Shown in pieces: positions 1-64,000 of a stretch of 64,000 bases of DNA. The notes beneath the pieces are model-generated. The model was not told the DNA's origin, did no database searches, and was given only the letters and a program-made list of their open reading frames with translations. The DNA is from Streptomyces hydrogenans (lineage in GTDB: Bacteria > Actinomycetota > Actinomycetes > Streptomycetales > Streptomycetaceae). Numbering within the stretch: the stretch's first letter is position 1; each line of letters opens with the position of its first letter. The translations under genes were made by a program, and so were the position numbers. The stretch spans positions 1 through 64,000 of the forward strand of contig NZ_BNBS01000032.1 of assembly GCF_014656075.1 (NCBI RefSeq), written 5' to 3'.

Positions 1-282
1 GAGCAGGGCGCCGGGGACGGCCGGCGGACGCGGCAGCGGGCCGGCGCCGGCGAGCCGGGTGCCGGCGAGTTCGCCGGCGGCGAGGGCGAGGCCGGCCAGG
101 AGGAGCACTCTCAGCAGGGAGGTGGCGCCGGCCGCGGGTATGCGCAGTTCGCCGGTGCCCGTGCCGGCGAGGCCGGTGCCGAGGAGGGCGACGGCGAGGA
201 CGGCGGTGAGGACCGCGGCGGCGGCGGCGACGGCCGCGACGGTCGGACGGTTCGGGGTGCCGAGGGGTCCGGGAAGCGTCAC
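1..282 (-). CDS. Integral membrane protein, N-terminal part (partial)
   Basis: The gene runs leftward and leaves the window at base 1, so only about 94 residues are visible. I place the start at a GTG (bases 280-282) giving MTLPGPLGTPNRP. Two hydrophobic Ala/Leu/Val-rich stretches are seen, at about residues 15-37 and 55-75, so it is a polytopic membrane protein or begins as one. The spacing of the helices would fit a copper-resistance CopD or cytochrome-oxidase-assembly type protein, but no diagnostic histidine or motif lies in the visible part. The family call is a guess; membrane location and strand are reasonably secure. Confidence 0.5.
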   Translation of the reverse strand, partial: MTLPGPLGTPNRPTVAAVAAAAAVLTAVLAVALLGTGLAGTGTGELRIPAAGATSLLRVLLLAGLALAAGELAGTRLAGAGPLPRPPAVPGALL

Positions 283-367
283 CGGACGATCGTCACCGAG
301 CCCGGGACGGGCGGCAACTCAGGGTGAACGCCGCCCGGCCCGACCCCGGGGACCGGTCAGGCCCGGG

Positions 368-583
368 TCACGCCTTGCTGAGGTGGGACCAGAACTCGTC
401 CCACGACAGACGGCCGTCGCCGTTGTCGTCGCGCTGCTTGATGAGCGCCTCGGCCACCGTCTCGGTGACGTTGAAGTCACCCAGCTGGGCCATGACGCTC
501 TTGTACTCCGCGGCGGTGATGAAGCCGTCCCCGTCCACGTCGTACCGGTTGAATGCCGTGCGTGCCGACTCGATGTCCGCCAC
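368..583 (-). CDS. Two-EF-hand calcium-binding protein
   Basis: A 71-residue acidic cytoplasmic protein made of little more than an EF-hand pair. Loop 1 spans residues 15-26 (D15, D17, D19, G20, I22, T23, E26). Loop 2 spans 52-63 (D52, N54, D56, G57, L59, S60, E63). Both keep the bidentate Glu at position 12, so both should bind Ca2+. It resembles the small Streptomyces calmodulin-like proteins CabC and CabD, linked to calcium buffering during germination and aerial growth; role here is inferred from family. Start is GTG with GAAGGGG upstream. It is transcribed away from the GNAT gene at 659. Confidence 0.9.
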   Translation of the reverse strand: MADIESARTAFNRYDVDGDGFITAAEYKSVMAQLGDFNVTETVAEALIKQRDDNGDGRLSWDEFWSHLSKA

Positions 584-658
584 TGCTTCCGCCCCTTCTC
601 GGTGCTGTTCTGACGGGGGTCAGATTAGCTGGCCGACCGGGTGCCCGATGATGGCGGT

Positions 659-1297
659 ATGAGCGGTGACGTGAGACGGATCCTGGACGCGGCGGCGCGC
701 GGGGAGTTCCCCGCCATGGACGGGCGGACGACGGTGGTCCCGCAGCCGGACGGGCGGGACGCCGGGGTGCTGGCCTTCACGGCCCATTCGGTGGTCTTCG
801 CCGACGTCGACCCGGAGTGGGTGCGGGCGGAGCTGGCCGCGACCGGCAGCGATCCGCTGGCGGCGAGCATGAACCCGGGCTTCCTGGTGCGGCTGATGGC
901 GCGGACCGGCCGGCGGATGAACACCGTGGACCTGCTGACGGTCGCCGACGCCCTACCGGGCCCGCCGCCGGTCGGGCTGCGCGAGATCCAGGACCCGGAG
1001 CACCCGCGGGTGGCGCGGGCGCTGAAGTACCGGGACGAGGTGCGGGTCTGGGCGGCGGACGGCGGCGTGCTGATCCTGGGCCGCGGGGTGGCCGGGCGCA
1101 TGGAGGCGGCGATCGAGGTGGACGAGGAGGTCCGGCACCGGGGGCTCGGCCGGGCGCTGGCCGCGGCGGCGCGGCACCTGACGCCGGACTCCGTGGTGTG
1201 GGCGCAGCAGTCTCCGGGCAACGCGCGGAGCGTGCGGACCTTCCAGGCGGCGGGGTACCGGCCGGTGGCCTCGGAGGCGCTGCTCACCGCGCTGTAG
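659..1297 (+). CDS. GNAT-family N-acetyltransferase
   Basis: 212-residue soluble protein. The C-terminal half (about 105-212) carries the GNAT fold: motif A with the acetyl-CoA pyrophosphate loop RHRGLGRAL at 159-167 (R/Q-x-x-G-x-G/A), and a motif-B-like segment around QSPGNARSVRTFQAAGY, where an Asn and Tyr commonly sit near the cofactor. The N-terminal 100 residues look like an extra domain of unknown role. ATG at 659 is preferred; an in-frame GTG at 641 would add six residues and neither has a clear ribosome-binding site. The acceptor substrate cannot be told from sequence. Confidence 0.75.
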   Translation: MSGDVRRILDAAARGEFPAMDGRTTVVPQPDGRDAGVLAFTAHSVVFADVDPEWVRAELAATGSDPLAASMNPGFLVRLMARTGRRMNTVDLLTVADALPGPPPVGLREIQDPEHPRVARALKYRDEVRVWAADGGVLILGRGVAGRMEAAIEVDEEVRHRGLGRALAAAARHLTPDSVVWAQQSPGNARSVRTFQAAGYRPVASEALLTAL

Positions 1298-1605
1298 GCC
1301 GCCTTTGGCTGTCCACCATGTGGATGATCGAGGGAAACAACCGATGAACCGCATAGCCATTCACAGTTTGCAAGGTGAGTGCCACACGTCACCAACGATT
1401 CACAGTTAAAACGTACGCCAATGCCCGACTTAATACCGATATGGGCGTTTGGCGGGGTGGCCTCTCGTCTGTCATAGTCGATGACACGACCCCCATTGAC
1501 CCGGGCCAGGTCGCCTCTGCGGCCGTGGATACACCCCCCCGTCCACGGCGCATCACACGGAAGCCCCCAGCAGCCCCACCACGGCGCGCGGGGGCTTCCG
1601 TGCGT
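1298..1605. other. Intergenic region with a direct repeat
   Basis: A comparatively AT-rich stretch (about 1340-1480) lies between the GNAT gene end and the ATPase gene end. It holds an exact direct repeat ATTCACAGTT at 1359-1368 and 1398-1407, 39 bp apart. It also contains the terminator hairpin at 1556-1602. An open frame from about 1375 runs through the region, but from 1606 it merely shadows the reverse-strand ATPase gene, so I do not call it a gene. Confidence 0.5.
1556..1602 (-). terminator. Terminator of the SpoIIAB-like ATPase gene
   Basis: Perfect 13-bp inverted repeat (1556-1568 with 1590-1602), loop 21 nt, four bases past the stop codon of the leftward gene at 1606. No T-tract. Confidence 0.7.
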
Positions 1606-2118
1606 TCAGCGGTCGGTGACCCGCATCTCGAACCAGGTCGTCTTGCCGCGCGGCCCCAGGTCGGCGCCCCACCGGTCGGAGAGCTTGTCGACGAGGAAGA
1701 GGCCCCGGCCGCTCTCGTCGAGCTCGGCCACCGGCATCAGACAGGGCAGCCCGCGCGAGGGGTCGCGCACCTCGATCCGGATCCGGCCCGGACGCCGCTG
1801 GGCACGCAGCACGAAGACCCGGGCGCCGGTGTGCCGGACCGCGTTGCCCACCAGTTCGGAGACGAGCAGGACGGCGTGCTCGGCCAGCGTCGGGCCGAGC
1901 CCCCACTGCCGGAGCACCACGTACTGGGTCATCCGGCGGGCGATCCTGGCCGACTCCGGCAGCGAGTCCAGCCGGACGTCGACCTCCGCCGGATTGCCGT
2001 GCCGGGCCATCGCCGCGAGGGCTTCCTCGTCCTCCAGGGTCGGTGACCACCGGGCGGCGGGCACGCCGCCCTGCCGTGGTTGTTCCCTGCTCTCCAGGCC
2101 CGCCATGCCCCCCATCAT
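1606..2118 (-). CDS. SpoIIAB/RsbW-like ATP-binding regulator
   Basis: 170-residue single-domain GHKL ATPase of the anti-sigma-factor kinase type, abundant in Streptomyces. The N box is SELVGNAVRHT (E88, N92), the G1 Asp lies in VRDPSRG (D119), and the G2 loop is SGRGLFLVDKLSDRWG (136-151). Relatives phosphorylate an anti-anti-sigma partner or bind a sigma factor; no sigma or STAS gene lies beside it, so the partner is unknown. Two ATGs at 2118 and 2115 and a third at 2106 are possible starts, none with a good ribosome-binding site. It lies downstream of the enoyl-CoA hydratase gene but is separated from it by the hairpin at 2137-2167. Confidence 0.85.
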   Translation of the reverse strand: MMGGMAGLESREQPRQGGVPAARWSPTLEDEEALAAMARHGNPAEVDVRLDSLPESARIARRMTQYVVLRQWGLGPTLAEHAVLLVSELVGNAVRHTGARVFVLRAQRRPGRIRIEVRDPSRGLPCLMPVAELDESGRGLFLVDKLSDRWGADLGPRGKTTWFEMRVTDR

Positions 2119-2136
2119 GGCCGCAGGAAACGGATC

Positions 2137-2167
2137 GCGGGGGCCGTTCCGGTGGAATGGCCCCCGC
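2137..2167 (-). terminator. Terminator of the enoyl-CoA hydratase gene
   Basis: 14-bp stem (2137-2150 with 2154-2167, one G-U pair) and a 3-nt loop, 55 nt beyond the stop at 2222 and just before the ATPase start. Confidence 0.7.
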
Positions 2168-2221
2168 GGGACGGCGCGTCGCGGTGACGGTCCGTCGGAT
2201 CGGCCGGTGCCCGGCCGCCGG

Positions 2222-2989
2222 TCAGGCGAACTTCGCCTTGCCCGGGCCCTCTTCGACGAAGCTGCGCATGCCGGTCTCGCGGTCCGCGGTGGCGAACAGC
2301 GCGGAGAACCACGTGCGTTCGAGGGCGAGGCCGGTGTCGATGTCGGCCTCCAGGCCCTGGTCGATCGCCTCCTTGGCGGCGCGCAGCGCCACCGCCGGGC
2401 CCTGGGCGAGCTTCGCGGCCCAGGCGTGCGCCTGCTCGTAGACCTCGGCGGCCGGGACCACCCGGTCGACCAGGCCGAGGGCGAGCGCCTCGTCGGCCTT
2501 CACCATCCGGCCGGTGAAGATGAGGTCCTTGGCGCGGGAGGGGCCGACCAGCCGGGAGAGCCGCTGGGTGCCGCCGGCGCCGGGGATCAGGCCGAGCAGG
2601 ATCTCGGGCTGGCCCAGCTTGGCGTTGTCGCCGGCGATCCGGTAGTCGGCGCAGAGGGCGAGCTCGCAGCCGCCGCCGAGGGCGTACCCGGTGACGGCGG
2701 CGACGACCGGCTTGGGGATGCGGGCGACGGCGGTGAAGGAGTCCTGGAGGGCGCGCGACCGCTCGATCATGGCCACGTGGTCCATGGCCTGCATCTCCTT
2801 GATGTCCGCGCCGGCCGCGAAGACCTTCTCGCCTCCGTAGAGGACCACGGCCCGCACGTCGTCGCGGTCGGTGGCCTCCTGGGCCAGCTCGCGCAGCCGG
2901 TCCTGGGTGGCGATGTCCAGGGCGTTCATCGGCGGACGGTCGAGGCGGATCGTGCCGACGCCGTCGGCGACTTCGAGGTTCACAGTCAT
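2222..2989 (-). CDS. Enoyl-CoA hydratase/isomerase (crotonase family)
   Basis: 255-residue soluble enzyme of normal crotonase length, adding water across the 2,3 double bond of enoyl-CoA in fatty-acid or branched-chain acyl-CoA breakdown. Oxyanion-hole segment FAAGADI is at 57-63, and ALGGGCELAL gives catalytic Glu109. GQPEILLGLIPGAGGTQRL gives the second catalytic Glu129 and the family signature. Both glutamates are present, so hydratase activity is expected. The ATG at 2989 has no Shine-Dalgarno sequence, but a TAACCT hexamer ends 7 nt upstream, suggesting a leaderless mRNA. Chain-length preference cannot be read from sequence. Confidence 0.93.
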   Translation of the reverse strand: MTVNLEVADGVGTIRLDRPPMNALDIATQDRLRELAQEATDRDDVRAVVLYGGEKVFAAGADIKEMQAMDHVAMIERSRALQDSFTAVARIPKPVVAAVTGYALGGGCELALCADYRIAGDNAKLGQPEILLGLIPGAGGTQRLSRLVGPSRAKDLIFTGRMVKADEALALGLVDRVVPAAEVYEQAHAWAAKLAQGPAVALRAAKEAIDQGLEADIDTGLALERTWFSALFATADRETGMRSFVEEGPGKAKFA

Positions 2990-3018
2990 GGGAGAGAGGT
3001 TAGTGGCCGTTAACGCCG

Positions 3019-3064
3019 ACGGGCCCGGTGCCGTTGCTCACAGAGCGCTCGGCACCGGGCCCGT
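3019..3064 (-). terminator. Terminator of the first L,D-transpeptidase gene
   Basis: Perfect 15-bp inverted repeat (3019-3033 with 3050-3064), loop 16 nt, 16 nt after the stop codon at 3080. Confidence 0.8.
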
Positions 3065-3079
3065 ACGGGCGGGGAGGGA

Positions 3080-4321
3080 CTAGGCGGTCCACTCCGACCA
3101 GGACAGGTTCCAGCCGTTCAGGCCGTTCTCCGGCTTGATCTCCTTGTCCTTCGAGTTCTTCACGATGACGACGTCACCGATGATCGAGCGGTCGAAGAAC
3201 CAGGCGGCCGGGGTGGAGCTGTCGCCCGCGCCCCGGGTGTCCGAGAGGCCGACGCAGCCGTGGCTGACGTTCTGGGAGCCGAAGGTGGACTTCGGGGCCC
3301 AGTAGTTGCCGTGCACGAAGGTGCCGGAGGTGGACAGGCGCATGGCGTGCGGCACGTCCTTGATGTCGTACTCGCCGCCGAAGCCGACGGTGGCGCCGTT
3401 CATCCGGGTCACCTTGTACTTCTCGCTGATGACCATCTGACCGTTGTACGTGGTCGTGGACGGGGCGCCCGCGGTGATCGGCAGGGTCTTGATGATCTGC
3501 CCGTCGCGCTCGACCTTCATCGTCTTGGCGCTCGCGTCGACCGTGGAGACCTGACGGCGTCCGATGGTGAAGGAGTACGTCTTCTTCTGCTTGCCGTAGA
3601 CGCCCGGGCGGCCCTCGACGCCGTCCAGGTTCAGCTCGACGGTGACCTTGGTGCCGGCCTTCCAGTACTCCTCGGGGCGGAAGTCGAGGCGGTCGTTGCC
3701 GAACCAGTGGCCCTCGATCTCGACGGCGGGCTCGGCCGTCACCTTGATGGCCTTCTCCACCGCCTCGGGGTCGGTGATGCCCCGGGTGAAGTTGATGGAG
3801 ACCGGCATGCCGACGCCGACCGTGGTGCCCGCCTCGGGCGTGTAGTGGCCGATGAAGGTGTTCTTCGGGACCAGGGTGGTGAAGGTGGTGTCCTTCGCCG
3901 ACTCACGGCCCTCGGCGTCCTTCGCGATCGCGTGGACCTTGTACTGCGTGCCGCCCGACAGGTGGGCCAGCGGCTCCCAGCTCGCGCCGTCCGCCGAGAT
4001 CTTCCCCTCGACCGCGGAGCCCTTGGAGTCGGCGACGGTCACGGTCGTCAGCTTGCCCTGCTCGGCGGTGACCTTGAGCGCCCCGCTGGTGGCGACCGAG
4101 TCGGCGCCGTCCTTCGGCAGGACGGTCACGACCGCCTGGGAGGCGGCGTTGTCGGGAGCCCCGGTCTTCTGGCCGCCCGCCGTGCCGCCGCTTCCCGCGT
4201 CGTCCTTCGCCGGGTCGCCGCCGCAGGCGGTCAGGACCAGCAGCAGTGCCCCCGTGGCCAGGGCCCCGAGGCGGACGCCCCGCCGCCGCGCCGACTTCCC
4301 CGATATCGGCTGCCCGTTCAC
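3080..4321 (-). CDS. Lipoprotein L,D-transpeptidase (Ig-like plus YkuD), copy 1
   Basis: 413-residue cell-wall enzyme. It makes 3-3 cross-links in peptidoglycan or attaches proteins by cleaving a tetrapeptide stem at the outer membrane face. The N-terminus has a basic stretch, hydrophobic core and lipobox LTAC with lipidated Cys33. Two Ig-like beta domains (about 80-255) precede the YkuD catalytic domain with motif HGNYW...NVSHGCVGL, His354 and nucleophile Cys356, then the Trp-rich tail seen in LdtMt2-type enzymes. I chose GTG at 4321 because GAGGGGAGA lies just upstream and it leaves a proper lipoprotein signal. It is a tandem paralogue of the next gene. Confidence 0.92.
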   Translation of the reverse strand: MNGQPISGKSARRRGVRLGALATGALLLVLTACGGDPAKDDAGSGGTAGGQKTGAPDNAASQAVVTVLPKDGADSVATSGALKVTAEQGKLTTVTVADSKGSAVEGKISADGASWEPLAHLSGGTQYKVHAIAKDAEGRESAKDTTFTTLVPKNTFIGHYTPEAGTTVGVGMPVSINFTRGITDPEAVEKAIKVTAEPAVEIEGHWFGNDRLDFRPEEYWKAGTKVTVELNLDGVEGRPGVYGKQKKTYSFTIGRRQVSTVDASAKTMKVERDGQIIKTLPITAGAPSTTTYNGQMVISEKYKVTRMNGATVGFGGEYDIKDVPHAMRLSTSGTFVHGNYWAPKSTFGSQNVSHGCVGLSDTRGAGDSSTPAAWFFDRSIIGDVVIVKNSKDKEIKPENGLNGWNLSWSEWTA

Positions 4322-4460
4322 TATGGTCTTCTCCCCTCGCACGACCCGGCTGCCGGCCGGGCCCCACCCCCTGTACGCACGTCCCGCGCACGGCGCTAGA
4401 TAATCACACCGGAAGACACGAAAGTTCCACGTGAATGTCACCGTTCAGTCCCAGTTGACG

Positions 4461-4502
4461 CGGGGCCGGAGGCGGCCGGGGAGCGGCACGCGTCCGGCCC
4501 CG
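4461..4502 (-). terminator. Terminator of the second L,D-transpeptidase gene
   Basis: Perfect 10-bp inverted repeat CGGGGCCGGA/TCCGGCCCCG (4461-4470 with 4493-4502), 14 nt after the stop at 4516. It separates the two tandem genes. Confidence 0.7.
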
Positions 4503-4515
4503 GGACCGGGTCGGG

Positions 4516-5733
4516 TCAGCGCAGGGCCGAGCCCTCCTTCCACCCCTCCCAGTCCATGTTCCAGCCGCCCAGGCCGTTGTCCGGGGCGACCTTCCGGTCC
4601 TTGGAGTTGACCACCTCGACGACGTCGCCGATCAGGCTCCGGTCGAAGAACCAGCCCGCCGGGGTGTCGGCGCCGCCGCCCTTCACGTCCCGCAGGCCCA
4701 CGCAGCCGTGGCTCACGTTGGCCGAGCCGAAGGTGGACGCGTCCGCCCAGTAGTTGCCATGGATGAAGGTCCCGGACTCGGTGAGCCGCATGGCGTGCGG
4801 CACGTCCTTGATGTCGTACTCGCCGCCGAAGCCGACCGTGGCGCCGTTCATCCGGGTCACGTCGTACAGCTCCGTCACCACCATCTTCCCGTTGTACGTC
4901 GTGGTCTTCGGCGCGCCCGCCGTGACCGGCAGGGTGGCGAGGACCCGCCCGTCCCGCCTGACCTCCATGGTGTGGGCGGCGGCGTCGACGAGGGAGACCT
5001 GGGAGCGGCCCACCGTGAAGCCCACCGTCTTGCGCTGGATGCCGTAGACGCCGGGGGCGCCCTCGACGTCCCGCAGTCCGAGCTCGACGGTCACCTTCGT
5101 GCCGGCCGCCCAGTACTCCGCCGGGCGGAAGTCCAGCCGCTCCTTGCCGAACCAGTGGCCGACGACCTCCACCGGCGGGTCCGCGGTGACCCGGATGGCC
5201 CGCTCCACCGCGGCCCGGTTCTCGACCGGCCGGTTGAAGCCGAAGGAGACGATCATGCCGGCGCCGACCGTGGAACGGTTCTCCGGCGTGAAGTAGCCGA
5301 TGAAGCGGCTCTCCGGCACCACGGTGGTGAAGGTGGTGTGCCGGGCCGAACGGCGCCCGTGCGCGTCCAGCGCCACCGCGTCCACGCTGTACTTCGCGGC
5401 GAGCGCCAGCCGGGTGCCGTCGGCCGGCCGCCAGCGCAGCCCGTCGGCCGCGATCGCCCCCCGAACGGCCGAACGGCGCCCGTCCGCCACCTGGGTCACG
5501 CTCACCCGTTCGAGCCGTCCGCTGTCGACCCGGACCTCCAGCGGCCCGTCCGCGGGAACCGCCCGGCTGCCGTCCTCCGGGCTGACCCGGATCACGTCCC
5601 CAGGGGCCCGCGCCTTGCCCGGGAGCCCCGGGCCGACGCCTCCTTCCCCGTCCGATCCGGTGCAGCCGGCGAGACCCACGAGGAGCCCCGCCACCGCGAG
5701 GAGTTGCCCGGCCCGTACCCATACACGTGTCAC
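4516..5733 (-). CDS. Lipoprotein L,D-transpeptidase (Ig-like plus YkuD), copy 2
   Basis: 405-residue paralogue of the gene at 3080, with the same order of parts: signal peptide with lipobox LAGC (Cys24), two Ig-like domains, and YkuD domain with NVSHGCVGL (His342, nucleophile Cys344), ending in a Trp-rich tail. Long blocks around the active site are nearly identical to copy 1, while the N-terminal Ig-like parts differ more. The start is taken as GTG at 5733, giving VTRVWVRAGQLL; GGAGGGGGG lies 17 nt upstream, rather far, so the start is less sure. It is divergent from glgX. The pair looks like a local duplication with each copy having its own terminator. Confidence 0.9.
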   Translation of the reverse strand: MTRVWVRAGQLLAVAGLLVGLAGCTGSDGEGGVGPGLPGKARAPGDVIRVSPEDGSRAVPADGPLEVRVDSGRLERVSVTQVADGRRSAVRGAIAADGLRWRPADGTRLALAAKYSVDAVALDAHGRRSARHTTFTTVVPESRFIGYFTPENRSTVGAGMIVSFGFNRPVENRAAVERAIRVTADPPVEVVGHWFGKERLDFRPAEYWAAGTKVTVELGLRDVEGAPGVYGIQRKTVGFTVGRSQVSLVDAAAHTMEVRRDGRVLATLPVTAGAPKTTTYNGKMVVTELYDVTRMNGATVGFGGEYDIKDVPHAMRLTESGTFIHGNYWADASTFGSANVSHGCVGLRDVKGGGADTPAGWFFDRSLIGDVVEVVNSKDRKVAPDNGLGGWNMDWEGWKEGSALR

Positions 5734-5920
5734 GCGTGGCCCAACGACGACCCCCCTCCAGGGGAAACGTCCGTGCGGGCCATGTTGGGGGGACGGCCGC
5801 GCGGGCAGAACAGGGAGGACGACCGGGAGTACACGAGGTGCGGGAGGACGCGCGGGGCCGGGGCCGGGACGCCCCGCCCCCGTCACGCGTGCCCCGCCGG
5901 AGCCGCGGGAGGCCAGGGCG

Positions 5921-8122
5921 GTGTCGAGCGCAGCCGATCAGCAGGCGGTACCGGAGCATGCCCCCGGACGGACCGCGCCCCCGGTGTGGCCGGGGACGCC
6001 CACCCCGCTCGGGGCCCGCTGCCGGACCGGCCCCGACGGGACCAGGGGCACCAACTTCGCACTGTGGGCGGGCGGCGCCGAGGCCGTGGAGCTCTGCCTC
6101 TTCGCGCCCGACGGCACCGAGACCCGGCTGCCGCTCACCGAACTCACCCACGAGATCTGGCACGGCTTCGTGCCCGGCGTCGGCCCCGGGCAGCGGTACG
6201 GCTACCGGGTGCACGGACGCTGGGACCCGTGGACCGGCGCCCGCTGGAACCCGGCCAAGCTGCTCCTCGACCCGTACGCGCGGGCCGTCGACGGCGAGTT
6301 CCGGCTGCCCTCCGAGGTGTACGGGCACGTGCGGGACTGGCCGCAGCAGCACGTCGCCGACACCGTCCGCGACGAGCGGGACTCCGCCCCGCACGTCCCC
6401 AAGGGGGTCGTCGTGCGGGACGACGACGACTGGTCCGACGACCGCAGGCCCAAGACGCCCTGGCAGGACTCGGTCATCTACGAGGTGCACGTCAAGGGCT
6501 TCACCGCCCGCCACCCCGGCATCCCCGAGCACCTGCGGGGCACCTACGCGGGCCTCGCCCACCCGGCCGCCGTCGACCACCTCGTCCGCCTCGGCGTGAC
6601 GGCGGTCGAGCTGCTGCCGGTCCACCAGTTCGCCCACGAGGACCACCTGCTGCGCCGCGGCCTCACCAACTACTGGGGCTACAACTCGATCGGCTACTTC
6701 GCCCCGCACGCCGGCTACTCCTCGTCCGGCACCACCGGACAGCAGGTCGGCGAGTTCAAGCGGATGGTCCGGGCACTGCACGCGGCCGGCATCGAGGTCA
6801 TCCTCGACGTCGTCTACAACCACACGGCGGAGGCCGGAGAACTCGGCCCCACCCTGTCCCTCAAGGGCATCGACAACCGCGGCTACTACCGGCTCCAGTC
6901 CGACGCCCGCCGGTACGCCGACTACACCGGCTGCGGCAACACCCTGCACGTCGTCCAGCCGCAGGTGCTCCGGCTCATCACCGACAGCCTGCGCTACTGG
7001 GTCACCGAGATGGGCGTCGACGGCTTCCGCTTCGACCTCGCGGCGGCGCTGGCCCGCTCCATGCACGACGTCGACATGCTCTCGCCGTTCCTCGCCGTCA
7101 TCGCCCAGGACCCGGTGCTGCGCCGGGTCAAGCTCATCGCCGAACCCTGGGACGTCGGCAACGGCGGCTACCAGGTCGGCGCCTTCCCCCCGCTGTGGAC
7201 CGAGTGGAACGACCGCTACCGGGACGCCGTACGGGACTTCTGGCGCGGCGCGCTGCCCGACGTCCGGGACCTCGGCTACCGGCTCTCCGGCTCCAGCGAC
7301 CTCTACGCCTGGGGCGGCCGCCGCCCCTACGCCTCCGTCAACTTCGTCACCGCCCACGACGGCTTCACCCTGCGCGACCTCGTCACGTACGAGCGCAAGC
7401 ACAACGAGGCCAACGGCGAGGGCAACCGGGACGGCACCCACGACAACCGCTCCTGGAACTGCGGGGCCGAGGGCGAGACCGACGACCCGGGGATCCAGGC
7501 GCTCCGGCTGCGGCAGCTGCGCAACCTGCTCACCACTCTGCTGCTCTCCACCGGCGTGCCGATGCTCGTCGCGGGCGACGAGATGGGCCGCACCCAGGGC
7601 GGCAACAACAACGCGTACTGCCAGGACAACGAGACCGGCTGGCTCGACTGGTCCCTCCCCGAGGACCCGGGCCGCGCCCAGCTCCTCGCCCTGACGAGGC
7701 GGCTGCTCGACCTGCGCCACCGCCACCCGGTGCTGCGCCGCCGCGCCTTCTTCTCCGGCCGGCCGCAGGGCGCGGACGGGCTGCGGGACCTCGCCTGGTT
7801 CGGCCCCGACGGCACCGAGATGACCGAGCGGGACTGGTACGCCCCCTCGGCCACGCTCGCCCTCTACCTGTCGGGCCGCGACATACCGGGCCGGGACGAG
7901 CGCGGCGAGCAGGTCCTCGACGACAGCTTCCTCGCCGTGCTGCACGCGGGCCCGGCCCCGCTGGACTTCCGGCTCCCCGGGGCGCCGTGGGCGCAGACGT
8001 ACGAGCGCGTCCTGGACACCGCCCTCGACGACCAGACCGCGCCCCCGGGCACGCTCCACCCGGGCGGGGCGGTGCTGGAGGTGGGGGCGCGGTCGGTGGT
8101 GCTGCTGCGGGTGGCGGGGTGA
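5921..8122 (+). CDS. glgX: Glycogen debranching enzyme GlgX (GH13_11)
   Basis: 733-residue cytoplasmic isoamylase-type enzyme that hydrolyses alpha-1,6 branches of phosphorylase-trimmed glycogen. An N-terminal CBM48-like beta domain (about 30-130) precedes the GH13 barrel. Catalytic residues are nucleophile Asp372 (DGFRFDLA), acid Glu408 (LIAEPWDVG) and Asp480 (VTAHDGFTL). The NHTAEAGELGPTLSLKG segment is typical of GlgX/TreX. GTG at 5921 follows GGGAGG with 8-nt spacing and fits known lengths; the open frame extends further upstream without a start signal. It works with GlgP (17156) and the GlgE route (24242-31897) in alpha-glucan turnover. Some TreX enzymes serve trehalose synthesis via TreY/TreZ, but none are nearby. 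Confidence 0.95.
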   Translation: MSSAADQQAVPEHAPGRTAPPVWPGTPTPLGARCRTGPDGTRGTNFALWAGGAEAVELCLFAPDGTETRLPLTELTHEIWHGFVPGVGPGQRYGYRVHGRWDPWTGARWNPAKLLLDPYARAVDGEFRLPSEVYGHVRDWPQQHVADTVRDERDSAPHVPKGVVVRDDDDWSDDRRPKTPWQDSVIYEVHVKGFTARHPGIPEHLRGTYAGLAHPAAVDHLVRLGVTAVELLPVHQFAHEDHLLRRGLTNYWGYNSIGYFAPHAGYSSSGTTGQQVGEFKRMVRALHAAGIEVILDVVYNHTAEAGELGPTLSLKGIDNRGYYRLQSDARRYADYTGCGNTLHVVQPQVLRLITDSLRYWVTEMGVDGFRFDLAAALARSMHDVDMLSPFLAVIAQDPVLRRVKLIAEPWDVGNGGYQVGAFPPLWTEWNDRYRDAVRDFWRGALPDVRDLGYRLSGSSDLYAWGGRRPYASVNFVTAHDGFTLRDLVTYERKHNEANGEGNRDGTHDNRSWNCGAEGETDDPGIQALRLRQLRNLLTTLLLSTGVPMLVAGDEMGRTQGGNNNAYCQDNETGWLDWSLPEDPGRAQLLALTRRLLDLRHRHPVLRRRAFFSGRPQGADGLRDLAWFGPDGTEMTERDWYAPSATLALYLSGRDIPGRDERGEQVLDDSFLAVLHAGPAPLDFRLPGAPWAQTYERVLDTALDDQTAPPGTLHPGGAVLEVGARSVVLLRVAG

Positions 8123-8227
8123 GGCCGCCGCCCGCGGGGGTCAGCGGAGGGCGGGCACGGGCCGGAGGGGCCGCGCGGACGAAAATCGGGTGAGACGTGT
8201 CAGGGGTGACTCGTAAGGTCGGACCTG

Positions 8228-10033
8228 ATGCCCGAGAAACCTGCTCCCTCCGAGTCCGCCCCCGCCCGCCGTTCGGCCGTGCGGGTGCTGCTGCGGCTCT
8301 GGCCGTACGTCCGGCCCGTGCGCGGGCGGTTCTTCACCGCCGGCGCCGTCGCGATCGTCGCCTCCTGTCTCTCCCTGGTGATCCCGCTGGTCCTGAAGTG
8401 GCTGGTGGACGGCCCGGTCGCCGACCGGGACCCCGGCGGGGTGTGGCTGGGGGCGCTCTACCTGCTGCTGCTCGGGATCACCGAGGCCGTGCTGTTCGGA
8501 TTGCGGCGGTGGCTGGTGGCCCGGCCGCTGTCCTCGGTGGAGGCGCGGATGCGGGAGGACCTGTACGGCCGGCTCCAGCGGCTGCCGATCGCCTTCCACG
8601 ACCGGTGGGCGTCCGGGCAGCTGCTGTCGCGCGGCACCACGGACCTGATGATCGTCCGGATGTTCCTGGCCTTCCCGCTGACCTTCCTGGTGGTCAACGG
8701 CGTGACGATCGTGGCGGGCTGCGCGCTGCTGCTCGCCCAGGACTGGTCGCTCGGTCTGGTGCTGCTCACCCCGGTGGTGCCGGTGATGGTGCTCTGCTCG
8801 TACTTCGAGCGGCGCTACGGCGTGGTGGCGCGGCGCGCGCAGGACCAGGTGGGCGATCTGACGACGGTGGTGGAGGAGAGCGTCCTCGGCATCCGGATCG
8901 TCAAGGGCTTCGGCCGGCACCGCAGCCAGGCGGAGTCCTTCCGCCGGCTCGCGGAGCTGCTGCGCTCCACCGAACTGTCCAAGGCCCGGCTGCTCGCCAC
9001 GATCTGGGCGCTGATCACGGTCCTGCCGGAGCTGGCGATCGGCGCGGCGCTGGTGCTCGGCACGGTGCGGGTCGCGGACGGCGGCCTGTCGGCGGGCACC
9101 CTGGTGGCCTTCCTGTCGACGGCGCTCGCGCTGCGCTGGCCGGTGGACTCGATCGGCTTCCTGCTGGCGATGAGCCAGGAGGCGGTGACGGCGACCGAGC
9201 GGTACTTCGAGGTGATGGACGCCGAGGAGGAGCGGGACGCCCCCGCGGGCGCCCCCGCGGTGCACGGGTCCGCGGCCGGGCTGCGGTTCGAGGGCGTGTC
9301 GTTCCGCTTCCCGGACGCGCCGGAGGGCGCGCCGCCGGTGCTGGACGGCATCGATCTGCACGTGCGGCCGGGCGAGACGCTGGCGCTCGTCGGGGCGACC
9401 GGCTCCGGCAAGACCACGCTGACCGCGCTGGTGCCCCGGCTGCACGAGGCGAGCGGGGGGCGGATCCTGCTGGACGGCGAGGACATCGCCGTGATGGAGC
9501 GGGAGCGGCTGCGCACGCTGGTGTCGGTGGCCTTCGAGGAGCCCACCCTCTTCTCGGCGAGCGTCGGCGAGAACGTGCTGATGGGCGCGGACGCGGCGGC
9601 CGGGACGCCGGAGCTCGACCGGGCGCTGGGGATCGCGCAGGCGGACGGTTTCGTCGGGCGGCTGCCCGAGGGGGCCGGGACGCAGGTCGGGGAGCAGGGG
9701 CTGAGCCTGTCGGGCGGTCAGCGGCAGCGGCTGGCGCTGGCCCGGGCGGTCGTCGGCCGGCCGCGCTTCCTGGTGCTCGACGATCCGCTGTCGGCGCTGG
9801 ACGTGCACACCGAGGCGCGGGTGGAGGCGGCCCTGCGCGAGGTGCTGAAGGAGACGACGGCGCTGGTCGTGGCGCACCGGCCGTCGACGGTGATGCTGGC
9901 CGACCGGGTGGCGCTCCTCTCGGAGGGCCGGATCGCGGCGGTCGGCACCCATCAGGAACTGCTGCGGAGCAGCACCGAGTACGCCTGGCTGATGTCGGGC
10001 GCGCGCACGGGCGAGGGAGACGGGCGGCGATGA
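8228..10033 (+). CDS. ABC exporter half-transporter with degenerate nucleotide site
   Basis: 601-residue type-IV ABC exporter subunit: six-helix membrane domain (about 20-330) then a nucleotide-binding domain. Walker A GATGSGKTT has Lys395, the signature LSGGQ lies near 495, and Walker B is FLVLDD (Asp518). The catalytic Glu after Walker B is Asp519, and the Q-loop Gln is replaced by Glu437. It therefore looks like the non-hydrolysing partner of a heterodimer of the TM287/288 or BmrCD kind. The stop overlaps the next gene (ATGA). A TAAGGT hexamer 8 nt before the ATG and no clear ribosome-binding site suggest a leaderless transcript. Substrate unknown; drug or lipid export is usual for the family. 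Confidence 0.9.
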   Translation: MPEKPAPSESAPARRSAVRVLLRLWPYVRPVRGRFFTAGAVAIVASCLSLVIPLVLKWLVDGPVADRDPGGVWLGALYLLLLGITEAVLFGLRRWLVARPLSSVEARMREDLYGRLQRLPIAFHDRWASGQLLSRGTTDLMIVRMFLAFPLTFLVVNGVTIVAGCALLLAQDWSLGLVLLTPVVPVMVLCSYFERRYGVVARRAQDQVGDLTTVVEESVLGIRIVKGFGRHRSQAESFRRLAELLRSTELSKARLLATIWALITVLPELAIGAALVLGTVRVADGGLSAGTLVAFLSTALALRWPVDSIGFLLAMSQEAVTATERYFEVMDAEEERDAPAGAPAVHGSAAGLRFEGVSFRFPDAPEGAPPVLDGIDLHVRPGETLALVGATGSGKTTLTALVPRLHEASGGRILLDGEDIAVMERERLRTLVSVAFEEPTLFSASVGENVLMGADAAAGTPELDRALGIAQADGFVGRLPEGAGTQVGEQGLSLSGGQRQRLALARAVVGRPRFLVLDDPLSALDVHTEARVEAALREVLKETTALVVAHRPSTVMLADRVALLSEGRIAAVGTHQELLRSSTEYAWLMSGARTGEGDGRR

Positions 10034-11889
10034 CGGAGACCATGCTCGCGCGGCGGGAGGACCCGGAGGAGGAGCGGGAGGAGCCGCTCGGCCCCGGCGA
10101 CCCGTTCGACCGGGACGACCTGCCGGCGCCGCGCGGGGCGACCGGGGCGCTGCTGCGCTCGCTGCTGGCCGCGCACCGCTTCCGGGTGGCGGTGGCGGCG
10201 CTGGTGCTGCTGGTGAAGGAGGCGGCGGTCCAGGCGGGCCCGCTGCTCGTGGCGTACGCGATCGACCGGGGGGTGCCGGCCTTCCGGGCCGGGGACCACG
10301 GGCCGCTGGTCGCGGTGGCGGCCGGCTATCTGCTGTGCGCGGTCGGCGCCGGGGCGCTCCAGTACGTCTTCGTGCGGGGCGCGGCGCGGATCAACCAGGA
10401 CGTGCTGCTGGACCTGCGGGGGCGGATCTTCCGGCACGCGCAGGTGCTGAGCGTGGACTTCCACGAGCGGTACACCTCGGGGCGGCTGATCTCGCGGTCG
10501 ACGACGGACGTGGAGTCGCTGCGGGAGCTGCTGTCGGAGGGGCTCCAGGAGCTGATCGGGGTGGTGCTGTCGTTCGTGTCGATCTCGCTGGTGCTGCTCT
10601 GGCTGGACCTGGGGATCGGGGCGGTGGCGGTGGCCTCCTTCGGGCCGCTGTACCTGCTGGTGCGGATGTACCGGCGGCGGGCGGGCGCGGTGTACGCGGA
10701 GCGGTCGACGGCGATCGCCGGGGTGATCGTGAAGTTCGCGGAGACCATGAACGGGATCCGGCCGGTGCGGGCGTTCCGCCGGGAGCGGGTGAACGAGGCG
10801 GAGTTCGGCGCGCTCAACCACCGGCACGAGCGGAGCAACGGCGACGCGCTCCTGGAGATGGCCCGCTACGTGGTGGGCTCGCGGCTGGTGGCGAACACGG
10901 CGGTGGCCGGCATGTGCCTGTGGGGCGCCTACCGGGTGGCGGGCGGTTCGCTGGAGCTGGGCGTGCTGGCGGCGGCGGTGCTGTACGTGCGCCGGTTGTA
11001 CGACCCGATCGACCGGCTCGGGATGTTCCTCAACTCGTACGAGTCGGCGGCCGCTTCGCTCACCAAGATCGCGGGCCTGCTGGCGCAGGAGCCGGGCGTG
11101 CCGGAGGCGACGGCGCCGCGGGACCTGCCGGAGCGGGCCGGGACGGCGCCGGGCCGGGAGGTCGTCTTCGACGGGGTGCGGTTCGCCTACCGGACGGGCG
11201 GCGAGGTGCTGCCCCGCTTCGACCTGCGGATCCCCGCCGGGCAGACGGTGGCGGTGGTCGGCGCGACCGGCGCGGGCAAGTCGACGCTGGCGAAGCTGCT
11301 GGCCCGCTTCTACGACCCGACGGACGGACGGGTGCTGCTGGACGGCGTGGACCTGCGGGAGCTGGCGACGCCGGAGCTGCGGCGCGGGGTGGTGATGGTG
11401 ACGCAGGAGGCGTTCCTGTTCTCCGGCACGGTGGCGGAGAACATCGCGATCGGCCGCCCGGACGCCACCCGGGAGGAGGTCGAGCGGGCGGCGAAGGCGA
11501 TCGGCGCGCACGCGTTCATCGCCGGGCTGCCGGACGGCTACGACACCGACGTGCGCAAGCGCGGTGGCCGGATCTCGGCGGGCCAGCGGCAGCTGGTGGC
11601 CTTCGCGCGGGCGCTGCTCGCGGATCCCGCGGTGCTCATCCTGGACGAGGCGACGAGCTCGCTGGACGTGCCGGGCGAGCGGGCGGTGCAGCACGCGATG
11701 GACACGGTCCTCGCGGGCCGTACGGCGGTCGTCATCGCCCACCGCCTGTCCACGGTGGAGGTCGCCGACCGGGTCCTGGTGATGGAGGCGGGCCGGATCG
11801 TGGAGGACGGCACCCCCGCGGAACTGGTGGGCGGCGAGGGCCGCTACGCGGGTCTCCACCGGGCGTGGCGGGACTCCCTGACGGGGTGA
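10030..11889 (+). CDS. ABC exporter half-transporter, catalytic partner
   Basis: 619-residue partner of the preceding gene, translationally coupled through ATGA. An acidic N-terminal tail (EDPEEEREEPLG) leads into the exporter membrane domain and the nucleotide-binding domain. Walker A is GATGAGKST (Lys417) and the Q-loop VTQEAFLF keeps its Gln. Walker B is VLILDEATSSLD, with Asp539 and catalytic Glu540 intact. Its signature is the weakened ISAGQ (515-519) rather than LSGGQ. Pairing the partner's LSGGQ with these Walker motifs gives one competent ATP site; the other combination gives the degenerate site. Function otherwise unknown; no resistance or biosynthetic gene is adjacent. Confidence 0.92.
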   Translation: MTETMLARREDPEEEREEPLGPGDPFDRDDLPAPRGATGALLRSLLAAHRFRVAVAALVLLVKEAAVQAGPLLVAYAIDRGVPAFRAGDHGPLVAVAAGYLLCAVGAGALQYVFVRGAARINQDVLLDLRGRIFRHAQVLSVDFHERYTSGRLISRSTTDVESLRELLSEGLQELIGVVLSFVSISLVLLWLDLGIGAVAVASFGPLYLLVRMYRRRAGAVYAERSTAIAGVIVKFAETMNGIRPVRAFRRERVNEAEFGALNHRHERSNGDALLEMARYVVGSRLVANTAVAGMCLWGAYRVAGGSLELGVLAAAVLYVRRLYDPIDRLGMFLNSYESAAASLTKIAGLLAQEPGVPEATAPRDLPERAGTAPGREVVFDGVRFAYRTGGEVLPRFDLRIPAGQTVAVVGATGAGKSTLAKLLARFYDPTDGRVLLDGVDLRELATPELRRGVVMVTQEAFLFSGTVAENIAIGRPDATREEVERAAKAIGAHAFIAGLPDGYDTDVRKRGGRISAGQRQLVAFARALLADPAVLILDEATSSLDVPGERAVQHAMDTVLAGRTAVVIAHRLSTVEVADRVLVMEAGRIVEDGTPAELVGGEGRYAGLHRAWRDSLTG

Positions 11890-11893
11890 GGAC

Positions 11894-11925
11894 CCGCCCG
11901 GGCCTTCTCCCGGGGGCCCGGGCGG
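11894..11925. terminator. Bidirectional terminator between convergent genes
   Basis: Perfect 11-bp inverted repeat (11894-11904 with 11915-11925), loop 10 nt, between the ABC operon end (11889) and the small membrane gene end (11932). Confidence 0.75.
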
Positions 11926-11931
11926 GGCGGG

Positions 11932-12192
11932 TCAGCGGAAGGCGATGGCGAGGCCCGCGAGGACGATCACCGGGCTGAAGGCCAGGACGGCGCCCGCGCG
12001 GAGCCGGAGCAGCCAGGCCGGGGGCCCGGCCGGAGCGGGGGCCGGCTCACCCCGGCGCGCGGCGGTGAAGGCGCGCGCCTCGCGCCCGCGGGCCAGGAGC
12101 CGGTCGGTCGCCCCGCGGAGGTTGAAGGCGTATCGCGCGCCCCACACCAGTCCGAGGATCCCGAACGCGCACAGTCCGATCCCGGCGATCAC
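11932..12192 (-). CDS. Small two-helix membrane protein
   Basis: 86-residue protein with helices at about residues 2-22 and 62-84. Between them is a basic cytoplasmic or loop segment (GATDRLLARGREARAFTAARR). I chose GTG at 12192 because GGGGGAGGG lies just upstream. A longer frame reaches further right but would put charged sequence before the first helix. No recognised family beyond small Streptomyces integral membrane proteins. A strong inverted repeat at 12234-12268 lies 42 nt upstream and may control it. Confidence 0.6.
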   Translation of the reverse strand: MIAGIGLCAFGILGLVWGARYAFNLRGATDRLLARGREARAFTAARRGEPAPAPAGPPAWLLRLRAGAVLAFSPVIVLAGLAIAFR

Positions 12193-12688
12193 GGGTGCCC
12201 TCCCCCGGTCGGCCTTCCCTCCTGCGGGAAAGTCCGGATGGATCATGCCAGAGGCACGATCCATCCGGCCATCGGCGCGGGCTTCCGGCGCGACGGCGGA
12301 CCGCCGCCGCGGAATAACCGGTTCACGCCGAAAGAATCCGGCCATCGGTTCGGTAAAGGCGGCCGGTGTCCGAGGAGCGGGACACACAGCGGAGGCAAAG
12401 GTTCCGGATCTCCGCCCGCGAGGGGATTCCCGCACGCCGAACGGGGGGTGACACCCCGTCCATGATCGATGAAACGTCCGGTTAACGAACAGCGCCGTAC
12501 GCGCAGCGAACGACTTCCGGCCAAGTTGTTGACGCGCTCCTGACAGATACCGGCGGTAGCTGCCAGTCTCTCCCCCGGTTCCTCGCAACCGCGTTCGCCG
12601 CTTCACCCGATCGTGCGTCACCGCTCTGCTTGCAACGCCCGGCCCGCCCACCCAGCGGCTCGGTACCCCCCTCGCAAAAGGAGTTCGC
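12193..12688. other. Divergent intergenic region upstream of the M4 protease
   Basis: About 500 bp without a convincing gene. It contains the large hairpin at 12234-12268, an AT-richer segment around 12460-12560, a TTGACG at 12529-12534 that may be a -35 element without a good -10, and the AAAAGGAG ribosome-binding site of the protease at 12676-12683. The frames crossing it lack starts with ribosome-binding sites. Confidence 0.5.
12234..12268. promoter_or_regulatory. Long inverted repeat upstream of the small membrane gene
   Basis: Perfect 11-bp arms CCGGATGGATC/GATCCATCCGG (12234-12244 with 12258-12268). After one mismatch, TGCC-AGA-GGCA extends the stem inside the loop. Both flanking genes point away, so it is not a gene-end terminator; an operator or 5' leader structure is more likely. 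Confidence 0.5.
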
Positions 12689-14707
12689 GTGAGATCCACG
12701 CCCAGCCGCCGCGCCACCGCGACCGGCGCCCTCGTCGCCGCCGCCGCCATGCTCGCCGTCGGCGTCCAGGCCGGCAGCGCCTCCGCCGACATCGCCGCCG
12801 CCCCCGCGGCCCCGGCCGCCGGCAAGGTCAACCCCGGCAAGCTGCCGGCCGACCTCACCCCCGCCGAGCGCGGCGCGCTGATCAAGGCCGCCGACGCCTC
12901 CAAGGCCGAGACGGCCAAGGAGCTGGGCCTCGGCGCCCAGGAGAAGCTCGTCGTCCGTGACGTGGTCCAGGACCGCGACGGCACGACCCACACGCGCTAC
13001 GAGCGCACCTACGCGGGCCTCCCGGTCCTCGGTGGCGACCTGGTCGTCGCCGAGACCAAGGCGGGCGCCACGACCGGAGTCAGCCGGTCCAGCCGCGCCG
13101 AGCTCAAGAACGTCGACCTCACCGCCGACGTCGCCCCGGCCGCCGCCGAGAAGCAGGCCCTCGGCCTCGCCGCCGCGGACGGCTCGAAGAAGGCCGCCGC
13201 CGACCGCGCCCCGCGCAAGGTCGTGTGGATGGCCAAGGGCGCGCCCGTCCTCGCGTACGAGACCGTCGTCGGCGGCCTCCAGCACGACGGCACCCCGAAC
13301 GAGCTGCACGTCGTCACGGACGCGAAGACCGGCGAGAAGCTCTACGAGTGGCAGGCCGTCGAGACCGGCGTCGGCAACACCATGTACAGCGGCCAGGTGA
13401 CGCTCGGCACCGCGCCCTCGTACACGCTGACCGACACCACCCGCGGCAACCACAAGACGTACAACCTCAACGGCGGTACGTCGGGCACCGGGACGCTGTT
13501 CTCCAACACCACGGACACGTGGGGCAACGGCCTCCCCGCCAACAAGGAGACCGCGGGCGCGGACGCGCACTACGGCGCGGCCCTCACCTGGGACTACTAC
13601 AAGAACGTCCACGGCCGCAGCGGCATCCGCGGCGACGGCGTCGGCGCCTACTCCCGGGTCCACTACGGCAACGCCTACGTCAACGCCTTCTGGCAGGACT
13701 CCTGCTTCTGCATGACCTACGGCGACGGCACGGGCAACAGCAAGCCGCTCACCTCCATCGACGTGGCCGCGCACGAGATGACGCACGGCGTCACCTCCAA
13801 CACCGCCGGCCTGGTCTACAGCGGCGAGTCCGGCGGCCTCAACGAGGCCACCTCGGACATCTTCGCGGCGGCCGTCGAGTTCTACGCCAACAACGCCAAC
13901 GACAAGGGCGACTACCTCGTCGGCGAGAAGATCGACATCCGCGGCAACGGCACCCCGCTCCGCTACATGGACAAGCCGAGCAAGGACGGCTCGTCCAAGG
14001 ACGCGTGGTACTCGGGCATCGGCTCCATCGACGTCCACTACTCCTCGGGCCCGGCGAACCACTTCTTCTACCTGCTCTCCGAGGGCAGCGGCGTCAAGAC
14101 CGTCAACGGCGTGACCTACGACTCGCCGACCTCCGACGGCCTGCCCGTCACCGGCATCGGCATCGACAAGGCCCGGCTGATCTGGTTCAAGGCCCTCACC
14201 ACCAAGTGGGGTTCCTCGACCAACTACGCCGGTGCCCGCACCGGCACGGTCGCGGTCGCCGAGGAGCTGTACGGCGCCGGCAGCCCCGAGGCGCTCGCCG
14301 TCCAGCACGCCTGGGCCGCCGTGAACGTCGGCACCCGCCCCGGCACCACGCCGCCCACCGGCAAGGTCTTCGAGAACACCGCCGACGTGTCCGTCCCGGA
14401 CAACGGCGCCGCGGTGACCTCCTCCGTGACCGTCTCCGGCGTCACGGGCAACGCGCCCAGCAACCTCTCCGTCGGCGTGGACATCGTCCACACCTGGATC
14501 GGTGACCTGGTCGTCGACCTCATCGCCCCCGACGGCTCGGTCTACAACCTGCACAACCGGACCGGCAGCAGCGCCGACAACATCCAGCAGACCTACACCG
14601 TGAACGCCTCCTCCGAGGTCGCCAACGGCGTCTGGAAGCTGCGCGTCCAGGACAAGGCGTCCGCGGACACCGGCTACATCAACAGCTTCAAGCTGACCTT
14701 CCCGTAA
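12689..14707 (+). CDS. Secreted thermolysin-like M4 metalloprotease with P/Homo B domain
   Basis: 672-residue secreted zinc endopeptidase. Signal peptide 1-33 ends ASA-D. An FTP/PepSY-type propeptide spans about 50-220, and the M4 catalytic domain about 235-540. It has HEMTH (zinc ligands His362 and His366, catalytic Glu363), third ligand Glu386 in GGLNEATSD, and His450 in DVHYSSGPANHF. The C-terminal 115 residues form a P/Homo B (proprotein-convertase) domain, ENTADVSVPDNGA to the end. GTG at 12689 has a strong AAAGGAG ribosome-binding site. It should be matured by autoprocessing and act on extracellular protein, typical of mycelial nutrition. Confidence 0.95.
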   Translation: MRSTPSRRATATGALVAAAAMLAVGVQAGSASADIAAAPAAPAAGKVNPGKLPADLTPAERGALIKAADASKAETAKELGLGAQEKLVVRDVVQDRDGTTHTRYERTYAGLPVLGGDLVVAETKAGATTGVSRSSRAELKNVDLTADVAPAAAEKQALGLAAADGSKKAAADRAPRKVVWMAKGAPVLAYETVVGGLQHDGTPNELHVVTDAKTGEKLYEWQAVETGVGNTMYSGQVTLGTAPSYTLTDTTRGNHKTYNLNGGTSGTGTLFSNTTDTWGNGLPANKETAGADAHYGAALTWDYYKNVHGRSGIRGDGVGAYSRVHYGNAYVNAFWQDSCFCMTYGDGTGNSKPLTSIDVAAHEMTHGVTSNTAGLVYSGESGGLNEATSDIFAAAVEFYANNANDKGDYLVGEKIDIRGNGTPLRYMDKPSKDGSSKDAWYSGIGSIDVHYSSGPANHFFYLLSEGSGVKTVNGVTYDSPTSDGLPVTGIGIDKARLIWFKALTTKWGSSTNYAGARTGTVAVAEELYGAGSPEALAVQHAWAAVNVGTRPGTTPPTGKVFENTADVSVPDNGAAVTSSVTVSGVTGNAPSNLSVGVDIVHTWIGDLVVDLIAPDGSVYNLHNRTGSSADNIQQTYTVNASSEVANGVWKLRVQDKASADTGYINSFKLTFP

Positions 14708-14736
14708 CCCGGGAGGCACGGCCCGAGGCAGTCACC

Positions 14737-14774
14737 GCGGACGCCCGGAGGGAACCTTCCCTCCGGGCGTCCGC
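14737..14774. terminator. Bidirectional terminator, M4 protease / histidine kinase
   Basis: Near-perfect palindrome with 18-nt complementary arms (14737-14754 and 14757-14774), between two convergent genes (stops at 14707 and 14780). Confidence 0.85.
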
Positions 14775-14779
14775 CCGTC

Positions 14780-16291
14780 TCACGGCAGTTCGTCCGCGGA
14801 GACCAGCCGCCCGCCGTCGAAGCACAGCCGGTAGACCGGGACCTCCGCGAAGACCGTCGCCCGGTAGTAGCGGCAGTCGTCCACCCCGGCCGGCTCCGCC
14901 GGCAGCCCGCGCGGCGGCGTCTCCAGGGCGTGGTCGGGCAGGTCCTCCACGATCTCCGCGTACGTCTGGCCGACCAGCAGCCGCGCGTAGTTGTCGGGCT
15001 CCAGATACGAACGGGACTGCGACCACACCGCCACGCCCGCCGTCAGCACCGCCAGCGCGGCCAGCAGCGCCAGCGGGATCCAGATCGCCCGCACCAGGTC
15101 CTCGCGGACCCGCCGACGGGCCCGGTCCAGCTCCCGGGCCGAGGTCGGCGCGGCCGGCACCGCCGCCGGGACCCGCCGCGGCAGCACCGCCGCCAGGGCG
15201 AAACCGCCGCCCCTCACCGGGCCGTGCGTCAGGGTGCCGCCGGCCAGCCGGACCCGCTCGTCCAGGCCGACCAGCCCCGAGCCCCCGGACGCGGGCGGCC
15301 CGCCCCCGGTGCCGGGCCCGCTCTCCACCCGTACCGTCACGCGCGGCCCCGCCTCCCGGAACCCGACCGCGACGGCGGCGCCCGGGGCGTGCTTCGCCGC
15401 GTTCGTCAGGCCCTCCTGCACCACCCGGTACAGCGCCCGGCCCGCCATCCCCGGCAGCTCCGGCGGGGCACCGGACAGCGTCACGTCGAGCCCCGAGGCC
15501 CGGGCCCGGTCCACCAGCTCGCCGGCCGTCTCGCCCGGCGGGGCCGTCGGCGCCCCGGCGCCCTCCTCCCGCAGCACCCCGATGACGTCCCGCAGCCGCT
15601 CGGTCGCCTCCGCCGCCGCCCGGCGCAGCTCCCCCGCCGCCCGCTGCTGCTCGGCGCCGAGTCCCGGATCCACCTCCAGGGCGCCCGCCCGCACCGCTAT
15701 CAGCGCCAGGTCGTGGCCGAGGGAGTCGTGCATGTCGCCGGCGATCCGCGACCGCTCGCGCAGCCGCTCCCGGTCGGCGACGGCCGCCTGCTCGCGCTCC
15801 ATCCGGTCGGCCAGCTCCCAGCCGCTGCGCACCAGCCGGTCGTACTGCCGGACGTACCGGCCGACCAGCCAGGGCGCGACGATCGCCAGCGCGAGGGCGA
15901 GCAGCAGCGTGAACCAGGGGCCGAGGGAGGTGCCGGTCAGCCGGGTGAGCAGCAGCCCCACGGCGGCCACCGTCCCGAACAGCCAGAGCGAGCCGCGCGT
16001 GTGGTCCTGGCGCCGTCCGGCGAGATAGCCGAAGGCGACGAGCGCGAGGCTGTACGAGGGGGTGAACAGCTCCAGGGTTGCGGGCAGGCTCGCGGCGACG
16101 GTGGCCGCGAGCGGCAGCAGCGGCCGACGGCGGCTGACGGCCACGCAGCCGCCGAGGAGGGTGACGCCGGCGGCGACCTGGAGCCAGGAGCCGCCGTCGT
16201 TCGGGTCCGAGCGGAGCAGCACCGGGACGCAGAGCAGCAGCCACAGGGCCAGGTCGAAGAGGCGGCGGCGGGCCCGGGTGGTCTCAGGCAC
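14780..16291 (-). CDS. NarL-type sensor histidine kinase with C-terminal extracytoplasmic domain
   Basis: 503 residues. About four to five N-terminal helices (10-145) are followed by a coiled linker and a HisKA_3 domain, GDMHDSLGHDLALI with phospho-acceptor His188. The HATPase domain follows: N box VQEGLTNAAKHAPG at 291-304 and G box GSGLVGLDERVRLAGG at 337-352. After it comes a further helix at 403-423 and an 80-residue tail outside the membrane with two cysteines (473, 490) that could form a disulfide. Kinases of this family normally end after the HATPase domain. The GTG start at 16291 overlaps the regulator's stop, so the pair is translationally coupled. Confidence 0.9.
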   Translation of the reverse strand: MPETTRARRRLFDLALWLLLCVPVLLRSDPNDGGSWLQVAAGVTLLGGCVAVSRRRPLLPLAATVAASLPATLELFTPSYSLALVAFGYLAGRRQDHTRGSLWLFGTVAAVGLLLTRLTGTSLGPWFTLLLALALAIVAPWLVGRYVRQYDRLVRSGWELADRMEREQAAVADRERLRERSRIAGDMHDSLGHDLALIAVRAGALEVDPGLGAEQQRAAGELRRAAAEATERLRDVIGVLREEGAGAPTAPPGETAGELVDRARASGLDVTLSGAPPELPGMAGRALYRVVQEGLTNAAKHAPGAAVAVGFREAGPRVTVRVESGPGTGGGPPASGGSGLVGLDERVRLAGGTLTHGPVRGGGFALAAVLPRRVPAAVPAAPTSARELDRARRRVREDLVRAIWIPLALLAALAVLTAGVAVWSQSRSYLEPDNYARLLVGQTYAEIVEDLPDHALETPPRGLPAEPAGVDDCRYYRATVFAEVPVYRLCFDGGRLVSADELP

Positions 16292-16970
16292 CGGGGCCGC
16301 CGGGTCCGGCGCCGCGGTCGTCGCCGACCAGTCCGGCCTCGTGGGCGAGGATCGCGAGCTGGACGCGGTTGCGCAGCCCGAGCCGGCCGAGGACGGCGCT
16401 GACGTGGGCCTTGACGGTGCCCTCGACGACGTACATGCGGGCGGCGATCTCCTGGTTGGAGCAGCCGGCGGCGAGCAGCGAGACGACCTCCCGCTCGCGG
16501 CCGGTGAGCGGGGCGAGCCGGTCGCGGGCGGCGGCGGCCCGGGTCAGCCGCTCGCCGCCGAGGGTGTCGATGACGCGGCGGGCGACGGTGGGCGACAGGG
16601 CGGCGCCGACGGCGGCGACCGCGACGACCCCGGCGATCAGTTCGCGCGGGTCGCCGGACTTGAGGAGGAAGCCGCCGACGCCGCCGCCGAGGGCCCGGGC
16701 GATGTAGTCGTCCTCGGAGAAGGTGGTGAGCATGACGACGGCCGTGTCCGGGAGGGTGTGGCGCAGCGCGTCGGCGGCGCCGAGGCCGTCCAGGCGGGGC
16801 ATCCGGATGTCGAGGACGGCGACGTCGGGGCGGTGCAGCCGGGCCAGCTCCACGGCCTCGTGGCCGTCGCCGGCCTCGGCGACCACCTCGATCCCCGGGT
16901 CGGTGGTGAGGATGGCCCGCACCCCGGCACGGATCATCGCCTCGTCATCGGCCAGCAGCACCCTGATCAT
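16284..16970 (-). CDS. NarL/LuxR-family response regulator
   Basis: 228 residues. Receiver domain 1-120 has acidic pair Asp8/Asp9, phospho-acceptor Asp54 (AVLDIRMP), Thr82/Thr83 and Lys104. A LuxR-type helix-turn-helix lies at about 152-215 (LTGREREVVSLLAAGCSNQEIAARM). It is promoter-proximal to its kinase and overlaps it by 8 nt. The ATG at 16970 is preceded by TAGGCT 7 nt upstream and only a short GGAG, so it may be leaderless. Targets unknown; the adjacent glucan phosphorylase gene and the convergent protease gene are candidates by position only. Confidence 0.92.
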   Translation of the reverse strand: MIRVLLADDEAMIRAGVRAILTTDPGIEVVAEAGDGHEAVELARLHRPDVAVLDIRMPRLDGLGAADALRHTLPDTAVVMLTTFSEDDYIARALGGGVGGFLLKSGDPRELIAGVVAVAAVGAALSPTVARRVIDTLGGERLTRAAAARDRLAPLTGREREVVSLLAAGCSNQEIAARMYVVEGTVKAHVSAVLGRLGLRNRVQLAILAHEAGLVGDDRGAGPGGPGA

Positions 16971-17069
16971 GCGCTCCAGCCTAGGCCGGGTCCCGCCCGG
17001 GCCGGCGGCGTCCGGCACCGTGCGGGGTCCCGGGCCCGGCGGGTCGCCGTGCGCGGCCCCGGGCGCGCG

Positions 17070-17099
17070 GACGGCCACGCCCGTCGGGGCGTGGCCGTC
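17070..17099 (-). terminator. Terminator of glgP
   Basis: Perfect 13-bp arms (17070-17082 with 17087-17099) and a 4-nt GTCG loop, 57 nt after the glgP stop at 17156. Confidence 0.75.
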
Positions 17100-17155
17100 G
17101 TGCGGTCGCGGGCGTCGCCGTCGCGCGGTGGCGGGCGGGCGGTCCCGGGGGCCGG

Positions 17156-19708
17156 CTACCTGAGGATCACCCCCGCGACCTCGCCCGCCGGGTCCTCCGG
17201 CAGGGCGAGGAGGCCCTGCTCGGCGGGGTGGGCGAGCAGCGGATGGGCGGGCAGCACGCGGACGGTGCAGCCGAAGGGGCCGGTGCGGTCGAGCTCCAGG
17301 GTGCCCGCGTACGGCTGCCGGCCCTCCAGGTCCGGTCCGCCGGCCGGTTTCAGCCCGGAGGTGCGGGTGTCGGCGAGGGTGTCGTCGGCGTCGACGCGGC
17401 CGGTGACGGCCTGCACCTCGACGTCGTCCGGGGAGAGTCCGCCGAGCGCGACCCGGACCCGGACCACCGGGGTGGCGCCCAGCTCGGCGCCGGCCTCGGC
17501 GAGGTCGTCGCCGATCTCCACGTGGTCCACCGCGACGCCGGGCCAGGCCGCCCGGACCCGAGCCTTCCAGGCAGCGAGCTCCCGGGCCCGGTCCGGGGTG
17601 AGCGCCCGGCGGGCCGCGGCGGCGGGGACGTACAGCCGCTCGACGTACTCGCGGACCATCCGGTCGGCGAGCACCTTCGGGCCGAGGTCGGCGAGGGTGC
17701 GGCGGACCATGGCGGTCCAGGCGACCGGGACGCCGTCGGCGCCGCGGTCGTAGAAGCGCGGGGCGACCCGGCGCTCGATCAGTTCGTAGAGGGCGGCGGC
17801 CTCCAGGTCGTCGCGGCGCTCCTCGTCGGCCGCGGCGGCCCCGTCGGCGGTGGGGATGGCCCAGCCGAACTCGGGCTCGTACCACTCGTCCCACCAGCCG
17901 TCGAGGACGGAGAGGTTGAGACAGCCGTTGAGCGCGGCCTTCATGCCGCTGGTGCCGCAGGCCTCCAGGGGGCGGAGCGGGTTGTTGAGCCAGACGTCGC
18001 AGCCGGGGTAGAGGCCGCGGGCCATCTCCATGCCGTAGTCGGGCAGGAAGACGATCCGGTGCCGGACCCGGGGGTCGTCGGCGAAGCGGACCAGCTCCTG
18101 GACGAGCTTCTTGCCGCCGTCGTCGGCCGGGTGGGCCTTGCCGGCGACGACCAGCTGCACCGGCCGCTCGGGGTGGAGCAGCAGGGCGCGCAGCCGGTCC
18201 TTGTCGCGGAGCATCAGGGTGAGCCGCTTGTAGGAGGGGACCCGGCGGGCGAAGCCGATGGTGAGGACGTCGGGGTCGAGGACGGAGTCGGTCCAGCCGA
18301 GTTCGGCGGCGGCGGCGCCGCGCTGCCGCCAGGAGGCCCGCAGCCGGTCCCGGACGTCGGTGACGAGCCGGGTGCGCAGGGTGCGGCGCAGCTCCCACAG
18401 TTCGGCGTCGCTCGCGTCGGCGCCGAGCCGGCCGACCTCGGGGGCGGTCCAGGTGGGGGCGTGGACGCCGTTGGTGATGGAGGTGATCGGCACCTCGCCG
18501 GTGTCGAAGCCGGGCCAGAGGCCGGCGAACATCTCCCGGCTGACGGCGCCGTGCAGGGTGGAGACGCCGTTGGCCCGCTGGGCGAGCCGCAGGCCCATGG
18601 CGGCCATGTTGAAGACACCGGGCTCGCCGCCGAGCGGGGTCTCGTCGCCGAGCGCGAGGACGCGGCCGGTGTCGAGGCCGGGCAGGGCACCGTCGTCGCC
18701 GAGGTGGCGGGCGACCAGCGCCCGGTCGAAGCGGTCGATGCCGGCCGGGACGGGGGTGTGGGTGGTGAAGACGGTGCCGGCCCGGACGGTCTCCAGGGCG
18801 GCGTCGAAGTCGAGCCCCTCGCCCTGGAGTTCGCGGATCCGCTCCAGGCCGAGGAAGCCGGCGTGGCCCTCGTTGGTGTGGAAGACCTCGGGCTCGGGGT
18901 GGCCGGTGAGCCGGGTGTACGTGCGGACCGCGCGGACGCCGCCGATGCCGAGCAGCAGCTCCTGGAGGAACCGGTGCTCGCTGCCGCCGCCGTAGAGCCG
19001 GTCGGTGACGGACCGCTCGCCGGGGGCGTTCTCCTCGACGTCCGAGTCGAGCATCAGCAGCGGGACCCGGCCGACCTGGGCGATCCACAACTGGGCGTGG
19101 AGGCTGCGTCCGCCGGGCAGGGCGAGGGTGATCCGGGCGGGGGTGCCGTCCGGTTCGCGGAGCAGGGTGACGGGCAGCTCGCCGGGGTCGAGGACCGGGT
19201 ACTGCTCCTGCTGCCAGCCGTCGCGGCCGAGGGACTGCCGGAAGTAGCCGTGGCGGTAGAGCAGTCCGACGCCGACGAGGGGGACGCCGAGGTCGCTGGC
19301 GGACTTGAGGTGGTCGCCGGCGAGGATGCCGAGGCCGCCCGAGTACTGGGGCAGGGCGGCGGCGACGCCGAACTCGGGCGAGAAGTAGGCGAGGGCGGCG
19401 GGCCCGTCGCCGGAGCCGCGCTCCTGGTACCAGCGCGGCCTGCGCAGATAGCCGTCGAGGTCCTCGGCGGCGACGGAGAGCCGGGCGAGGAAGTCGGCGT
19501 CGGCGGCGAGCGCGACGAGCCGGGGGGCCTCCAGGGCGCCGAGGACCCGCACCGGGTCGGCGCCCCGGAGCCCTTCGGGGGCGAGCGAGTCGAAGAGGGC
19601 GCGGGTCGGTTCGTGCCAGGACCAGCGCAGGTTGCGCGCCAGCGCGGCGAGGGGTCGGAGGGGGTCGGGGAGGACAGGACGCACGGTGAATCGACGGATT
19701 GCCTTCAC
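17156..19708 (-). CDS. glgP: Alpha-glucan phosphorylase GlgP (actinobacterial DUF3417 type)
   Basis: 850-residue cytoplasmic PLP enzyme releasing glucose 1-phosphate from non-reducing ends of alpha-1,4-glucan, or in this subfamily possibly maltose 1-phosphate exchange. A DUF3417 N-terminal domain (RRFTVRPVLPDPLRPLAALARNLRWSW) precedes the GT35 core. PLP-binding Lys590 lies in CGTSGMKAALNG. HTPVPAGIDRFDR and the EVFHTNEGHAGFLGLERIREL segment are typical of the short actinobacterial phosphorylases. GTG at 19708 is chosen over one three codons upstream because AAGGTGGGA gives it better spacing. It sits in the same cluster as the GlgE route. Confidence 0.93.
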   Translation of the reverse strand: MKAIRRFTVRPVLPDPLRPLAALARNLRWSWHEPTRALFDSLAPEGLRGADPVRVLGALEAPRLVALAADADFLARLSVAAEDLDGYLRRPRWYQERGSGDGPAALAYFSPEFGVAAALPQYSGGLGILAGDHLKSASDLGVPLVGVGLLYRHGYFRQSLGRDGWQQEQYPVLDPGELPVTLLREPDGTPARITLALPGGRSLHAQLWIAQVGRVPLLMLDSDVEENAPGERSVTDRLYGGGSEHRFLQELLLGIGGVRAVRTYTRLTGHPEPEVFHTNEGHAGFLGLERIRELQGEGLDFDAALETVRAGTVFTTHTPVPAGIDRFDRALVARHLGDDGALPGLDTGRVLALGDETPLGGEPGVFNMAAMGLRLAQRANGVSTLHGAVSREMFAGLWPGFDTGEVPITSITNGVHAPTWTAPEVGRLGADASDAELWELRRTLRTRLVTDVRDRLRASWRQRGAAAAELGWTDSVLDPDVLTIGFARRVPSYKRLTLMLRDKDRLRALLLHPERPVQLVVAGKAHPADDGGKKLVQELVRFADDPRVRHRIVFLPDYGMEMARGLYPGCDVWLNNPLRPLEACGTSGMKAALNGCLNLSVLDGWWDEWYEPEFGWAIPTADGAAAADEERRDDLEAAALYELIERRVAPRFYDRGADGVPVAWTAMVRRTLADLGPKVLADRMVREYVERLYVPAAAARRALTPDRARELAAWKARVRAAWPGVAVDHVEIGDDLAEAGAELGATPVVRVRVALGGLSPDDVEVQAVTGRVDADDTLADTRTSGLKPAGGPDLEGRQPYAGTLELDRTGPFGCTVRVLPAHPLLAHPAEQGLLALPEDPAGEVAGVILR

Positions 19709-19740
19709 GTGTCCCACCTTCGCAGGCCGGTGACGCTACG

Positions 19741-19802
19741 GAGCGGACGCACCACGCTGGGCGTCCGGCGTGCCGCACCGAGCGTAGGGCGTGCGTCCGC
19801 TC
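19741..19802. promoter_or_regulatory. Inverted repeat in the glgP promoter region
   Basis: 12-bp perfect arms GAGCGGACGCAC/GTGCGTCCGCTC (19741-19752 and 19791-19802), separated by 38 bp, starting 33 nt upstream of the glgP start. It could be a two-site operator or a large leader hairpin. Confidence 0.4.
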
Positions 19803-19853
19803 CCGGGCGGGGCGGCCGGGGGCACGGACGGCGCGCCCGGGGGCGCGTGCGGC

Positions 19854-19885
19854 GGGTCCGGACCGCCGCGGGGCGGTCCGGACCC
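19854..19885 (-). terminator. Terminator of the kinase/solute-binding fusion gene
   Basis: Perfect 14-bp arms (19854-19867 with 19872-19885) and a 4-nt loop, 18 nt past the stop at 19903. Confidence 0.85.
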
Positions 19886-19902
19886 GGGGCGTCACCGGGG
19901 TG

Positions 19903-22900
19903 TCACGGCTTCTCGCCGACGCCCAGGGCCTGGATGTCGACCAGGTTGAACGCCTCGTGGACGTAGACGTTGGTCAGCCGCGGGTTGCGGTAGTTGACGT
20001 TCTTCTCGGCGACGACGGGCAGGTAGTAGGCCCCGTCGGTGAGCCGGTGGTTGATCTCCTGGTAGAGCCGGGTCGCCGCCGCCTCGTCGGTCTCGGTGGA
20101 CGCCTGGTCGAACAGTTCGTCGATCCGGGCGTCGTTCACCCGGGCGTAGTTGCTGTTGCCGTCGGTCCTGGTCAGGGCGCTGTCGGCCAGGGGCTGGAGG
20201 AAGCCCGCGCCGGTGGGGAAGTCGGCCCCCCAGCCCAGCATGAGCATCCCGATCCCCTTCTCCTTCTGGATCCGGGGGGAGCCCAGCGCGGTGTAGTAGG
20301 CCGGGACGTTGTCGAACCGTTCGATCTCCAGCGTGATGCCGACGGCCTTCAGGTCGTTCTGGAGGGCGGTGACGGCCTGGGTGTCCTTGGCGTTCCCGGT
20401 GTTCAGCGCGGTCTTCACGGTGAAGCCGCCGGGCTTGCCGCAGGCCCGCAGCGCCTTCTCGGCCTCCTCCCGCCGGGGCTTCCCCCCGGTCAGGCCGAAC
20501 GGGTCGTAGGAGTCGGCGCCCCGCGCCGTCGGGGGCAGCATGCTGCCCTGCAGCGAGGAGAACGCCGGGCCGCCGCGCGCGGTGCGCAGGGCCTCGGTGC
20601 CGGCCGCGTACACCACCGCCTTGCGGCAGTTCACGTTGTTCAGCGGGGCGGCGTCGGAGATCAGCGCGGCCATCCGGAGGTACCCGCTGTACGGGTTGTC
20701 CACGTCGGCCTTCAGCTCGGGGTCGCCCAGCACCCTGGTGGCGGTCTCCTGGGACAGCCCGGCGTGGGAGGCGTCGAGGTCGGCGGTGCCGGCCAGCAGC
20801 TGCTCGTCGACCTTGGCCGCCGTGTCCGCGATGTTCAGCTCGACGCGGTCCGGGAGGGCCTTGCGGAGCGGGTCGGTGGCGGGGTCCCACCGCTCGTTGC
20901 GGACGAGGACCAGCGACCGGCCCGGCTGGTACGAGTCGAACCGGTACGGGCCCGAGGAGAGCGGCCTGGTCTCGTACCGGGCGGCGGCGTCGCGCTGTCG
21001 CGGCACGGGGGCCGTCGCGCCCATGGTGAGCAGGTAGGGGAACCGGGAGTCGGCCTCGGCCAGCCGGAAGACGAGCGTGAGGTCGTCCACGGCCTCGACG
21101 GACCGCAGGCCCGACGACCCGGTGTCCTTGTACGGGCCCGGGTAGTTCTGCTTCTGGTCCAGGACGTCGACGAGGTACGTGGGGCCGCCGACGATCTCCG
21201 GCGCGAAGACGCGCTCGATGCCGTACTTGACGTCCGCGGCGGTGATCGGCGTACCGTCCTCGAACATGAGGCCGGGTCTGAGCCTGAACGTGTAGGTCCG
21301 GCCGTCGGCGGACACCTCGGGCTGCGCCGCGGCCAGGTCCGGGACCACGGAGAGGCCCTTCTCGCCCGGTTCGGCGGCGTAGGTCATCAGCGTGCGGGTG
21401 TAGAGCCGCTGGACGTTCCAGACCCATCCCGCGTAGGAGCGGGCCGGGTCCCAGGAGTCGGCGTCCTGCCCGCTGACCAGGCGGAGGGTGCCGCCCTTGC
21501 GGTCGGAGGGGTTGACGACCTTGCCGACGGCGGCGTTGAAGCCCCCGGTGGAGGTGGGGGTCCCCTGGCCCTTGCCGTCGTTCTTGCCGTCGGTCTTCCC
21601 CTGGCCCTGCCCCTTGTTCGCGGGCGGGTCGTCCTGCTGGGCGAGGATCACGGCGGTGACGCCGCCGCCCGCCACCAGGGCGACGCCGAGGGCGATCGCC
21701 ACGAGCCGGCGCCCCCGGAAGCGGCCGGGCGCCCGGGCCGGACCGCCGGCGGGACCGGCGGGGTACGGGATGGGGGGCGTGACGGCGTAGGGGTTGCCCG
21801 CGGGCGGAGGGCCGAAGGGCGGCGGCGCCATGCCCGGCGTCCCGGCCGGCGGCGTGGCGGGCATCGCGGGCGGCGGGGTGGCCGGCATCGCGGGCGGCGC
21901 GGCGGGGTCCTTCGCGAGGGGGACGCGGGGATCCGGCCGGGACGGCGTGTCGGCGGGGGCGGCCGGTGCCGGGGTGGGCGCGGGCAGCGGCGCGGGGCCC
22001 GCGTCGGCCGGGCGTCCGGGCGCGGCACCCGCTTCGCCGAGAGCCGCCGCCACCGCCCGCGGCAGCCAGGCGGTCTCGTTCGCCGCCCCGCCCCCGTAGG
22101 TGTGGCCGCCGCCCTCGCCGAGCAGCCCGGCGAACTCCGCCAGGAGCTGCGGCACGGTGGGCCGTCGCGCGGGATCCTTCTCCAGGCACCGGCCGATGAA
22201 GTCGGTCCCCGGCGGCAGCAGGCGCAGGTCGGGTTCGCCGTAGACGGCGCGGAAGTTCACCGAGTGCGCGGAGCCGGTGCCGAACGGCCCCGTCCCCGTG
22301 GCCGCGAAGGCCAGCACCGCGCCCAGCGAGAACACGTCGCTCGCGGGGCCGACGGGGTGTCCCGCCACCTGCTCGGGCGACATGAAGCCCGGGGTGCCGA
22401 TCACCATCCCCGCCTGCGTCAGGACGTGCGACTCGGCGATGATCGAGATCCCGAAGTCGATCACCCGGGGGCCGTCGGCGGCGAGCAGCACGTTCGACGG
22501 CTTCAGGTCGCGGTGGATCAGCCCCGTGCCGTGGATGGCCTCCAGGGCCTCGACCAGGCCGGCCCCCAGGTAGAGCAGCGAGCGCAGGGGCCACGCCCCG
22601 TGCGTGCGCACCGCCGTCTCCAGGGACGGCCCGGGCACGTAGGCGGTGGCGAGCCACGGGGGCGAGCCCGCGGGGTCGGCGTCGACCACGGCCGCGGTGA
22701 AGAAGCCGGTGACCCGCCGGGCCGCCTCCACCTCGCGGACGAACCGGCGCTGGAACTCCGGGTCTTCGGCGAGTTCGGCGCGCACCACCTTCACGGCGAC
22801 CATCCGGCCGCTGGTGGACCGCCCCAGGTAGACGCGTCCCATTCCGCCCGCGCCCAGGCGGGCGAGGATCCGGTACCGCCCGACCTGTCGCGGATCAGCC

Positions 22901-22917
22901 GCATCAAGCGCTTGCAA
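19903..22917 (-). CDS. Transmembrane Ser/Thr kinase fused to a family-5 solute-binding domain
   Basis: 1004 residues. A Hanks-type kinase occupies 14-265: Gly loop LGAGGMGRVYLG, ATP Lys43, helix-C Glu62, HRDLKPSN (Asp137, Asn142), DFG at 154-156 and activation loop ending GTPGFMSPEQ. All catalytic residues are present. A Pro/Ala-rich linker (about 290-400) leads to one membrane helix (405-426). A Gly/Lys/Asn-rich spacer then precedes an OppA/DppA-like SBP_bac_5 domain (about 470-1000; KGGTLRLVSGQDADSWDP, LSVVPDLAAAQPEVSADGRTYTF). The kinase faces the cytoplasm and the binding domain the outside, suggesting a ligand-sensing receptor kinase. No transporter genes are adjacent. The start appears to be TTG; an in-frame stop lies just upstream. 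Confidence 0.93.
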   Translation of the reverse strand: MQALDAADPRQVGRYRILARLGAGGMGRVYLGRSTSGRMVAVKVVRAELAEDPEFQRRFVREVEAARRVTGFFTAAVVDADPAGSPPWLATAYVPGPSLETAVRTHGAWPLRSLLYLGAGLVEALEAIHGTGLIHRDLKPSNVLLAADGPRVIDFGISIIAESHVLTQAGMVIGTPGFMSPEQVAGHPVGPASDVFSLGAVLAFAATGTGPFGTGSAHSVNFRAVYGEPDLRLLPPGTDFIGRCLEKDPARRPTVPQLLAEFAGLLGEGGGHTYGGGAANETAWLPRAVAAALGEAGAAPGRPADAGPAPLPAPTPAPAAPADTPSRPDPRVPLAKDPAAPPAMPATPPPAMPATPPAGTPGMAPPPFGPPPAGNPYAVTPPIPYPAGPAGGPARAPGRFRGRRLVAIALGVALVAGGGVTAVILAQQDDPPANKGQGQGKTDGKNDGKGQGTPTSTGGFNAAVGKVVNPSDRKGGTLRLVSGQDADSWDPARSYAGWVWNVQRLYTRTLMTYAAEPGEKGLSVVPDLAAAQPEVSADGRTYTFRLRPGLMFEDGTPITAADVKYGIERVFAPEIVGGPTYLVDVLDQKQNYPGPYKDTGSSGLRSVEAVDDLTLVFRLAEADSRFPYLLTMGATAPVPRQRDAAARYETRPLSSGPYRFDSYQPGRSLVLVRNERWDPATDPLRKALPDRVELNIADTAAKVDEQLLAGTADLDASHAGLSQETATRVLGDPELKADVDNPYSGYLRMAALISDAAPLNNVNCRKAVVYAAGTEALRTARGGPAFSSLQGSMLPPTARGADSYDPFGLTGGKPRREEAEKALRACGKPGGFTVKTALNTGNAKDTQAVTALQNDLKAVGITLEIERFDNVPAYYTALGSPRIQKEKGIGMLMLGWGADFPTGAGFLQPLADSALTRTDGNSNYARVNDARIDELFDQASTETDEAAATRLYQEINHRLTDGAYYLPVVAEKNVNYRNPRLTNVYVHEAFNLVDIQALGVGEKP

Positions 22918-22976
22918 CTCCGCCCCCGTCCCCGGCGCCGCATCCCCTGGACGCCGGGACGATTACATCAGATCCG

Positions 22977-23927
22977 TCAGAGCCGTCGGAGCGGTCGGCG
23001 GTCCCGCCGGGGCGAGGCGGCCCGGTACTCCCCCGGCGTCGTGCCGTAGGCGGTGCGGAAGGCGAGGTGGAAGCCGACCCGGCTGCGGTAGCCGACGCGC
23101 GCGGGGACGGCCGACTGGGGGAGCCCGGTCTCCGCGAGCAGCCGGGCCGCCTCCCGTATCCGCCGGGCCGTCAGGTGGCGGGCCGGCGAGGTGCCGACGG
23201 CCTCGCGGAACGCGGCGGTGAAGGACGAGCGGGACATCCCGGCCTCGCGGGCCAGCGTGTCCACGGTCCACGGCTCGGCGTAGCGGGTCTCGATGGCGGC
23301 GACGCTGCGGCCGATGCCGGGGTGCGGGTACCCCGCCTCGGAGGGGCGCGGCGCGGCGGCGGCGAGGGCCAGCGCCGCCTCGAACACCCGCAGGGCGAGC
23401 AGCCGGTCGCCGGGCCCGGCCCGCCGCCCGGGCGCGGCGAGCAGCCGGAGCGTGTCCCGCAGCAGCGGCGCCCCCTCGACCCGGCCCCGGTCGAGCAGCA
23501 CGGCGCTGGCGAGCGCGGACACGAGCGGCCGGACGGTCCGCCGGTCGTATCCGGTGCGAAGGCTCAGCAGCCGCGCGGGCGGCCCGGGCCCGTCGAGCGC
23601 GAGGATCCTGACGGCGGGGCCGAGGGGGCTCGTGGGGCCGGGCATGCCAGGCAGGTCGGACGGGGCCGGGCGGCCCGGCGGGACGGGGCGGCCGTCCGGT
23701 GTCGGGGCGTCCGGCGGGACGGGGCGGCCGTCCGGCGGGGCCGGGGGACCGTCCGGTGCCGGGGCGGCCCCCGCCACGGGCAGGGGCGAGATCCGGTGGC
23801 GGGTGGCGGCGGGCAGCAGGACCAGTTCGCCGCCCTCGGGGTCGAGGGGGGCGGTGCCGGCGGCGGCGATCCGGCATCCGCCGTCCAGCACGTAGTGCAG
23901 GACGGCCCGGGCGGTGACGGCGTCCAT
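22977..23927 (-). CDS. AraC-family transcriptional regulator with Pro-rich insert
   Basis: 316 residues. The N-terminal part resembles a cupin-type sensor (GGCRIAAAGTAPLDPEGGELVLLPAATRHRISPL). A Pro/Gly/Asp-rich insert of about 45 residues contains a 12-residue tandem repeat (PDGRPVPPDAPT, PDGRPVPPGRPA). The C-terminal AraC DNA-binding domain (about 210-310) has two helix-turn-helices (TVDTLAREAGMSRSSFTAAF and SAVPARVGYRSRVGFHLAF). ATG at 23927 is preferred because GGAAGG lies at workable distance; a GTG four codons upstream sits on top of it. It is divergent from glgE and upstream of the kinase fusion gene, so either could be its target. Confidence 0.88.
   Translation of the reverse strand: MDAVTARAVLHYVLDGGCRIAAAGTAPLDPEGGELVLLPAATRHRISPLPVAGAAPAPDGPPAPPDGRPVPPDAPTPDGRPVPPGRPAPSDLPGMPGPTSPLGPAVRILALDGPGPPARLLSLRTGYDRRTVRPLVSALASAVLLDRGRVEGAPLLRDTLRLLAAPGRRAGPGDRLLALRVFEAALALAAAAPRPSEAGYPHPGIGRSVAAIETRYAEPWTVDTLAREAGMSRSSFTAAFREAVGTSPARHLTARRIREAARLLAETGLPQSAVPARVGYRSRVGFHLAFRTAYGTTPGEYRAASPRRDRRPLRRL
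23676..23735. repeat. Tandem repeat inside the AraC-family gene
   Basis: A 24-bp block recurs exactly at 23676-23699 and 23712-23735, period 36 bp (12 codons). It encodes the Pro-rich repeat. Confidence 0.7.
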
Positions 23928-24241
23928 GGGGTCACGCACCTTCCGCGGTCGGTGACGACGGAGCGTCAGCGTAGCGAGCCGGACACCGGATCCGGGCGCA
24001 CCGGAGCGCCGGGCCGGGTTCCCCGCCCGGACCGCCCGTCGCCCGCCGGGTACGCGCCCGCCCCCGAAGCCGTCCGACTCCGCCCTTGTCCGATCCCCTA
24101 CGCCCTAGTAGTTAACAAAGGGCCGGATTGCCCACCCGAGAAGCTGGGGAAGGCTCCCCCGGTACCCCCGAATCCCTCCTCCCCGTACCCGTCTTCATCC
24201 CTGTGGGCCCGCCATCCGAGTGAACGCGGAGGGGCGCGGCG
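23928..24241. other. Divergent intergenic region, AraC regulator / glgE
   Basis: 314 bp that should hold both promoters. It is GC-rich except for an AT-rich patch TAGTAGTTAAC around 24107-24117. No further gene is seen. The glgE ribosome-binding site GGAGGGG sits 7 nt before its ATG. Confidence 0.5.
24086..24114 (+). promoter_or_regulatory. glgE: Possible vegetative promoter of glgE
   Basis: TTGTCC (24086-24091), 17-bp spacer, TAGTTA (24109-24114), 128 nt before the glgE ATG. It is the best -35/-10 pair I find in this intergenic region; the -10 match is modest. Confidence 0.3.
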
Positions 24242-26316
24242 ATGCCCGCCTCCCACCGGCCTCCGGCGCGGCTAGAAAGAGCGCACCACCACCCGCACCC
24301 CCGCAAACCGTCAGGTGATGCTGTGAATCCGCTCATGGGACGCATTCCCGTACTGGACGTCCGCCCGCTGGTCGACTGCGGCCGGCGCCCCGCGAAGGCG
24401 GTGGCCGGCGAGACCTTCGAGGTGTCGGCGACCGTCTTCCGCGAGGGCCACGACGCGGTCGCCGCCAATGTCGTACTCACCGGCCCGACCGGCCGTCCGG
24501 GGCCGTGGACCCCGATGCGCGAGCTCGCCGAGGGCTCCGACCGCTGGGGGGCCGAGGTCACCCCGGACGCCGAGGGTCTGTGGACGTACTCCGTCGAGGC
24601 GTGGAGCGACCCGCTGGCGACGTGGCGCCACGCGGCGAAGATCAAGATCCCGGCCGGGATCGACTCCGAACTCGTCCTGGCCGAGGGCGCGGAGCTGCAC
24701 GAGCGGGCCGCCAAGGGCGTCCCGAAGAAGGGCGGCGGACGGGAGGCGGTGCTCGCGGTCGCGGACGCGCTCCGCGACGAGTCCCGGCCGGCCGCCGCGC
24801 GCCTGGCCGCCGCGCTCGCGCCGCGCGTGACCGAGGCCCTGGAGCGGCACCCGCTGCGCGAACTGGTCTCCGCGTCACCCGCGTTCCCGCTCCGGGTGGA
24901 GCGCGAGCGGGCGCTGTACGGCTCCTGGTACGAGTTCTTCCCACGCTCGGAGGGCGTGCGGAAGGTCAAGGGCCGGACGGTGCCGGGGAACTTCCGCACC
25001 GCCGCCGAACGGCTTCCCGCCATCGCGGCGATGGGCTTCGACGTGGTGTACCTGCCGCCGGTGCACCCGATCGGCGAGACCCACCGCAAGGGCCCCAACA
25101 ACGCGCTGTCGGCCTCCCCGAGCGACGTCGGCGTGCCGTGGGCGATCGGCTCGCCGGAGGGCGGGCACGACGCGATCCACCCGGACCTCGGCACGATCGA
25201 GGACTTCGACGCCTTCGTGGCCCGGGCCCGTGAGCTGCGTCTGGAGATCGCGCTGGACTTCGCGCTCCAGTGCTCGCCGGACCACCCGTGGGTGGAGAAG
25301 CACCCGGAGTGGTTCCACCACCGCGCGGACGGCTCGATCGCCTACGCGGAGAACCCGCCGAAGAAGTACCAGGACATCTACCCGATCGCGTTCGACGCCG
25401 ACATGGACGGGATCGTCGCCGAGACCGTGCGGGTGCTGCGGCACTGGATGGACCACGGGGTGCGGATCTTCCGGGTGGACAACCCGCACACCAAGCCGGT
25501 GGTGTTCTGGGAGCGGGTGATCGGGGAGATCAACGGCGCGGACCCGGACGTGATCTTCCTGGCGGAGGCGTTCACCCGGCCGGCGATGATGCGGACGCTC
25601 GGCGCGATCGGCTTCCAGCAGTCGTACACCTACTTCACCTGGCGCAACACCAAGGACGAGCTGACCGAGTACCTGACCGAGCTGTCCGGGGACGTGGCCG
25701 CCCAGATGCGGCCCAACCTCTTCGTGAACACCCCCGACATCCTGCACGCCTACCTCCAGCAGGGCGGCCGGCCGGCCTTCGAGGCGCGGGCGGTGCTCGC
25801 GGCGACGCTGTCGCCGACCTGGGGGATCTACGCCGGGTACGAGCTGTGCGAGAACGCCCCGCTGCGCGCCGGCAGCGAGGAGTACCTGGACTCGGAGAAG
25901 TACCAACTGCGCCCGCGCGACTGGGAGTCGGCGGAGCGGTCGGGCGCCTCGATCAGCCCGCTGATCACCTCCCTGAACCGGATCCGGCGCCGCCACCCGG
26001 CGCTCCGCCGGCTGCGGAACCTGAGCTTCCACGAGACCGACAACCCGCAGGTGATCGCGTACGCGAAGAAGTCGGGTTCGAACACCGTTCTGGTGGTCGT
26101 CAACCTCGACCCGCACCACACCCAGGAGGCGACGGTCTCGTTGAACATGCCGGAACTCGGCCTCGACTGGCACGAGACCGTGCCGGTGCGCGACGAGCTC
26201 ACCGGTGCCACCTATCACTGGGGCAGGAACGCCTACGTGCGCCTGGAACCGGGCGTCACGCCCGCGCACGTGCTCGTCCTGCGACCGTCCCCGCAGACCG
26301 GAGGGTCACCCACCTC

Positions 26317-26320
<4 letters not shown>
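24242..26320 (+). CDS. glgE: Alpha-1,4-glucan:maltose-1-phosphate maltosyltransferase GlgE
   Basis: 692-residue GH13_3 enzyme that transfers maltosyl units from alpha-maltose 1-phosphate onto growing alpha-1,4-glucan. It closely matches S. coelicolor GlgE isoform I as I recall it. N-terminal beta domains (25-230) precede the catalytic barrel. Nucleophile Asp413 is in [10 protein letters not shown], acid Glu442 in FLAEAFTRP and third Asp499 in [10 protein letters not shown]; their spacings of 29 and 86 residues equal those of the crystallised enzyme. The start ATG follows GGAGGGG. It overlaps treS by ATGA and heads treS-mak-glgB. Confidence 0.97.
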
Positions 26321-28014
<1,694 letters not shown>

Positions 28015-28033
28015 CGGACCGCCGATTCCCGGA

Positions 28034-28055
28034 CGGGGCGGTTTCCACCGCCCCG
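28034..28055 (+). terminator. Hairpin after treS (terminator or attenuator)
   Basis: Perfect 9-bp arms CGGGGCGGT/ACCGCCCCG with a TTCC loop, about 20 nt after the treS stop. A 213-bp gap follows before mak, with a 12-bp palindrome ATCCATATGGAT at 28100-28111. This suggests the transcript is partly ended here and mak-glgB has its own promoter. Confidence 0.5.
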
Positions 28056-28227
28056 CCCGGGGAACTGTCCCACACACGATTCAGCCCCATCCGGGTCCAT
28101 CCATATGGATCTTCCCTTTCCGACACGTCCCGCACATCCGGACAGCCCCAGCCGCCATCCGGGACAATCTGCGCATTTGAACGCTTACGACAGCCCTGTG
28201 CGCACCCCGGGGAAAGGACGCGATGCC

Positions 28228-29580
28228 ATGCCGGAGACCGCCGCATCCACCACCCGGGCCCCGGACGCCCTGCTCCCGTCCCTCACACCCCTGCTCCACG
28301 AATGGCTGCCCCGGCAGCGCTGGTTCGCGGGCAAGGGCCGCCGGGTCACGGGATTCACGCTGGAAGCGGCCACCGAGCTGCTGCCCCTGGACGGTCCCGG
28401 GCCCGGACTCCTCCATCTCCTCCTGCGGGTGGAACAGCCCGGCCGCCCGGCCGGCGAACCCGCCGACTGCTACCAACTCCTGCTCGGCGTACGGACCCAG
28501 CTGCCGCCACGCCTCGGCCCCGCCCTGATCGGACGGGTCCGGCAGGGCCCGCTGGCCGGCCGCGCCGTCTACGAGGGGCTGCGCGACCCGCGCCTCGCCG
28601 GGCTCCTGTACGAGCGGCTGCGCACCCCCGGCCGCACCGGACCGCTCCGCTTCCACGCCACCCGCGCGCTGCCCGGGGCGCTCGCCCCGCGGGTCCTCGA
28701 CGCCGAACAGTCCAACTCCTCCCTGGTGTTCGGAGACGCCTACATCCTCAAGATCTTCCGGCGGGTCAGCCCCGGCGCCAACCCCGACCTCGAACTGCCG
28801 CTCGCCCTCGGGCAGGCCGGCTGCGCCCGCGTCCCGGCGCCGGTGGCCTGGTTCGAGTCCGGCGCGGCGACCCTGGGCGTCCTCCAGCCGTACCTCCGCG
28901 ACTCCCGGGACGGGTGGCGGCTCGCGCTCGACGCGCTGGCCGCGGGGCGGGACTTCACCGCCGAGGCCCGGTCGCTGGGGCGGGCCACCGCCGAGGTCCA
29001 CCTCGCCCTCGCCGCGGCCCTGCCCACCCTGCGGCTGGAGCGCGCCGAGACCGAGGGCCTGGCGGCCGCCATGGACCGCCGGCTGCACGCCGCCGCCCAG
29101 GCGGTCCCGGCGCTGCTTCCGTACGTCCCCGGACTGCGGGCCGTCTTCGCGGCGGCGGGCGACGCGGAGGGGGCGGGCGCGGTGCAGCGGATCCACGGCG
29201 ACCTGCACCTCGGGCAGACCCTGCGCGGCTCCGACGGGGCGTGGGCCGTGATCGACTTCGAGGGCGAGCCGGCGAAGCCCCTCGACGAGCGGCGGCGCCC
29301 GCAGCCGACCGTCCGCGACGTCGCCGGCATGCTGCGCTCCTTCGACTACGCGGCCCGCACCCACCGGCCCTGGAACGCGGACTGGGCGGCGCGGTGCCGG
29401 GCGGCGTACTGCACGGGCTACGCGGAGGTGGCGGGCGCGGACCCCCGGACGGACCCCTCGCTGCTGCGCGCCTACGAGACGGACAAGGCGGTCTACGAGG
29501 TCGTCTACGAGGCCCGCCACCGCCCCGACTGGCTGCCCGTCCCCATGTCCGCCATCCACCGCCTCGCCACCACCCCGTGA
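28228..29580 (+). CDS. mak: Maltokinase Mak (Pep2)
   Basis: 450-residue kinase with an aminoglycoside-phosphotransferase-like fold that phosphorylates maltose at C1 with ATP, giving the GlgE substrate. The N-terminal segment [16 protein letters not shown] is the family hallmark. The catalytic loop is [12 protein letters not shown] (Asp325) and the metal-binding motif is [16 protein letters not shown] (Asp343). ATG at 28228 follows GGAAAGGA at 9 nt; an ATG at 28105 in the same frame has no ribosome-binding site and would add a poorly structured tail. It is followed by glgB after 103 nt. Confidence 0.95.
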
Positions 29581-29683
29581 GCGAGGGCTCCGCCGGGCGA
29601 GATGGCCCGTTCGGCGGAGTTTCCCGGTGGCCGGGGAGGACGTTGCCCCATATGTACATTTCCGACCTTTCAGGAGGCATCCG

Positions 29684-31897
29684 GTGACCGCCAAGAAGCC
29701 CCGCACGGCGCCCCCTCTCGACCCCGGCGAGCGCGCGCGGCTCCTCGCGGGAGAGCACCACGACCCGCACGCCCTGCTCGGCGCCCACCCGGTGAAGGGC
29801 GGGGTGGCGATCCGGGTGCTGCGGCCGTGGGCGCGGGGGGTGACGGCCGTGCTGCCGAAGGGGCGGACGGTCGAGCTGCAGGACGACGGCGACGGACTGT
29901 TCTCCGCGCTGGTGCCGCTGCTGCGCAAGGTCCCGGCCTACGAGCTCCGCGTCCGCTACGAGGGGAGCGAGGTCGCCGTACGGGACCCGTACCGGCACCT
30001 ACCGTCCCTCGGCGACCTGGACCTGCACCTGATCGGCGAGGGCCGGCACGAGGAGCTGTGGACGGCGCTCGGGTCCCGGACGATGACCCACGAGGGCGTG
30101 CCCGGCACCCGCTTCGCCGTCTGGGCGCCGAACGCCCGGGGCGTCCGCGTCACCGGCGACTTCGTCCACTGGGACGGCACCGGGCTGCCGATGCGGTCCC
30201 TCGGCTCGACCGGCGTGTGGGAGCTGTTCGTGCCGGGCGTCGGGGAGGGGGCCGTGTACAAGTACGACATCACCCGGCCCGACGGCTCGCACACGGTCCG
30301 CGCCGACCCGATGGCCCGCCGCACCGAGTGCCCGCCGAACACGGCCTCGATCGTCACCGAGTCGCACTACGAGTGGGACGACGCCGAGTGGATGGCGCGC
30401 CGCGGCGCCCGGCCGCCGCACGAGGCGCCGATCTCCGTCTACGAGCTCCACCTGGCGTCCTGGCGCCCGGGCCTGACCTACCGCGAGCTGGCGGTCGAGC
30501 TGCCCGCGTACATCCGCGAACTCGGCTTCACCCACGTGGAGTTCATGCCGGTCACCGAGCACCCCTTCGGCGGCTCGTGGGGCTATCAGGTGACCGGCTT
30601 CTACGCGCCGACCGCCCGCCTGGGCACCCCGGACGACTTCAAGTTCCTGGTGGACGCGCTGCACCGGGCCGGGATCGGCGTGCTGATGGACTGGGTGCCG
30701 GCGCACTTCCCGAAGGACGACTGGGCGCTGGCCGAGTTCGACGGGCGGCCGCTGTACGAGCACGCGGACCCGCGCCGCTCGCACCACCCGGACTGGGGGA
30801 CCCTGGAGTTCGACTACGGCCGCAAGGAGGTGCGGAACTTCCTGGTCGCCAACGCGGTCTACTGGTGCCAGGAGTTCCACGTCGACGGCCTGCGGGTGGA
30901 CGCGGTCGCCTCGATGCTCTACCTCGACTACTCGCGCGAGTACGGCGAGTGGCTGCCCAACGAGTACGGCGGCCGGGAGAACCTGGACGCGGTGGCCTTC
31001 CTCCAGGAGATGAACGCCACCGTCTACCGCCGCTGCCCCGGCATCGTCACCTTCGCCGAGGAGTCCACCGCCTGGGACGGGGTGACCCGGGCGACCGACC
31101 TGGTCGGCCCGGGCGGGCACGGCGGGCTCGGCTTCGGCATGAAGTGGAACATGGGCTGGATGCACGACTCGCTCCAGTACATGGAGAAGGAGGCCGTGCA
31201 CCGCAAGTACCACCACCACGAGATGACCTTCTCGATGGTGTACGCGTACAGCGAGAACTACATCCTGCCGATCTCGCACGACGAGGTGGTGCACGGCAAG
31301 CGGGCGCTGGTGTCGAAGATGCCCGGCGACTGGTGGCAGCGGCGCGCCAACCACCGCGCCTACCTCGGCTTCATGTGGGCCCACCCGGGCAAGCAGCTCC
31401 TCTTCATGGGACAGGAGTTCGCGCAGGGCTCGGAGTGGTCCGCGGACCACGGGCCGGAGTGGTGGCTGCTCGACCCGGAGTACGGCGCGCGGGCCGACCA
31501 CCGGGGCGTGCAGGACCTGGTGCGGGACCTGAACCGGGTCTACACGGCGACGCCGCCGCTGTGGGAGCGGGACACCGTGCCGGAGGGCTTCCAGTGGGTG
31601 GTCGGGGACGCGGCCGACGACAACGTCCTCGCCTTCCTCCGCTACGACGGCTTCGGCTCGCCGCTGCTCGCGGTCTGCAACTTCTCCCCCGTCGTCCGTC
31701 ACGACTACCGGCTGGGCGTGCCGGACGCCTTCGCCGCCTGGGGCGAGGTGCTCAACACGGACGCGGCCCGCTACGGCGGCTCGGACGTGGTCGGCACCGA
31801 CCCGGTGAAGACCGAGTCGGTGCCGTGGCACGGGCGGGAGGCGAGCGTCCGGACGACCCTGCCGCCGCTCGCGACGGTCTGGCTCAGGCCCGCCTGA
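29684..31897 (+). CDS. glgB: Glycogen branching enzyme GlgB
   Basis: 737-residue GH13_9 enzyme introducing alpha-1,6 branches into the glucan made by GlgE. Two N-terminal CBM48-type beta domains (about 25-220) precede the barrel, then a C-terminal beta domain. Catalytic Asp406 is in [11 protein letters not shown], Glu459 in TFAEESTAW and Asp533 in [13 protein letters not shown] at 29684 has AGGAGG 7 nt upstream and is clearly the start. It ends 6 nt from the convergent helD stop. The 13-bp sequence GCTCAGGCCCGCC occurs at both gene ends (31882-31894 and 31902-31914), and no terminator fits between them. Confidence 0.96.
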
Positions 31898-31903
31898 CGC
31901 CGC

Positions 31904-34138
31904 TCAGGCCCGCCGGACGATCCCGAGCCGCTGGGTGGCCCGGGTCAGCGCCACGTACAGGTCGTTCGTGCCGTGCGGGGCGCCGGCCCGGATGCAGTCC
32001 GGGTCGACGACGAGGACCGTGTCGAACTCCAGCCCCTTCGCCTGGCGGGGGTCGAGGAGGACCACCGGCCGGGTCAGGTCGGGCTTCGGCCCGTACGAGG
32101 CGTCGGGGAGGGCCGCGACCAGGTCGGGGAGCAGCTCCGCCGGGGCGATCACCGCGAGCCGGCCCTCGGCGCCCGCCTCGGCCGCGACGGCGTCGGCCGC
32201 CTCCTTCACCGGGTCCTCGACGGTGCGGTCCCACGGCTCGACGCCGGTGGAGCGGACCGAGCCGGGCGGTTCGAAGGAGGGGTCGTCCGCCCGGCGCACG
32301 GCGGCGGCGACCGCCATGATCTCGGCGGGCGTGCGGTAGTTGACCCCGAGCCGCACGTGCTGCCAGCGGTCCTCCACGTACGGGGCCAGGATCGCGTCCC
32401 AGGCGCCGACGCCGGCCGGGTCGCCGGTCTGCGCCGGGTCGCCGACCAGGGTCATGGAGCGGGTGGGGCTGCGGCGCATGAGCAGGCGCCACTGCATGGC
32501 GGACAGCTCCTGGGCCTCGTCGACGATGATGTGGCCGAAGGCCCAGGTGCGGTCCGCGGCGGCCCGCTCGGCGGCGGTGCGGTGGTCGACCTCCTCCTGC
32601 CGCTCGGCGAACCGCTCGGCGTCGATGATGTCGTGCGCGGACAACACCTCGGAGGCGTCCTCGTCCAGCTCCTCCTTGTCCTCGAACTCGTAGGTGCGGG
32701 AGGCGAAGGAGACGTCGAGGACGCCCTGCGCGTACTGCACCTGGCGCTGCCGCTCGGCCTCCTGGGCGGCGCGGGCGGCGGAGTCGTCGTGGCCGAGGAG
32801 TTCGGCGGCCTCGTCGAGGAGCGGCACGTCGCCCGGGGTCCAGGGGCCGCCGTCGCGGCGGATCGCGGCGGCATCCTCCTCGGGGAGGTGGGTGGGCTCG
32901 GCGAGGTAGCCGGCGAGGAGGTCCTCGGGGGTGAGTTCGGGCCAGAGGTCGTCGATGGCGGCGTGCACGTCGGGGTTGGCGGCGATGCCCTTGGCGAGCA
33001 GGGCGATGTCGTCGGGGCCGAGGAAGTTGGGGCCGCCGTACGGGTCGGCGCCGATCCGGTCGGCGAGCTGCGCGGCGAGCGCGTCGAGGATCCGGAAGGC
33101 GAAGTAGGGGCGGGCGAGGTTGTGCGGGAGCGCCGTCTCGCGGGCCTTGTGGCGGGCCTCCAGGGCCATGTCCCAGTCGATGACGAGGTCGCCGTCCTCG
33201 TGCGGGACGACCAGCGGCGCCCCGCGCTCGGGGACCTGCTGCCGGTCGCGTACGGCCTCCGCCAGCGCGGCGGCCATCCGGACGTCGCCCTTCACGGAGG
33301 CGGCGCGGGGGGTGTCGGCGCCGGTGGCGCGGACTCCCGGGTACAGCTCGCCGGGGGTGGCGAGGAGGACGCCGGTCTCGCCGAGCGAGGGCAGCACGTT
33401 GCCGATGTAGCCGAGGAAGGCCGGGTTGGGGCCCACGATGAGGACGGCCCGCTTGGCGAGCTGCTCGCGGTGGGCGTAGAGGAGGTAGGCGGCGCGGTGC
33501 AGGGCGACGGCGGTCTTGCCGGTGCCGGGGCCGCCCTCGACGACGAGGACGCCGCGGTGCGGGGTGCGGATGATGGCGTCCTGCTCCGCCTGGATGGTCT
33601 GCACGATGTCGTGCATCCGGCCGGTGCGGGCGGCGTCGAGCGCGGCGAGCAGTACCTCGTCGGCGTCCCGGCCCTCGTGGCCGGAGCGGCTGCGGTCGGC
33701 GAGGTCCAGGACCTCGTCGTGGAGCGAGACGACCTCGCGGCCCCGGGTGGTGATGTGCCGGCGGCGGGTGAGGCCCATGGGCTCGTGGCCGGTGGCGAGG
33801 TAGAAGGGGCGGGCGACCTCGGCGCGCCAGTCGACGACCAGCGGGGTGCGCCGGGGGTCGTCCTCGCGCAGTCCGATGCGCCCGATGTGGTGGTCGCGGC
33901 CGTCCCGGAAGACGAGCCGGCCGAAGCAGAGCCCGGTCTCGCCGGCGTTGAACGCGGCGAGCAGCCCCGACTGCTCGGCGACCATGATGTCCCGCTCCAG
34001 ACGGGACTGGGCGCTCCCGGTCCCGGGGGTCTGGAGCGCCTCTCCGACGGCGGCCTCGGCCCGGTCCCTCAGGTCGTCGAGCCGCGCGTAGAGCGAGGTG
34101 ATGAATTTCTGCTCGTCCCGAATTGGCTCGGTTGACAA
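31904..34138 (-). CDS. helD: HelD-family RNA polymerase-associated helicase-like ATPase
   Basis: 744-residue UvrD/Rep-like protein of the actinobacterial HelD type. An N-terminal helical arm (1-60) is thought in the family to enter the RNA polymerase secondary channel. Walker A GGPGTGKT has Lys208, Walker B is HIIVDEAQELS, motif III is TLVGDPAQTGDP, with LGVNYRTPAEI and C-terminal YVALTRATQRLGI. Family members release RNA polymerase from stalled complexes, and HelR relatives protect it from rifamycins. I saw no rifamycin-associated inverted element upstream. The start is TTG at 34138 with TGGGAGT six nt before it; a rightward promoter overlaps this start. Confidence 0.9.
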   Translation of the reverse strand: MSTEPIRDEQKFITSLYARLDDLRDRAEAAVGEALQTPGTGSAQSRLERDIMVAEQSGLLAAFNAGETGLCFGRLVFRDGRDHHIGRIGLREDDPRRTPLVVDWRAEVARPFYLATGHEPMGLTRRRHITTRGREVVSLHDEVLDLADRSRSGHEGRDADEVLLAALDAARTGRMHDIVQTIQAEQDAIIRTPHRGVLVVEGGPGTGKTAVALHRAAYLLYAHREQLAKRAVLIVGPNPAFLGYIGNVLPSLGETGVLLATPGELYPGVRATGADTPRAASVKGDVRMAAALAEAVRDRQQVPERGAPLVVPHEDGDLVIDWDMALEARHKARETALPHNLARPYFAFRILDALAAQLADRIGADPYGGPNFLGPDDIALLAKGIAANPDVHAAIDDLWPELTPEDLLAGYLAEPTHLPEEDAAAIRRDGGPWTPGDVPLLDEAAELLGHDDSAARAAQEAERQRQVQYAQGVLDVSFASRTYEFEDKEELDEDASEVLSAHDIIDAERFAERQEEVDHRTAAERAAADRTWAFGHIIVDEAQELSAMQWRLLMRRSPTRSMTLVGDPAQTGDPAGVGAWDAILAPYVEDRWQHVRLGVNYRTPAEIMAVAAAVRRADDPSFEPPGSVRSTGVEPWDRTVEDPVKEAADAVAAEAGAEGRLAVIAPAELLPDLVAALPDASYGPKPDLTRPVVLLDPRQAKGLEFDTVLVVDPDCIRAGAPHGTNDLYVALTRATQRLGIVRRA

Positions 34139-34161
34139 TTCGACTCCCAGCGCGATACAGT
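34132..34161 (+). promoter_or_regulatory. Canonical sigma70-type promoter reading away from helD
   Basis: TTGACA (34132-34137), 18-bp spacer, TACAGT (34156-34161) on the plus strand. The -35 is a perfect consensus, rare in this genome. It overlaps the TTG start of helD on the other strand. Start of transcription is expected at 34168-34169. Confidence 0.7.
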
Positions 34162-34167
34162 GCCTTT

Positions 34168-34285
34168 AGTGAAATACTCCGTACATTCACTTGAACAAGG
34201 CAGAACATAAGCCTCGGACAAGCACACGGAATTCACCAATATAGGCGCCGCACCACCCCGACTGTCAATTCGGTCGGGGTTTTTT
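34168..34285 (+). ncRNA. Candidate ~118-nt small transcript with a leaderless 13-codon ORF
   Basis: Bounded by the promoter at 34132-34161 and the intrinsic terminator at 34256-34285. Its 5' end coincides with GTG at 34169, which opens a 13-codon frame (VKYSVHSLEQGRT, stop TAA at 34208-34210). The product could be a leader peptide, a microprotein, or simply a small RNA. The segment is noticeably AT-richer than its surroundings. No tRNA, tmRNA or known riboswitch pattern was recognised. Its position over the helD promoter suggests transcriptional interference or antisense control of helD. Confidence 0.5.
34256..34285 (+). terminator. Classical rho-independent terminator
   Basis: CCCCGAC/GTCGGGG stem (34256-34262 with 34273-34279), extended by a G-U and a C-G pair to a 6-nt loop, then six Ts (34280-34285) on the plus strand. 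It is the only hairpin plus T-tract in the window, and no conventional gene on this strand ends here. Confidence 0.85.
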
Positions 34286-34315
34286 GATGCCCTCGTGCCG
34301 TTGCGGCCGGGGCCG

Positions 34316-35194
34316 TCAGGCCCTTTCCGTGTGCCGCAGGATCTCCCCCGCCAGCGGGCCGTGCACCTCCGGCGGGAGCGCGTGGCCCATGCCGGGGACG
34401 ACGGCGAGCCGGGCGCCCGGGATCACCTGGGCGAGGTGCTCGGCGTGCGGCGGCGGGGCGACCGGCTCGGCCGGCGCGGAGATCACCAGCGTGGGCACCC
34501 TCGCGGCGGCCAGCTCCTCGGTGCGGAGCAGACCGGAGGCGTCCGCGCGGGCGTGCGCGGTCGGCGGCCGGTGGTGGCCGGTGTGGGCGACGATCCGTCG
34601 CTCCTGGGCCCGGAACCAGTCCGCGTCGAAGGGCAGCGCGTCGCCGGCGAGGGCCCGCCAGTGCGCGACCCGGTGGTCCAGCTCGGCCTCCAGGTCCCGG
34701 TCCTCCTCCGGGCGCGACCAGAACTCCAGGAGGTGCTCGGCGGGGCCGGGCAGCTCCGCGGCCGGCACGCGGCTGCCGTCGGGTCGGACGTACGGCGCGG
34801 TGCTGAGCGCGGCCGTGCCGATGACGGTGGCGCTGAGCAGCCGGTCCGGGTGGTCGGCGACGAGCAGCTGGGTGAGCAGTCCGCCCAGCGACATGCCGAC
34901 GACATGGGCCCGCCCGGCGCCGAACGCGTCCAGGACGGCGACGGCGTCCTCGGCGAGCCGGCTCAGCGGGTAGGGCCTCTCGTCGAAGGCCCAGGTGGAA
35001 CGGCCGGTGTCCCGGTGGTCGTACCGGATCACCCGGTGACGGGCGGCGAGCAGGGCCACCAGCTCGTCCGGCCAGTTGAGCCCCGGGGCCTGTGCGCCCA
35101 TGACCAGCAGCAGCGGCGGCCGGCCGGGGTCGCCGTGCTCCTCCGCCCAGAGCCGTACGCCGGGCTCCACGTCCACGTACCGTTCGCGCGCCAT
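34316..35194 (-). CDS. Alpha/beta hydrolase, RdmC-like
   Basis: 292-residue soluble hydrolase resembling aclacinomycin methylesterase RdmC (LLLVMGAQAPGLNWPDEL, RVIRYDHRDTGRST, GMGHALPPEVHGPLAGEIL). The nucleophile elbow GMSLGG gives Ser102 and the catalytic His is His271. The usual acidic residue after strand 7 (AEHDPIAP in RdmC, from memory) reads APAEPVAP here, so Asp is replaced by Glu. Start ATG follows GGAGAGGAGA. Substrate unknown; esterases of this type occur both in polyketide clusters and in general metabolism, and nothing around it points to a biosynthetic cluster. A TetR-like inverted repeat lies upstream at 35229. Confidence 0.88.
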   Translation of the reverse strand: MARERYVDVEPGVRLWAEEHGDPGRPPLLLVMGAQAPGLNWPDELVALLAARHRVIRYDHRDTGRSTWAFDERPYPLSRLAEDAVAVLDAFGAGRAHVVGMSLGGLLTQLLVADHPDRLLSATVIGTAALSTAPYVRPDGSRVPAAELPGPAEHLLEFWSRPEEDRDLEAELDHRVAHWRALAGDALPFDADWFRAQERRIVAHTGHHRPPTAHARADASGLLRTEELAAARVPTLVISAPAEPVAPPPHAEHLAQVIPGARLAVVPGMGHALPPEVHGPLAGEILRHTERA

Positions 35195-35228
35195 GCCGGT
35201 CTCCTCTCCCGGATCAACAAGACGAGAC

Positions 35229-35246
35229 GTATCGTATCGTCGATAC
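35229..35246. promoter_or_regulatory. Operator-like inverted repeat upstream of the hydrolase
   Basis: GTATCG-N6-CGATAC (35229-35234 and 35241-35246), with an extra overlapping TATCG copy, 35 nt before the hydrolase ATG. The spacing and sequence resemble TetR-type operators; no tetR gene is adjacent. Confidence 0.4.
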
Positions 35247-35261
35247 CCCGGGAGAGGTCAA

Positions 35262-35289
35262 GCACCGGCCCCCGACAGGAGGCCGGTGC
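35262..35289 (-). terminator. Terminator of the merR-trx-GNAT operon
   Basis: Perfect 9-bp arms GCACCGGCC/GGCCGGTGC (35262-35270 with 35281-35289), loop 10 nt, six nt after the GNAT stop at 35295. Confidence 0.65.
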
Positions 35290-35294
35290 CGCGG

Positions 35295-35750
35295 CTAGGA
35301 GGCGTCCGGGGCCAGGCTCTTGTGGAAGTGCACGTCCTGCGCGCCGCCCGGGATGCCGAGCGTGCGGCCGGTCTCCACGTACCCGTGCCGCCGGTAGAAG
35401 TCCGGGGCCTGGAAGGTGAAGGAGGAGACGACGGCGCGGTCGCAGCCGCGCCGGCGGGCCTCCGCCTCGGCCGCGCGCAGCAGCCTGCTCCCCCAGCCGT
35501 CCCCGCGGTGCTCCTCGTGCACCCACAGCATGTCGATGCCGAGCAGCCCGCCCCAGGTCCAGGCGGTGAGCCCGCCGACCGTCTCGCCGGTCGCGGGGTC
35601 GAGGGCCCGCACGGACAGCTCGCCCTGGTCCGCCGCGGTGGTCCCGGTGGCCGCGAAGTTGTACGCGTCCAGGCCCCGGTCCAGGAGCTTCGTCAGGTCC
35701 GGGTCGCGGCCCCCGACGGTCAGCCCGGTCTCTTCGTGATCATGGCTCAT
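35295..35750 (-). CDS. GNAT-family N-acetyltransferase
   Basis: 151-residue compact GNAT protein. Acetyl-CoA loop VHEEHRGDGWGSRLL (77-91; R82-G83-D84-G85-W86-G87) and the C-terminal FTFQAPDFYRRHGYVETG segment are canonical. Its ATG overlaps the thioredoxin stop (ATGA), so it is the third gene of a merR-trx-GNAT operon. The family includes small-molecule and peptide acetyltransferases; the acceptor is unknown, but co-transcription with a redox protein suggests a stress or detoxification role. Confidence 0.88.
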   Translation of the reverse strand: MSHDHEETGLTVGGRDPDLTKLLDRGLDAYNFAATGTTAADQGELSVRALDPATGETVGGLTAWTWGGLLGIDMLWVHEEHRGDGWGSRLLRAAEAEARRRGCDRAVVSSFTFQAPDFYRRHGYVETGRTLGIPGGAQDVHFHKSLAPDAS

Positions 35751-36154
35751 GGGGCCGAGTCTGGCACGGCGCCCCGCACCCCGGCTCCGTCCAGGACGTC
35801 CGCCAGCTCCTGGCGCAGCCGCCGCTTCGGGCGGGCGCCGACCAGGGACTTCACCGGCTCGCCGGCCTGGAAGACCATCAGGGTGGGGGTGGCCAGGACG
35901 CCGTAGCGGGCGGTGGTGGCGGGGTTGTGGTCCACGTCGATCTCGACCACCCGCAGCCGGCCCGCCTCCTCCGCCGCGAGCGCGGCCAGCACCGGCTTCA
36001 GCTGCCGGCACGGGCCGCACCAGACGGCCGTGAACTGCACCAGGACCGGCGGTCCCGCCGCCAGGACGTCGGCCGCGAAGTCCGCGTCCGAGGTCTCGGT
36101 CACCGTGGCCGCCGAGGCCGCCGTGGTGGTCGTGCTCCGTGTGTCGCCGTCCAT
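35747..36154 (-). CDS. Thioredoxin
   Basis: 135-residue cytoplasmic thioredoxin with a 22-residue Thr/Ala/Ser-rich N-terminal extension. Active site AVWCGPCRQLKP (Cys46, Cys49) is classical, and LATPTLMVFQAGEPV contains the cis-proline loop. It begins 5 nt after the MerR stop, and the ribosome-binding site GGAGGAG lies inside the end of merR. A MerR gene directly upstream with its own 19-bp-spacer promoter suggests that thioredoxin is induced by whatever MerR senses. Confidence 0.95.
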   Translation of the reverse strand: MDGDTRSTTTTAASAATVTETSDADFAADVLAAGPPVLVQFTAVWCGPCRQLKPVLAALAAEEAGRLRVVEIDVDHNPATTARYGVLATPTLMVFQAGEPVKSLVGARPKRRLRQELADVLDGAGVRGAVPDSAP

Positions 36155-36159
36155 CGCCG

Positions 36160-36582
36160 TCACTCCTCCGTGTCCGCTGTCGTCGCCGCCCCCGTGCCGA
36201 GCTCGCACCGCGGCGCGGGGCCCAGGGGCAGCTCCGCCTCGGCCCTCAGCAGCTGGACGGCCACCTGGTCGCGCACCTCCTGGAGCCGGCCGAGCAGCGC
36301 GTCCAGCTCGCCGAGCTTGCGGCGGTAGACGGCGACCGACGCCGGACAGGAGTCCCCCGCCGGATGCCCGGCCCGCAGGCACTCGACGAACGGCCGGGTC
36401 TCCTCCAGCTCGAACCCGAAGTCCTGGAGGGTCCGGATCTCCCGGAGCAGCCGGAGGTCGCCCTCGTCGTAGACGCGGTGCCCCTGGTCCGTGCGCCGGG
36501 CGGGCAGGAGGCCGCGCGACTCGTAGTACCGCAGAGTCCGCGTGGTCGTCCCGGCCCGCTCGGCCAGCTCTCCGATGCGCAT
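36160..36582 (-). CDS. MerR-family transcriptional regulator
   Basis: 140 residues. The N-terminal winged helix MRIGELAERAGTTTRTLRYYESRGLL is followed by a long dimerisation helix (80-115). Cysteines at 68, 79 and 126 are positioned for metal or thiol/redox sensing, but the SoxR CxxCxC cluster is absent. It heads an operon with thioredoxin and a GNAT protein. The promoter just upstream has the 19-bp spacer and central dyad typical of MerR-controlled genes, so autoregulation is likely. The ATG lies exactly where transcription should start, so the mRNA is probably leaderless. Confidence 0.92.
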   Translation of the reverse strand: MRIGELAERAGTTTRTLRYYESRGLLPARRTDQGHRVYDEGDLRLLREIRTLQDFGFELEETRPFVECLRAGHPAGDSCPASVAVYRRKLGELDALLGRLQEVRDQVAVQLLRAEAELPLGPAPRCELGTGAATTADTEE

Positions 36583-36589
36583 GCCGACG

Positions 36590-36620
36590 AACGTACGCGT
36601 TGACGCCGACGTCAGGGCAA
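36590..36620 (-). promoter_or_regulatory. MerR-type promoter with 19-bp spacer and dyad
   Basis: Read on the minus strand: TTGCCC (36620-36615), 19-bp spacer holding the dyad TGACG-N4-CGTCA (36614-36601), then TACGTT (36595-36590). The -10 ends 7 nt before the merR ATG. Confidence 0.7.
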
Positions 36621-36628
36621 GGGCGGCG

Positions 36629-37498
36629 TCACGAGACGGTGGCGGCGGCCCGCAGCAGCGGCAGCACCTCCGCCTCCTCGTGCGCGAAGTGCGCCTCCAG
36701 CTCCGCCCGCAGCCGGTCGAACTCCGGGCGCAGGTCCCCGGGCCCCGTCTCGTCGACCCGGGCGAGCAGCTCCCGCAGCCCGTCCAGCGCCCGCGCGACG
36801 CCCTCGTGCTCGACGCGCAGCCGCTCGAAGACCCCGGCCTTCTCCGGGAACTCCCGGGCCAGGTAGGGGAAGAGGCCCGCGTCCTCGCCGCCGTGGTGGT
36901 GGGCGAGGCCCGCGCAGAAGGTGAGGCAGTGGCGGCGCAGCTCCACCGTGAGCTCGGCCGCGCCCGGCGCGGCGAGGCCCTCGGCGAGGGCGGCGAGTTC
37001 CCCGCGCAGCCAGTCGTGGATCTTCACCAGCTCGTCGGCGAGGGCGTCGAGCCGGTTGGGCGGGGTGTAGTCGGAGACGGGGATCCGGTGCAGCACGACG
37101 ACGGGCAGGACCCGGTCGGTCGCCTTCTGGTAGTCGGCGTAGCCGGGGGCGACGGCGACGACCCGGGCGAAGAGCGCGTCCCGCTCGGCGCCGGTCGCGG
37201 CGACGGCGGTGGCCCGCCAGGTGTCGACGCCGGACTCCCCGCCCGTCTCCACGGTCACGGTGGGGTGGGCCAGGACGTTGCGGTACCAGTCGGGGTGACG
37301 GTCGGAGCCGCCGGCCGAGCCGACCACGAGGAGGCGGTCGCCGTCCTCGACGAAACCGAGCGGGGTGGTGTGTTCCCTGCCGGACCTGGCGCCGGTGGTG
37401 GTGAGGAGAAGGAGCACCCATCCCTCGAAGGGGCCGCCGAGACGTCCGGCGTTGGTGCGGAATTCTTCGATGAGCTTGACGTTGAAGTCGAGAGGCAA
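36629..37498 (-). CDS. Deazaflavin-type nitroreductase fused to a hemerythrin domain
   Basis: 289 residues. Residues about 1-140 match the F420-dependent Ddn nitroreductase family (TTTGARSGREHTTPLGFV, GGSDRHPDWYRNVLAHP). Residues about 150-289 form an HHE hemerythrin four-helix bundle, with diiron ligands in HCLTFCAGLAHHHGGED, RVEHEGV and HFAHEEAEVLP. A fused F420 reductase and diiron oxygen/NO sensor or carrier suggests a role in oxygen, NO or redox chemistry; this is inference. I use the TTG at 37498 because homologues I recall start near LPLDFNVKLIEEF. A GTG at 37558 would add 20 basic residues. Confidence 0.85.
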   Translation of the reverse strand: MPLDFNVKLIEEFRTNAGRLGGPFEGWVLLLLTTTGARSGREHTTPLGFVEDGDRLLVVGSAGGSDRHPDWYRNVLAHPTVTVETGGESGVDTWRATAVAATGAERDALFARVVAVAPGYADYQKATDRVLPVVVLHRIPVSDYTPPNRLDALADELVKIHDWLRGELAALAEGLAAPGAAELTVELRRHCLTFCAGLAHHHGGEDAGLFPYLAREFPEKAGVFERLRVEHEGVARALDGLRELLARVDETGPGDLRPEFDRLRAELEAHFAHEEAEVLPLLRAAATVS

Positions 37499-37587
37499 GA
37501 AAGCCGTCCCTACTGTCCTCTTGCCTCCATGTCTCCGCTTTCGAGCGCGGACCGACACGCGACGTGAGTGGCCCCATTCTCACGCGA

Positions 37588-37612
37588 CCGCCCTTGACTC
37601 TGTCAAGGGCGG
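37588..37612. promoter_or_regulatory. Perfect 11-bp inverted repeat between dctA and the nitroreductase gene
   Basis: CCGCCCTTGAC-TCT-GTCAAGGGCGG. It can be the dctA terminator (75 nt past its stop at 37687). On the minus strand it also contains TTGACA, followed 19 nt later by GAGAAT, so it could be an operator over the nitroreductase promoter. Confidence 0.5.
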
Positions 37613-37686
37613 TTTCCGCGCGGCGGGTTCCTCCCGGTGCCCGGATCCGGCTCAAGGCCCGGGTCCCGGGAGGAGGTTCGTGGGGG

Positions 37687-39066
37687 TCAGACTCCGGCGC
37701 GGGCCCGCTCCTCGCCCTGGTCGCGCTGGTCCGGTACGGCTCCGGGGTCGGCGGCCGCGGAAGGGCCGGCGTGGTCGGCGTGGTCGTCGACGAGGGTCTT
37801 CTCGTCGAAGGGGAACTTCCCCGCCAGGACCTCGGTCACCCGTGTCCGGTCGATCTCCTTCGTCCAGGTGCCGACGAGGACGGTGGCGACGGCGTTGCCC
37901 GCGAAGTTGGTGAGGGCGCGGGCCTCGCTCATGAAGCGGTCGATGCCGACGATCAGGCCGACGCCGTCGACCAGGTCGGGGCGGTGCGACTGGAGGCCGC
38001 CGGCGAGGGTGGCCAGGCCGGCGCCGGTGACGCCGGCGGCGCCCTTCGAGGCGATGATCATGAAGACGAGGAGGGAGATCTGCTCGCCGACCGAGAGCGG
38101 GTCGCCCATCGCCTCGGCGACGAACAGCGAGGCCATCGTGAGGTAGATGGCGGTGCCGTCGAGGTTGAAGGAGTAGCCGGTGGGGACGGTGATGCCGACG
38201 ACCGGCTTCGAGACGCCCAGGTGCTCCATCTTCGCGATGAGGCGGGGCAGCGCCGACTCGGAGGAGGAGGTCGAGAGGATCAGCAGGAACTCGCGGCCCA
38301 GGTACTTCAGGAGCGCCCAGATGTTGATCCCGGCGACCAGCCGGAGCAGCGTGCCGAGGACGACGAAGACGAAGAGCGCGCAGGTCAGGTAGAAGCCGAT
38401 CATGATGACGGCGAGCGACTTCAGGGCGTCGAGGCCGGTCGCGCCGACGACGGCGGCGATCGCGCCGAAGGCGCCGACCGGAGCCGCCCACATGATCATG
38501 GACAGGATCCGGAAGACCAGCCGCTGGATGTGCCCGATGCCGCGCAGGACCGGCTCGCCGGCCGACCCCATGGCCTGGAGCGCGAAGCCCGCGAGGAGGG
38601 CGACGAGCAGGGTCTGGAGGACCTCGCCCTCGGTGAAGGCGGAGACGAGGGTGGTCGGGATGATCCCGAGCAGGAAGTCGGCGGTCCCCTCGCTCGCGCC
38701 CTCCGCCTGCTTGGCGCCGGCCTCGGCCAGCTCCTTGGTGAGGTGGAGGCCGGAACCGGGCTCCAGGAGGTTGCCGACGACCAGGCCGATCGCGAGTGCG
38801 ACGGTCGACATCACCAGGAAGTAGCCGAGCGCGAGGCCGCCGACGGCGCCGACCTTGGCGGCCTTCCGGACCGAGCCGACGCCCAGGACGATCGTGCAGA
38901 AGATGATCGGCGAGATCATCATCTTGATGAGGTTGACGAAGCCGGTGCCCAGCGGCTTCAGCTCGACGGCCACGCCCGGGGCGAGGAAACCGACGCCGAT
39001 GCCGAGCAGGACGGCGCCGATCACGGCCAGATACAGATAATGGGTGCGGTCCCGGCGTGCGGCCAC
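37687..39066 (-). CDS. dctA: C4-dicarboxylate:cation symporter DctA
   Basis: 459-residue DAACS-family membrane transporter taking up succinate, fumarate and malate with protons or sodium. Eight helices plus two hairpins are visible. Motifs are the serine-rich LSTSSSESALPRL hairpin, PTGYSFNLDGTAIY with its central Asn/Asp, and SKGAAGVTGAG of the second hairpin. The C-terminal 45 residues are acidic and cytoplasmic. It is divergent from a CitA/CitB-type kinase and regulator (39276-41617), which very likely control it; paired inverted repeats lie between them. The family also includes glutamate transporters, but the neighbours favour dicarboxylates. Confidence 0.93.
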   Translation of the reverse strand: MAARRDRTHYLYLAVIGAVLLGIGVGFLAPGVAVELKPLGTGFVNLIKMMISPIIFCTIVLGVGSVRKAAKVGAVGGLALGYFLVMSTVALAIGLVVGNLLEPGSGLHLTKELAEAGAKQAEGASEGTADFLLGIIPTTLVSAFTEGEVLQTLLVALLAGFALQAMGSAGEPVLRGIGHIQRLVFRILSMIMWAAPVGAFGAIAAVVGATGLDALKSLAVIMIGFYLTCALFVFVVLGTLLRLVAGINIWALLKYLGREFLLILSTSSSESALPRLIAKMEHLGVSKPVVGITVPTGYSFNLDGTAIYLTMASLFVAEAMGDPLSVGEQISLLVFMIIASKGAAGVTGAGLATLAGGLQSHRPDLVDGVGLIVGIDRFMSEARALTNFAGNAVATVLVGTWTKEIDRTRVTEVLAGKFPFDEKTLVDDHADHAGPSAAADPGAVPDQRDQGEERARAGV

Positions 39067-39131
39067 GGGGTCCTCCTCGCGCTGATGGGGGCGTCCACGT
39101 CCCGGTGGACTCCGCGACTATCCATCAGCCT

Positions 39132-39176
39132 GTGACCGTGGTCACGGTTACGTGCGTTTCGTTCATGGCCGAAACG
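39132..39176. promoter_or_regulatory. Two inverted repeats in the dctA/two-component intergenic region
   Basis: GTGACC-GT-GGTCAC (39132-39145), overlapping ACCGTG-GT-CACGGT (39135-39148), and CGTTTCG-N8-CGAAACG (39155-39176). These are candidate binding sites for the response regulator at 40928. Confidence 0.45.
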
Positions 39177-39275
39177 TCACCGGCCCCCGGGGCGCCCGCG
39201 GACCCGGCCCGCGCGAAGGGAACGATTCGGGAACGCAACGCGCCGGAGCAAATCCCGGCGTGCACACTTGCTCGC

Positions 39276-40931
39276 ATGCGCCTCCCGCTCCCCCGCCCCC
39301 TCCCCCGGCCCCGCAGCCTGGCCGGCCAGCTCTTCGCGATGCAGGTCGTGCTGATGGCCGCGGTCGTGGCGGGCTGCGCGGTCTTCGCGTACGTCACGGA
39401 CCTGGCGCAGGCGGAGGAGACCGCCCGCCGGCAGTCCACGGCGACGGCCACGGCCGTCGCCGGCTCCCCCTCCGTCCTGGCCGCGGCCCGCTCGGCCGCC
39501 CCCTCCGCCACGCTCCAGCCGTACGCGGAGGAGCTGCGGCGGCGGGCCGACGTCGCCTTCGTGGTGATCATGGCGCCGGACGGCACGCGCTGGACCCACC
39601 CGGAGCCCGACCAGATCGGCCGCCACTACCTCGGCCACATCGAACCGGCCCTGCGCGGCGAGACCTTCTCCGAGACCCACCTCGGGATCCTCGGCCCGTC
39701 GGTGCGGACGATCACCCCGGTCCTCGCCGACGGGCGGGTGGTCGCGCTGGTCTCCGCGGGCATCACCATCGAGCGGATCAGCCAACAGGTACGGGAGCAG
39801 GTGACCGCGCTGCTCGGGATGGCGGGCGCGGCGCTCGCGCTCGGCGGCGCCGGCACGTACGTGATCAACGCACGGCTGCGGCGGCACACCCACGGGATGA
39901 ACGCCGGCGAGCTGAGCCGCATGCACGACTACCACGAGGCGGCGCTGCACGCGGTGCGGGAGGGCCTGGTGATGCTCGACGGGCGGCGCAGGATCGCGCT
40001 CATCAACGACGGGGCGCGCGAACTGCTCGGCCTGGACGAGGGGGTGGTCGGCCGGTCCGCCGCCGAACTCGGGCTGCCGGCGCCGCTGACCGGGGCGCTG
40101 CTCTCCTCGGAGCCCCGGGTGGACGAGACGCACCTGACCGAGGACCGGGTCCTCGTCGTCAACACCCGCCCGGTGGTGGGCGGGGAGCGGCGCGGCACCG
40201 TGGTGACCCTTCGGGACCGCACCGAACTCCAGTCCCTTTCCGGCGAGTTGGACTCGCAGCGCGGTTTCACGGAGGCGCTGCGCTCCCAGGCCCACGAGGC
40301 CGCCAACCGGCTGCACACGGTGGTGTCGCTCATCGAACTCGGGCGGGTGGACGAGGCGGTGGAGTTCGCCACGGCGGAACTGGAGCTGGCGCAGGCGCTC
40401 ACCGACCGGGTGGTGGGCGCGGTCGGCGAACCCGTCCTCGCCGCGCTGCTGCTCGGCAAGGCGGCGCAGGCCAACGAGCGGGGCGTGGAGCTGGTCCTCA
40501 CCGAGGACAGCCGGATCGACGACGGGCTGCTCCCGCCGGCCCTGGAGCCGCGGGACCTCGTCACGGTCCTGGGCAACCTCGTCGACAACGCGGTGGAGGC
40601 GGCCGGCGGCACCCCGCAGGCGCGGGTGACGGTCACGGTCGCCGCCCGCGCGGGCGACGGCGAGCTGCTGCTCCGGGTCGACGACAGCGGCCCCGGCGTC
40701 CGCCCCGCCGACCGGGCGGCGGTCCTCGGCCGCGGCTGGTCCACCCGGGGCCCGGGCCGCGGCCTCGGGCTGGCGCTGGTCCAGCAGGCCGTCAACCGCG
40801 CGGCCGGCACCCTCACCCTGGCCGAGACCCCCGAGGGCGGCGCCCGCTTCACCGTCCGGGTGCCGCTGCCACGCCGGGCCGGCGCCGTCGACGGGGGCCG
40901 CGAGCCGGAGCGGACGGGGGGCGCGGCGTGA
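39276..40931 (+). CDS. CitA/DcuS-type sensor histidine kinase
   Basis: 551 residues. Helix at 17-41; periplasmic sCache/PAS-like sensor (42-176) with DQIGRHYLGHIEPALRGETFSET, resembling citrate and dicarboxylate sensors. A second helix spans 177-197, a cytoplasmic PAS domain about 215-315, and a SPOB-like dimerisation segment follows with SQAHEAANRLHTVVSL (His340). The HATPase domain has NLVDNAVEAAGG and GRGLGLALVQQAVNRAAG. ATG at 39276 is used. It overlaps its regulator (GTGA) and is divergent from dctA, so it most likely senses external C4-dicarboxylates. Ligand identity is inferred from neighbours. Confidence 0.93.
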   Translation: MRLPLPRPLPRPRSLAGQLFAMQVVLMAAVVAGCAVFAYVTDLAQAEETARRQSTATATAVAGSPSVLAAARSAAPSATLQPYAEELRRRADVAFVVIMAPDGTRWTHPEPDQIGRHYLGHIEPALRGETFSETHLGILGPSVRTITPVLADGRVVALVSAGITIERISQQVREQVTALLGMAGAALALGGAGTYVINARLRRHTHGMNAGELSRMHDYHEAALHAVREGLVMLDGRRRIALINDGARELLGLDEGVVGRSAAELGLPAPLTGALLSSEPRVDETHLTEDRVLVVNTRPVVGGERRGTVVTLRDRTELQSLSGELDSQRGFTEALRSQAHEAANRLHTVVSLIELGRVDEAVEFATAELELAQALTDRVVGAVGEPVLAALLLGKAAQANERGVELVLTEDSRIDDGLLPPALEPRDLVTVLGNLVDNAVEAAGGTPQARVTVTVAARAGDGELLLRVDDSGPGVRPADRAAVLGRGWSTRGPGRGLGLALVQQAVNRAAGTLTLAETPEGGARFTVRVPLPRRAGAVDGGREPERTGGAA

Positions 40932-41617
40932 GCGGGGCACAGGAGATCCGGGTGCTGGTGGTCGAGGACGATCCCGTCGCCGCCGACGCGCACGCGCTGT
41001 ACGCGGGGCGGGTGGAGGGCTTCCGGGTGGTGGGGGTGGCGCACTCCCGGGCGGCGGCGGTCCGGCTGCTCGACCGGCTGCCCGTCGACCTGATCCTGCT
41101 CGACCTCTACCTGCCGGACGGGCACGGGCTCGCGCTGCTCCGGGCGCTGCGGGCCGCCGGGCACGGGGCGGACGTCATCGCGGTGACCTCGGCGCGCGAC
41201 CTGGCGGTGGTGCGCGAGGGGGTGTCGCTCGGGGTCGTGCAGTACGTCCTCAAGCCCTTCGCCTTCGCGACGCTGCGGGACCGGCTGGTGCGGTACGCGG
41301 AGTTCCGGGGCGCGGCCGGGGAGGCGTCCGGGCAGGACGAGGTGGACCGGGCGCTGGCCGCGCTGCGCGCCCCGCGGCCGGCGACCCTGCCGAAGGGCCT
41401 GAGCGGCCCGACCCTGGAGGCGGTCACCCGCACCCTGCGCGAGGCCCGGGAGGGCCTGACCGCCGCGGAGGCGGGCGGGGCGGTGGGCATCTCCCGCATC
41501 ACGGCCCGCCGCTACCTGGAGCACCTGGTCACCGAGGGCCGCGCGCTCCGCGCCCCCCAGTACGGCCAGATCGGCCGCCCGGAACTCCAGTACCGCTGGC
41601 GCGAGAGCGGCCGCTGA
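40928..41617 (+). CDS. CitB/DcuR-type response regulator
   Basis: 229 residues. Receiver 1-125 has Glu13/Asp14, Asp15, phospho-acceptor Asp59 (LILLDLYLPDGHG), Ser/Thr switch (VTSARD) and Lys near 108 (YVLKPF). The C-terminal helix-turn-helix (LTAAEAGGAVGISRITARRYLEHL) is the winged type seen in CitB/DcuR regulators. GTG start overlaps the kinase stop. It probably activates dctA across the divergent intergenic region. Confidence 0.93.
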   Translation: MSGAQEIRVLVVEDDPVAADAHALYAGRVEGFRVVGVAHSRAAAVRLLDRLPVDLILLDLYLPDGHGLALLRALRAAGHGADVIAVTSARDLAVVREGVSLGVVQYVLKPFAFATLRDRLVRYAEFRGAAGEASGQDEVDRALAALRAPRPATLPKGLSGPTLEAVTRTLREAREGLTAAEAGGAVGISRITARRYLEHLVTEGRALRAPQYGQIGRPELQYRWRESGR

Positions 41618-41850
41618 CCCGGACCGAGAGGGCGGGGCGAGGGCGGGGGCGGGCGTCGGCGACCGGGGCCGCGCGCTCCGGGAGCGGAGCCCGTACGCCT
41701 CCCGCGCGCCCCGCGGCCCCGGCGCGGAAGCCGCGCCCGTTCACCGGACGTCACGCACCGATTACCGGCCGGTTCCCACGTTCCTACAGGGCGTGGCCTC
41801 AGATGAACGCACCGTAGCGAAAACCGGCCATTTTCGCCTACCGTGGCGAG

Positions 41851-42522
41851 GTGCACCAACCCTCTCCTCCCTTCGACGCTCCGGCCGCGCGCCGCCTGCG
41901 CCAGGGGCTCGGCATGGCGCCGGGCCACGTCGCGTACGGCCTGCGGGCGCAGTACGGCCTGCCGATCGCCCCCGACACCGTCGCCGCCTGGGAACGCGGC
42001 ACCCTCGTGCCGAGCGAGCAGGAGCTGACCGCGCTCGCGGGCGTGCTGTGGTGCTCGCCGGCCGATCTGATCGCCGTCGCCTCCACGCTGCGGGAGCACC
42101 GGGTGGCGCGGGGCCTGTCCGTGGAGGAGCTGGCCCGGCGGGTCGGCGTCGCCGCGCACGTGTACGCCCGGATGGAGGACGAGGGCGGCTGGAAGGGCAC
42201 CGAGCGGCAGACCGCCGCGCTCGCCGAGGTCCTCGGGCTCGGCCCGCGGGCCCTGATCACCGCGACCGGCGGCGACGAGCGGCTGGCCGAGCTGCTGCGG
42301 GACGCGGCGACGACCCGCTGGCAGGCGTACGTGAAGCCGGCGGTGCGGATGCTGCCGCTGCCCAAGCGGGTGGTGGAGCCGGCGCTGGCGCGGCTGCACG
42401 CGGAGTACCACGCCCATATGGCGGCGACGTCCAGCTGGGGCGCCTCGGGGGCGACGGGCGACGAGGGCCGGGCGTATCTGGAGGCGGTCAACGACCACTT
42501 CTGGGCCGCGGTCGGGCTGTAG
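41851..42522 (+). CDS. Double helix-turn-helix (XRE-type) protein
   Basis: 223 residues with two XRE-like segments: FDAPAARRLRQGLGMAPGHVAYGLRAQ...VAAWERG (about 9-50) and LREHRVARGLSVEELARRVGVAAHVYARMED (about 80-110). The C-terminal half is helical without a known sensor domain. The GTG start has no Shine-Dalgarno sequence, but TACCGT (41839-41844) ends 6 nt upstream, so the message is probably leaderless. Regulatory target unknown. It converges on pfkA with a strong bidirectional terminator between them. Confidence 0.8.
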   Translation: MHQPSPPFDAPAARRLRQGLGMAPGHVAYGLRAQYGLPIAPDTVAAWERGTLVPSEQELTALAGVLWCSPADLIAVASTLREHRVARGLSVEELARRVGVAAHVYARMEDEGGWKGTERQTAALAEVLGLGPRALITATGGDERLAELLRDAATTRWQAYVKPAVRMLPLPKRVVEPALARLHAEYHAHMAATSSWGASGATGDEGRAYLEAVNDHFWAAVGL

Positions 42523-42538
42523 GTCCCGCGAAGGAGAC

Positions 42539-42569
42539 GACGGAGGTCCCGCCGCGCGGGACCTCCGTC
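42539..42569. terminator. Bidirectional terminator, XRE gene / pfkA
   Basis: Perfect 13-bp arms (42539-42551 with 42557-42569), loop 5 nt, between convergent stops at 42522 and 42588. Confidence 0.85.
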
Positions 42570-42587
42570 CTGGTGTCGCGGGAGCGG

Positions 42588-43613
42588 TCAGAAGACCGAC
42601 TCGGCCTCGCGGAACCGGTCCGCCGGGACCGTCTTGAGCCGGGTGACGGCCTCGGCGAGCGGGACCATCTTCACGTCGGTGCCGCGCAGCGCCGTCATGT
42701 TGCCGAACTCCCCGCGGTGCACGGCCTCCACCGCGTGCCAGCCGAAGCGGGTGGCAAGGACGCGGTCGTAGGCGGTCGGGGTGCCGCCGCGCTGCACGTG
42801 GCCGAGGATGACCGGGCGGGCCTCCTTGCCGAGGCGCCGCTCCAGCTCGTAGGCGAGGGCGGTGCCGATGCCCTGGAAGCGCTCGTGGCCGAACTGGTCG
42901 ATCTCGCCCTTGCCGTAGTCCATCGTGCCGTCGGCGGGGTGGGCGCCCTCGGCGACGCAGATGACGGCGAACTTCTTGCCGCGGGCGAAGCGCTCCTCGA
43001 CCATCTTGACCAGGTCGGCCGGGTCGAAGGGGCGCTCGGGCAGGCAGATGCCGTGGGCGCCGCCGGCCATGCCGGACTCCAGCGCGATCCAGCCGGCGTG
43101 ACGGCCCATCACCTCGACGACCATGACCCGCTGGTGCGACTCGGCGGTGGTCTTCAGCCGGTCCATCGCCTCGGTGGCGACGCCGACGGCGGTGTCGAAG
43201 CCGAAGGTGCGGTCCGTGGACGAGATGTCGTTGTCGATCGTCTTGGGGACGCCGACCACGGGCACGCCCGCGTCGGACAGCATCCGGGCGGCGGTCAGCG
43301 TGCCCTCGCCGCCGATCGGGACGAGCGCGTCGAAGCCGCTCTTCTCGACGAGCTCCTTGGCGTTGTCGCAGGCCGCGGCGAAGCGGTCGCGCTCCAGGCG
43401 GGAGGAGCCGAGGATGGTGCCGCCGCGGGCCAGGATGCCGCTGACGGCGTTGAGGTCCAGGGGGCGGTAGCGGCCGTCGAGGAGCCCGGCGTAGCCGTCC
43501 TCGAAGCCGATGACCTCGTCCCCGTAGTGCGTCACGGCCCGGTGCACGACCGACCGGATCACTGCGTTCAGGCCGGGGCAGTCGCCGCCTGCGGTGAGAA
43601 CTCCGATACGCAT
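42588..43613 (-). CDS. pfkA: 6-phosphofructokinase
   Basis: 341-residue cytoplasmic enzyme making fructose 1,6-bisphosphate. Motifs: TAGGDCPGLN (nucleotide loop), PIGGEGTLTAA (101-111), PKTIDNDI with catalytic Asp127, MGRHAGWIAL, GHVQRGGTP. Numbering matches the E. coli enzyme in this part. Gly104 points to ATP as phosphoryl donor, while Lys124 (PKTID) is what pyrophosphate-dependent relatives have, a mix I recall for actinomycete ATP-PFKs. ATG at 43613 with GGAGA about 10 nt upstream. It is divergent from pta-ackA and close to pyk, so glycolytic genes are grouped here. Confidence 0.95.
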   Translation of the reverse strand: MRIGVLTAGGDCPGLNAVIRSVVHRAVTHYGDEVIGFEDGYAGLLDGRYRPLDLNAVSGILARGGTILGSSRLERDRFAAACDNAKELVEKSGFDALVPIGGEGTLTAARMLSDAGVPVVGVPKTIDNDISSTDRTFGFDTAVGVATEAMDRLKTTAESHQRVMVVEVMGRHAGWIALESGMAGGAHGICLPERPFDPADLVKMVEERFARGKKFAVICVAEGAHPADGTMDYGKGEIDQFGHERFQGIGTALAYELERRLGKEARPVILGHVQRGGTPTAYDRVLATRFGWHAVEAVHRGEFGNMTALRGTDVKMVPLAEAVTRLKTVPADRFREAESVF

Positions 43614-43946
43614 CGTGCTGTGTCTCCTGCTCGGTCGAGGTTCCGTTTGAGCCGTTTCGATTCTCACACGCCGGACGCGTCCGGGCCGTTCGCCGCCGCT
43701 CCGCGCGCGGCGGGAACGGGTCCGTACGGGGGTCTTTCGTCCCCCGGAGAGGGGCCTTCGTACGGCGGGCGGTCTACCCAGGTGCAGGGGTATTGTCAAG
43801 GGGGTAATGCCACCCTATCGGCGCCTTTCCAGTGCCGGGGGTTGACGCAGGACGAGGGCCGGGCCCGAGGACGGGCCGGGCCCTCGCGCAGGACGGCCCT
43901 TCCACGGGACGGGCCCCTTCCGCAGGACGGGACAGGAGACCGCGGC
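43614..43946. other. Divergent intergenic region, pfkA / pta
   Basis: 333 bp, very GC-rich on the pta side. It contains TTGTCA (about 43793) and TTGACG (43842-43847) as possible -35 elements for pta, a 14-nt hairpin with one mismatch (43854-43867 with 43872-43885), and three direct repeats GCAGGACG. No gene seen. Confidence 0.5.
43847..43929 (+). repeat. GCAGGACG repeats and hairpin in the pta leader
   Basis: GCAGGACG occurs at 43847-43854, 43888-43895 and 43922-43929. The hairpin at 43854-43885 sits between the first two. All lie within 100 nt upstream of the pta start, so they may be part of its 5' untranslated region. Confidence 0.45.
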
Positions 43947-46040
43947 GTGACGCGCAGTGTGTACGTGACCGGGATCGACCGCGGGGACGGCCGCCAGGTC
44001 GTCGAGCTGGGAGTCATGGAGCTCCTCACCCGACAGGTGGACCGGGTGGGGGTGTTCCGTCCGCTGGTGCACGACGGCCCGGACCGCCTCTTCGACCTGC
44101 TGCGCACCCGCTACCGGCTCGCCCAGGACCCGTCGACGGTCTACGGCATGGACTACCACGAGGCCTCCGCGCTCCAGGCCGAGCAGGGCACCGACGAGCT
44201 CCTCTCCCAGCTGGTCGACCGCTTCCACGCGGTCGCCCGCGACTACGAGGTCGTCCTCGTCCTCGGCACCGACTTCGCCGGCACCCAGGTCCCCGACGAA
44301 CTGGCGCTCAACGCCCGGCTGGCCAACGAGTTCGGCGCCTCCGTCATCCCGGTCGTCGGCGGCAAGGGCCAGCCCGCCGAGTCCGTGCGGGCCGAGGCGC
44401 GCAACGCCTTCCGCGCCTACGACGGCCTCGGCTGCGACGTCCTCGCCATGGTCGTCAACCGGGTGGCGGCCGAGGACCGCGAGACCATCGCCGAGCGGCT
44501 GGCCGCCCGGCTGCCCGTGCCCTGCTACGTCCTCCCCGACGAGCCGGCCCTCGCCGCGCCGACGGTCGCCCAGATCACCCACGCGCTCGGCGCGACCGTC
44601 GTCCTCGGCGACGACGCCGGGCTCGCCCGCGACGCCCTGGACTTCGTCTTCGGCGGGGCCATGCTGCCGAACTTCCTCAACGCGCTGACCCCCGGCTGTC
44701 TGGTCGTCACCCCCGGCGACCGCGCCGACCTGGTCGTCGGCGCCCTCGCCGCCCACTCGGCCGGCACGCCCCCGATCGCGGGCGTCCTGCTCACCCTGGA
44801 CGAGCGGCCCAGCGACGCGGTCCTCACCCTGGCCGCCCGGCTCGCGCCCGGCACCCCGGTGATCTCCGTCGCCGGCAACAGCTTCCCCACCGCCGCCGAA
44901 CTCTTCGCCCTGGAGGGCAAGCTGAACGCGGCCACCCCCCGCAAGGCGGAGACCGCGCTGGGCCTCTTCGAGCGGCACGTGGACACCGCCGACCTGCTGG
45001 GGCGGATCTCGGTGGCGCCCAGCGGCCGGGTCACCCCGATGATGTTCGAGCACGAGCTGCTCGAACAGGCCCGCGCCGACCGGCGCCGGGTGGTCCTCCC
45101 CGAGGGCGTCGAGGAGCGGGTGCTGCGCGCCGCCGACGTGCTGATCCGCCGGGACGTCTGCGACCTCACCCTGCTCGGCGACGTCGAGGCCATCCGCAAG
45201 AAGGCCGCCGACCTCAGCGTCGACCTGCGCGGCACCCAGCTGATCGACCCGCAGACCTCCGAGCTGCGCGACGCCTTCGCCGAGAAGTACGCGGCGCTGC
45301 GCGCCCACAAGGGCGTCACCGTGGAGCTCGCGTACGACGTCGTCTCGGACGTGAACTACTTCGGCACCCTGATGGTCCAGGAGGGCCTGGCGGACGGCAT
45401 GGTCTCCGGGTCCGTGCACTCCACGGCCGCGACGATCCGCCCCGCCTTCGAGATCATCAAGACCAAGCCGGACGCCTCGATCGTCTCCTCGGTCTTCTTC
45501 ATGTGCCTCGCCGACAAGGTGCTCGTCTACGGCGACTGCGCGGTCAACCCGGACCCGAACGCCGAGCAGCTCGCGGACATCGCCGTGCAGTCGGCGGCCA
45601 CCGCCGCCCGCTTCGGCGTCGAGCCGCGGATCGCGATGCTCTCGTACTCGACCGGCACCTCCGGCTCCGGCGCCGACGTCGACAAGGTGCGCGAGGCGAC
45701 CAAGCTGGTCCGCGAGGCCCACCCGGGGCTGCGGATCGAGGGCCCGATCCAGTACGACGCCGCCGTGGAGCCCTCCGTGGCCGCCACCAAGCTGCCGGAG
45801 TCGGAGGTGGCCGGCCAGGCGACCGTGCTGATCTTCCCGGACCTCAACACCGGCAACAACACCTACAAGGCGGTCCAGCGCTCGGCCGGCGCCGTCGCCG
45901 TCGGCCCGGTCCTCCAGGGCCTGCGCAAGCCGGTCAACGACCTCTCGCGCGGCGCCCTCGTCAGCGACATCGTCAACACGGTCGCCATCACGGCGATCCA
46001 GTCCCAGGTCCCCGCCCCGACCGAGGAGCTCCCCGCATGA
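43947..46040 (+). CDS. pta: Phosphate acetyltransferase Pta (long form)
   Basis: 697-residue enzyme converting acetyl-CoA and phosphate to acetyl phosphate. The N-terminal P-loop-like/DRTGG regulatory part (1-350; YVTGIDRGDGRQVVELGVMELLTRQ, then DRADLVVGAL) is fused to the C-terminal PTA_PTB catalytic domain (about 365-690; RVVLPEGVEERVLRAADVL, DGMVSGSVHSTAATIRPAF, IFPDLNTGNNTYKAVQRSA). This is the long, usually allosterically controlled form. GTG at 43947 has AGGAG 8 nt upstream. It overlaps ackA through ATGA. Confidence 0.96.
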   Translation: MTRSVYVTGIDRGDGRQVVELGVMELLTRQVDRVGVFRPLVHDGPDRLFDLLRTRYRLAQDPSTVYGMDYHEASALQAEQGTDELLSQLVDRFHAVARDYEVVLVLGTDFAGTQVPDELALNARLANEFGASVIPVVGGKGQPAESVRAEARNAFRAYDGLGCDVLAMVVNRVAAEDRETIAERLAARLPVPCYVLPDEPALAAPTVAQITHALGATVVLGDDAGLARDALDFVFGGAMLPNFLNALTPGCLVVTPGDRADLVVGALAAHSAGTPPIAGVLLTLDERPSDAVLTLAARLAPGTPVISVAGNSFPTAAELFALEGKLNAATPRKAETALGLFERHVDTADLLGRISVAPSGRVTPMMFEHELLEQARADRRRVVLPEGVEERVLRAADVLIRRDVCDLTLLGDVEAIRKKAADLSVDLRGTQLIDPQTSELRDAFAEKYAALRAHKGVTVELAYDVVSDVNYFGTLMVQEGLADGMVSGSVHSTAATIRPAFEIIKTKPDASIVSSVFFMCLADKVLVYGDCAVNPDPNAEQLADIAVQSAATAARFGVEPRIAMLSYSTGTSGSGADVDKVREATKLVREAHPGLRIEGPIQYDAAVEPSVAATKLPESEVAGQATVLIFPDLNTGNNTYKAVQRSAGAVAVGPVLQGLRKPVNDLSRGALVSDIVNTVAITAIQSQVPAPTEELPA

Positions 46041-47272
46041 CCGGCACCCCCACCCGCGTCCTCGTCCTCAACTCCGGCTCCTCGTCGGTGAAGTACCAGC
46101 TCCTCGACATGGGCGACGGCGGCCGGCTGGCGCAGGGGCTCGTCGAGCGGATCGGCGAGGACACCTCCCGGCTCGCCCACACCCCGCTGCGGGGCGGCGG
46201 CGCCAAGCGCGAGCGGACCGGCCCGATCCCCGACCACGCGGCGGCGCTGAAGGCGGTCGCCGAGGAGCTGGCGGCGGACGGGCTCGGCCTGGACTCCCCC
46301 GAGCTGGCCGCGATCGGCCACCGGGTGGTGCACGGCGGGCTGCGCTTCACCGAGCCGACGGTCATCGACGAGGAGGTCGTCGCCGAGATCGAGCGGCTGG
46401 TGCCGGTGGCGCCGCTGCACAACCCGGCGAACCTGCTCGGCATCCGCACGGCCATGGCGATGCGCCCCGACCTGCCGCAGGTCGCCGTCTTCGACACCGC
46501 CTTCCACACCACGATGCCGGAGGCGGCCGCGCGGTACGCGATCGACGTGGAGACCGCCGACGCGCACCGGATCCGCCGCTACGGCTTCCACGGCACCTCC
46601 CACGCGTACGTCTCCCGGGCCGCGGCGAAGCTGCTCGGCAAGGAGCCCGGGGAGGTGAACGTGATCGTGCTCCACCTCGGCAACGGCGCCTCCGCCTCGG
46701 CGGTCCGCGGCGGCCGCTGCGTGGACACCTCCATGGGCCTCACCCCGCTGGAGGGCCTGGTCATGGGCACCCGCTCCGGCGACGTCGACCCGGCCGTCAC
46801 CTTCCACCTCAAGCGGGTGGCGGGCATGTCCGCCGACGAGATCGACGTCCTGCTCAACAAGAAGTCGGGCCTGGTCGGCCTCTGCGGCGACAACGACATG
46901 CGCGAGATCCGGCGCCGGATCGACGAGGGCGACGAGCGGGCCGCGCTCGCCTTCGACATCTACATCCACCGTCTGAAGAAGTACATCGGCGCCTACTACG
47001 CGGTCCTCGGCCGGGTGGACGCGGTCGTCTTCACCGCCGGCGTGGGCGAGAACGCGGCGCCGGTACGGGAGGCGGCGATCGCCGGCCTGGAGGAACTGGG
47101 CCTCGCGGTGGACGCCGACCTCAACGCCGTGCGGTCCGACGAACCGCGGGTGATCTCGCCCGTCTACGCCCGGGTCGCGGTGGCCGTGGTGCCCACCGAC
47201 GAGGAGTTGGAGATCGCCCGACAGACCTTCGAACTGACCGGCGGAAAAGTTACCCGAACGACAAACGCCTGA
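46037..47272 (+). CDS. ackA: Acetate kinase AckA
   Basis: 411-residue ASKHA-fold enzyme making acetate and ATP from acetyl phosphate and ADP, or the reverse. Signature 1 VLVLNSGSSSVKY and signature 2 RYGFHGTSHAYV are intact. Catalytic residues by comparison with the Methanosarcina enzyme are Arg96 (IGHRVVHGG), Asp153 (VFDTAFHTTMP) and His185. Translationally coupled to pta, giving the standard overflow/acetate-activation pair. pyk follows 74 nt downstream on the same strand without a strong terminator. Confidence 0.97.
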   Translation: MTGTPTRVLVLNSGSSSVKYQLLDMGDGGRLAQGLVERIGEDTSRLAHTPLRGGGAKRERTGPIPDHAAALKAVAEELAADGLGLDSPELAAIGHRVVHGGLRFTEPTVIDEEVVAEIERLVPVAPLHNPANLLGIRTAMAMRPDLPQVAVFDTAFHTTMPEAAARYAIDVETADAHRIRRYGFHGTSHAYVSRAAAKLLGKEPGEVNVIVLHLGNGASASAVRGGRCVDTSMGLTPLEGLVMGTRSGDVDPAVTFHLKRVAGMSADEIDVLLNKKSGLVGLCGDNDMREIRRRIDEGDERAALAFDIYIHRLKKYIGAYYAVLGRVDAVVFTAGVGENAAPVREAAIAGLEELGLAVDADLNAVRSDEPRVISPVYARVAVAVVPTDEELEIARQTFELTGGKVTRTTNA

Positions 47273-47346
47273 GCGGGCCCGCGCCCATTTGTACTTTCCG
47301 CCAGCCGGAATATTCCGCAGTGAAACAAACCGATAGGATCCGCCTC

Positions 47347-48777
47347 ATGCGCCGTTCCAAAATCGTCTGCACGCTGGGCCCCGCCGTCGACTCGTACGAG
47401 CAGCTGAAGGCTCTCATCGAGGCCGGTATGAACGTGGCCCGTTTCAACATGAGCCACGGGACCCAGGCAGAGCACCAGGAGCGGTACGACCGTCTCCGCA
47501 AGGCCGCCACCGACACCGGCCACGCCGTCGGCGTGCTGGCCGACCTCCAGGGTCCCAAGATCCGCCTGGAAACCTTCGCCGAGGGCCCGGTCGAGCTGGT
47601 CCGCGGGGACGAGTTCACCATCACCACGGAGGACGTCCCCGGCGACAAGTCCATCTGCGGCACCACCTACAAGGGCCTCCCGGGCGACGTCTCCAAGGGC
47701 GACCAGGTCCTCATCAACGACGGCAACGTCGAGCTGCGCGTCGTCGAGGTCGACGGCCCGCGGGTCAAGACGGTCGTCATCGAGGGCGGTGTCATCTCCG
47801 ACCACAAGGGCATCAACCTGCCCGGCGCGGCGGTGAACGTCCCGGCCCTCTCCGAGAAGGACGTCGAGGACCTCCGCTTCGCCCTCCGGATGGGCTGCGA
47901 CATGGTCGCCCTCTCCTTCGTCCGCGACGCCAACGACGTCAAGGACGTCCACAAGGTGATGGACGAGGAGGGCCGCCGGGTCCCCGTCATCGCCAAGGTC
48001 GAGAAGCCGCAGGCCGTCGAGAACATGGAAGGCGTCGTCGCCGCCTTCGACGCCGTCATGGTCGCCCGCGGCGACCTCGCCGTCGAGTACCCGCTGGAGC
48101 GGGTCCCGATGGTGCAGAAGCGTCTCGTCGAGATGTGTCGCCGCAACGCCAAGCCGGTCATCGTCGCCACCCAGATGATGGAGTCGATGATCACCAACTC
48201 CCGTCCGACCCGCGCCGAGGCGAGCGACGTCGCCAACGCGATCCTGGACGGCGCGGACGCGGTCATGCTCTCCGCCGAGTCCTCGGTCGGTGCCTACCCG
48301 ATCGAGACCGTCAAGACGATGTCGAAGATCGTCGTGGCGGCCGAGGAGGAGCTCCTCTCCAAGGGCCTCCAGCCCCTGGTCCCGGGCAAGAAGCCGCGCA
48401 CCCAGGGCGGCTCCGTCGCCCGCGCGGCCTGCGAGATCGCCGACTTCCTCGGCGGCAAGGCGCTGATCGCCTTCACCCAGTCCGGCGACACGGCCCGCCG
48501 CCTCTCGCGCTACCGGACCCAGCAGCCGATCCTCGCCTTCACGACGGACGCGAACACCCGCAACCAGCTCACCCTGAGCTGGGGCGTCGAGTCCTTCCTC
48601 GTCCCCTTCGTCGACAACACCGACGCGATGGTCGACCTCGTCGACGCCGAGCTGCTCAAGCTCCAGCGCTACAACGAGGGCGACACCATGATCATCACCG
48701 CCGGCTCGCCCCCCGGCGTCCCCGGCACCACCAACATGGTCCGCGTCCACCACCTGGGCGGCGCCCAGCGCGACTGA
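47347..48777 (+). CDS. pyk: Pyruvate kinase
   Basis: 476-residue glycolytic enzyme making pyruvate and ATP from phosphoenolpyruvate. RRSKIVCTLGPA, the Mg/substrate motif MVARGDLAVEYPLERVP, the catalytic Lys region VPVIAKVEKPQAVEN, and ATQMMESMITNSRPTRAEASDVANAI are all present, with a C-terminal regulatory domain ending GVPGTTNMVRVHHLG. ATG at 47347 matches actinobacterial homologues. It has no good ribosome-binding site, but TAGGAT (47334-47339) lies 7 nt upstream, so a leaderless message from its own promoter is likely besides any read-through from ackA. Confidence 0.96.
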   Translation: MRRSKIVCTLGPAVDSYEQLKALIEAGMNVARFNMSHGTQAEHQERYDRLRKAATDTGHAVGVLADLQGPKIRLETFAEGPVELVRGDEFTITTEDVPGDKSICGTTYKGLPGDVSKGDQVLINDGNVELRVVEVDGPRVKTVVIEGGVISDHKGINLPGAAVNVPALSEKDVEDLRFALRMGCDMVALSFVRDANDVKDVHKVMDEEGRRVPVIAKVEKPQAVENMEGVVAAFDAVMVARGDLAVEYPLERVPMVQKRLVEMCRRNAKPVIVATQMMESMITNSRPTRAEASDVANAILDGADAVMLSAESSVGAYPIETVKTMSKIVVAAEEELLSKGLQPLVPGKKPRTQGGSVARAACEIADFLGGKALIAFTQSGDTARRLSRYRTQQPILAFTTDANTRNQLTLSWGVESFLVPFVDNTDAMVDLVDAELLKLQRYNEGDTMIITAGSPPGVPGTTNMVRVHHLGGAQRD

Positions 48778-48804
48778 CGTCGCACCGCCCGCACGGCACC
48801 ATGA

Positions 48805-48840
48805 CGAAGCCCCCGCCCGGAGGACCGGACGGGGGCTTCG
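48805..48840. terminator. Bidirectional terminator after pyk
   Basis: 16-nt arms with one mismatch (48805-48820 with 48825-48840) and an AGGA loop, between convergent stops at 48777 and 48871. Confidence 0.85.
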
Positions 48841-48870
48841 CCGTGTGCGGCTCCCGGAGGGGTACGGGGA

Positions 48871-50256
48871 TCAGCCCGGCTCGATCGTGTTGCGCAGGTC
48901 CTCGACGTGGAGGTTGCCGCCGAACTGGCCGGCCTGCTTCAGCTTCACGTTGCTGAAGAAGACGGCCGGGATGTCCAGCGGGGGCGGCGACTCGGGGGCG
49001 AAGGTGATCGGGATGATGCCGAGGAGGTTGCCCTTCAGCTCCTCCGTGTACATGGTCACCGTGCCGCCGGTGATGGTCGACGTCGAACCGCTCTTGGAGC
49101 GGACGTGGCCGACCAGGCCGTCGGAGTGCTCGGTGATCTGGTGCAGGTCCTTGATGCCGACGTAGGTCGCGGTGAACTTCAGGACCTTCTTGACCTGGCC
49201 GCCGTAGGTCTTCACCTCGACGATGCCGTGGTACTTCAGGCCGCTGAGGGTGAGCAGCGAGCTCTCCAGGCGCCAGGGGGCGTCCGGCAGCAGCGGGATG
49301 CCCTGCTCGACCTCGGCGGCGGCGAGGGCCGCGTCGTCGCGCTCGGGGCACGGGAAGCGGGGCTTGGCGCCCTCGGGTATGTCGGTGTCCGGCTTGGCGT
49401 CCAGGCCCTGCGCGCTCTCGGGCAGTTCCTCGGCCTCGACGCCGGCCTTCTCCGCGGCCTCCTTGATGGCGGCCTTGGTCTTCGCGGCCTCGGTCTCCCC
49501 GGCCTTCGTGTCCGCCGTGCCGGTCTTCGCGGCGGGCGCCTCGGTGGCCGCCGGCGCCTTGGTGGCGGCGGGGTCGTCGGCCGTGGCGGCCTTCTGCTGC
49601 GGGGCGGCCGTCGTCGCCGACGGGGCCGGCGTCGCGGTGGCGGACGGGGTCGCGCCGGCCGACGGGGCGGCCGTGGGCTCCCCCTTCGGGGCGAGCCCGC
49701 CGAAGAAGTCCTTGAGGGCGTCGCCGACGCCCAGCGGGTCGAGCGGGTTGACCGACTTGGTGGGCGTGGGCGTGGGCGTGGGCGTGGCCTTCGCCGCCGT
49801 GTCGGCGGTGTCGGCCAGGGCCTGCGCGCCGCCCTGGGTCGCCTCGGCGGCGCCGGTGGCCGTCGCGGACGGGCTCGCCGTCGCGGTGGGCGTGGCGGTG
49901 GCGGACGGGGTCGCCGTCGGCTCGCCGGTGGGCTCGGCCGGGCGGGTGGTGGCCGTCGCCGTCGGCTCGGGCTTCGCGGTCTCGGTGGCCTTCGCCGTGG
50001 GCGTGGCCGTCGTCTCCTCCGCCACCGGCTCGTCGGAGCGGGTCACACAGGGGCCGGGTGCGAAGGGCACGTCCTTCTCGTCGGCGAGCGCGGGACTGGG
50101 CGCGAGGCCCATGCCCATGAGCACCGCGGTCGGCATGGCGGCGAACGCCATCGCCTTGCCCGCCGGGCCCTGGATCCTGTTCAGCAGCGTCTTGCGCGGG
50201 GCCGCGTGGCGCGGCCCGCTCCTGCCGAGGCCCTGCTGGGTCTCGTCACCCCGCAC
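48871..50256 (-). CDS. Secreted Ala/Thr/Pro-rich protein with conserved C-terminal domain
   Basis: 461 residues, function unknown. Signal-like segment MAFAAMPTAVLMGMGLAPSPALA-D after a basic N-terminus. A long low-complexity Ala/Thr/Pro linker (about 60-300), with TPTPTPTP from a hexanucleotide repeat, looks like a wall-spanning stalk. The C-terminal 140 residues (LSGLKYHGIVEVKTYGG to the end) are a globular beta-rich domain recalling the DUF6230 protein of the same unit. The GTG start at 50256 has GGGAGGAAC upstream and overlaps the end of the DUF6114 gene by 11 nt, so translation is coupled. Probably surface-exposed. Confidence 0.75.
   Translation of the reverse strand: MRGDETQQGLGRSGPRHAAPRKTLLNRIQGPAGKAMAFAAMPTAVLMGMGLAPSPALADEKDVPFAPGPCVTRSDEPVAEETTATPTAKATETAKPEPTATATTRPAEPTGEPTATPSATATPTATASPSATATGAAEATQGGAQALADTADTAAKATPTPTPTPTKSVNPLDPLGVGDALKDFFGGLAPKGEPTAAPSAGATPSATATPAPSATTAAPQQKAATADDPAATKAPAATEAPAAKTGTADTKAGETEAAKTKAAIKEAAEKAGVEAEELPESAQGLDAKPDTDIPEGAKPRFPCPERDDAALAAAEVEQGIPLLPDAPWRLESSLLTLSGLKYHGIVEVKTYGGQVKKVLKFTATYVGIKDLHQITEHSDGLVGHVRSKSGSTSTITGGTVTMYTEELKGNLLGIIPITFAPESPPPLDIPAVFFSNVKLKQAGQFGGNLHVEDLRNTIEPG
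49760..49783. repeat. Hexanucleotide tandem repeat GTGGGC x4
   Basis: Four perfect GTGGGC units within the stalk-coding part of the preceding gene. They encode alternating Thr-Pro and keep the frame when units are gained or lost. Confidence 0.8.
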
Positions 50257-50818
50257 TGTTCCTCCCGCCCTTGGCGTCGATCGTCGTGTCGGTCGCCGGC
50301 CCGTATGCCTCGCGCGGCTCCGGGACTCCGGCCGCGAGGACCGCCCGGGTCTCGGCCTCGGAGTCGTACGCGGCCTCCTCGGAGGCCTCCGGCTCACCGT
50401 CGTGCTCCGCGTCGTCGGTCTCCTCGACCGGCGGGGCGGGTGCCCAGGCCGCGGACATGCCGCCGCCGATGAGGGCGAACAAGAACCCGATGACGAGACC
50501 GCCGAAGTTCGACACGGGGATGGAGACCAGGCCGAGCACGATCGTCGCGACGCCCGCGAAGACCCGGACGATGGGCTGGAACCACATCGTGAGGCCGAGC
50601 GTGAAGAGCAGGACGCCGATGATCAGCGCACCGGCTCCGGCGGTCGTGGCCATGGCCAGGGTCATGTTGCCGAGCCGCACGTCCCCGTAGGGGAGGTACG
50701 CGATCGGCAGGCTGGCGAAGATGGTGAACAGTCCCGCCCAGAAGGGCCGGGTCTGCCGCCAGACCTTGAACCGGTTCTCCTTGCGGACTTCGGGGGAGGC
50801 AGGGGTCTCGGCGCTCAT
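50246..50818 (-). CDS. DUF6114 membrane protein
   Basis: 190 residues with four predicted helices (about 25-45, 53-75, 80-100, 105-128) and an acidic cytoplasmic or external tail (VEETDDAEHDGEPEASEEAAYDSEAE). The N-terminal RFKVWRQTRPFWAGLFTIFASLPIAYLPYG is typical of DUF6114 proteins, which in Streptomyces accompany DUF6230 proteins. Start ATG follows GGGAG at 8 nt. It is the middle gene of a three-gene leftward unit and overlaps the next gene. Function unknown; it may anchor or export the two secreted partners. Confidence 0.8.
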   Translation of the reverse strand: MSAETPASPEVRKENRFKVWRQTRPFWAGLFTIFASLPIAYLPYGDVRLGNMTLAMATTAGAGALIIGVLLFTLGLTMWFQPIVRVFAGVATIVLGLVSIPVSNFGGLVIGFLFALIGGGMSAAWAPAPPVEETDDAEHDGEPEASEEAAYDSEAETRAVLAAGVPEPREAYGPATDTTIDAKGGRNSAG

Positions 50819-50883
50819 GGAAACAGCTCCCTGGAAGCGGTGTTGCTGAGAAGGGTGAAGAGACCGGGGACGGGCCCCGGTGC

Positions 50884-50913
50884 GGGTGCGGGCCGCCGGA
50901 ACGGCCCGCACCC
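50884..50913 (-). terminator. Hairpin between the DUF6230 and DUF6114 genes
   Basis: Perfect 12-bp arms GGGTGCGGGCCG/CGGCCCGCACCC (50884-50895 with 50902-50913), loop 6 nt, 18 nt after the DUF6230 stop. It probably reduces expression of the two downstream genes relative to the first. Confidence 0.65.
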
Positions 50914-50931
50914 CAAGGACCGGCTGGGGTC

Positions 50932-51594
50932 CTAGAAGCACTCCGCCTCGGTGCCCATGTGCAGGGAGAGGTTGAGGTCGGGGAGCTTGAAGGTGCCGGC
51001 CGTGGTGGCCCACGCCTTCTGCTTGACGTTGGACAGCGTGGCCACGTCGGCGCGCTGGCCGAAGCCGTTCGGGTTGGCCTCGGTGTTGGGCTGGATGCCC
51101 TGGCCGCCCTCGGTCTTCGGCAGCGAGCCGGCCGCGACGCCGATGTCGATGTTCTTGAAGTCGGCGTCGGCCTCGAGGTACGAGACGTCGAGGTAGAGGT
51201 CCTTGCCGTAGACCTTGTCCTCGTCCTTGCCGGTCTTCGCGGCGGCCTCGCCGGCCTTCAGGCGAAGGGTGATCGGACCGAGACCCGGAACCGGGGTCAC
51301 GACCGACTGACACATGTTGGTGATCTTGGCCGTGTCGAAGCCGGAGACCGCGACCGGAGCCGCCAGCGGCTTGCCGTCAAGGGTCTTGCCCTTGGCGATG
51401 CTGCCGTACTGGACGAACTCGGTGCCTTCCAGCTTGTCCGTCGTGACCTTGAACTCCTGGCCGGAGATCGCGAACGACGCGGCGAGCGCACCCTGGGCCA
51501 GACCGACGCCGATCGCGGCCGTGGCCGCCAGGCTCGGGACCATGACGACGGCGAACCGCTTCCATCTGGTCCCGCCACGAACCTGGGACTTCAT
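50932..51594 (-). CDS. DUF6230 secreted protein
   Basis: 220 residues. The N-terminal basic segment and hydrophobic stretch (WKRFAVVMVPSLAATAAIGVGLAQGALAA-S) form a signal peptide or anchor. The remainder is a beta-rich extracellular domain (FAISGQEFKVTTDKLEGTEFVQYG, DLYLDVSYLEADADFKNIDIGVAAG) ending in a Cys near the C-terminus. It matches my memory of DUF6230 proteins, found next to DUF6114 genes in Streptomyces. ATG at 51594 has a strong GGAGGA ribosome-binding site. Function unknown; first gene of the unit. Confidence 0.8.
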   Translation of the reverse strand: MKSQVRGGTRWKRFAVVMVPSLAATAAIGVGLAQGALAASFAISGQEFKVTTDKLEGTEFVQYGSIAKGKTLDGKPLAAPVAVSGFDTAKITNMCQSVVTPVPGLGPITLRLKAGEAAAKTGKDEDKVYGKDLYLDVSYLEADADFKNIDIGVAAGSLPKTEGGQGIQPNTEANPNGFGQRADVATLSNVKQKAWATTAGTFKLPDLNLSLHMGTEAECF

Positions 51595-51947
51595 GAGAAT
51601 CCTCCTTCTCGGACGTACATCTCCAGAAGGGCCCGGGGCCCGTCCTGGGATGGGAGAAGAGCTACGTCCTCGGGAAGGAGAGCGCCGAAGCGTCAGGAGG
51701 CGCGAAGCGCATCCGGATCACCGGCGATCACCCCCGAGCGACAACCATGTGCCGCGCGTGCGCACGGCCCGGTGGACAGGTCCTGCCCGGTGGGAGCAGG
51801 AACCCCCCTGTCCGACGACCGGCCGCCTGTGGCGCCGGTCCGCCCGGTGGGGACCCTCGCCGCGCTCCCCGATGGTGGCCGGGGCGTGCGGTTCGGACCG
51901 AGCGTGGCCGATCGTGGTCCATTCACGGCGCCCGCACAAGGGGTTCA

Positions 51948-51961
51948 TTACTCGCTAGTAA
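51948..51961. promoter_or_regulatory. Palindrome TTACT-CGCT-AGTAA
   Basis: Perfect 5-bp arms with a 4-bp spacer, about 355 bp upstream of the DUF6230 start. Same half-sites as the palindrome at 52078. Confidence 0.45.
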
Positions 51962-52077
51962 CGGATGCGTGACCACGCCATGGCGCGATGCCGCCGCCCG
52001 GGTACGCAGGGTGGAGGTTCGTGGTGCGGAAAATCCGCTTATGAGAGAAGAAACCCGGACAGACCCACGGGTTCGAT

Positions 52078-52090
52078 TTACTGCAAGTAA
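52078..52090. promoter_or_regulatory. Palindrome TTACT-GCA-AGTAA
   Basis: Perfect 5-bp arms with a 3-bp spacer, 130 bp from the first copy. Repeated half-sites suggest a dimeric repressor or activator. Confidence 0.45.
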
Positions 52091-52092
52091 CA

Positions 52093-52130
52093 GCGGCCGC
52101 GATTATCAAGATTTGGTAAAGCGCGGCCGC
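52093..52130. repeat. 9-bp inverted repeat GCGGCCGCG/CGCGGCCGC
   Basis: Arms 52093-52101 and 52122-52130 around a 20-nt AT-rich loop, 90 nt downstream of the thioredoxin-like gene stop (52220). It may be its terminator. Confidence 0.5.
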
Positions 52131-52219
52131 CGTTTGTCACCGTGTCGCCAAATCGCCAGGCGATCCGACGCTTTCCCCTGCCCTGAGCAGGCGCTTAGCC
52201 CAGGGCCGGGAATTCGGGG

Positions 52220-53188
52220 CTAGAACAGCACCCGCGCCAGCGCCTGCCGGCCCGCGATCACCCGCGGGTCCTCCGGGCCGATCACCTCGAACAGCTCCAG
52301 GAGCCGCAGCCGCGCCGCGTCCCGGTCGTCGCCGAAGGTCCGGCGCACGGTCTCGACGAGCCGCCCGAAGGCGTCCTGCACGTGACCGCCCACCAGGTCC
52401 AGGTCGGCGGCGGCGATCTGCGCGGCGACGTCCGACGGGTTGTCCGCCGCGTTCTTCCGCACCGTCTGCGGGTCCAGGCCCTGCACCCGGCTCAGCAGCT
52501 CGGCCTGGGCCAGGCCCAGCTTGGCCTCGGGGTGCGCGGGGTCGTCGGCGAGGACGTTCTTGTACGCCTGCACCGCGCCGGCCAGGTCGCCCGCGTCGAG
52601 CGCGGCCATGGCCGCCTCCAGGAGGGCGTCGTAGGGGCCGGCGACCGGGCGGGCGGCGGCTTCGGAGCCGTCCGCGTCCCGGTCCACGGCGAGACCGGTG
52701 AGGCCGAAGCGCTCCTCGCCGACCTGGATCAGCTGGTCGAGGGTCTCGCGGATCTGCGCCTCGGGCACCGCCCCCTGGAAGAGGGGGAGGGCCTGACCGG
52801 CGACGACCGCGAAAACGGCCGGAATTCCCTGGATGCCGAACTGCTGCATCAGCATCTGATTGGCGTCGACGTCGATCTTCGCGAGCAGGAAACGGCCGTC
52901 GTACTCCACGGCCAACCGCTCCAGGAGCGGGCCGAGCTGCTTGCAGGGCTCGCACCACTCGGCCCAGAAGTCGAGGACGACCGGGACCTCGGCGGAACGC
53001 TGGAGCACATCGCGCTCGAAGCCCGCCTCGTCGACGTCGATCACGAGGGCGGAGGGCGGTACCGCCGCGGGTCCGCCGTGGCGGGCGGCCTCGGCGCGCG
53101 CCTGCTCCGCCTTCGCCTTGGCCTCTCCGGCCGCCTTCACCGCGGCGAGGTCGACGACGCCGCTCATGGACATGTTTCGGGGCTGCAT
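52220..53188 (-). CDS. CnoX/YbbN-like thioredoxin with TPR tail
   Basis: 322 residues. An Ala/Lys-rich N-terminal helix (10-40) precedes a thioredoxin domain (45-165) with active site AEWCEPCKQL (Cys79, Cys82), a WCEPC in place of WCGPC. TPR-like helices (about 215-322; AMAALDAGDLAGAVQAYKNVLADDPAHPEAKLGLAQAEL) follow. This architecture is that of chaperedoxin CnoX/YbbN, a holdase that protects proteins and hands them to chaperonins. ATG at 53188 with GGAGG 8 nt upstream is preferred over earlier in-frame starts. Divergent from the TetR gene. Confidence 0.92.
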   Translation of the reverse strand: MQPRNMSMSGVVDLAAVKAAGEAKAKAEQARAEAARHGGPAAVPPSALVIDVDEAGFERDVLQRSAEVPVVLDFWAEWCEPCKQLGPLLERLAVEYDGRFLLAKIDVDANQMLMQQFGIQGIPAVFAVVAGQALPLFQGAVPEAQIRETLDQLIQVGEERFGLTGLAVDRDADGSEAAARPVAGPYDALLEAAMAALDAGDLAGAVQAYKNVLADDPAHPEAKLGLAQAELLSRVQGLDPQTVRKNAADNPSDVAAQIAAADLDLVGGHVQDAFGRLVETVRRTFGDDRDAARLRLLELFEVIGPEDPRVIAGRQALARVLF

Positions 53189-53439
53189 GAGTACATCCTC
53201 CCCCTTCCGCGCGCGGATCCGGTAAGTCATGGCTGAACAGCGCCCTCCGCCGAGGGCGCCTTCCGCTCGCCGGGTCCCCACCCGGCGTCCTGCGTGGTTG
53301 TCGCTCGGGCCGCTCAAAGCCTTTCGCTACGGGTCGTAGCGTAATGGGGCGGGCCCCGCCGGGGGGAGCCCCGTACCGTGAACTGCCTCACATCGCACGC
53401 CTCTGGCGCCGTACCTACCGGCGGGTATGGTCGTCGTCC

Positions 53440-54069
53440 ATGTGCAGCACCACCCCCCGCAACACCCGTACCGGCCGTCCCCGCTCCACCGAGGCCGACG
53501 CGGCCATCCTGGAGGCGACGCGCGCGGCCCTGGTGGACATGGGCTGGTCCAAGCTCACTATGGGCGACGTGGCCACCCGGGCCGGCGTGGCCAAGACGAC
53601 CCTCTACCGCCGCTGGGCCAACAAGAACGAACTCGTCGTCGACGCCGTCGCCGTCCTCTTCGATGAACTCGAACTGCCCGACCTTGGTTCCCTCCAGGCC
53701 GACATCGAGCACGTCGTCCTCCAGTTCGCGGCCCTCCTGGAGCGGCCCGAGACCAAGACGGCGCTGATGGCGGTGGTCGCCGAGTCGACCCGTGACGCCC
53801 CGCTGCGCGAGCGGATCCGCACCTCGATCGTGGACCGCCAGAAGCGGCTGGTGCTCGACGGCCGGCGCCGGGCCCAGGAGCGCGGCGAACTGTCCGCGGA
53901 CCCCGACCCGGTGACCGTGGACGCCCTCGACGACCTCATCTTCGACGTGGTCGCCGGCGCGGTGGTGCACCGCGCGCTGGTGAGCGCCGAGCCGGTCGAC
54001 ACGGCCTGGGTGGCCCGCCTCTCGGCCCTCCTGGTGGGCGGCCTGGGCGCGGCCGCGGCACTCGGCTAG
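53440..54069 (+). CDS. TetR-family transcriptional regulator
   Basis: 209 residues. The N-terminal helix-turn-helix TMGDVATRAGVAKTTLYRRWANKNELV (about 38-65) is canonical. The all-helical C-terminal domain (80-205) binds ligand and dimerises. ATG at 53440 is chosen because TATGGT (53426-53431) ends 8 nt upstream and there is no ribosome-binding site, fitting a leaderless message; the open frame extends further upstream but without signals. The next gene (PPOX fold) follows after 10 nt and may be co-transcribed. Ligand unknown. Confidence 0.9.
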   Translation: MCSTTPRNTRTGRPRSTEADAAILEATRAALVDMGWSKLTMGDVATRAGVAKTTLYRRWANKNELVVDAVAVLFDELELPDLGSLQADIEHVVLQFAALLERPETKTALMAVVAESTRDAPLRERIRTSIVDRQKRLVLDGRRRAQERGELSADPDPVTVDALDDLIFDVVAGAVVHRALVSAEPVDTAWVARLSALLVGGLGAAAALG

Positions 54070-54079
54070 CGTGCCCCGC

Positions 54080-54499
54080 ATGGCCATCCGTTCAGACATC
54101 CGGCTCTCGGAGCCGGTGCGCGCCCTGCTCGACGGCGCCCACCCCGCCGTGCTGTCCACGCTCCAGCCCGACGGGTCCCCGCAGACCTCCGTGGTGTGGG
54201 TGGGCCGGGACGGCGACGACGTCCTGGTCTCCAGCGAGGAGGGCCGCCGCAAGGTCAAGAACATCCGGGCCGACGCCCGGGTCTCCCTCCTCGTGCTCGA
54301 CCGCGACGACCCGGACCGCTACTCCGAGATCCGCGGCTCGGCGACGGTGACCGAGGACGAGGGCCGGGCCCTGGCCGTGGCGCTGGCGGAGAAGTACGAG
54401 GGCGCGGAGGCCGGCCGGGAGTACGCGGAACTGCCGCCGGAGGAGGTCCGGGTGACGCTCCGGATCACCCCGGCGAAGGTCGTGGGCCCGGTCCGCTGA
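54080..54499 (+). CDS. PPOX-class F420-dependent oxidoreductase-like protein
   Basis: 139 residues with the split beta-barrel of the pyridoxamine-phosphate-oxidase superfamily (HPAVLSTLQPDGSPQTSVVWVGRDGDDVLVS, RRKVKNIRADARVSLLVLD), close to the Rv1155 group that uses F420 rather than FMN. ATG at 54080 has TAGCGT (54067-54072) 7 nt upstream, overlapping the stop of the TetR gene, and no ribosome-binding site, so it may be leaderless. Substrate unknown. Confidence 0.87.
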   Translation: MAIRSDIRLSEPVRALLDGAHPAVLSTLQPDGSPQTSVVWVGRDGDDVLVSSEEGRRKVKNIRADARVSLLVLDRDDPDRYSEIRGSATVTEDEGRALAVALAEKYEGAEAGREYAELPPEEVRVTLRITPAKVVGPVR

Positions 54500-54508
54500 C
54501 CGCGCGCG

Positions 54509-54546
54509 GACAGGGCCGGTACGGGAGCTCCCGTACCGGCCCTGTC
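54509..54546. terminator. Bidirectional terminator, 38-bp perfect palindrome
   Basis: 19-nt arms (54509-54527 and 54528-54546) forming an almost loopless hairpin, between convergent stops at 54499 and 54566. Confidence 0.88.
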
Positions 54547-54565
54547 GTCGTTCCCGTGCGGGGGG

Positions 54566-56266
54566 TCAGAAGCCCGCGGGCTCGACGTACACGCCCCACT
54601 CCTCGCGGAGCACGTCGCAGATCTCGCCGAGGGTGGCCTCGGCGCGGACCGCGTCGAGCATCGGCGGGATCATGTTGGATCCCTCGCGGGCGGCCGCCAG
54701 CATGGCGTCGAGGGAGGCGCGGACCTTCGCCTCGTCGCGCCGGCCCTTGCGGTCGCCGAGGACCCGGACCTGCTCCCACTCGACCTCGTGGCTGACCCGC
54801 AGGATCTCCAGGTCGCCGGTGACGGAGCCGTGGTGGACGTTGACGCCGACGACGCGCTTCTCGCCCTTCTCCAGGGACTGCTGGTAGCGGAAGGCGGACT
54901 CGGCGATCTCGCCGGTGAACCAGCCGTCCTCGATGCCGCGCAGGATGCCGGAGGTGATCGGGCCGATCGGGTGCTTGCCGTCCGGGTGGGCGCGCAGCCC
55001 GCGCTCCTTGATCTGCTCGAAGATCTTCTCGGCGTCGGCCTCGATGCGGTCGGTGAGCTGCTCGACGTACCAGGAGCCGCCCAGCGGGTCGGCGACGTTG
55101 GCGACGCCGGTCTCCTCCATGAGCACCTGCTGGGTGCGCAGCGCGATCTCGGCGGCCTGCTCGCTGGGGAGGGCGAGGGTCTCGTCGAGGGCGTTGGTGT
55201 GGAGGGAGTTGGTGCCGCCGAGGACGGCCGAGAGGGCCTCGACCGCGGTGCGGACCACGTTGTTGTACGGCTGCTGGGCGGTGAGCGAGACGCCGGCGGT
55301 CTGGGTGTGGAAGCGGAGCCACTGCGCCTTGTCGGTCTTGGCGCCGTAGACCTCCTTCATCCAGCGGGCCCAGATCCGGCGGGCGGCGCGGAACTTGGCG
55401 ATCTCCTCGAAGAAGTCGAGGTGGGCGTCGAAGAAGAAGGAGAGGCCCGGGGCGAAGACGTCGACGTCCAGGCCGCGGGAGAGGCCGAGCTCGACGTAGC
55501 CGAAGCCGTCGGCGAGGGTGTACGCCAGCTCCTGCGCGGCCGTCGCCCCGGCCTCGCGGATGTGGTAGCCGGAGACGGAGAGCGGCTTGTAGGCGGGGAT
55601 GCCGGCGGCGCAGTGCTCCATCAGGTCGCCGATGAGGCGCAGGTGCGGCTCCGGCGGGAAGAGCCACTCCTTCTGCGCGATGTACTCCTTGAAGATGTCG
55701 GTCTGCAGCGTGCCGTTGAGCACGGCGGGGTCGACGCCCTGGCGCTCGGCGGCGACGAGGTACATGCAGAAGACCGGCACGGCGGGGCCGGAGATCGTCA
55801 TCGACGTGGTGACGTCGCCGAGCGGGATGTCCTTGAAGAGGACCTCCATGTCGGCGGCGGAGTCGATGGCGACGCCGCAGTGGCCGACCTCGCCCAGCGA
55901 GCGGGGGTCGTCGGAGTCGCGGCCCATCAGGGTGGGCATGTCGAAGGCGACCGAGAGCCCGCCGCCGCCGGCGGCGAGGATCATCTTGTAGCGCTCGTTG
56001 GTCTGCTCGGCGTTGCCGAAGCCGGCGAACTGGCGGATGGTCCAGGTGCGGCCCCGGTAGCCGGTGGGGTGGAGTCCCCGGGTGAAGGGGTACTCGCCGG
56101 GCCAGCCGATGCGCTCGAACCCTTCGTACGAGTCCCCGGGCCGGGGCCCGTAGACCGGCTCGACCGGGTCCCCGGAGAGCGTGGTGAAGTCCGCGTCGCG
56201 CTTGCGGGCCTTGTCGTAACGGGCCTGCCAGCGACGGCGGCCTTCCTCGATGGCGTCAGCGTCCAT
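54566..56266 (-). CDS. icmA: Isobutyryl-CoA mutase large subunit IcmA
   Basis: 566 residues, exactly the length I recall for IcmA. Catalytic subunit of the B12-dependent enzyme interconverting isobutyryl-CoA and n-butyryl-CoA, linking valine breakdown to butyrate and polyketide precursors. The barrel contains TWTIRQFAGFGNAEQTNERYK and LSVAFDMPTLMGRDSDDPRS. Specificity residues read Phe80 and Gln198 (IAQKEW), where methylmalonyl-CoA mutases have Tyr and Arg, so it is an isobutyryl-CoA enzyme. No B12-binding domain is present; the small subunit IcmB must be elsewhere. A 22-bp palindrome covers its promoter, and the ATG appears leaderless. Confidence 0.95.
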   Translation of the reverse strand: MDADAIEEGRRRWQARYDKARKRDADFTTLSGDPVEPVYGPRPGDSYEGFERIGWPGEYPFTRGLHPTGYRGRTWTIRQFAGFGNAEQTNERYKMILAAGGGGLSVAFDMPTLMGRDSDDPRSLGEVGHCGVAIDSAADMEVLFKDIPLGDVTTSMTISGPAVPVFCMYLVAAERQGVDPAVLNGTLQTDIFKEYIAQKEWLFPPEPHLRLIGDLMEHCAAGIPAYKPLSVSGYHIREAGATAAQELAYTLADGFGYVELGLSRGLDVDVFAPGLSFFFDAHLDFFEEIAKFRAARRIWARWMKEVYGAKTDKAQWLRFHTQTAGVSLTAQQPYNNVVRTAVEALSAVLGGTNSLHTNALDETLALPSEQAAEIALRTQQVLMEETGVANVADPLGGSWYVEQLTDRIEADAEKIFEQIKERGLRAHPDGKHPIGPITSGILRGIEDGWFTGEIAESAFRYQQSLEKGEKRVVGVNVHHGSVTGDLEILRVSHEVEWEQVRVLGDRKGRRDEAKVRASLDAMLAAAREGSNMIPPMLDAVRAEATLGEICDVLREEWGVYVEPAGF

Positions 56267-56273
56267 GCCTTCG

Positions 56274-56303
56274 AATTTACTAGGACGTCCTAGTAAATGT
56301 CGA
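56274..56303 (-). promoter_or_regulatory. icmA: icmA promoter with embedded 22-bp perfect palindrome
   Basis: On the minus strand: TCGACA (56303-56298), 18-bp spacer, TAAATT (56279-56274), 7 nt, ATG of icmA. The perfect palindrome at 56276-56297 (core TTACTAGGACGTCCTAGTAA) fills the spacer and part of the -10. Any protein bound there should block RNA polymerase. Confidence 0.75.
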
Positions 56304-56308
56304 TGACA

Positions 56309-56332
56309 AACCCCCGCACGTCTGTGCGGGGG
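56309..56332 (-). terminator. Terminator of the DUF3817 gene
   Basis: Perfect 10-bp arms ACCCCCGCAC/GTGCGGGGGT (56309-56318 with 56323-56332), GTCT loop, six nt past the stop at 56339. Confidence 0.85.
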
Positions 56333-56338
56333 TGGGGG

Positions 56339-56671
56339 TCAGACCTTGACGGGGACCGGCTGCGCGCCGCTGACCAGCGGCTTCACCTCGGCGACGACCT
56401 TGCGCTCGACGAAGAAGGCGGCGAAGGGAATCGTTCCGCTCAGCAGCACCCACACGATCTTGCCGAACGGCCACCGGGCCTTGGAGCCCAGGTCGAAGGC
56501 GAAGACCAGGTAGATGATGTAGAGGACGCCGTGGGCCTGGGAGACCGCGAAGGTCACGTCCTCGCCCATGTCGAACCCGTACTTGAAGACCATGCAGGTG
56601 CACAGCACGAGCAGCATGACGGCGGTCACGTACGCCATGACGCGGTAGCGGGTCAGCACGCTGGATTTCAT
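56339..56671 (-). CDS. DUF3817 integral membrane protein
   Basis: 110 residues with three hydrophobic helices (about 8-30, 42-62, 70-90) and the VSQAHGVLYIIYLVFAFDLG motif characteristic of the actinobacterial DUF3817 family. Function unknown. ATG at 56671 has no ribosome-binding site; TACGCT ends 7 nt upstream, so probably leaderless. It lies between marR and icmA on the same strand, with its own terminator before icmA. Confidence 0.88.
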   Translation of the reverse strand: MKSSVLTRYRVMAYVTAVMLLVLCTCMVFKYGFDMGEDVTFAVSQAHGVLYIIYLVFAFDLGSKARWPFGKIVWVLLSGTIPFAAFFVERKVVAEVKPLVSGAQPVPVKV

Positions 56672-56715
56672 GCCGTCGAGCGTAACCGCCCGTTCCGGGG
56701 CGATCTTCGCGGGGG

Positions 56716-57225
56716 TCATCCCTCGTCGAAGTCGTGCGCCGCGACCCGCAGGGGGCGCAGCAGGGCGAAGATCTCGGCGCACTCCTCGGCGTCGTACGCG
56801 CCGAGGCCGAACTCCATCTCCATCAGGTCGCGGGTGGCCGCCTCGACCACCTCGCGGCCCTTCTCCGTGATGGAGGCCAGCGTGCCGCGCCCGTCGTTGG
56901 GGTTGGGGCGCTTGGCGACGAGGCCCGAGCGCACCAGCCGGTCCACGGTGTTCGTCACCGAGGTGGGGTGGACCATCAGCCGCTCGCCGATCTTCGACAT
57001 GGTCAGCTCGCCCTCCTTGGAGAAGGTGAGCAGCACCAGCGCCTCGTAGCGGGCGAAGGTCAGTCCGTACGGCTTGACCACCGCGTCGACCTCGGCCAGC
57101 AGGATCTGGTGGGCGCGCATGATCGAGGTGATCGCGGCCATCGAGGGGACCGGACCCCAGCGCTTCTGCCAGAGCTCGTCGGCTCGGGCGATGGGGTCGA
57201 ACGGGAGACTGAGCGGCTTCGGCAC
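56716..57225 (-). CDS. MarR-family transcriptional regulator
   Basis: 169 residues with a winged helix (MSKIGERLMVHPTSVTNTVDRLVRSGLV, then wing RPNPNDGRGTLASITEKG). The start is GTG at 57225. A good promoter, CTGACC-N17-TAAGGT (57260-57232), places the -10 six nt before the start, so the mRNA is probably leaderless. That -10 overlaps the stop codon of the upstream MFS gene. It may control itself, the MFS gene, DUF3817 or icmA; nothing in sequence decides. Confidence 0.92.
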   Translation of the reverse strand: MPKPLSLPFDPIARADELWQKRWGPVPSMAAITSIMRAHQILLAEVDAVVKPYGLTFARYEALVLLTFSKEGELTMSKIGERLMVHPTSVTNTVDRLVRSGLVAKRPNPNDGRGTLASITEKGREVVEAATRDLMEMEFGLGAYDAEECAEIFALLRPLRVAAHDFDEG

Positions 57226-57234
57226 GCGTCGACC

Positions 57235-58764
<1,530 letters not shown>

Positions 58765-58803
58765 GAGCGCAGCCTGCGGGGCGTGGCGACGGCGTCCTAG
58801 ACT

Positions 58804-58819
58804 TTCGGCTCCAGCCGAA
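58804..58819. promoter_or_regulatory. Palindrome TTCGGCT-CC-AGCCGAA
   Basis: Perfect 7-bp arms in the 77-bp MFS/ArsR divergent gap, just downstream of a TAGACT hexamer (58797-58802). Likely an operator for the adjacent ArsR-type protein. Confidence 0.5.
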
Positions 58820-58841
58820 TGTTCCGCCGTAGGGGGCCCGC

Positions 58842-59837
58842 GTGCCGTACCACCTGCTCTTCGGGGAGACCGATCCGCTGCGGATCCGCTTCGCGGTGTC
58901 GCCGCTGTGGGAGACGCAGTCGGCGGTGCGGGTGCTGGCGCGGCCCCGGCAGCAGGGGTACCACCTGCCGTGGCTGCGGCGGATCGCCGGCGCCGCGCGG
59001 GCGCTGGACCTCGCGCCGCTCCAGCTGCTGATGCCGCTGCGGGGGCACTCGCCGGACTTCCTGTATCCGCCGCCGCTGGGGCCCGCGGCCTCCTTCGAGG
59101 AGGAGCTGGCGGCGGTGCGGGCGGTCGATCCGGCGCTGGTCGGGCCGGATCTGGCGCGGGCGCTGGCCTGCACGCCCGGGGCGGCGGAGAGCGCCGCGGG
59201 GCAGGCGATGCTGGCGGATCCGGCGGGTGCCGCGGCGCGGCTGGCGGATCTGCTCCAGGAGGCGTGGGAGGCGCTGGTGGCGCCCGAGTGGCCCCGGCTG
59301 CGGGCGCTCCTGGAGGCGGATGTCGCTTACCACTCGCGGCGGCTGGCGGAGGGCGGTCTGGAGCGGCTGCTGGGCGAGCTGCACCCGTCGTTCTCGTGGG
59401 ACCCGGAGGCGGCCGTCCTGGAGGTGAGCGCCTATCGCGGGGAGCACGTGCGGGCGCTGGGCGGGCGGGGTCTGGTGCTGATGCCGTCGGTGTTCATCTG
59501 GCCGGAGGTGGTGAGCGGCTTCGAGGAGCCGTGGCAGCCGACGGTGGTGTATCCGGTGCGCGGGATCGGCGGGCTGTGGACGGGGGCGCGGGAGCGGACG
59601 CCCGAGGCGCTGGCGCGGCTGCTCGGTCCGGTGCGGGCGGACGTGCTGTGCGCGCTGGACGAGCCGGCGGGGACGACGGCGCTGGCGCACCGGCTGGGGC
59701 GGGCGCCGTCGTCGGTGTCGGCGCACCTGGCGGTGCTGCGGGACGCGGGGCTGCTGACCTCGCGGCGTTACGGCCACCAGGTGTTGTACGAGCGGACGCC
59801 GCTGGGGATCGCGGTGTCGCAGCCGGACGCGGAGTGA
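58842..59837 (+). CDS. ArsR-family regulator with large N-terminal domain (DUF5937-like)
   Basis: 331 residues. The C-terminal winged helix (about 250-325; LLGPVRADVLCALDEPAGTTALAHRLGRAPSSVSAHLAVLRDAGLLTSRRYGHQVLYERT) is ArsR-type but lacks the CxC metal site. The N-terminal 240 residues (FGETDPLRIRFAVSPLWETQSAVRVL...) match the domain Streptomyces ArsR relatives carry in place of metal sensing. GTG at 58842 has AGGGGG 5 nt upstream. Divergent from the MFS gene, which it may repress. Confidence 0.87.
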   Translation: MPYHLLFGETDPLRIRFAVSPLWETQSAVRVLARPRQQGYHLPWLRRIAGAARALDLAPLQLLMPLRGHSPDFLYPPPLGPAASFEEELAAVRAVDPALVGPDLARALACTPGAAESAAGQAMLADPAGAAARLADLLQEAWEALVAPEWPRLRALLEADVAYHSRRLAEGGLERLLGELHPSFSWDPEAAVLEVSAYRGEHVRALGGRGLVLMPSVFIWPEVVSGFEEPWQPTVVYPVRGIGGLWTGARERTPEALARLLGPVRADVLCALDEPAGTTALAHRLGRAPSSVSAHLAVLRDAGLLTSRRYGHQVLYERTPLGIAVSQPDAE

Positions 59838-59923
59838 CCGTCATGTCACGATGAGCCCCGTTCGTCCCGCTGTCGCGGGCGGACGCACGCCCGTACTCCC
59901 CGTGTGCCGACCCAGGGGGCCGG

Positions 59924-60949
59924 ATGTCCCGCCGTACCACCGCCACCGCCACGCTCGCCCTGCTCGGCGCGCTGCTGCTGACCGCGAGCGGCTGCTCCTC
60001 CGACGGGCCCCCGCGCTCCCCCGTGGGTCCGCCCGTCGCGACGAAGGGCGAGGCCCCGGCGCCGACCGGCGGCTCGCCGTTCTGGGTGGATCCGGACAGC
60101 GACGCGGCCCAGCAGGTGCGGCGGTACGAGGCGCAGGGCCGGACCGACGACGCCCGGGTGCTGAAGCGGATCTCGGAGCAGCCGGTCGCGGACTGGCCGG
60201 CCGGGGACGACCCGGTGCCGGAGATCCGGCGGGCGGTGGGCGGGGCGACGGCGGAGAACCGGACGGCGGTCTTCGTGGCGTACAACATCCCGCACCGCGA
60301 CTGCGGCATGTACTCGGCGGGCGGCGCGCACGACGCGCAGGCGTACCGGGCGTGGGTGGACTCCTTCGCCTCGGCGATCGGGGACGCCTCGGCGGTGGTG
60401 GTCCTGGAGCCGGACGCGGTGCCGCACATGGTGGACGGCTGCACGCCGGGGCAGTACCACGAGGAGCGCTCGGCGCTGCTGGCCGAGGCGATCGAGCGGC
60501 TGAAGCGGCAGCCGGGGACGCGGGTGTACCTGGACGCGGGGAACCCGGCGTGGATCGACGATCCGGGCAAGCTGGTGGAGCCGCTGCGGCGGGCGGGGAT
60601 CGGCCGGGCGGACGGCTTCTCGCTGAACGTGTCGAACTTCCAGACGACGGCGACGGTGCGGGACTTCGGGGCGACCCTGTCCGGGCTGCTCGGCGGGATG
60701 CACTTCACGGTGGACACGAGCCGGAACGGCGCCGGCCCCCTCCCCGGGGACGGGGCGGAGGCCTGGTGCAATCCCCCGGGCCGGTCGCTCGGCGTGCCGC
60801 CGACGGACCGGACCGGGGACGCGCTGGTGGACGCGTATCTGTGGATCAAGCGGCCCGGGGACTCGGACGGGCAGTGCCGGGGCGGCCCGTCCGCGGGGAC
60901 CTGGTGGCCGGAGTACGCGCTGGGGCTGGCCCGCCGCGCGGACGCCTGA
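59924..60949 (+). CDS. Lipoprotein GH6 glycanase (cellulase-like)
   Basis: 341 residues. Signal peptide with lipobox TASGC (Cys24), then a GH6 domain. VAYNIPHRDCGMYSAGG contains putative catalytic acid Asp126, VVVLEPDAVPHM the second Asp164, and LDAGNPAWIDDP and WCNPPGRSLG are typical of GH6 1,4-beta-glucanases. In Streptomyces a GH6 gene next to cslA-glxA (I recall the name cslZ) is thought to trim the tip glycan. It converges on glxA with a 6-nt gap. Anchoring to the membrane or wall fits action on a surface polymer. Confidence 0.9.
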   Translation: MSRRTTATATLALLGALLLTASGCSSDGPPRSPVGPPVATKGEAPAPTGGSPFWVDPDSDAAQQVRRYEAQGRTDDARVLKRISEQPVADWPAGDDPVPEIRRAVGGATAENRTAVFVAYNIPHRDCGMYSAGGAHDAQAYRAWVDSFASAIGDASAVVVLEPDAVPHMVDGCTPGQYHEERSALLAEAIERLKRQPGTRVYLDAGNPAWIDDPGKLVEPLRRAGIGRADGFSLNVSNFQTTATVRDFGATLSGLLGGMHFTVDTSRNGAGPLPGDGAEAWCNPPGRSLGVPPTDRTGDALVDAYLWIKRPGDSDGQCRGGPSAGTWWPEYALGLARRADA

Positions 60950-60955
60950 GCCGGC

Positions 60956-62941
60956 TCAGTCGGTCTCCTTCGTCTCCTCCCCCGCGACCTGGACCCACTT
61001 CGCCTCGGAGGGGATGCCGGCCTCGTCGGTGACGAAGAGCATGTACCAGCCGGGCGGGACGAGGGTGCGGTCCCCGGGGGCGTCCACGGTGACCGTGAGC
61101 CCGTCCTTGCCCTTCGTCAGGCCCAGCTCCACCGAGCGCTGCTCGACGTCGGTGGTGTGGGTGACGGCGCTGGGCCGCATCAGCCGGGCCTTGACGATCC
61201 GGCCGGCGTCCTTGGTCCTGAAGGTGGCCCGGCCGTTCCGGTCGAGCTCCTGGGGGCCCTCCCCGAGGACCGGCCGGTCGGCGCCGGCCCGGTGGAGGTA
61301 GGGCGGGGTGAAGACCTCGATGCGCTGCTCGAAGGTGCCGAGCTTGGTGTTGTCCTTGTCGTCGAAGAGCGGGTCGGAGCCGAAGGTGGCGACCCGTCCG
61401 TCGGGCAGCAGCAGCGCCTCGGAGTGGTAGTTGCGGCCGACGGTGGGGTCGGCGGCCTCCGCGAAGGCGTTGGTGGCGGGATCGTAGAACTGCGCCTTGA
61501 GGATGTCGCTGCCGCTGCGGCCGCGGTAGTCGCGGGAGCCGCCGGTGGTGAAGACGGTGTCGTCGGGGAGGAGGACGCTGCTGAGGTAGCGGGTGCCCTG
61601 CGGGAGGGCCGGGCCGTCCCGGAAGGTGGGGTTCTCGCTGCCGACGTCGACGATGGCGGTGCGGGCGGTGGACTTGGCGGACTCGCCGACCCCGCCGCCG
61701 CCGAGGACCATCACCTTCTGGTCCTGCGCGGGCGGCAGGATCAGGGAGGCGGAGGTCTCCAGCTGGTCGGGGTCGCTGAGGCCGGGGAGCTTGGTGAAGG
61801 TGTTGGTCTCCAGGTCCCACAGGCCGGGCGCGCGGCCCTTCTCGGCGGGGCCGTAGCCGGCGTTGGAGCCCGTGTAGAGGAGCTTGCCGCCCTTGGTGAG
61901 GAAGAGCGACGGGTAGGTGGGGAAGTAGCGGAAGGGGCCCTTGCTCCACTTCTTGGTGGCGGGGTCGTAGATCTCGTTGTCGCCGGGGACGACGTCGCCG
62001 ACGTCGTTGAGCCCGGAGACGGCGAGGACCCTGCCGTCCTGGAGGCCGACGAGGGTGGGGTACCAGCGGGCGTCCTTCATGGGGGCGACCGGGATGTACT
62101 TCTCCGCCTTGGGGTCGAACTCGTAGGCGGCCTTGATGCCCTGGAAGTCCTGCTTCTCGGTGGTGAGCTTCTGGGCGAGGCCGTAGACGTTGTCGGCCTG
62201 CTTGCCCTTGAGCCCGACGACCTCGTACTGCGCGGCCTCGGTGGTGAGGGCCTGCGGGCCCTCCTCGACGGCCTCGACGAAGACCCGGGCCTCGGCCGCC
62301 GTCACCTTGGTCTTCCACGGCTTCATCTGGCCGCTCTTGAAGTACGAGATCTCGAACTCGCGCTTCGCCTTGGGGACGGTGACGTCGGTGGTGGTGACGT
62401 ACTCGACGCCGGACGGGGAGCGGAAGACGGTGCCCTTCTTGAGGGTGACCGCCTTGTCGGGGCTCTCGTTCTTCACCCGCATGCCGCCGCCGGCCTTCTT
62501 CACGCCGCCGTCGAGGACCTCGTAGCGGGCGGTGCCGCCGGCCACCAGGAGCCGCCCGTCGGGCAGTTGGCTGTGACCGGCGCAGAAGAAGTCCTCGGGG
62601 GTGGGGATCTTCTTGAAGGTGTTCTTCACCGGGTCCCACAGGACGGTGTCGAAGGTGCCCGCGTCGAAGTTCTTCTGGTTGTTGCCGGAGCCGGCGATCA
62701 GCAGCACCTTGCCGGTGTGCAGCAGGGCGGCGTGGATGGCGTTGATCCGGGCCCCGTCGGGGACGGAGATCCCGCCCCAGGAGCCGTACTTCTTCTTGTA
62801 GCCGGGCTGGGCGATCTTGTAGGCGTGGTACTTCTCCGAGGCGAAGGAGACGGCGGCGGGGGCGTTGAGCGCCGCGAGGACGAGGACGGCGCCGCTGCCG
62901 AGCAGGGTCTTCTTGAACTTCTTGGACGGCCGGTAGGCCAT
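60956..62941 (-). CDS. glxA: Radical copper oxidase GlxA
   Basis: 661-residue galactose-oxidase-like enzyme. An N-terminal anchor/signal (KKTLLGSGAVLVLAALNAPAAVSFA) precedes a seven-bladed Kelch propeller and C-terminal DUF1929 domain. The expected Tyr-Cys cofactor is Cys120 (FFCAGHS) and Tyr294 (ARWYPTL), with stacking Trp293 next to the Tyr, the feature that distinguishes GlxA from galactose oxidase. Copper ligands are Tyr505/His506 (RNYHSEALLLPDGR) and His595 (VTHTTDVEQR). GlxA acts with CslA at hyphal tips to make and oxidise a beta-glucan needed for morphogenesis. It starts 3 nt after the cslA stop. Confidence 0.96.
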   Translation of the reverse strand: MAYRPSKKFKKTLLGSGAVLVLAALNAPAAVSFASEKYHAYKIAQPGYKKKYGSWGGISVPDGARINAIHAALLHTGKVLLIAGSGNNQKNFDAGTFDTVLWDPVKNTFKKIPTPEDFFCAGHSQLPDGRLLVAGGTARYEVLDGGVKKAGGGMRVKNESPDKAVTLKKGTVFRSPSGVEYVTTTDVTVPKAKREFEISYFKSGQMKPWKTKVTAAEARVFVEAVEEGPQALTTEAAQYEVVGLKGKQADNVYGLAQKLTTEKQDFQGIKAAYEFDPKAEKYIPVAPMKDARWYPTLVGLQDGRVLAVSGLNDVGDVVPGDNEIYDPATKKWSKGPFRYFPTYPSLFLTKGGKLLYTGSNAGYGPAEKGRAPGLWDLETNTFTKLPGLSDPDQLETSASLILPPAQDQKVMVLGGGGVGESAKSTARTAIVDVGSENPTFRDGPALPQGTRYLSSVLLPDDTVFTTGGSRDYRGRSGSDILKAQFYDPATNAFAEAADPTVGRNYHSEALLLPDGRVATFGSDPLFDDKDNTKLGTFEQRIEVFTPPYLHRAGADRPVLGEGPQELDRNGRATFRTKDAGRIVKARLMRPSAVTHTTDVEQRSVELGLTKGKDGLTVTVDAPGDRTLVPPGWYMLFVTDEAGIPSEAKWVQVAGEETKETD

Positions 62942-62944
62942 GGA

Positions 62945-64000
62945 TCAGTTCCCTCCGGTCGTCGTGGGCGCGGTGGTCGCGGGCGGGTGCGGGGGCAGGG
63001 GCGGGAACTGCGGCAGCGGCGGTACGGTGCGCAGCTCGATCCCCTTGCGGGCGACCGCGAGACGGCGGTCGCGGGTCCGGGCGCGGGCCCGGGCGCGGAC
63101 CGTGCGGGCGCGCCGGTCGCGCAGGCCGGTGAAGGCCCAGACGGTGACCGGGGCGAGCGCGATCACGAGGGCGAGGACCGCCCAGGTGCGCATCGCCGCG
63201 TGGGTGTGGTCGAAGTGGACCGAGGCCACGAGGGAGGCGACGAGCACGACCGCCCAGTAGAGGTGGATGCGGAAGGTGAGGACCCGGTCGGGGCTGGCGG
63301 CGCCGCCCTTGGGGGTGACGACGAAGCGGCCGCGGGTGCGCAACAGCGCGGAGCCGAGGGACTTGAGGTAGATGGGCGCGGAGAGCGCGGACATGACCAT
63401 GCCGGCGAGGCCGCCGGAGCCCTCGGGTTCGTGCGGGGAGACGTTGTGGCGGCGGTTCCAGAGGTAGAGGCCGATCTGGAGGGCGACGGCGTCGCTGTAG
63501 ATCATGAGCCAGACCTGGGAGGAGACCTGGGTGCCGGAGGCGCCGAGCCACAGGTAGAGGACGCAGCTGAGGATGCCGAGCAGCCAGTTGACGGCCGTCA
63601 TGGGGTAGTAGACGAGCATCAGCGTGTAGTTGAGGAGGCGGCCGGGAGGCATGCTGAACGGCGCCTTCCAGTACTGCTTGATGATCGTCTCGTACGTCCC
63701 GCGGGACCAGCGGAGCTGCTGGGTGAAGAAGTCCGTCCAGGACTCGGGGCCCTCGCCGACGGCGAGGACGTCGGGGGTGTAGACGGAGCGCCAGCGGTGG
63801 CCGGTGACCGGGTTCTTGCGGCGGTGCAGCTCGAAGCCGGTGGCCATGTCCTCGGTGATGGAGTCGTACAGGCCGCCGATCTGCTTGAGGGCGGAGATCC
63901 GGACGACGTTGTTGGTGCCGACGAACATCGGGGCGCGGTAGCGGTTGCCGGCGCGCTGGATGAGGGCGTGGAAGAGGAACTGCTGGGACTCGGCGGCCTT
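62945..64000 (-). CDS. cslA: Cellulose synthase-like protein CslA, C-terminal part (partial)
   Basis: The last 351 residues of a processive family-2 glycosyltransferase; the N-terminus lies beyond the window. Visible motifs are FVGTNNVVR, the TED motif (SITEDMATGFELH) and QQLRW (FFTQQLRWSRGTYE), all diagnostic of cellulose/chitin-synthase-type enzymes. At least four membrane helices follow, then a Pro-rich cytoplasmic tail (PPLPQFPPLPPHPPATT). Makes a beta-linked glucan at hyphal tips together with GlxA. No PilZ (c-di-GMP) signature is seen in the visible tail. Confidence 0.95.
   Translation of the reverse strand, partial: KAAESQQFLFHALIQRAGNRYRAPMFVGTNNVVRISALKQIGGLYDSITEDMATGFELHRRKNPVTGHRWRSVYTPDVLAVGEGPESWTDFFTQQLRWSRGTYETIIKQYWKAPFSMPPGRLLNYTLMLVYYPMTAVNWLLGILSCVLYLWLGASGTQVSSQVWLMIYSDAVALQIGLYLWNRRHNVSPHEPEGSGGLAGMVMSALSAPIYLKSLGSALLRTRGRFVVTPKGGAASPDRVLTFRIHLYWAVVLVASLVASVHFDHTHAAMRTWAVLALVIALAPVTVWAFTGLRDRRARTVRARARARTRDRRLAVARKGIELRTVPPLPQFPPLPPHPPATTAPTTTGGN

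Follow-up and report, generated by a model that had tools for sequence, protein, structure and literature searches.

Why would a short transcription unit begin at the very start codon of a helD gene and run away from it? The question was raised by a locus in Streptomyces hydrogenans (genome of 9.0 Mb), lying in a 64-kb stretch of DNA that was analysed as a whole (hereafter, the window). An earlier note on this DNA, made from its sequence, had described a rightward promoter, a leaderless micro-ORF and an intrinsic terminator on the strand opposite helD, and had proposed that the unit controls helD by interference or antisense, or else encodes a small peptide or RNA. Our analysis points, with a probability of about 0.6, to interference between convergent promoters as a switch for a helD of the actinobacterial (Class II) type. 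In addition to the antisense promoter (P-anti), we identified a likely helD promoter (P-sense), which went unseen in the earlier note and which makes the unit a predicted convergent pair. The features of the locus are the following:

31904-34138, minus strand: helD, 744 aa, actinobacterial HelD/HelR-like (profile scores)
34136-34148, minus strand: helD start codon TTG (34138-34136) and Shine-Dalgarno GGGAG (34148-34144), both within P-anti
34132-34161, plus strand: P-anti, TTGACA-N18-TACAGT, directed away from helD (motif and conservation)
34168-34285, plus strand: predicted antisense RNA (as-helD), ~118 nt (start from -10 spacing; fold z -3.87)
34139-34232, minus strand: predicted helD 5' leader, ~94 nt, with a 5'-terminal hairpin (inferred start; fold z -2.11)
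34238-34268, minus strand: P-sense, predicted helD promoter, -35 TTGACA (34268-34263), 19-bp spacer, -10 TATATT (34243-34238)
34255-34285, plus strand: intrinsic terminator of as-helD, its loop containing the P-sense -35 (folding and compensatory changes)

At full length, the helD product scored 643 bits against the HelD_MYCSM profile, 712 bits against HelR_2 and 120 bits against HelD_BACSU, the first two values being below the NCBIfam curated cut-offs (1051 and 1100, respectively). Among the best 80 named matches, the closest helD genes were from Streptomyces in 79 cases and from Microtetraspora in one. Judging by size, numbering and glgB neighbourhood, we take SVEN_5092 and SCO5439 to be its orthologues in S. 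venezuelae and S. coelicolor.

A conserved antisense promoter includes the helD start codon

P-anti consists of TTGACA (34132-34137), an 18-bp spacer and TACAGT (34156-34161), with A34168 located seven bases past the -10, and thus has the letters and coordinates originally described. Its overlap with the helD start was likewise borne out: its -35 is formed, on the opposite strand, by the first two helD codons (start codon TTG, then TCA). P-anti is the sole TTGACA-N16-18-TANNNT on either strand of the 64 kb (0.025 expected per strand), and the T6 run that ends the unit is also unique on both strands (0.15 expected per strand); these expectations, taken from 40 first-order Markov sequences, rule out a chance origin of the two. 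Rarity, claimed in the earlier note for perfect -35 elements and T-tract terminators, holds for the full promoter and the T6 run but not for TTGACA by itself, which occurs once on the plus and four times on the minus strand, with 3.4 expected per strand. When a 12-kb region was scanned for stand-alone elements, we found one promoter-like site versus 0.2 expected, and one terminator-like site versus 1.8 expected, the latter being not above chance. The 154-bp unit is indeed AT-richer than its surroundings, with a GC content of 49.4% versus 73.3% for the window, a value equally low in 0.03% of 154-bp windows.

Conservation was examined in helD start regions from 221 unique loci, 88 of them recruited by DNA match and 133 by protein match. 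Because recruitment by DNA match, used for the earliest loci, carries a selection bias, the main count was made on the protein-recruited ones. TTGACA-N17/18-TANNNT was kept at 125 of these 133 loci, and at 87 of the 88 DNA-recruited loci. Seven of the eight protein-recruited misses belong to another family of the order and exhibit TTGACA-N18-CAGAAT or CAGACT instead, the eighth is L201, which is misplaced and lacks its N-terminus, and the single DNA-recruited miss (L147, of a third family) exhibits TTGACA-N18-TAGAAC.

For the detailed P-anti counts, L201 was removed, as were L092 and L156, in which no helD was found. The -10 came in 35 forms, with TACAGT in 85/212, and each fits TANNNT because the search required it. 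The -35 stood in the helD reading frame in 210/212 loci, even with a longer or shorter N-terminus, and the helD start codon within it was TTG in 210/212 and ATG in 2/212. Codon 2 was TCA, which accounts for 24 of 1190 Ser codons over helD codons 11-195; its presence at codon 2 follows from TTGACA having been required. The informative figure is the presence of TTGACA at the helD start in 220 of the 221 loci, the exception being L201. An A was found at the seventh base past the P-anti -10 in 165/207 loci (L149-L161 excluded), and it is on this base that the predicted start of as-helD is placed.

The antisense unit ends in a conserved terminator-like hairpin

The hairpin with which the unit had been said to end was found as described, its stem at 34255-34280 and its T6 run at 34280-34285. 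Since chance alone would supply a terminator-like site in 12 kb, the case for a terminator rests on its conservation. Folding of 199 unique sequences (L149-L161 and duplicates excluded) returned a stem of at least 7 pairs with at least 4 T in 8 bases, past the sense -10, in 166 of them, with a median z of -4.75 versus mononucleotide shuffles. Moreover, 171 stems that could be anchored at their base exhibited coordinated changes at pair 6 (G-C or A-T), pair 7 (C-G, A-T or G-C) and pair 8 (C-G, T-A or G-C). Folding was used in place of an earlier scan for perfect stems, which overlooked imperfect ones and gave 159/220, with single shuffles giving 33 and the reverse strand 86. Terminator-like hairpins ahead of P-sense were found at only 3/206 loci.

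In the relatives, the predicted length of as-helD has a median of 97 nt, calculated from the 144/199 loci with a placeable T tract, the 55 loci with no measurable tract being outside this median. An alignment across relatives, proposed in the earlier note as a check, upheld the promoter and the hairpin and not the frame: across 33 aligned sequences, conservation covered the -35 and -10 of P-anti, the terminator and the block AATATA, and the micro-ORF region was variable. In the same alignment, the letters of a candidate BldD-like repeat at the start of as-helD were not kept.

A likely helD promoter faces P-anti

Read on the helD strand, the block AATATA (34238-34243) is TATATT and the loop of the terminator, TGTCAA (34263-34268), is TTGACA; at a 19-bp spacing, they constitute the likely helD promoter, P-sense, whose transcript would start leftward near 34231, as judged from the position of the -10. 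A sense -10 was called in 211 of 212 loci. TATATT was exact in 188/211, the best -35 lay at 19 bp in 167/211, and this -35 was TTGACG or TTGACA in 135/211, counts that lean this way because the score favoured these letters, AATATA among them. As a joint pattern, TTGACA-N17/18-TANNNT-N45-75-AATATA was present in 83/101 genomes of the genus, once per genome, and in 0/101 with the reversed control; many of the 83 sites coincide with helD places found by DNA or protein match. The window falls outside this pattern by a single base (a gap of 76 versus N45-75). Searches across the genus with a 30-base pattern (40/392 genomes) and a 301-base BLAST query (187/392), understate the conservation, as divergent loci found by protein match still carry the promoter.

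The region between the promoters tends to harbor an inverted repeat. After removal of short or duplicate middles, the best stem was at or above the 95th percentile of mononucleotide shuffles in 102/209 loci, with 91 different 5' arms. In many of 30 cases the 3' arm of the repeat ended at the predicted helD start, which would put a hairpin at the 5' end of the helD mRNA; the window's own helD leader folds with such an opening hairpin.

The distance between the promoters changes mostly in near-helical steps

Across the 211 loci, a median gap of 52 separated the two -10 elements, corresponding to a predicted distance of 40 bp from start to start, counting both. By the same rule, the window copy measures 64 bp, with a gap of 76, and is thus a long variant compared with the typical 40; a distance near 39 bp is held by the family median and not by the window copy. 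Gaps over 193 loci fell into classes of 49-55 (144 loci), 59-65 (37) and 72-78 (10), with single values of 87 and 91.

We then mapped gap changes on a rough tree built on at most 585 nt of helD sequence, loci with fewer than 120 helD codons having been excluded to leave these 193. Among 30 inferred changes of at least 5 bp, 19 were of 10-13 bp and 5 of 23-25 bp, the remainder being of 6, 7, 8, 9, 14 and 39 bp. In a Rayleigh test, p was ~1e-5 with 11.5 bp and 2e-4 with 10.5 bp as the period, which was examined post hoc; it is not sharply set, since the fit was still climbing at 12.5, where the tested range ended. Two polymerases that need to stand in a fixed relation to one another would be expected to give such steps of 10-13 or 23-25 bp (24/30). 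A bias in insertion size may be an alternative source of such steps.

The geometry resembles a rifampicin alarm of Bacillus subtilis

A two-promoter rifampicin alarm at helD is already known from B. subtilis, as described in January 2026: there, a convergent antisense promoter of greater strength keeps helD low until sub-inhibitory rifampicin releases it (Sudzinova et al. 2026, PMC12802891). In that system the starts are 39 bp apart, the antisense RNA is ~94 nt and the antisense spacer is 19 (or 18) bp. Mutation of the antisense -10 raised helD and abolished its induction by rifampicin, and induction was also lost with a 17-bp deletion or a rifampicin-resistant polymerase (PMC12802891). The pair in Streptomyces shares with this one the helD gene, a leader with facing sigma-70-type promoters, long promoter spacers, a start distance of ~40 (predicted, versus 39), an antisense RNA of ~97 nt (predicted, versus ~94) and an intrinsic terminator. 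It differs in that B. subtilis has a Class I HelD whereas the gene here is of the actinobacterial type, and in that the 19-bp spacer belongs here to the sense promoter, the antisense one having 18. Furthermore, unlike in B. subtilis, the helD start codon doubles as the antisense -35, and terminator and sense -35 overlap. Opposed promoters with a short overlap, one repressing the other, are also named in PMC12802891 for phage 186 and Shigella icsA, with other genes and signals. The genome search reported there discarded promoter pairs overlapping another annotated region, and a pair whose -35 is a start codon may have dropped out of it.

To Actinobacteria, the same authors ascribe a different control, stating that genes of this kind, helD included, feature the RAE (PMC12802891), a 19-bp palindrome in the 5' region that governs helR, also a helD-family gene, and other rifamycin genes (PMC8655204, PMC10719064, PMC12802891). 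Searching the host genome with an RAE sequence (at most 3 mismatches), we found two best places, each with one mismatch. The first (G000:C107:5723-5741, L255) lies upstream of a 38%-identical helD paralogue, which is helR (1218 bits, cut-off 750), and the second (G000:C126:13375-13393, L256) upstream of a rifampin monooxygenase gene (820 bits, cut-off 800). Only these two placed hits carry weight, as total matches numbered 10 versus 29 in the reversed control. They point to a separate rifamycin regulon in the same genome. Under the same search, the helD start segments of the window's kind contained no RAE (0/221), the window's included.

SVEN_5092 and SCO5439 are listed as HelD genes by Larsen et al. 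(PMC8655204), who report that all four helD genes of S. coelicolor, SCO5439 among them, are expressed without drug, with ~2-fold changes by growth phase, indicating that the gene is not tightly silent. The same paper, citing Surette et al., states that rifampicin induces just one of five helD genes in S. venezuelae, SVEN_6029, which has an RAE, and this counts against a rifampicin response of the window helD. The SCO5439 transcript is lowered in LAL regulator mutants (PMC3282765). In a WhiA ChIP-seq study of S. venezuelae, the untagged control gave a single peak, located upstream of sven5092, which the authors excluded from their data (PMC3781837); a site crowded with polymerase would be in keeping with such a peak. 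Neither SCO5438/5439 nor SVEN 5092/5093 is named in the main text of a survey of antisense RNAs in three species. We found no earlier description of facing helD promoters in Streptomyces in a search that mostly covered literature outside subscription.

Interference between the promoters and its alternatives

We propose the following course of events. Both promoters would fire, P-anti driving a short antisense RNA across P-sense that ends at the terminator overlapping the P-sense -35. Polymerase leaving P-anti would cross the start and -10 of P-sense, displacing or blocking the polymerase there, and helD would be kept low, P-sense being presumably slow, as expected from its 19-bp spacer. If initiation at P-anti were arrested, whether by a rifamycin-type inhibitor, a stalled polymerase or a low level of the initiating nucleotide, interference would lift and helD would be made. 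Control of helD by interference or antisense, as proposed at the outset, is plausible given the conserved -35, -10 and stem at the helD start, and the arrangement is the one in which the Bacillus data demonstrate interference. Transcription itself is more likely to be the agent than RNA pairing, because as-helD starts upstream of the Shine-Dalgarno and leaves it uncovered.

Alternatively, as-helD could act as an RNA, pairing with the first ~60 nt of the helD mRNA and altering how stable it is or how it is processed, while collision of polymerases would matter little. From one start to the other the two transcripts overlap throughout, and both fold into hairpins there; the inverted repeat preserves its pairing but not its letters. 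Yet as-helD stops short of both the Shine-Dalgarno and the start codon, the strongest conservation lies in the promoters, outside the RNA body, and the spacing changes in near-helical steps; we thus regard this explanation as unlikely. A slightly smaller chance still goes to the idea that P-anti and the terminator mainly insulate helD or remodel the local DNA, with P-anti firing but not regulating P-sense. An intrinsic, efficient-looking terminator would suit insulation, which nevertheless leaves unexplained why TTGACA-N18 is kept at the start codon, why the distance to P-sense is kept and why this distance changes stepwise. A small RNA acting in trans, e.g., as a binder of RNA polymerase, is very improbable: the ~118 nt are compact and stably folded, but the sequence between the promoters, and with it the RNA body, is not conserved, the best Rfam match had an E of 3.3, far under the gathering score, and the available text of an S. 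coelicolor RNA-polymerase RIP-seq paper names scr3559 and scr0792 only. Least credible is the leaderless 13-residue peptide gene of the earlier note, whose GTG (34169-34171, at +2) does open a 13-codon frame in the window, but whose start codon and frame are not conserved, with ATG, GTG or TTG within ~2 bases of the predicted start in 87/207 loci, GTG in 19, and frames ranging from 1 to 111 codons.

Returning to interference, what the switch would respond to is a more tentative matter. That the helD promoter pair senses inhibitors of RNA polymerase is conceivable from the likeness to B. subtilis, and we hold it at less than even odds. With similar reserve, we suggest that the non-RAE helD of Streptomyces and some other actinomycetes may be under a facing-promoter sensor of blocked polymerase, either arisen independently of that of Bacillus or inherited in common with it. 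The promoter distance would vary in roughly helical-turn steps (11.5-12 bp), so that polymerases would have to meet on set faces of the DNA, and the signal in producers could be any polymerase inhibitor or their own stalled polymerase, beside RAE/helR and with no sensor protein involved. A near-identical geometry at an actinobacterial-type helD, predicted at nearly every Streptomyces locus examined, would, if the reading is true, imply either a greater age for the mechanism than has been supposed or more than one origin, and would equip antibiotic producers to detect a blocked RNA polymerase with no sensor protein. The spacings that occur in nature form a series ready for testing interference by colliding polymerases.

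Occurrence in other families

Relatives of helD were found in 157/197 genomes of the class. Following exclusion of 15/54 loci from other families that had no helD alignment, 39 were usable. Scoring at 9 of 12 positions identified no sense promoter among them (0/39), and no antisense promoter was found at 28/39. The other 11/39 had a 9-of-12 promoter directed away from helD near its start, versus 0/39 in single shuffles, and at three loci of one genus TTGACA-N18-TAAAAT or TACAAT lay at the identical place. At a locus from another family of the class (L282), a hairpin and T6 run come right after the antisense promoter, before any helD promoter, such that the antisense RNA there may be only ~45 nt. 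Loci of the f3 family, e.g., L149 and L150, exhibit TTGACA-N18-CAGAAT at the helD start, followed downstream by hairpins unlike the Streptomyces ones.
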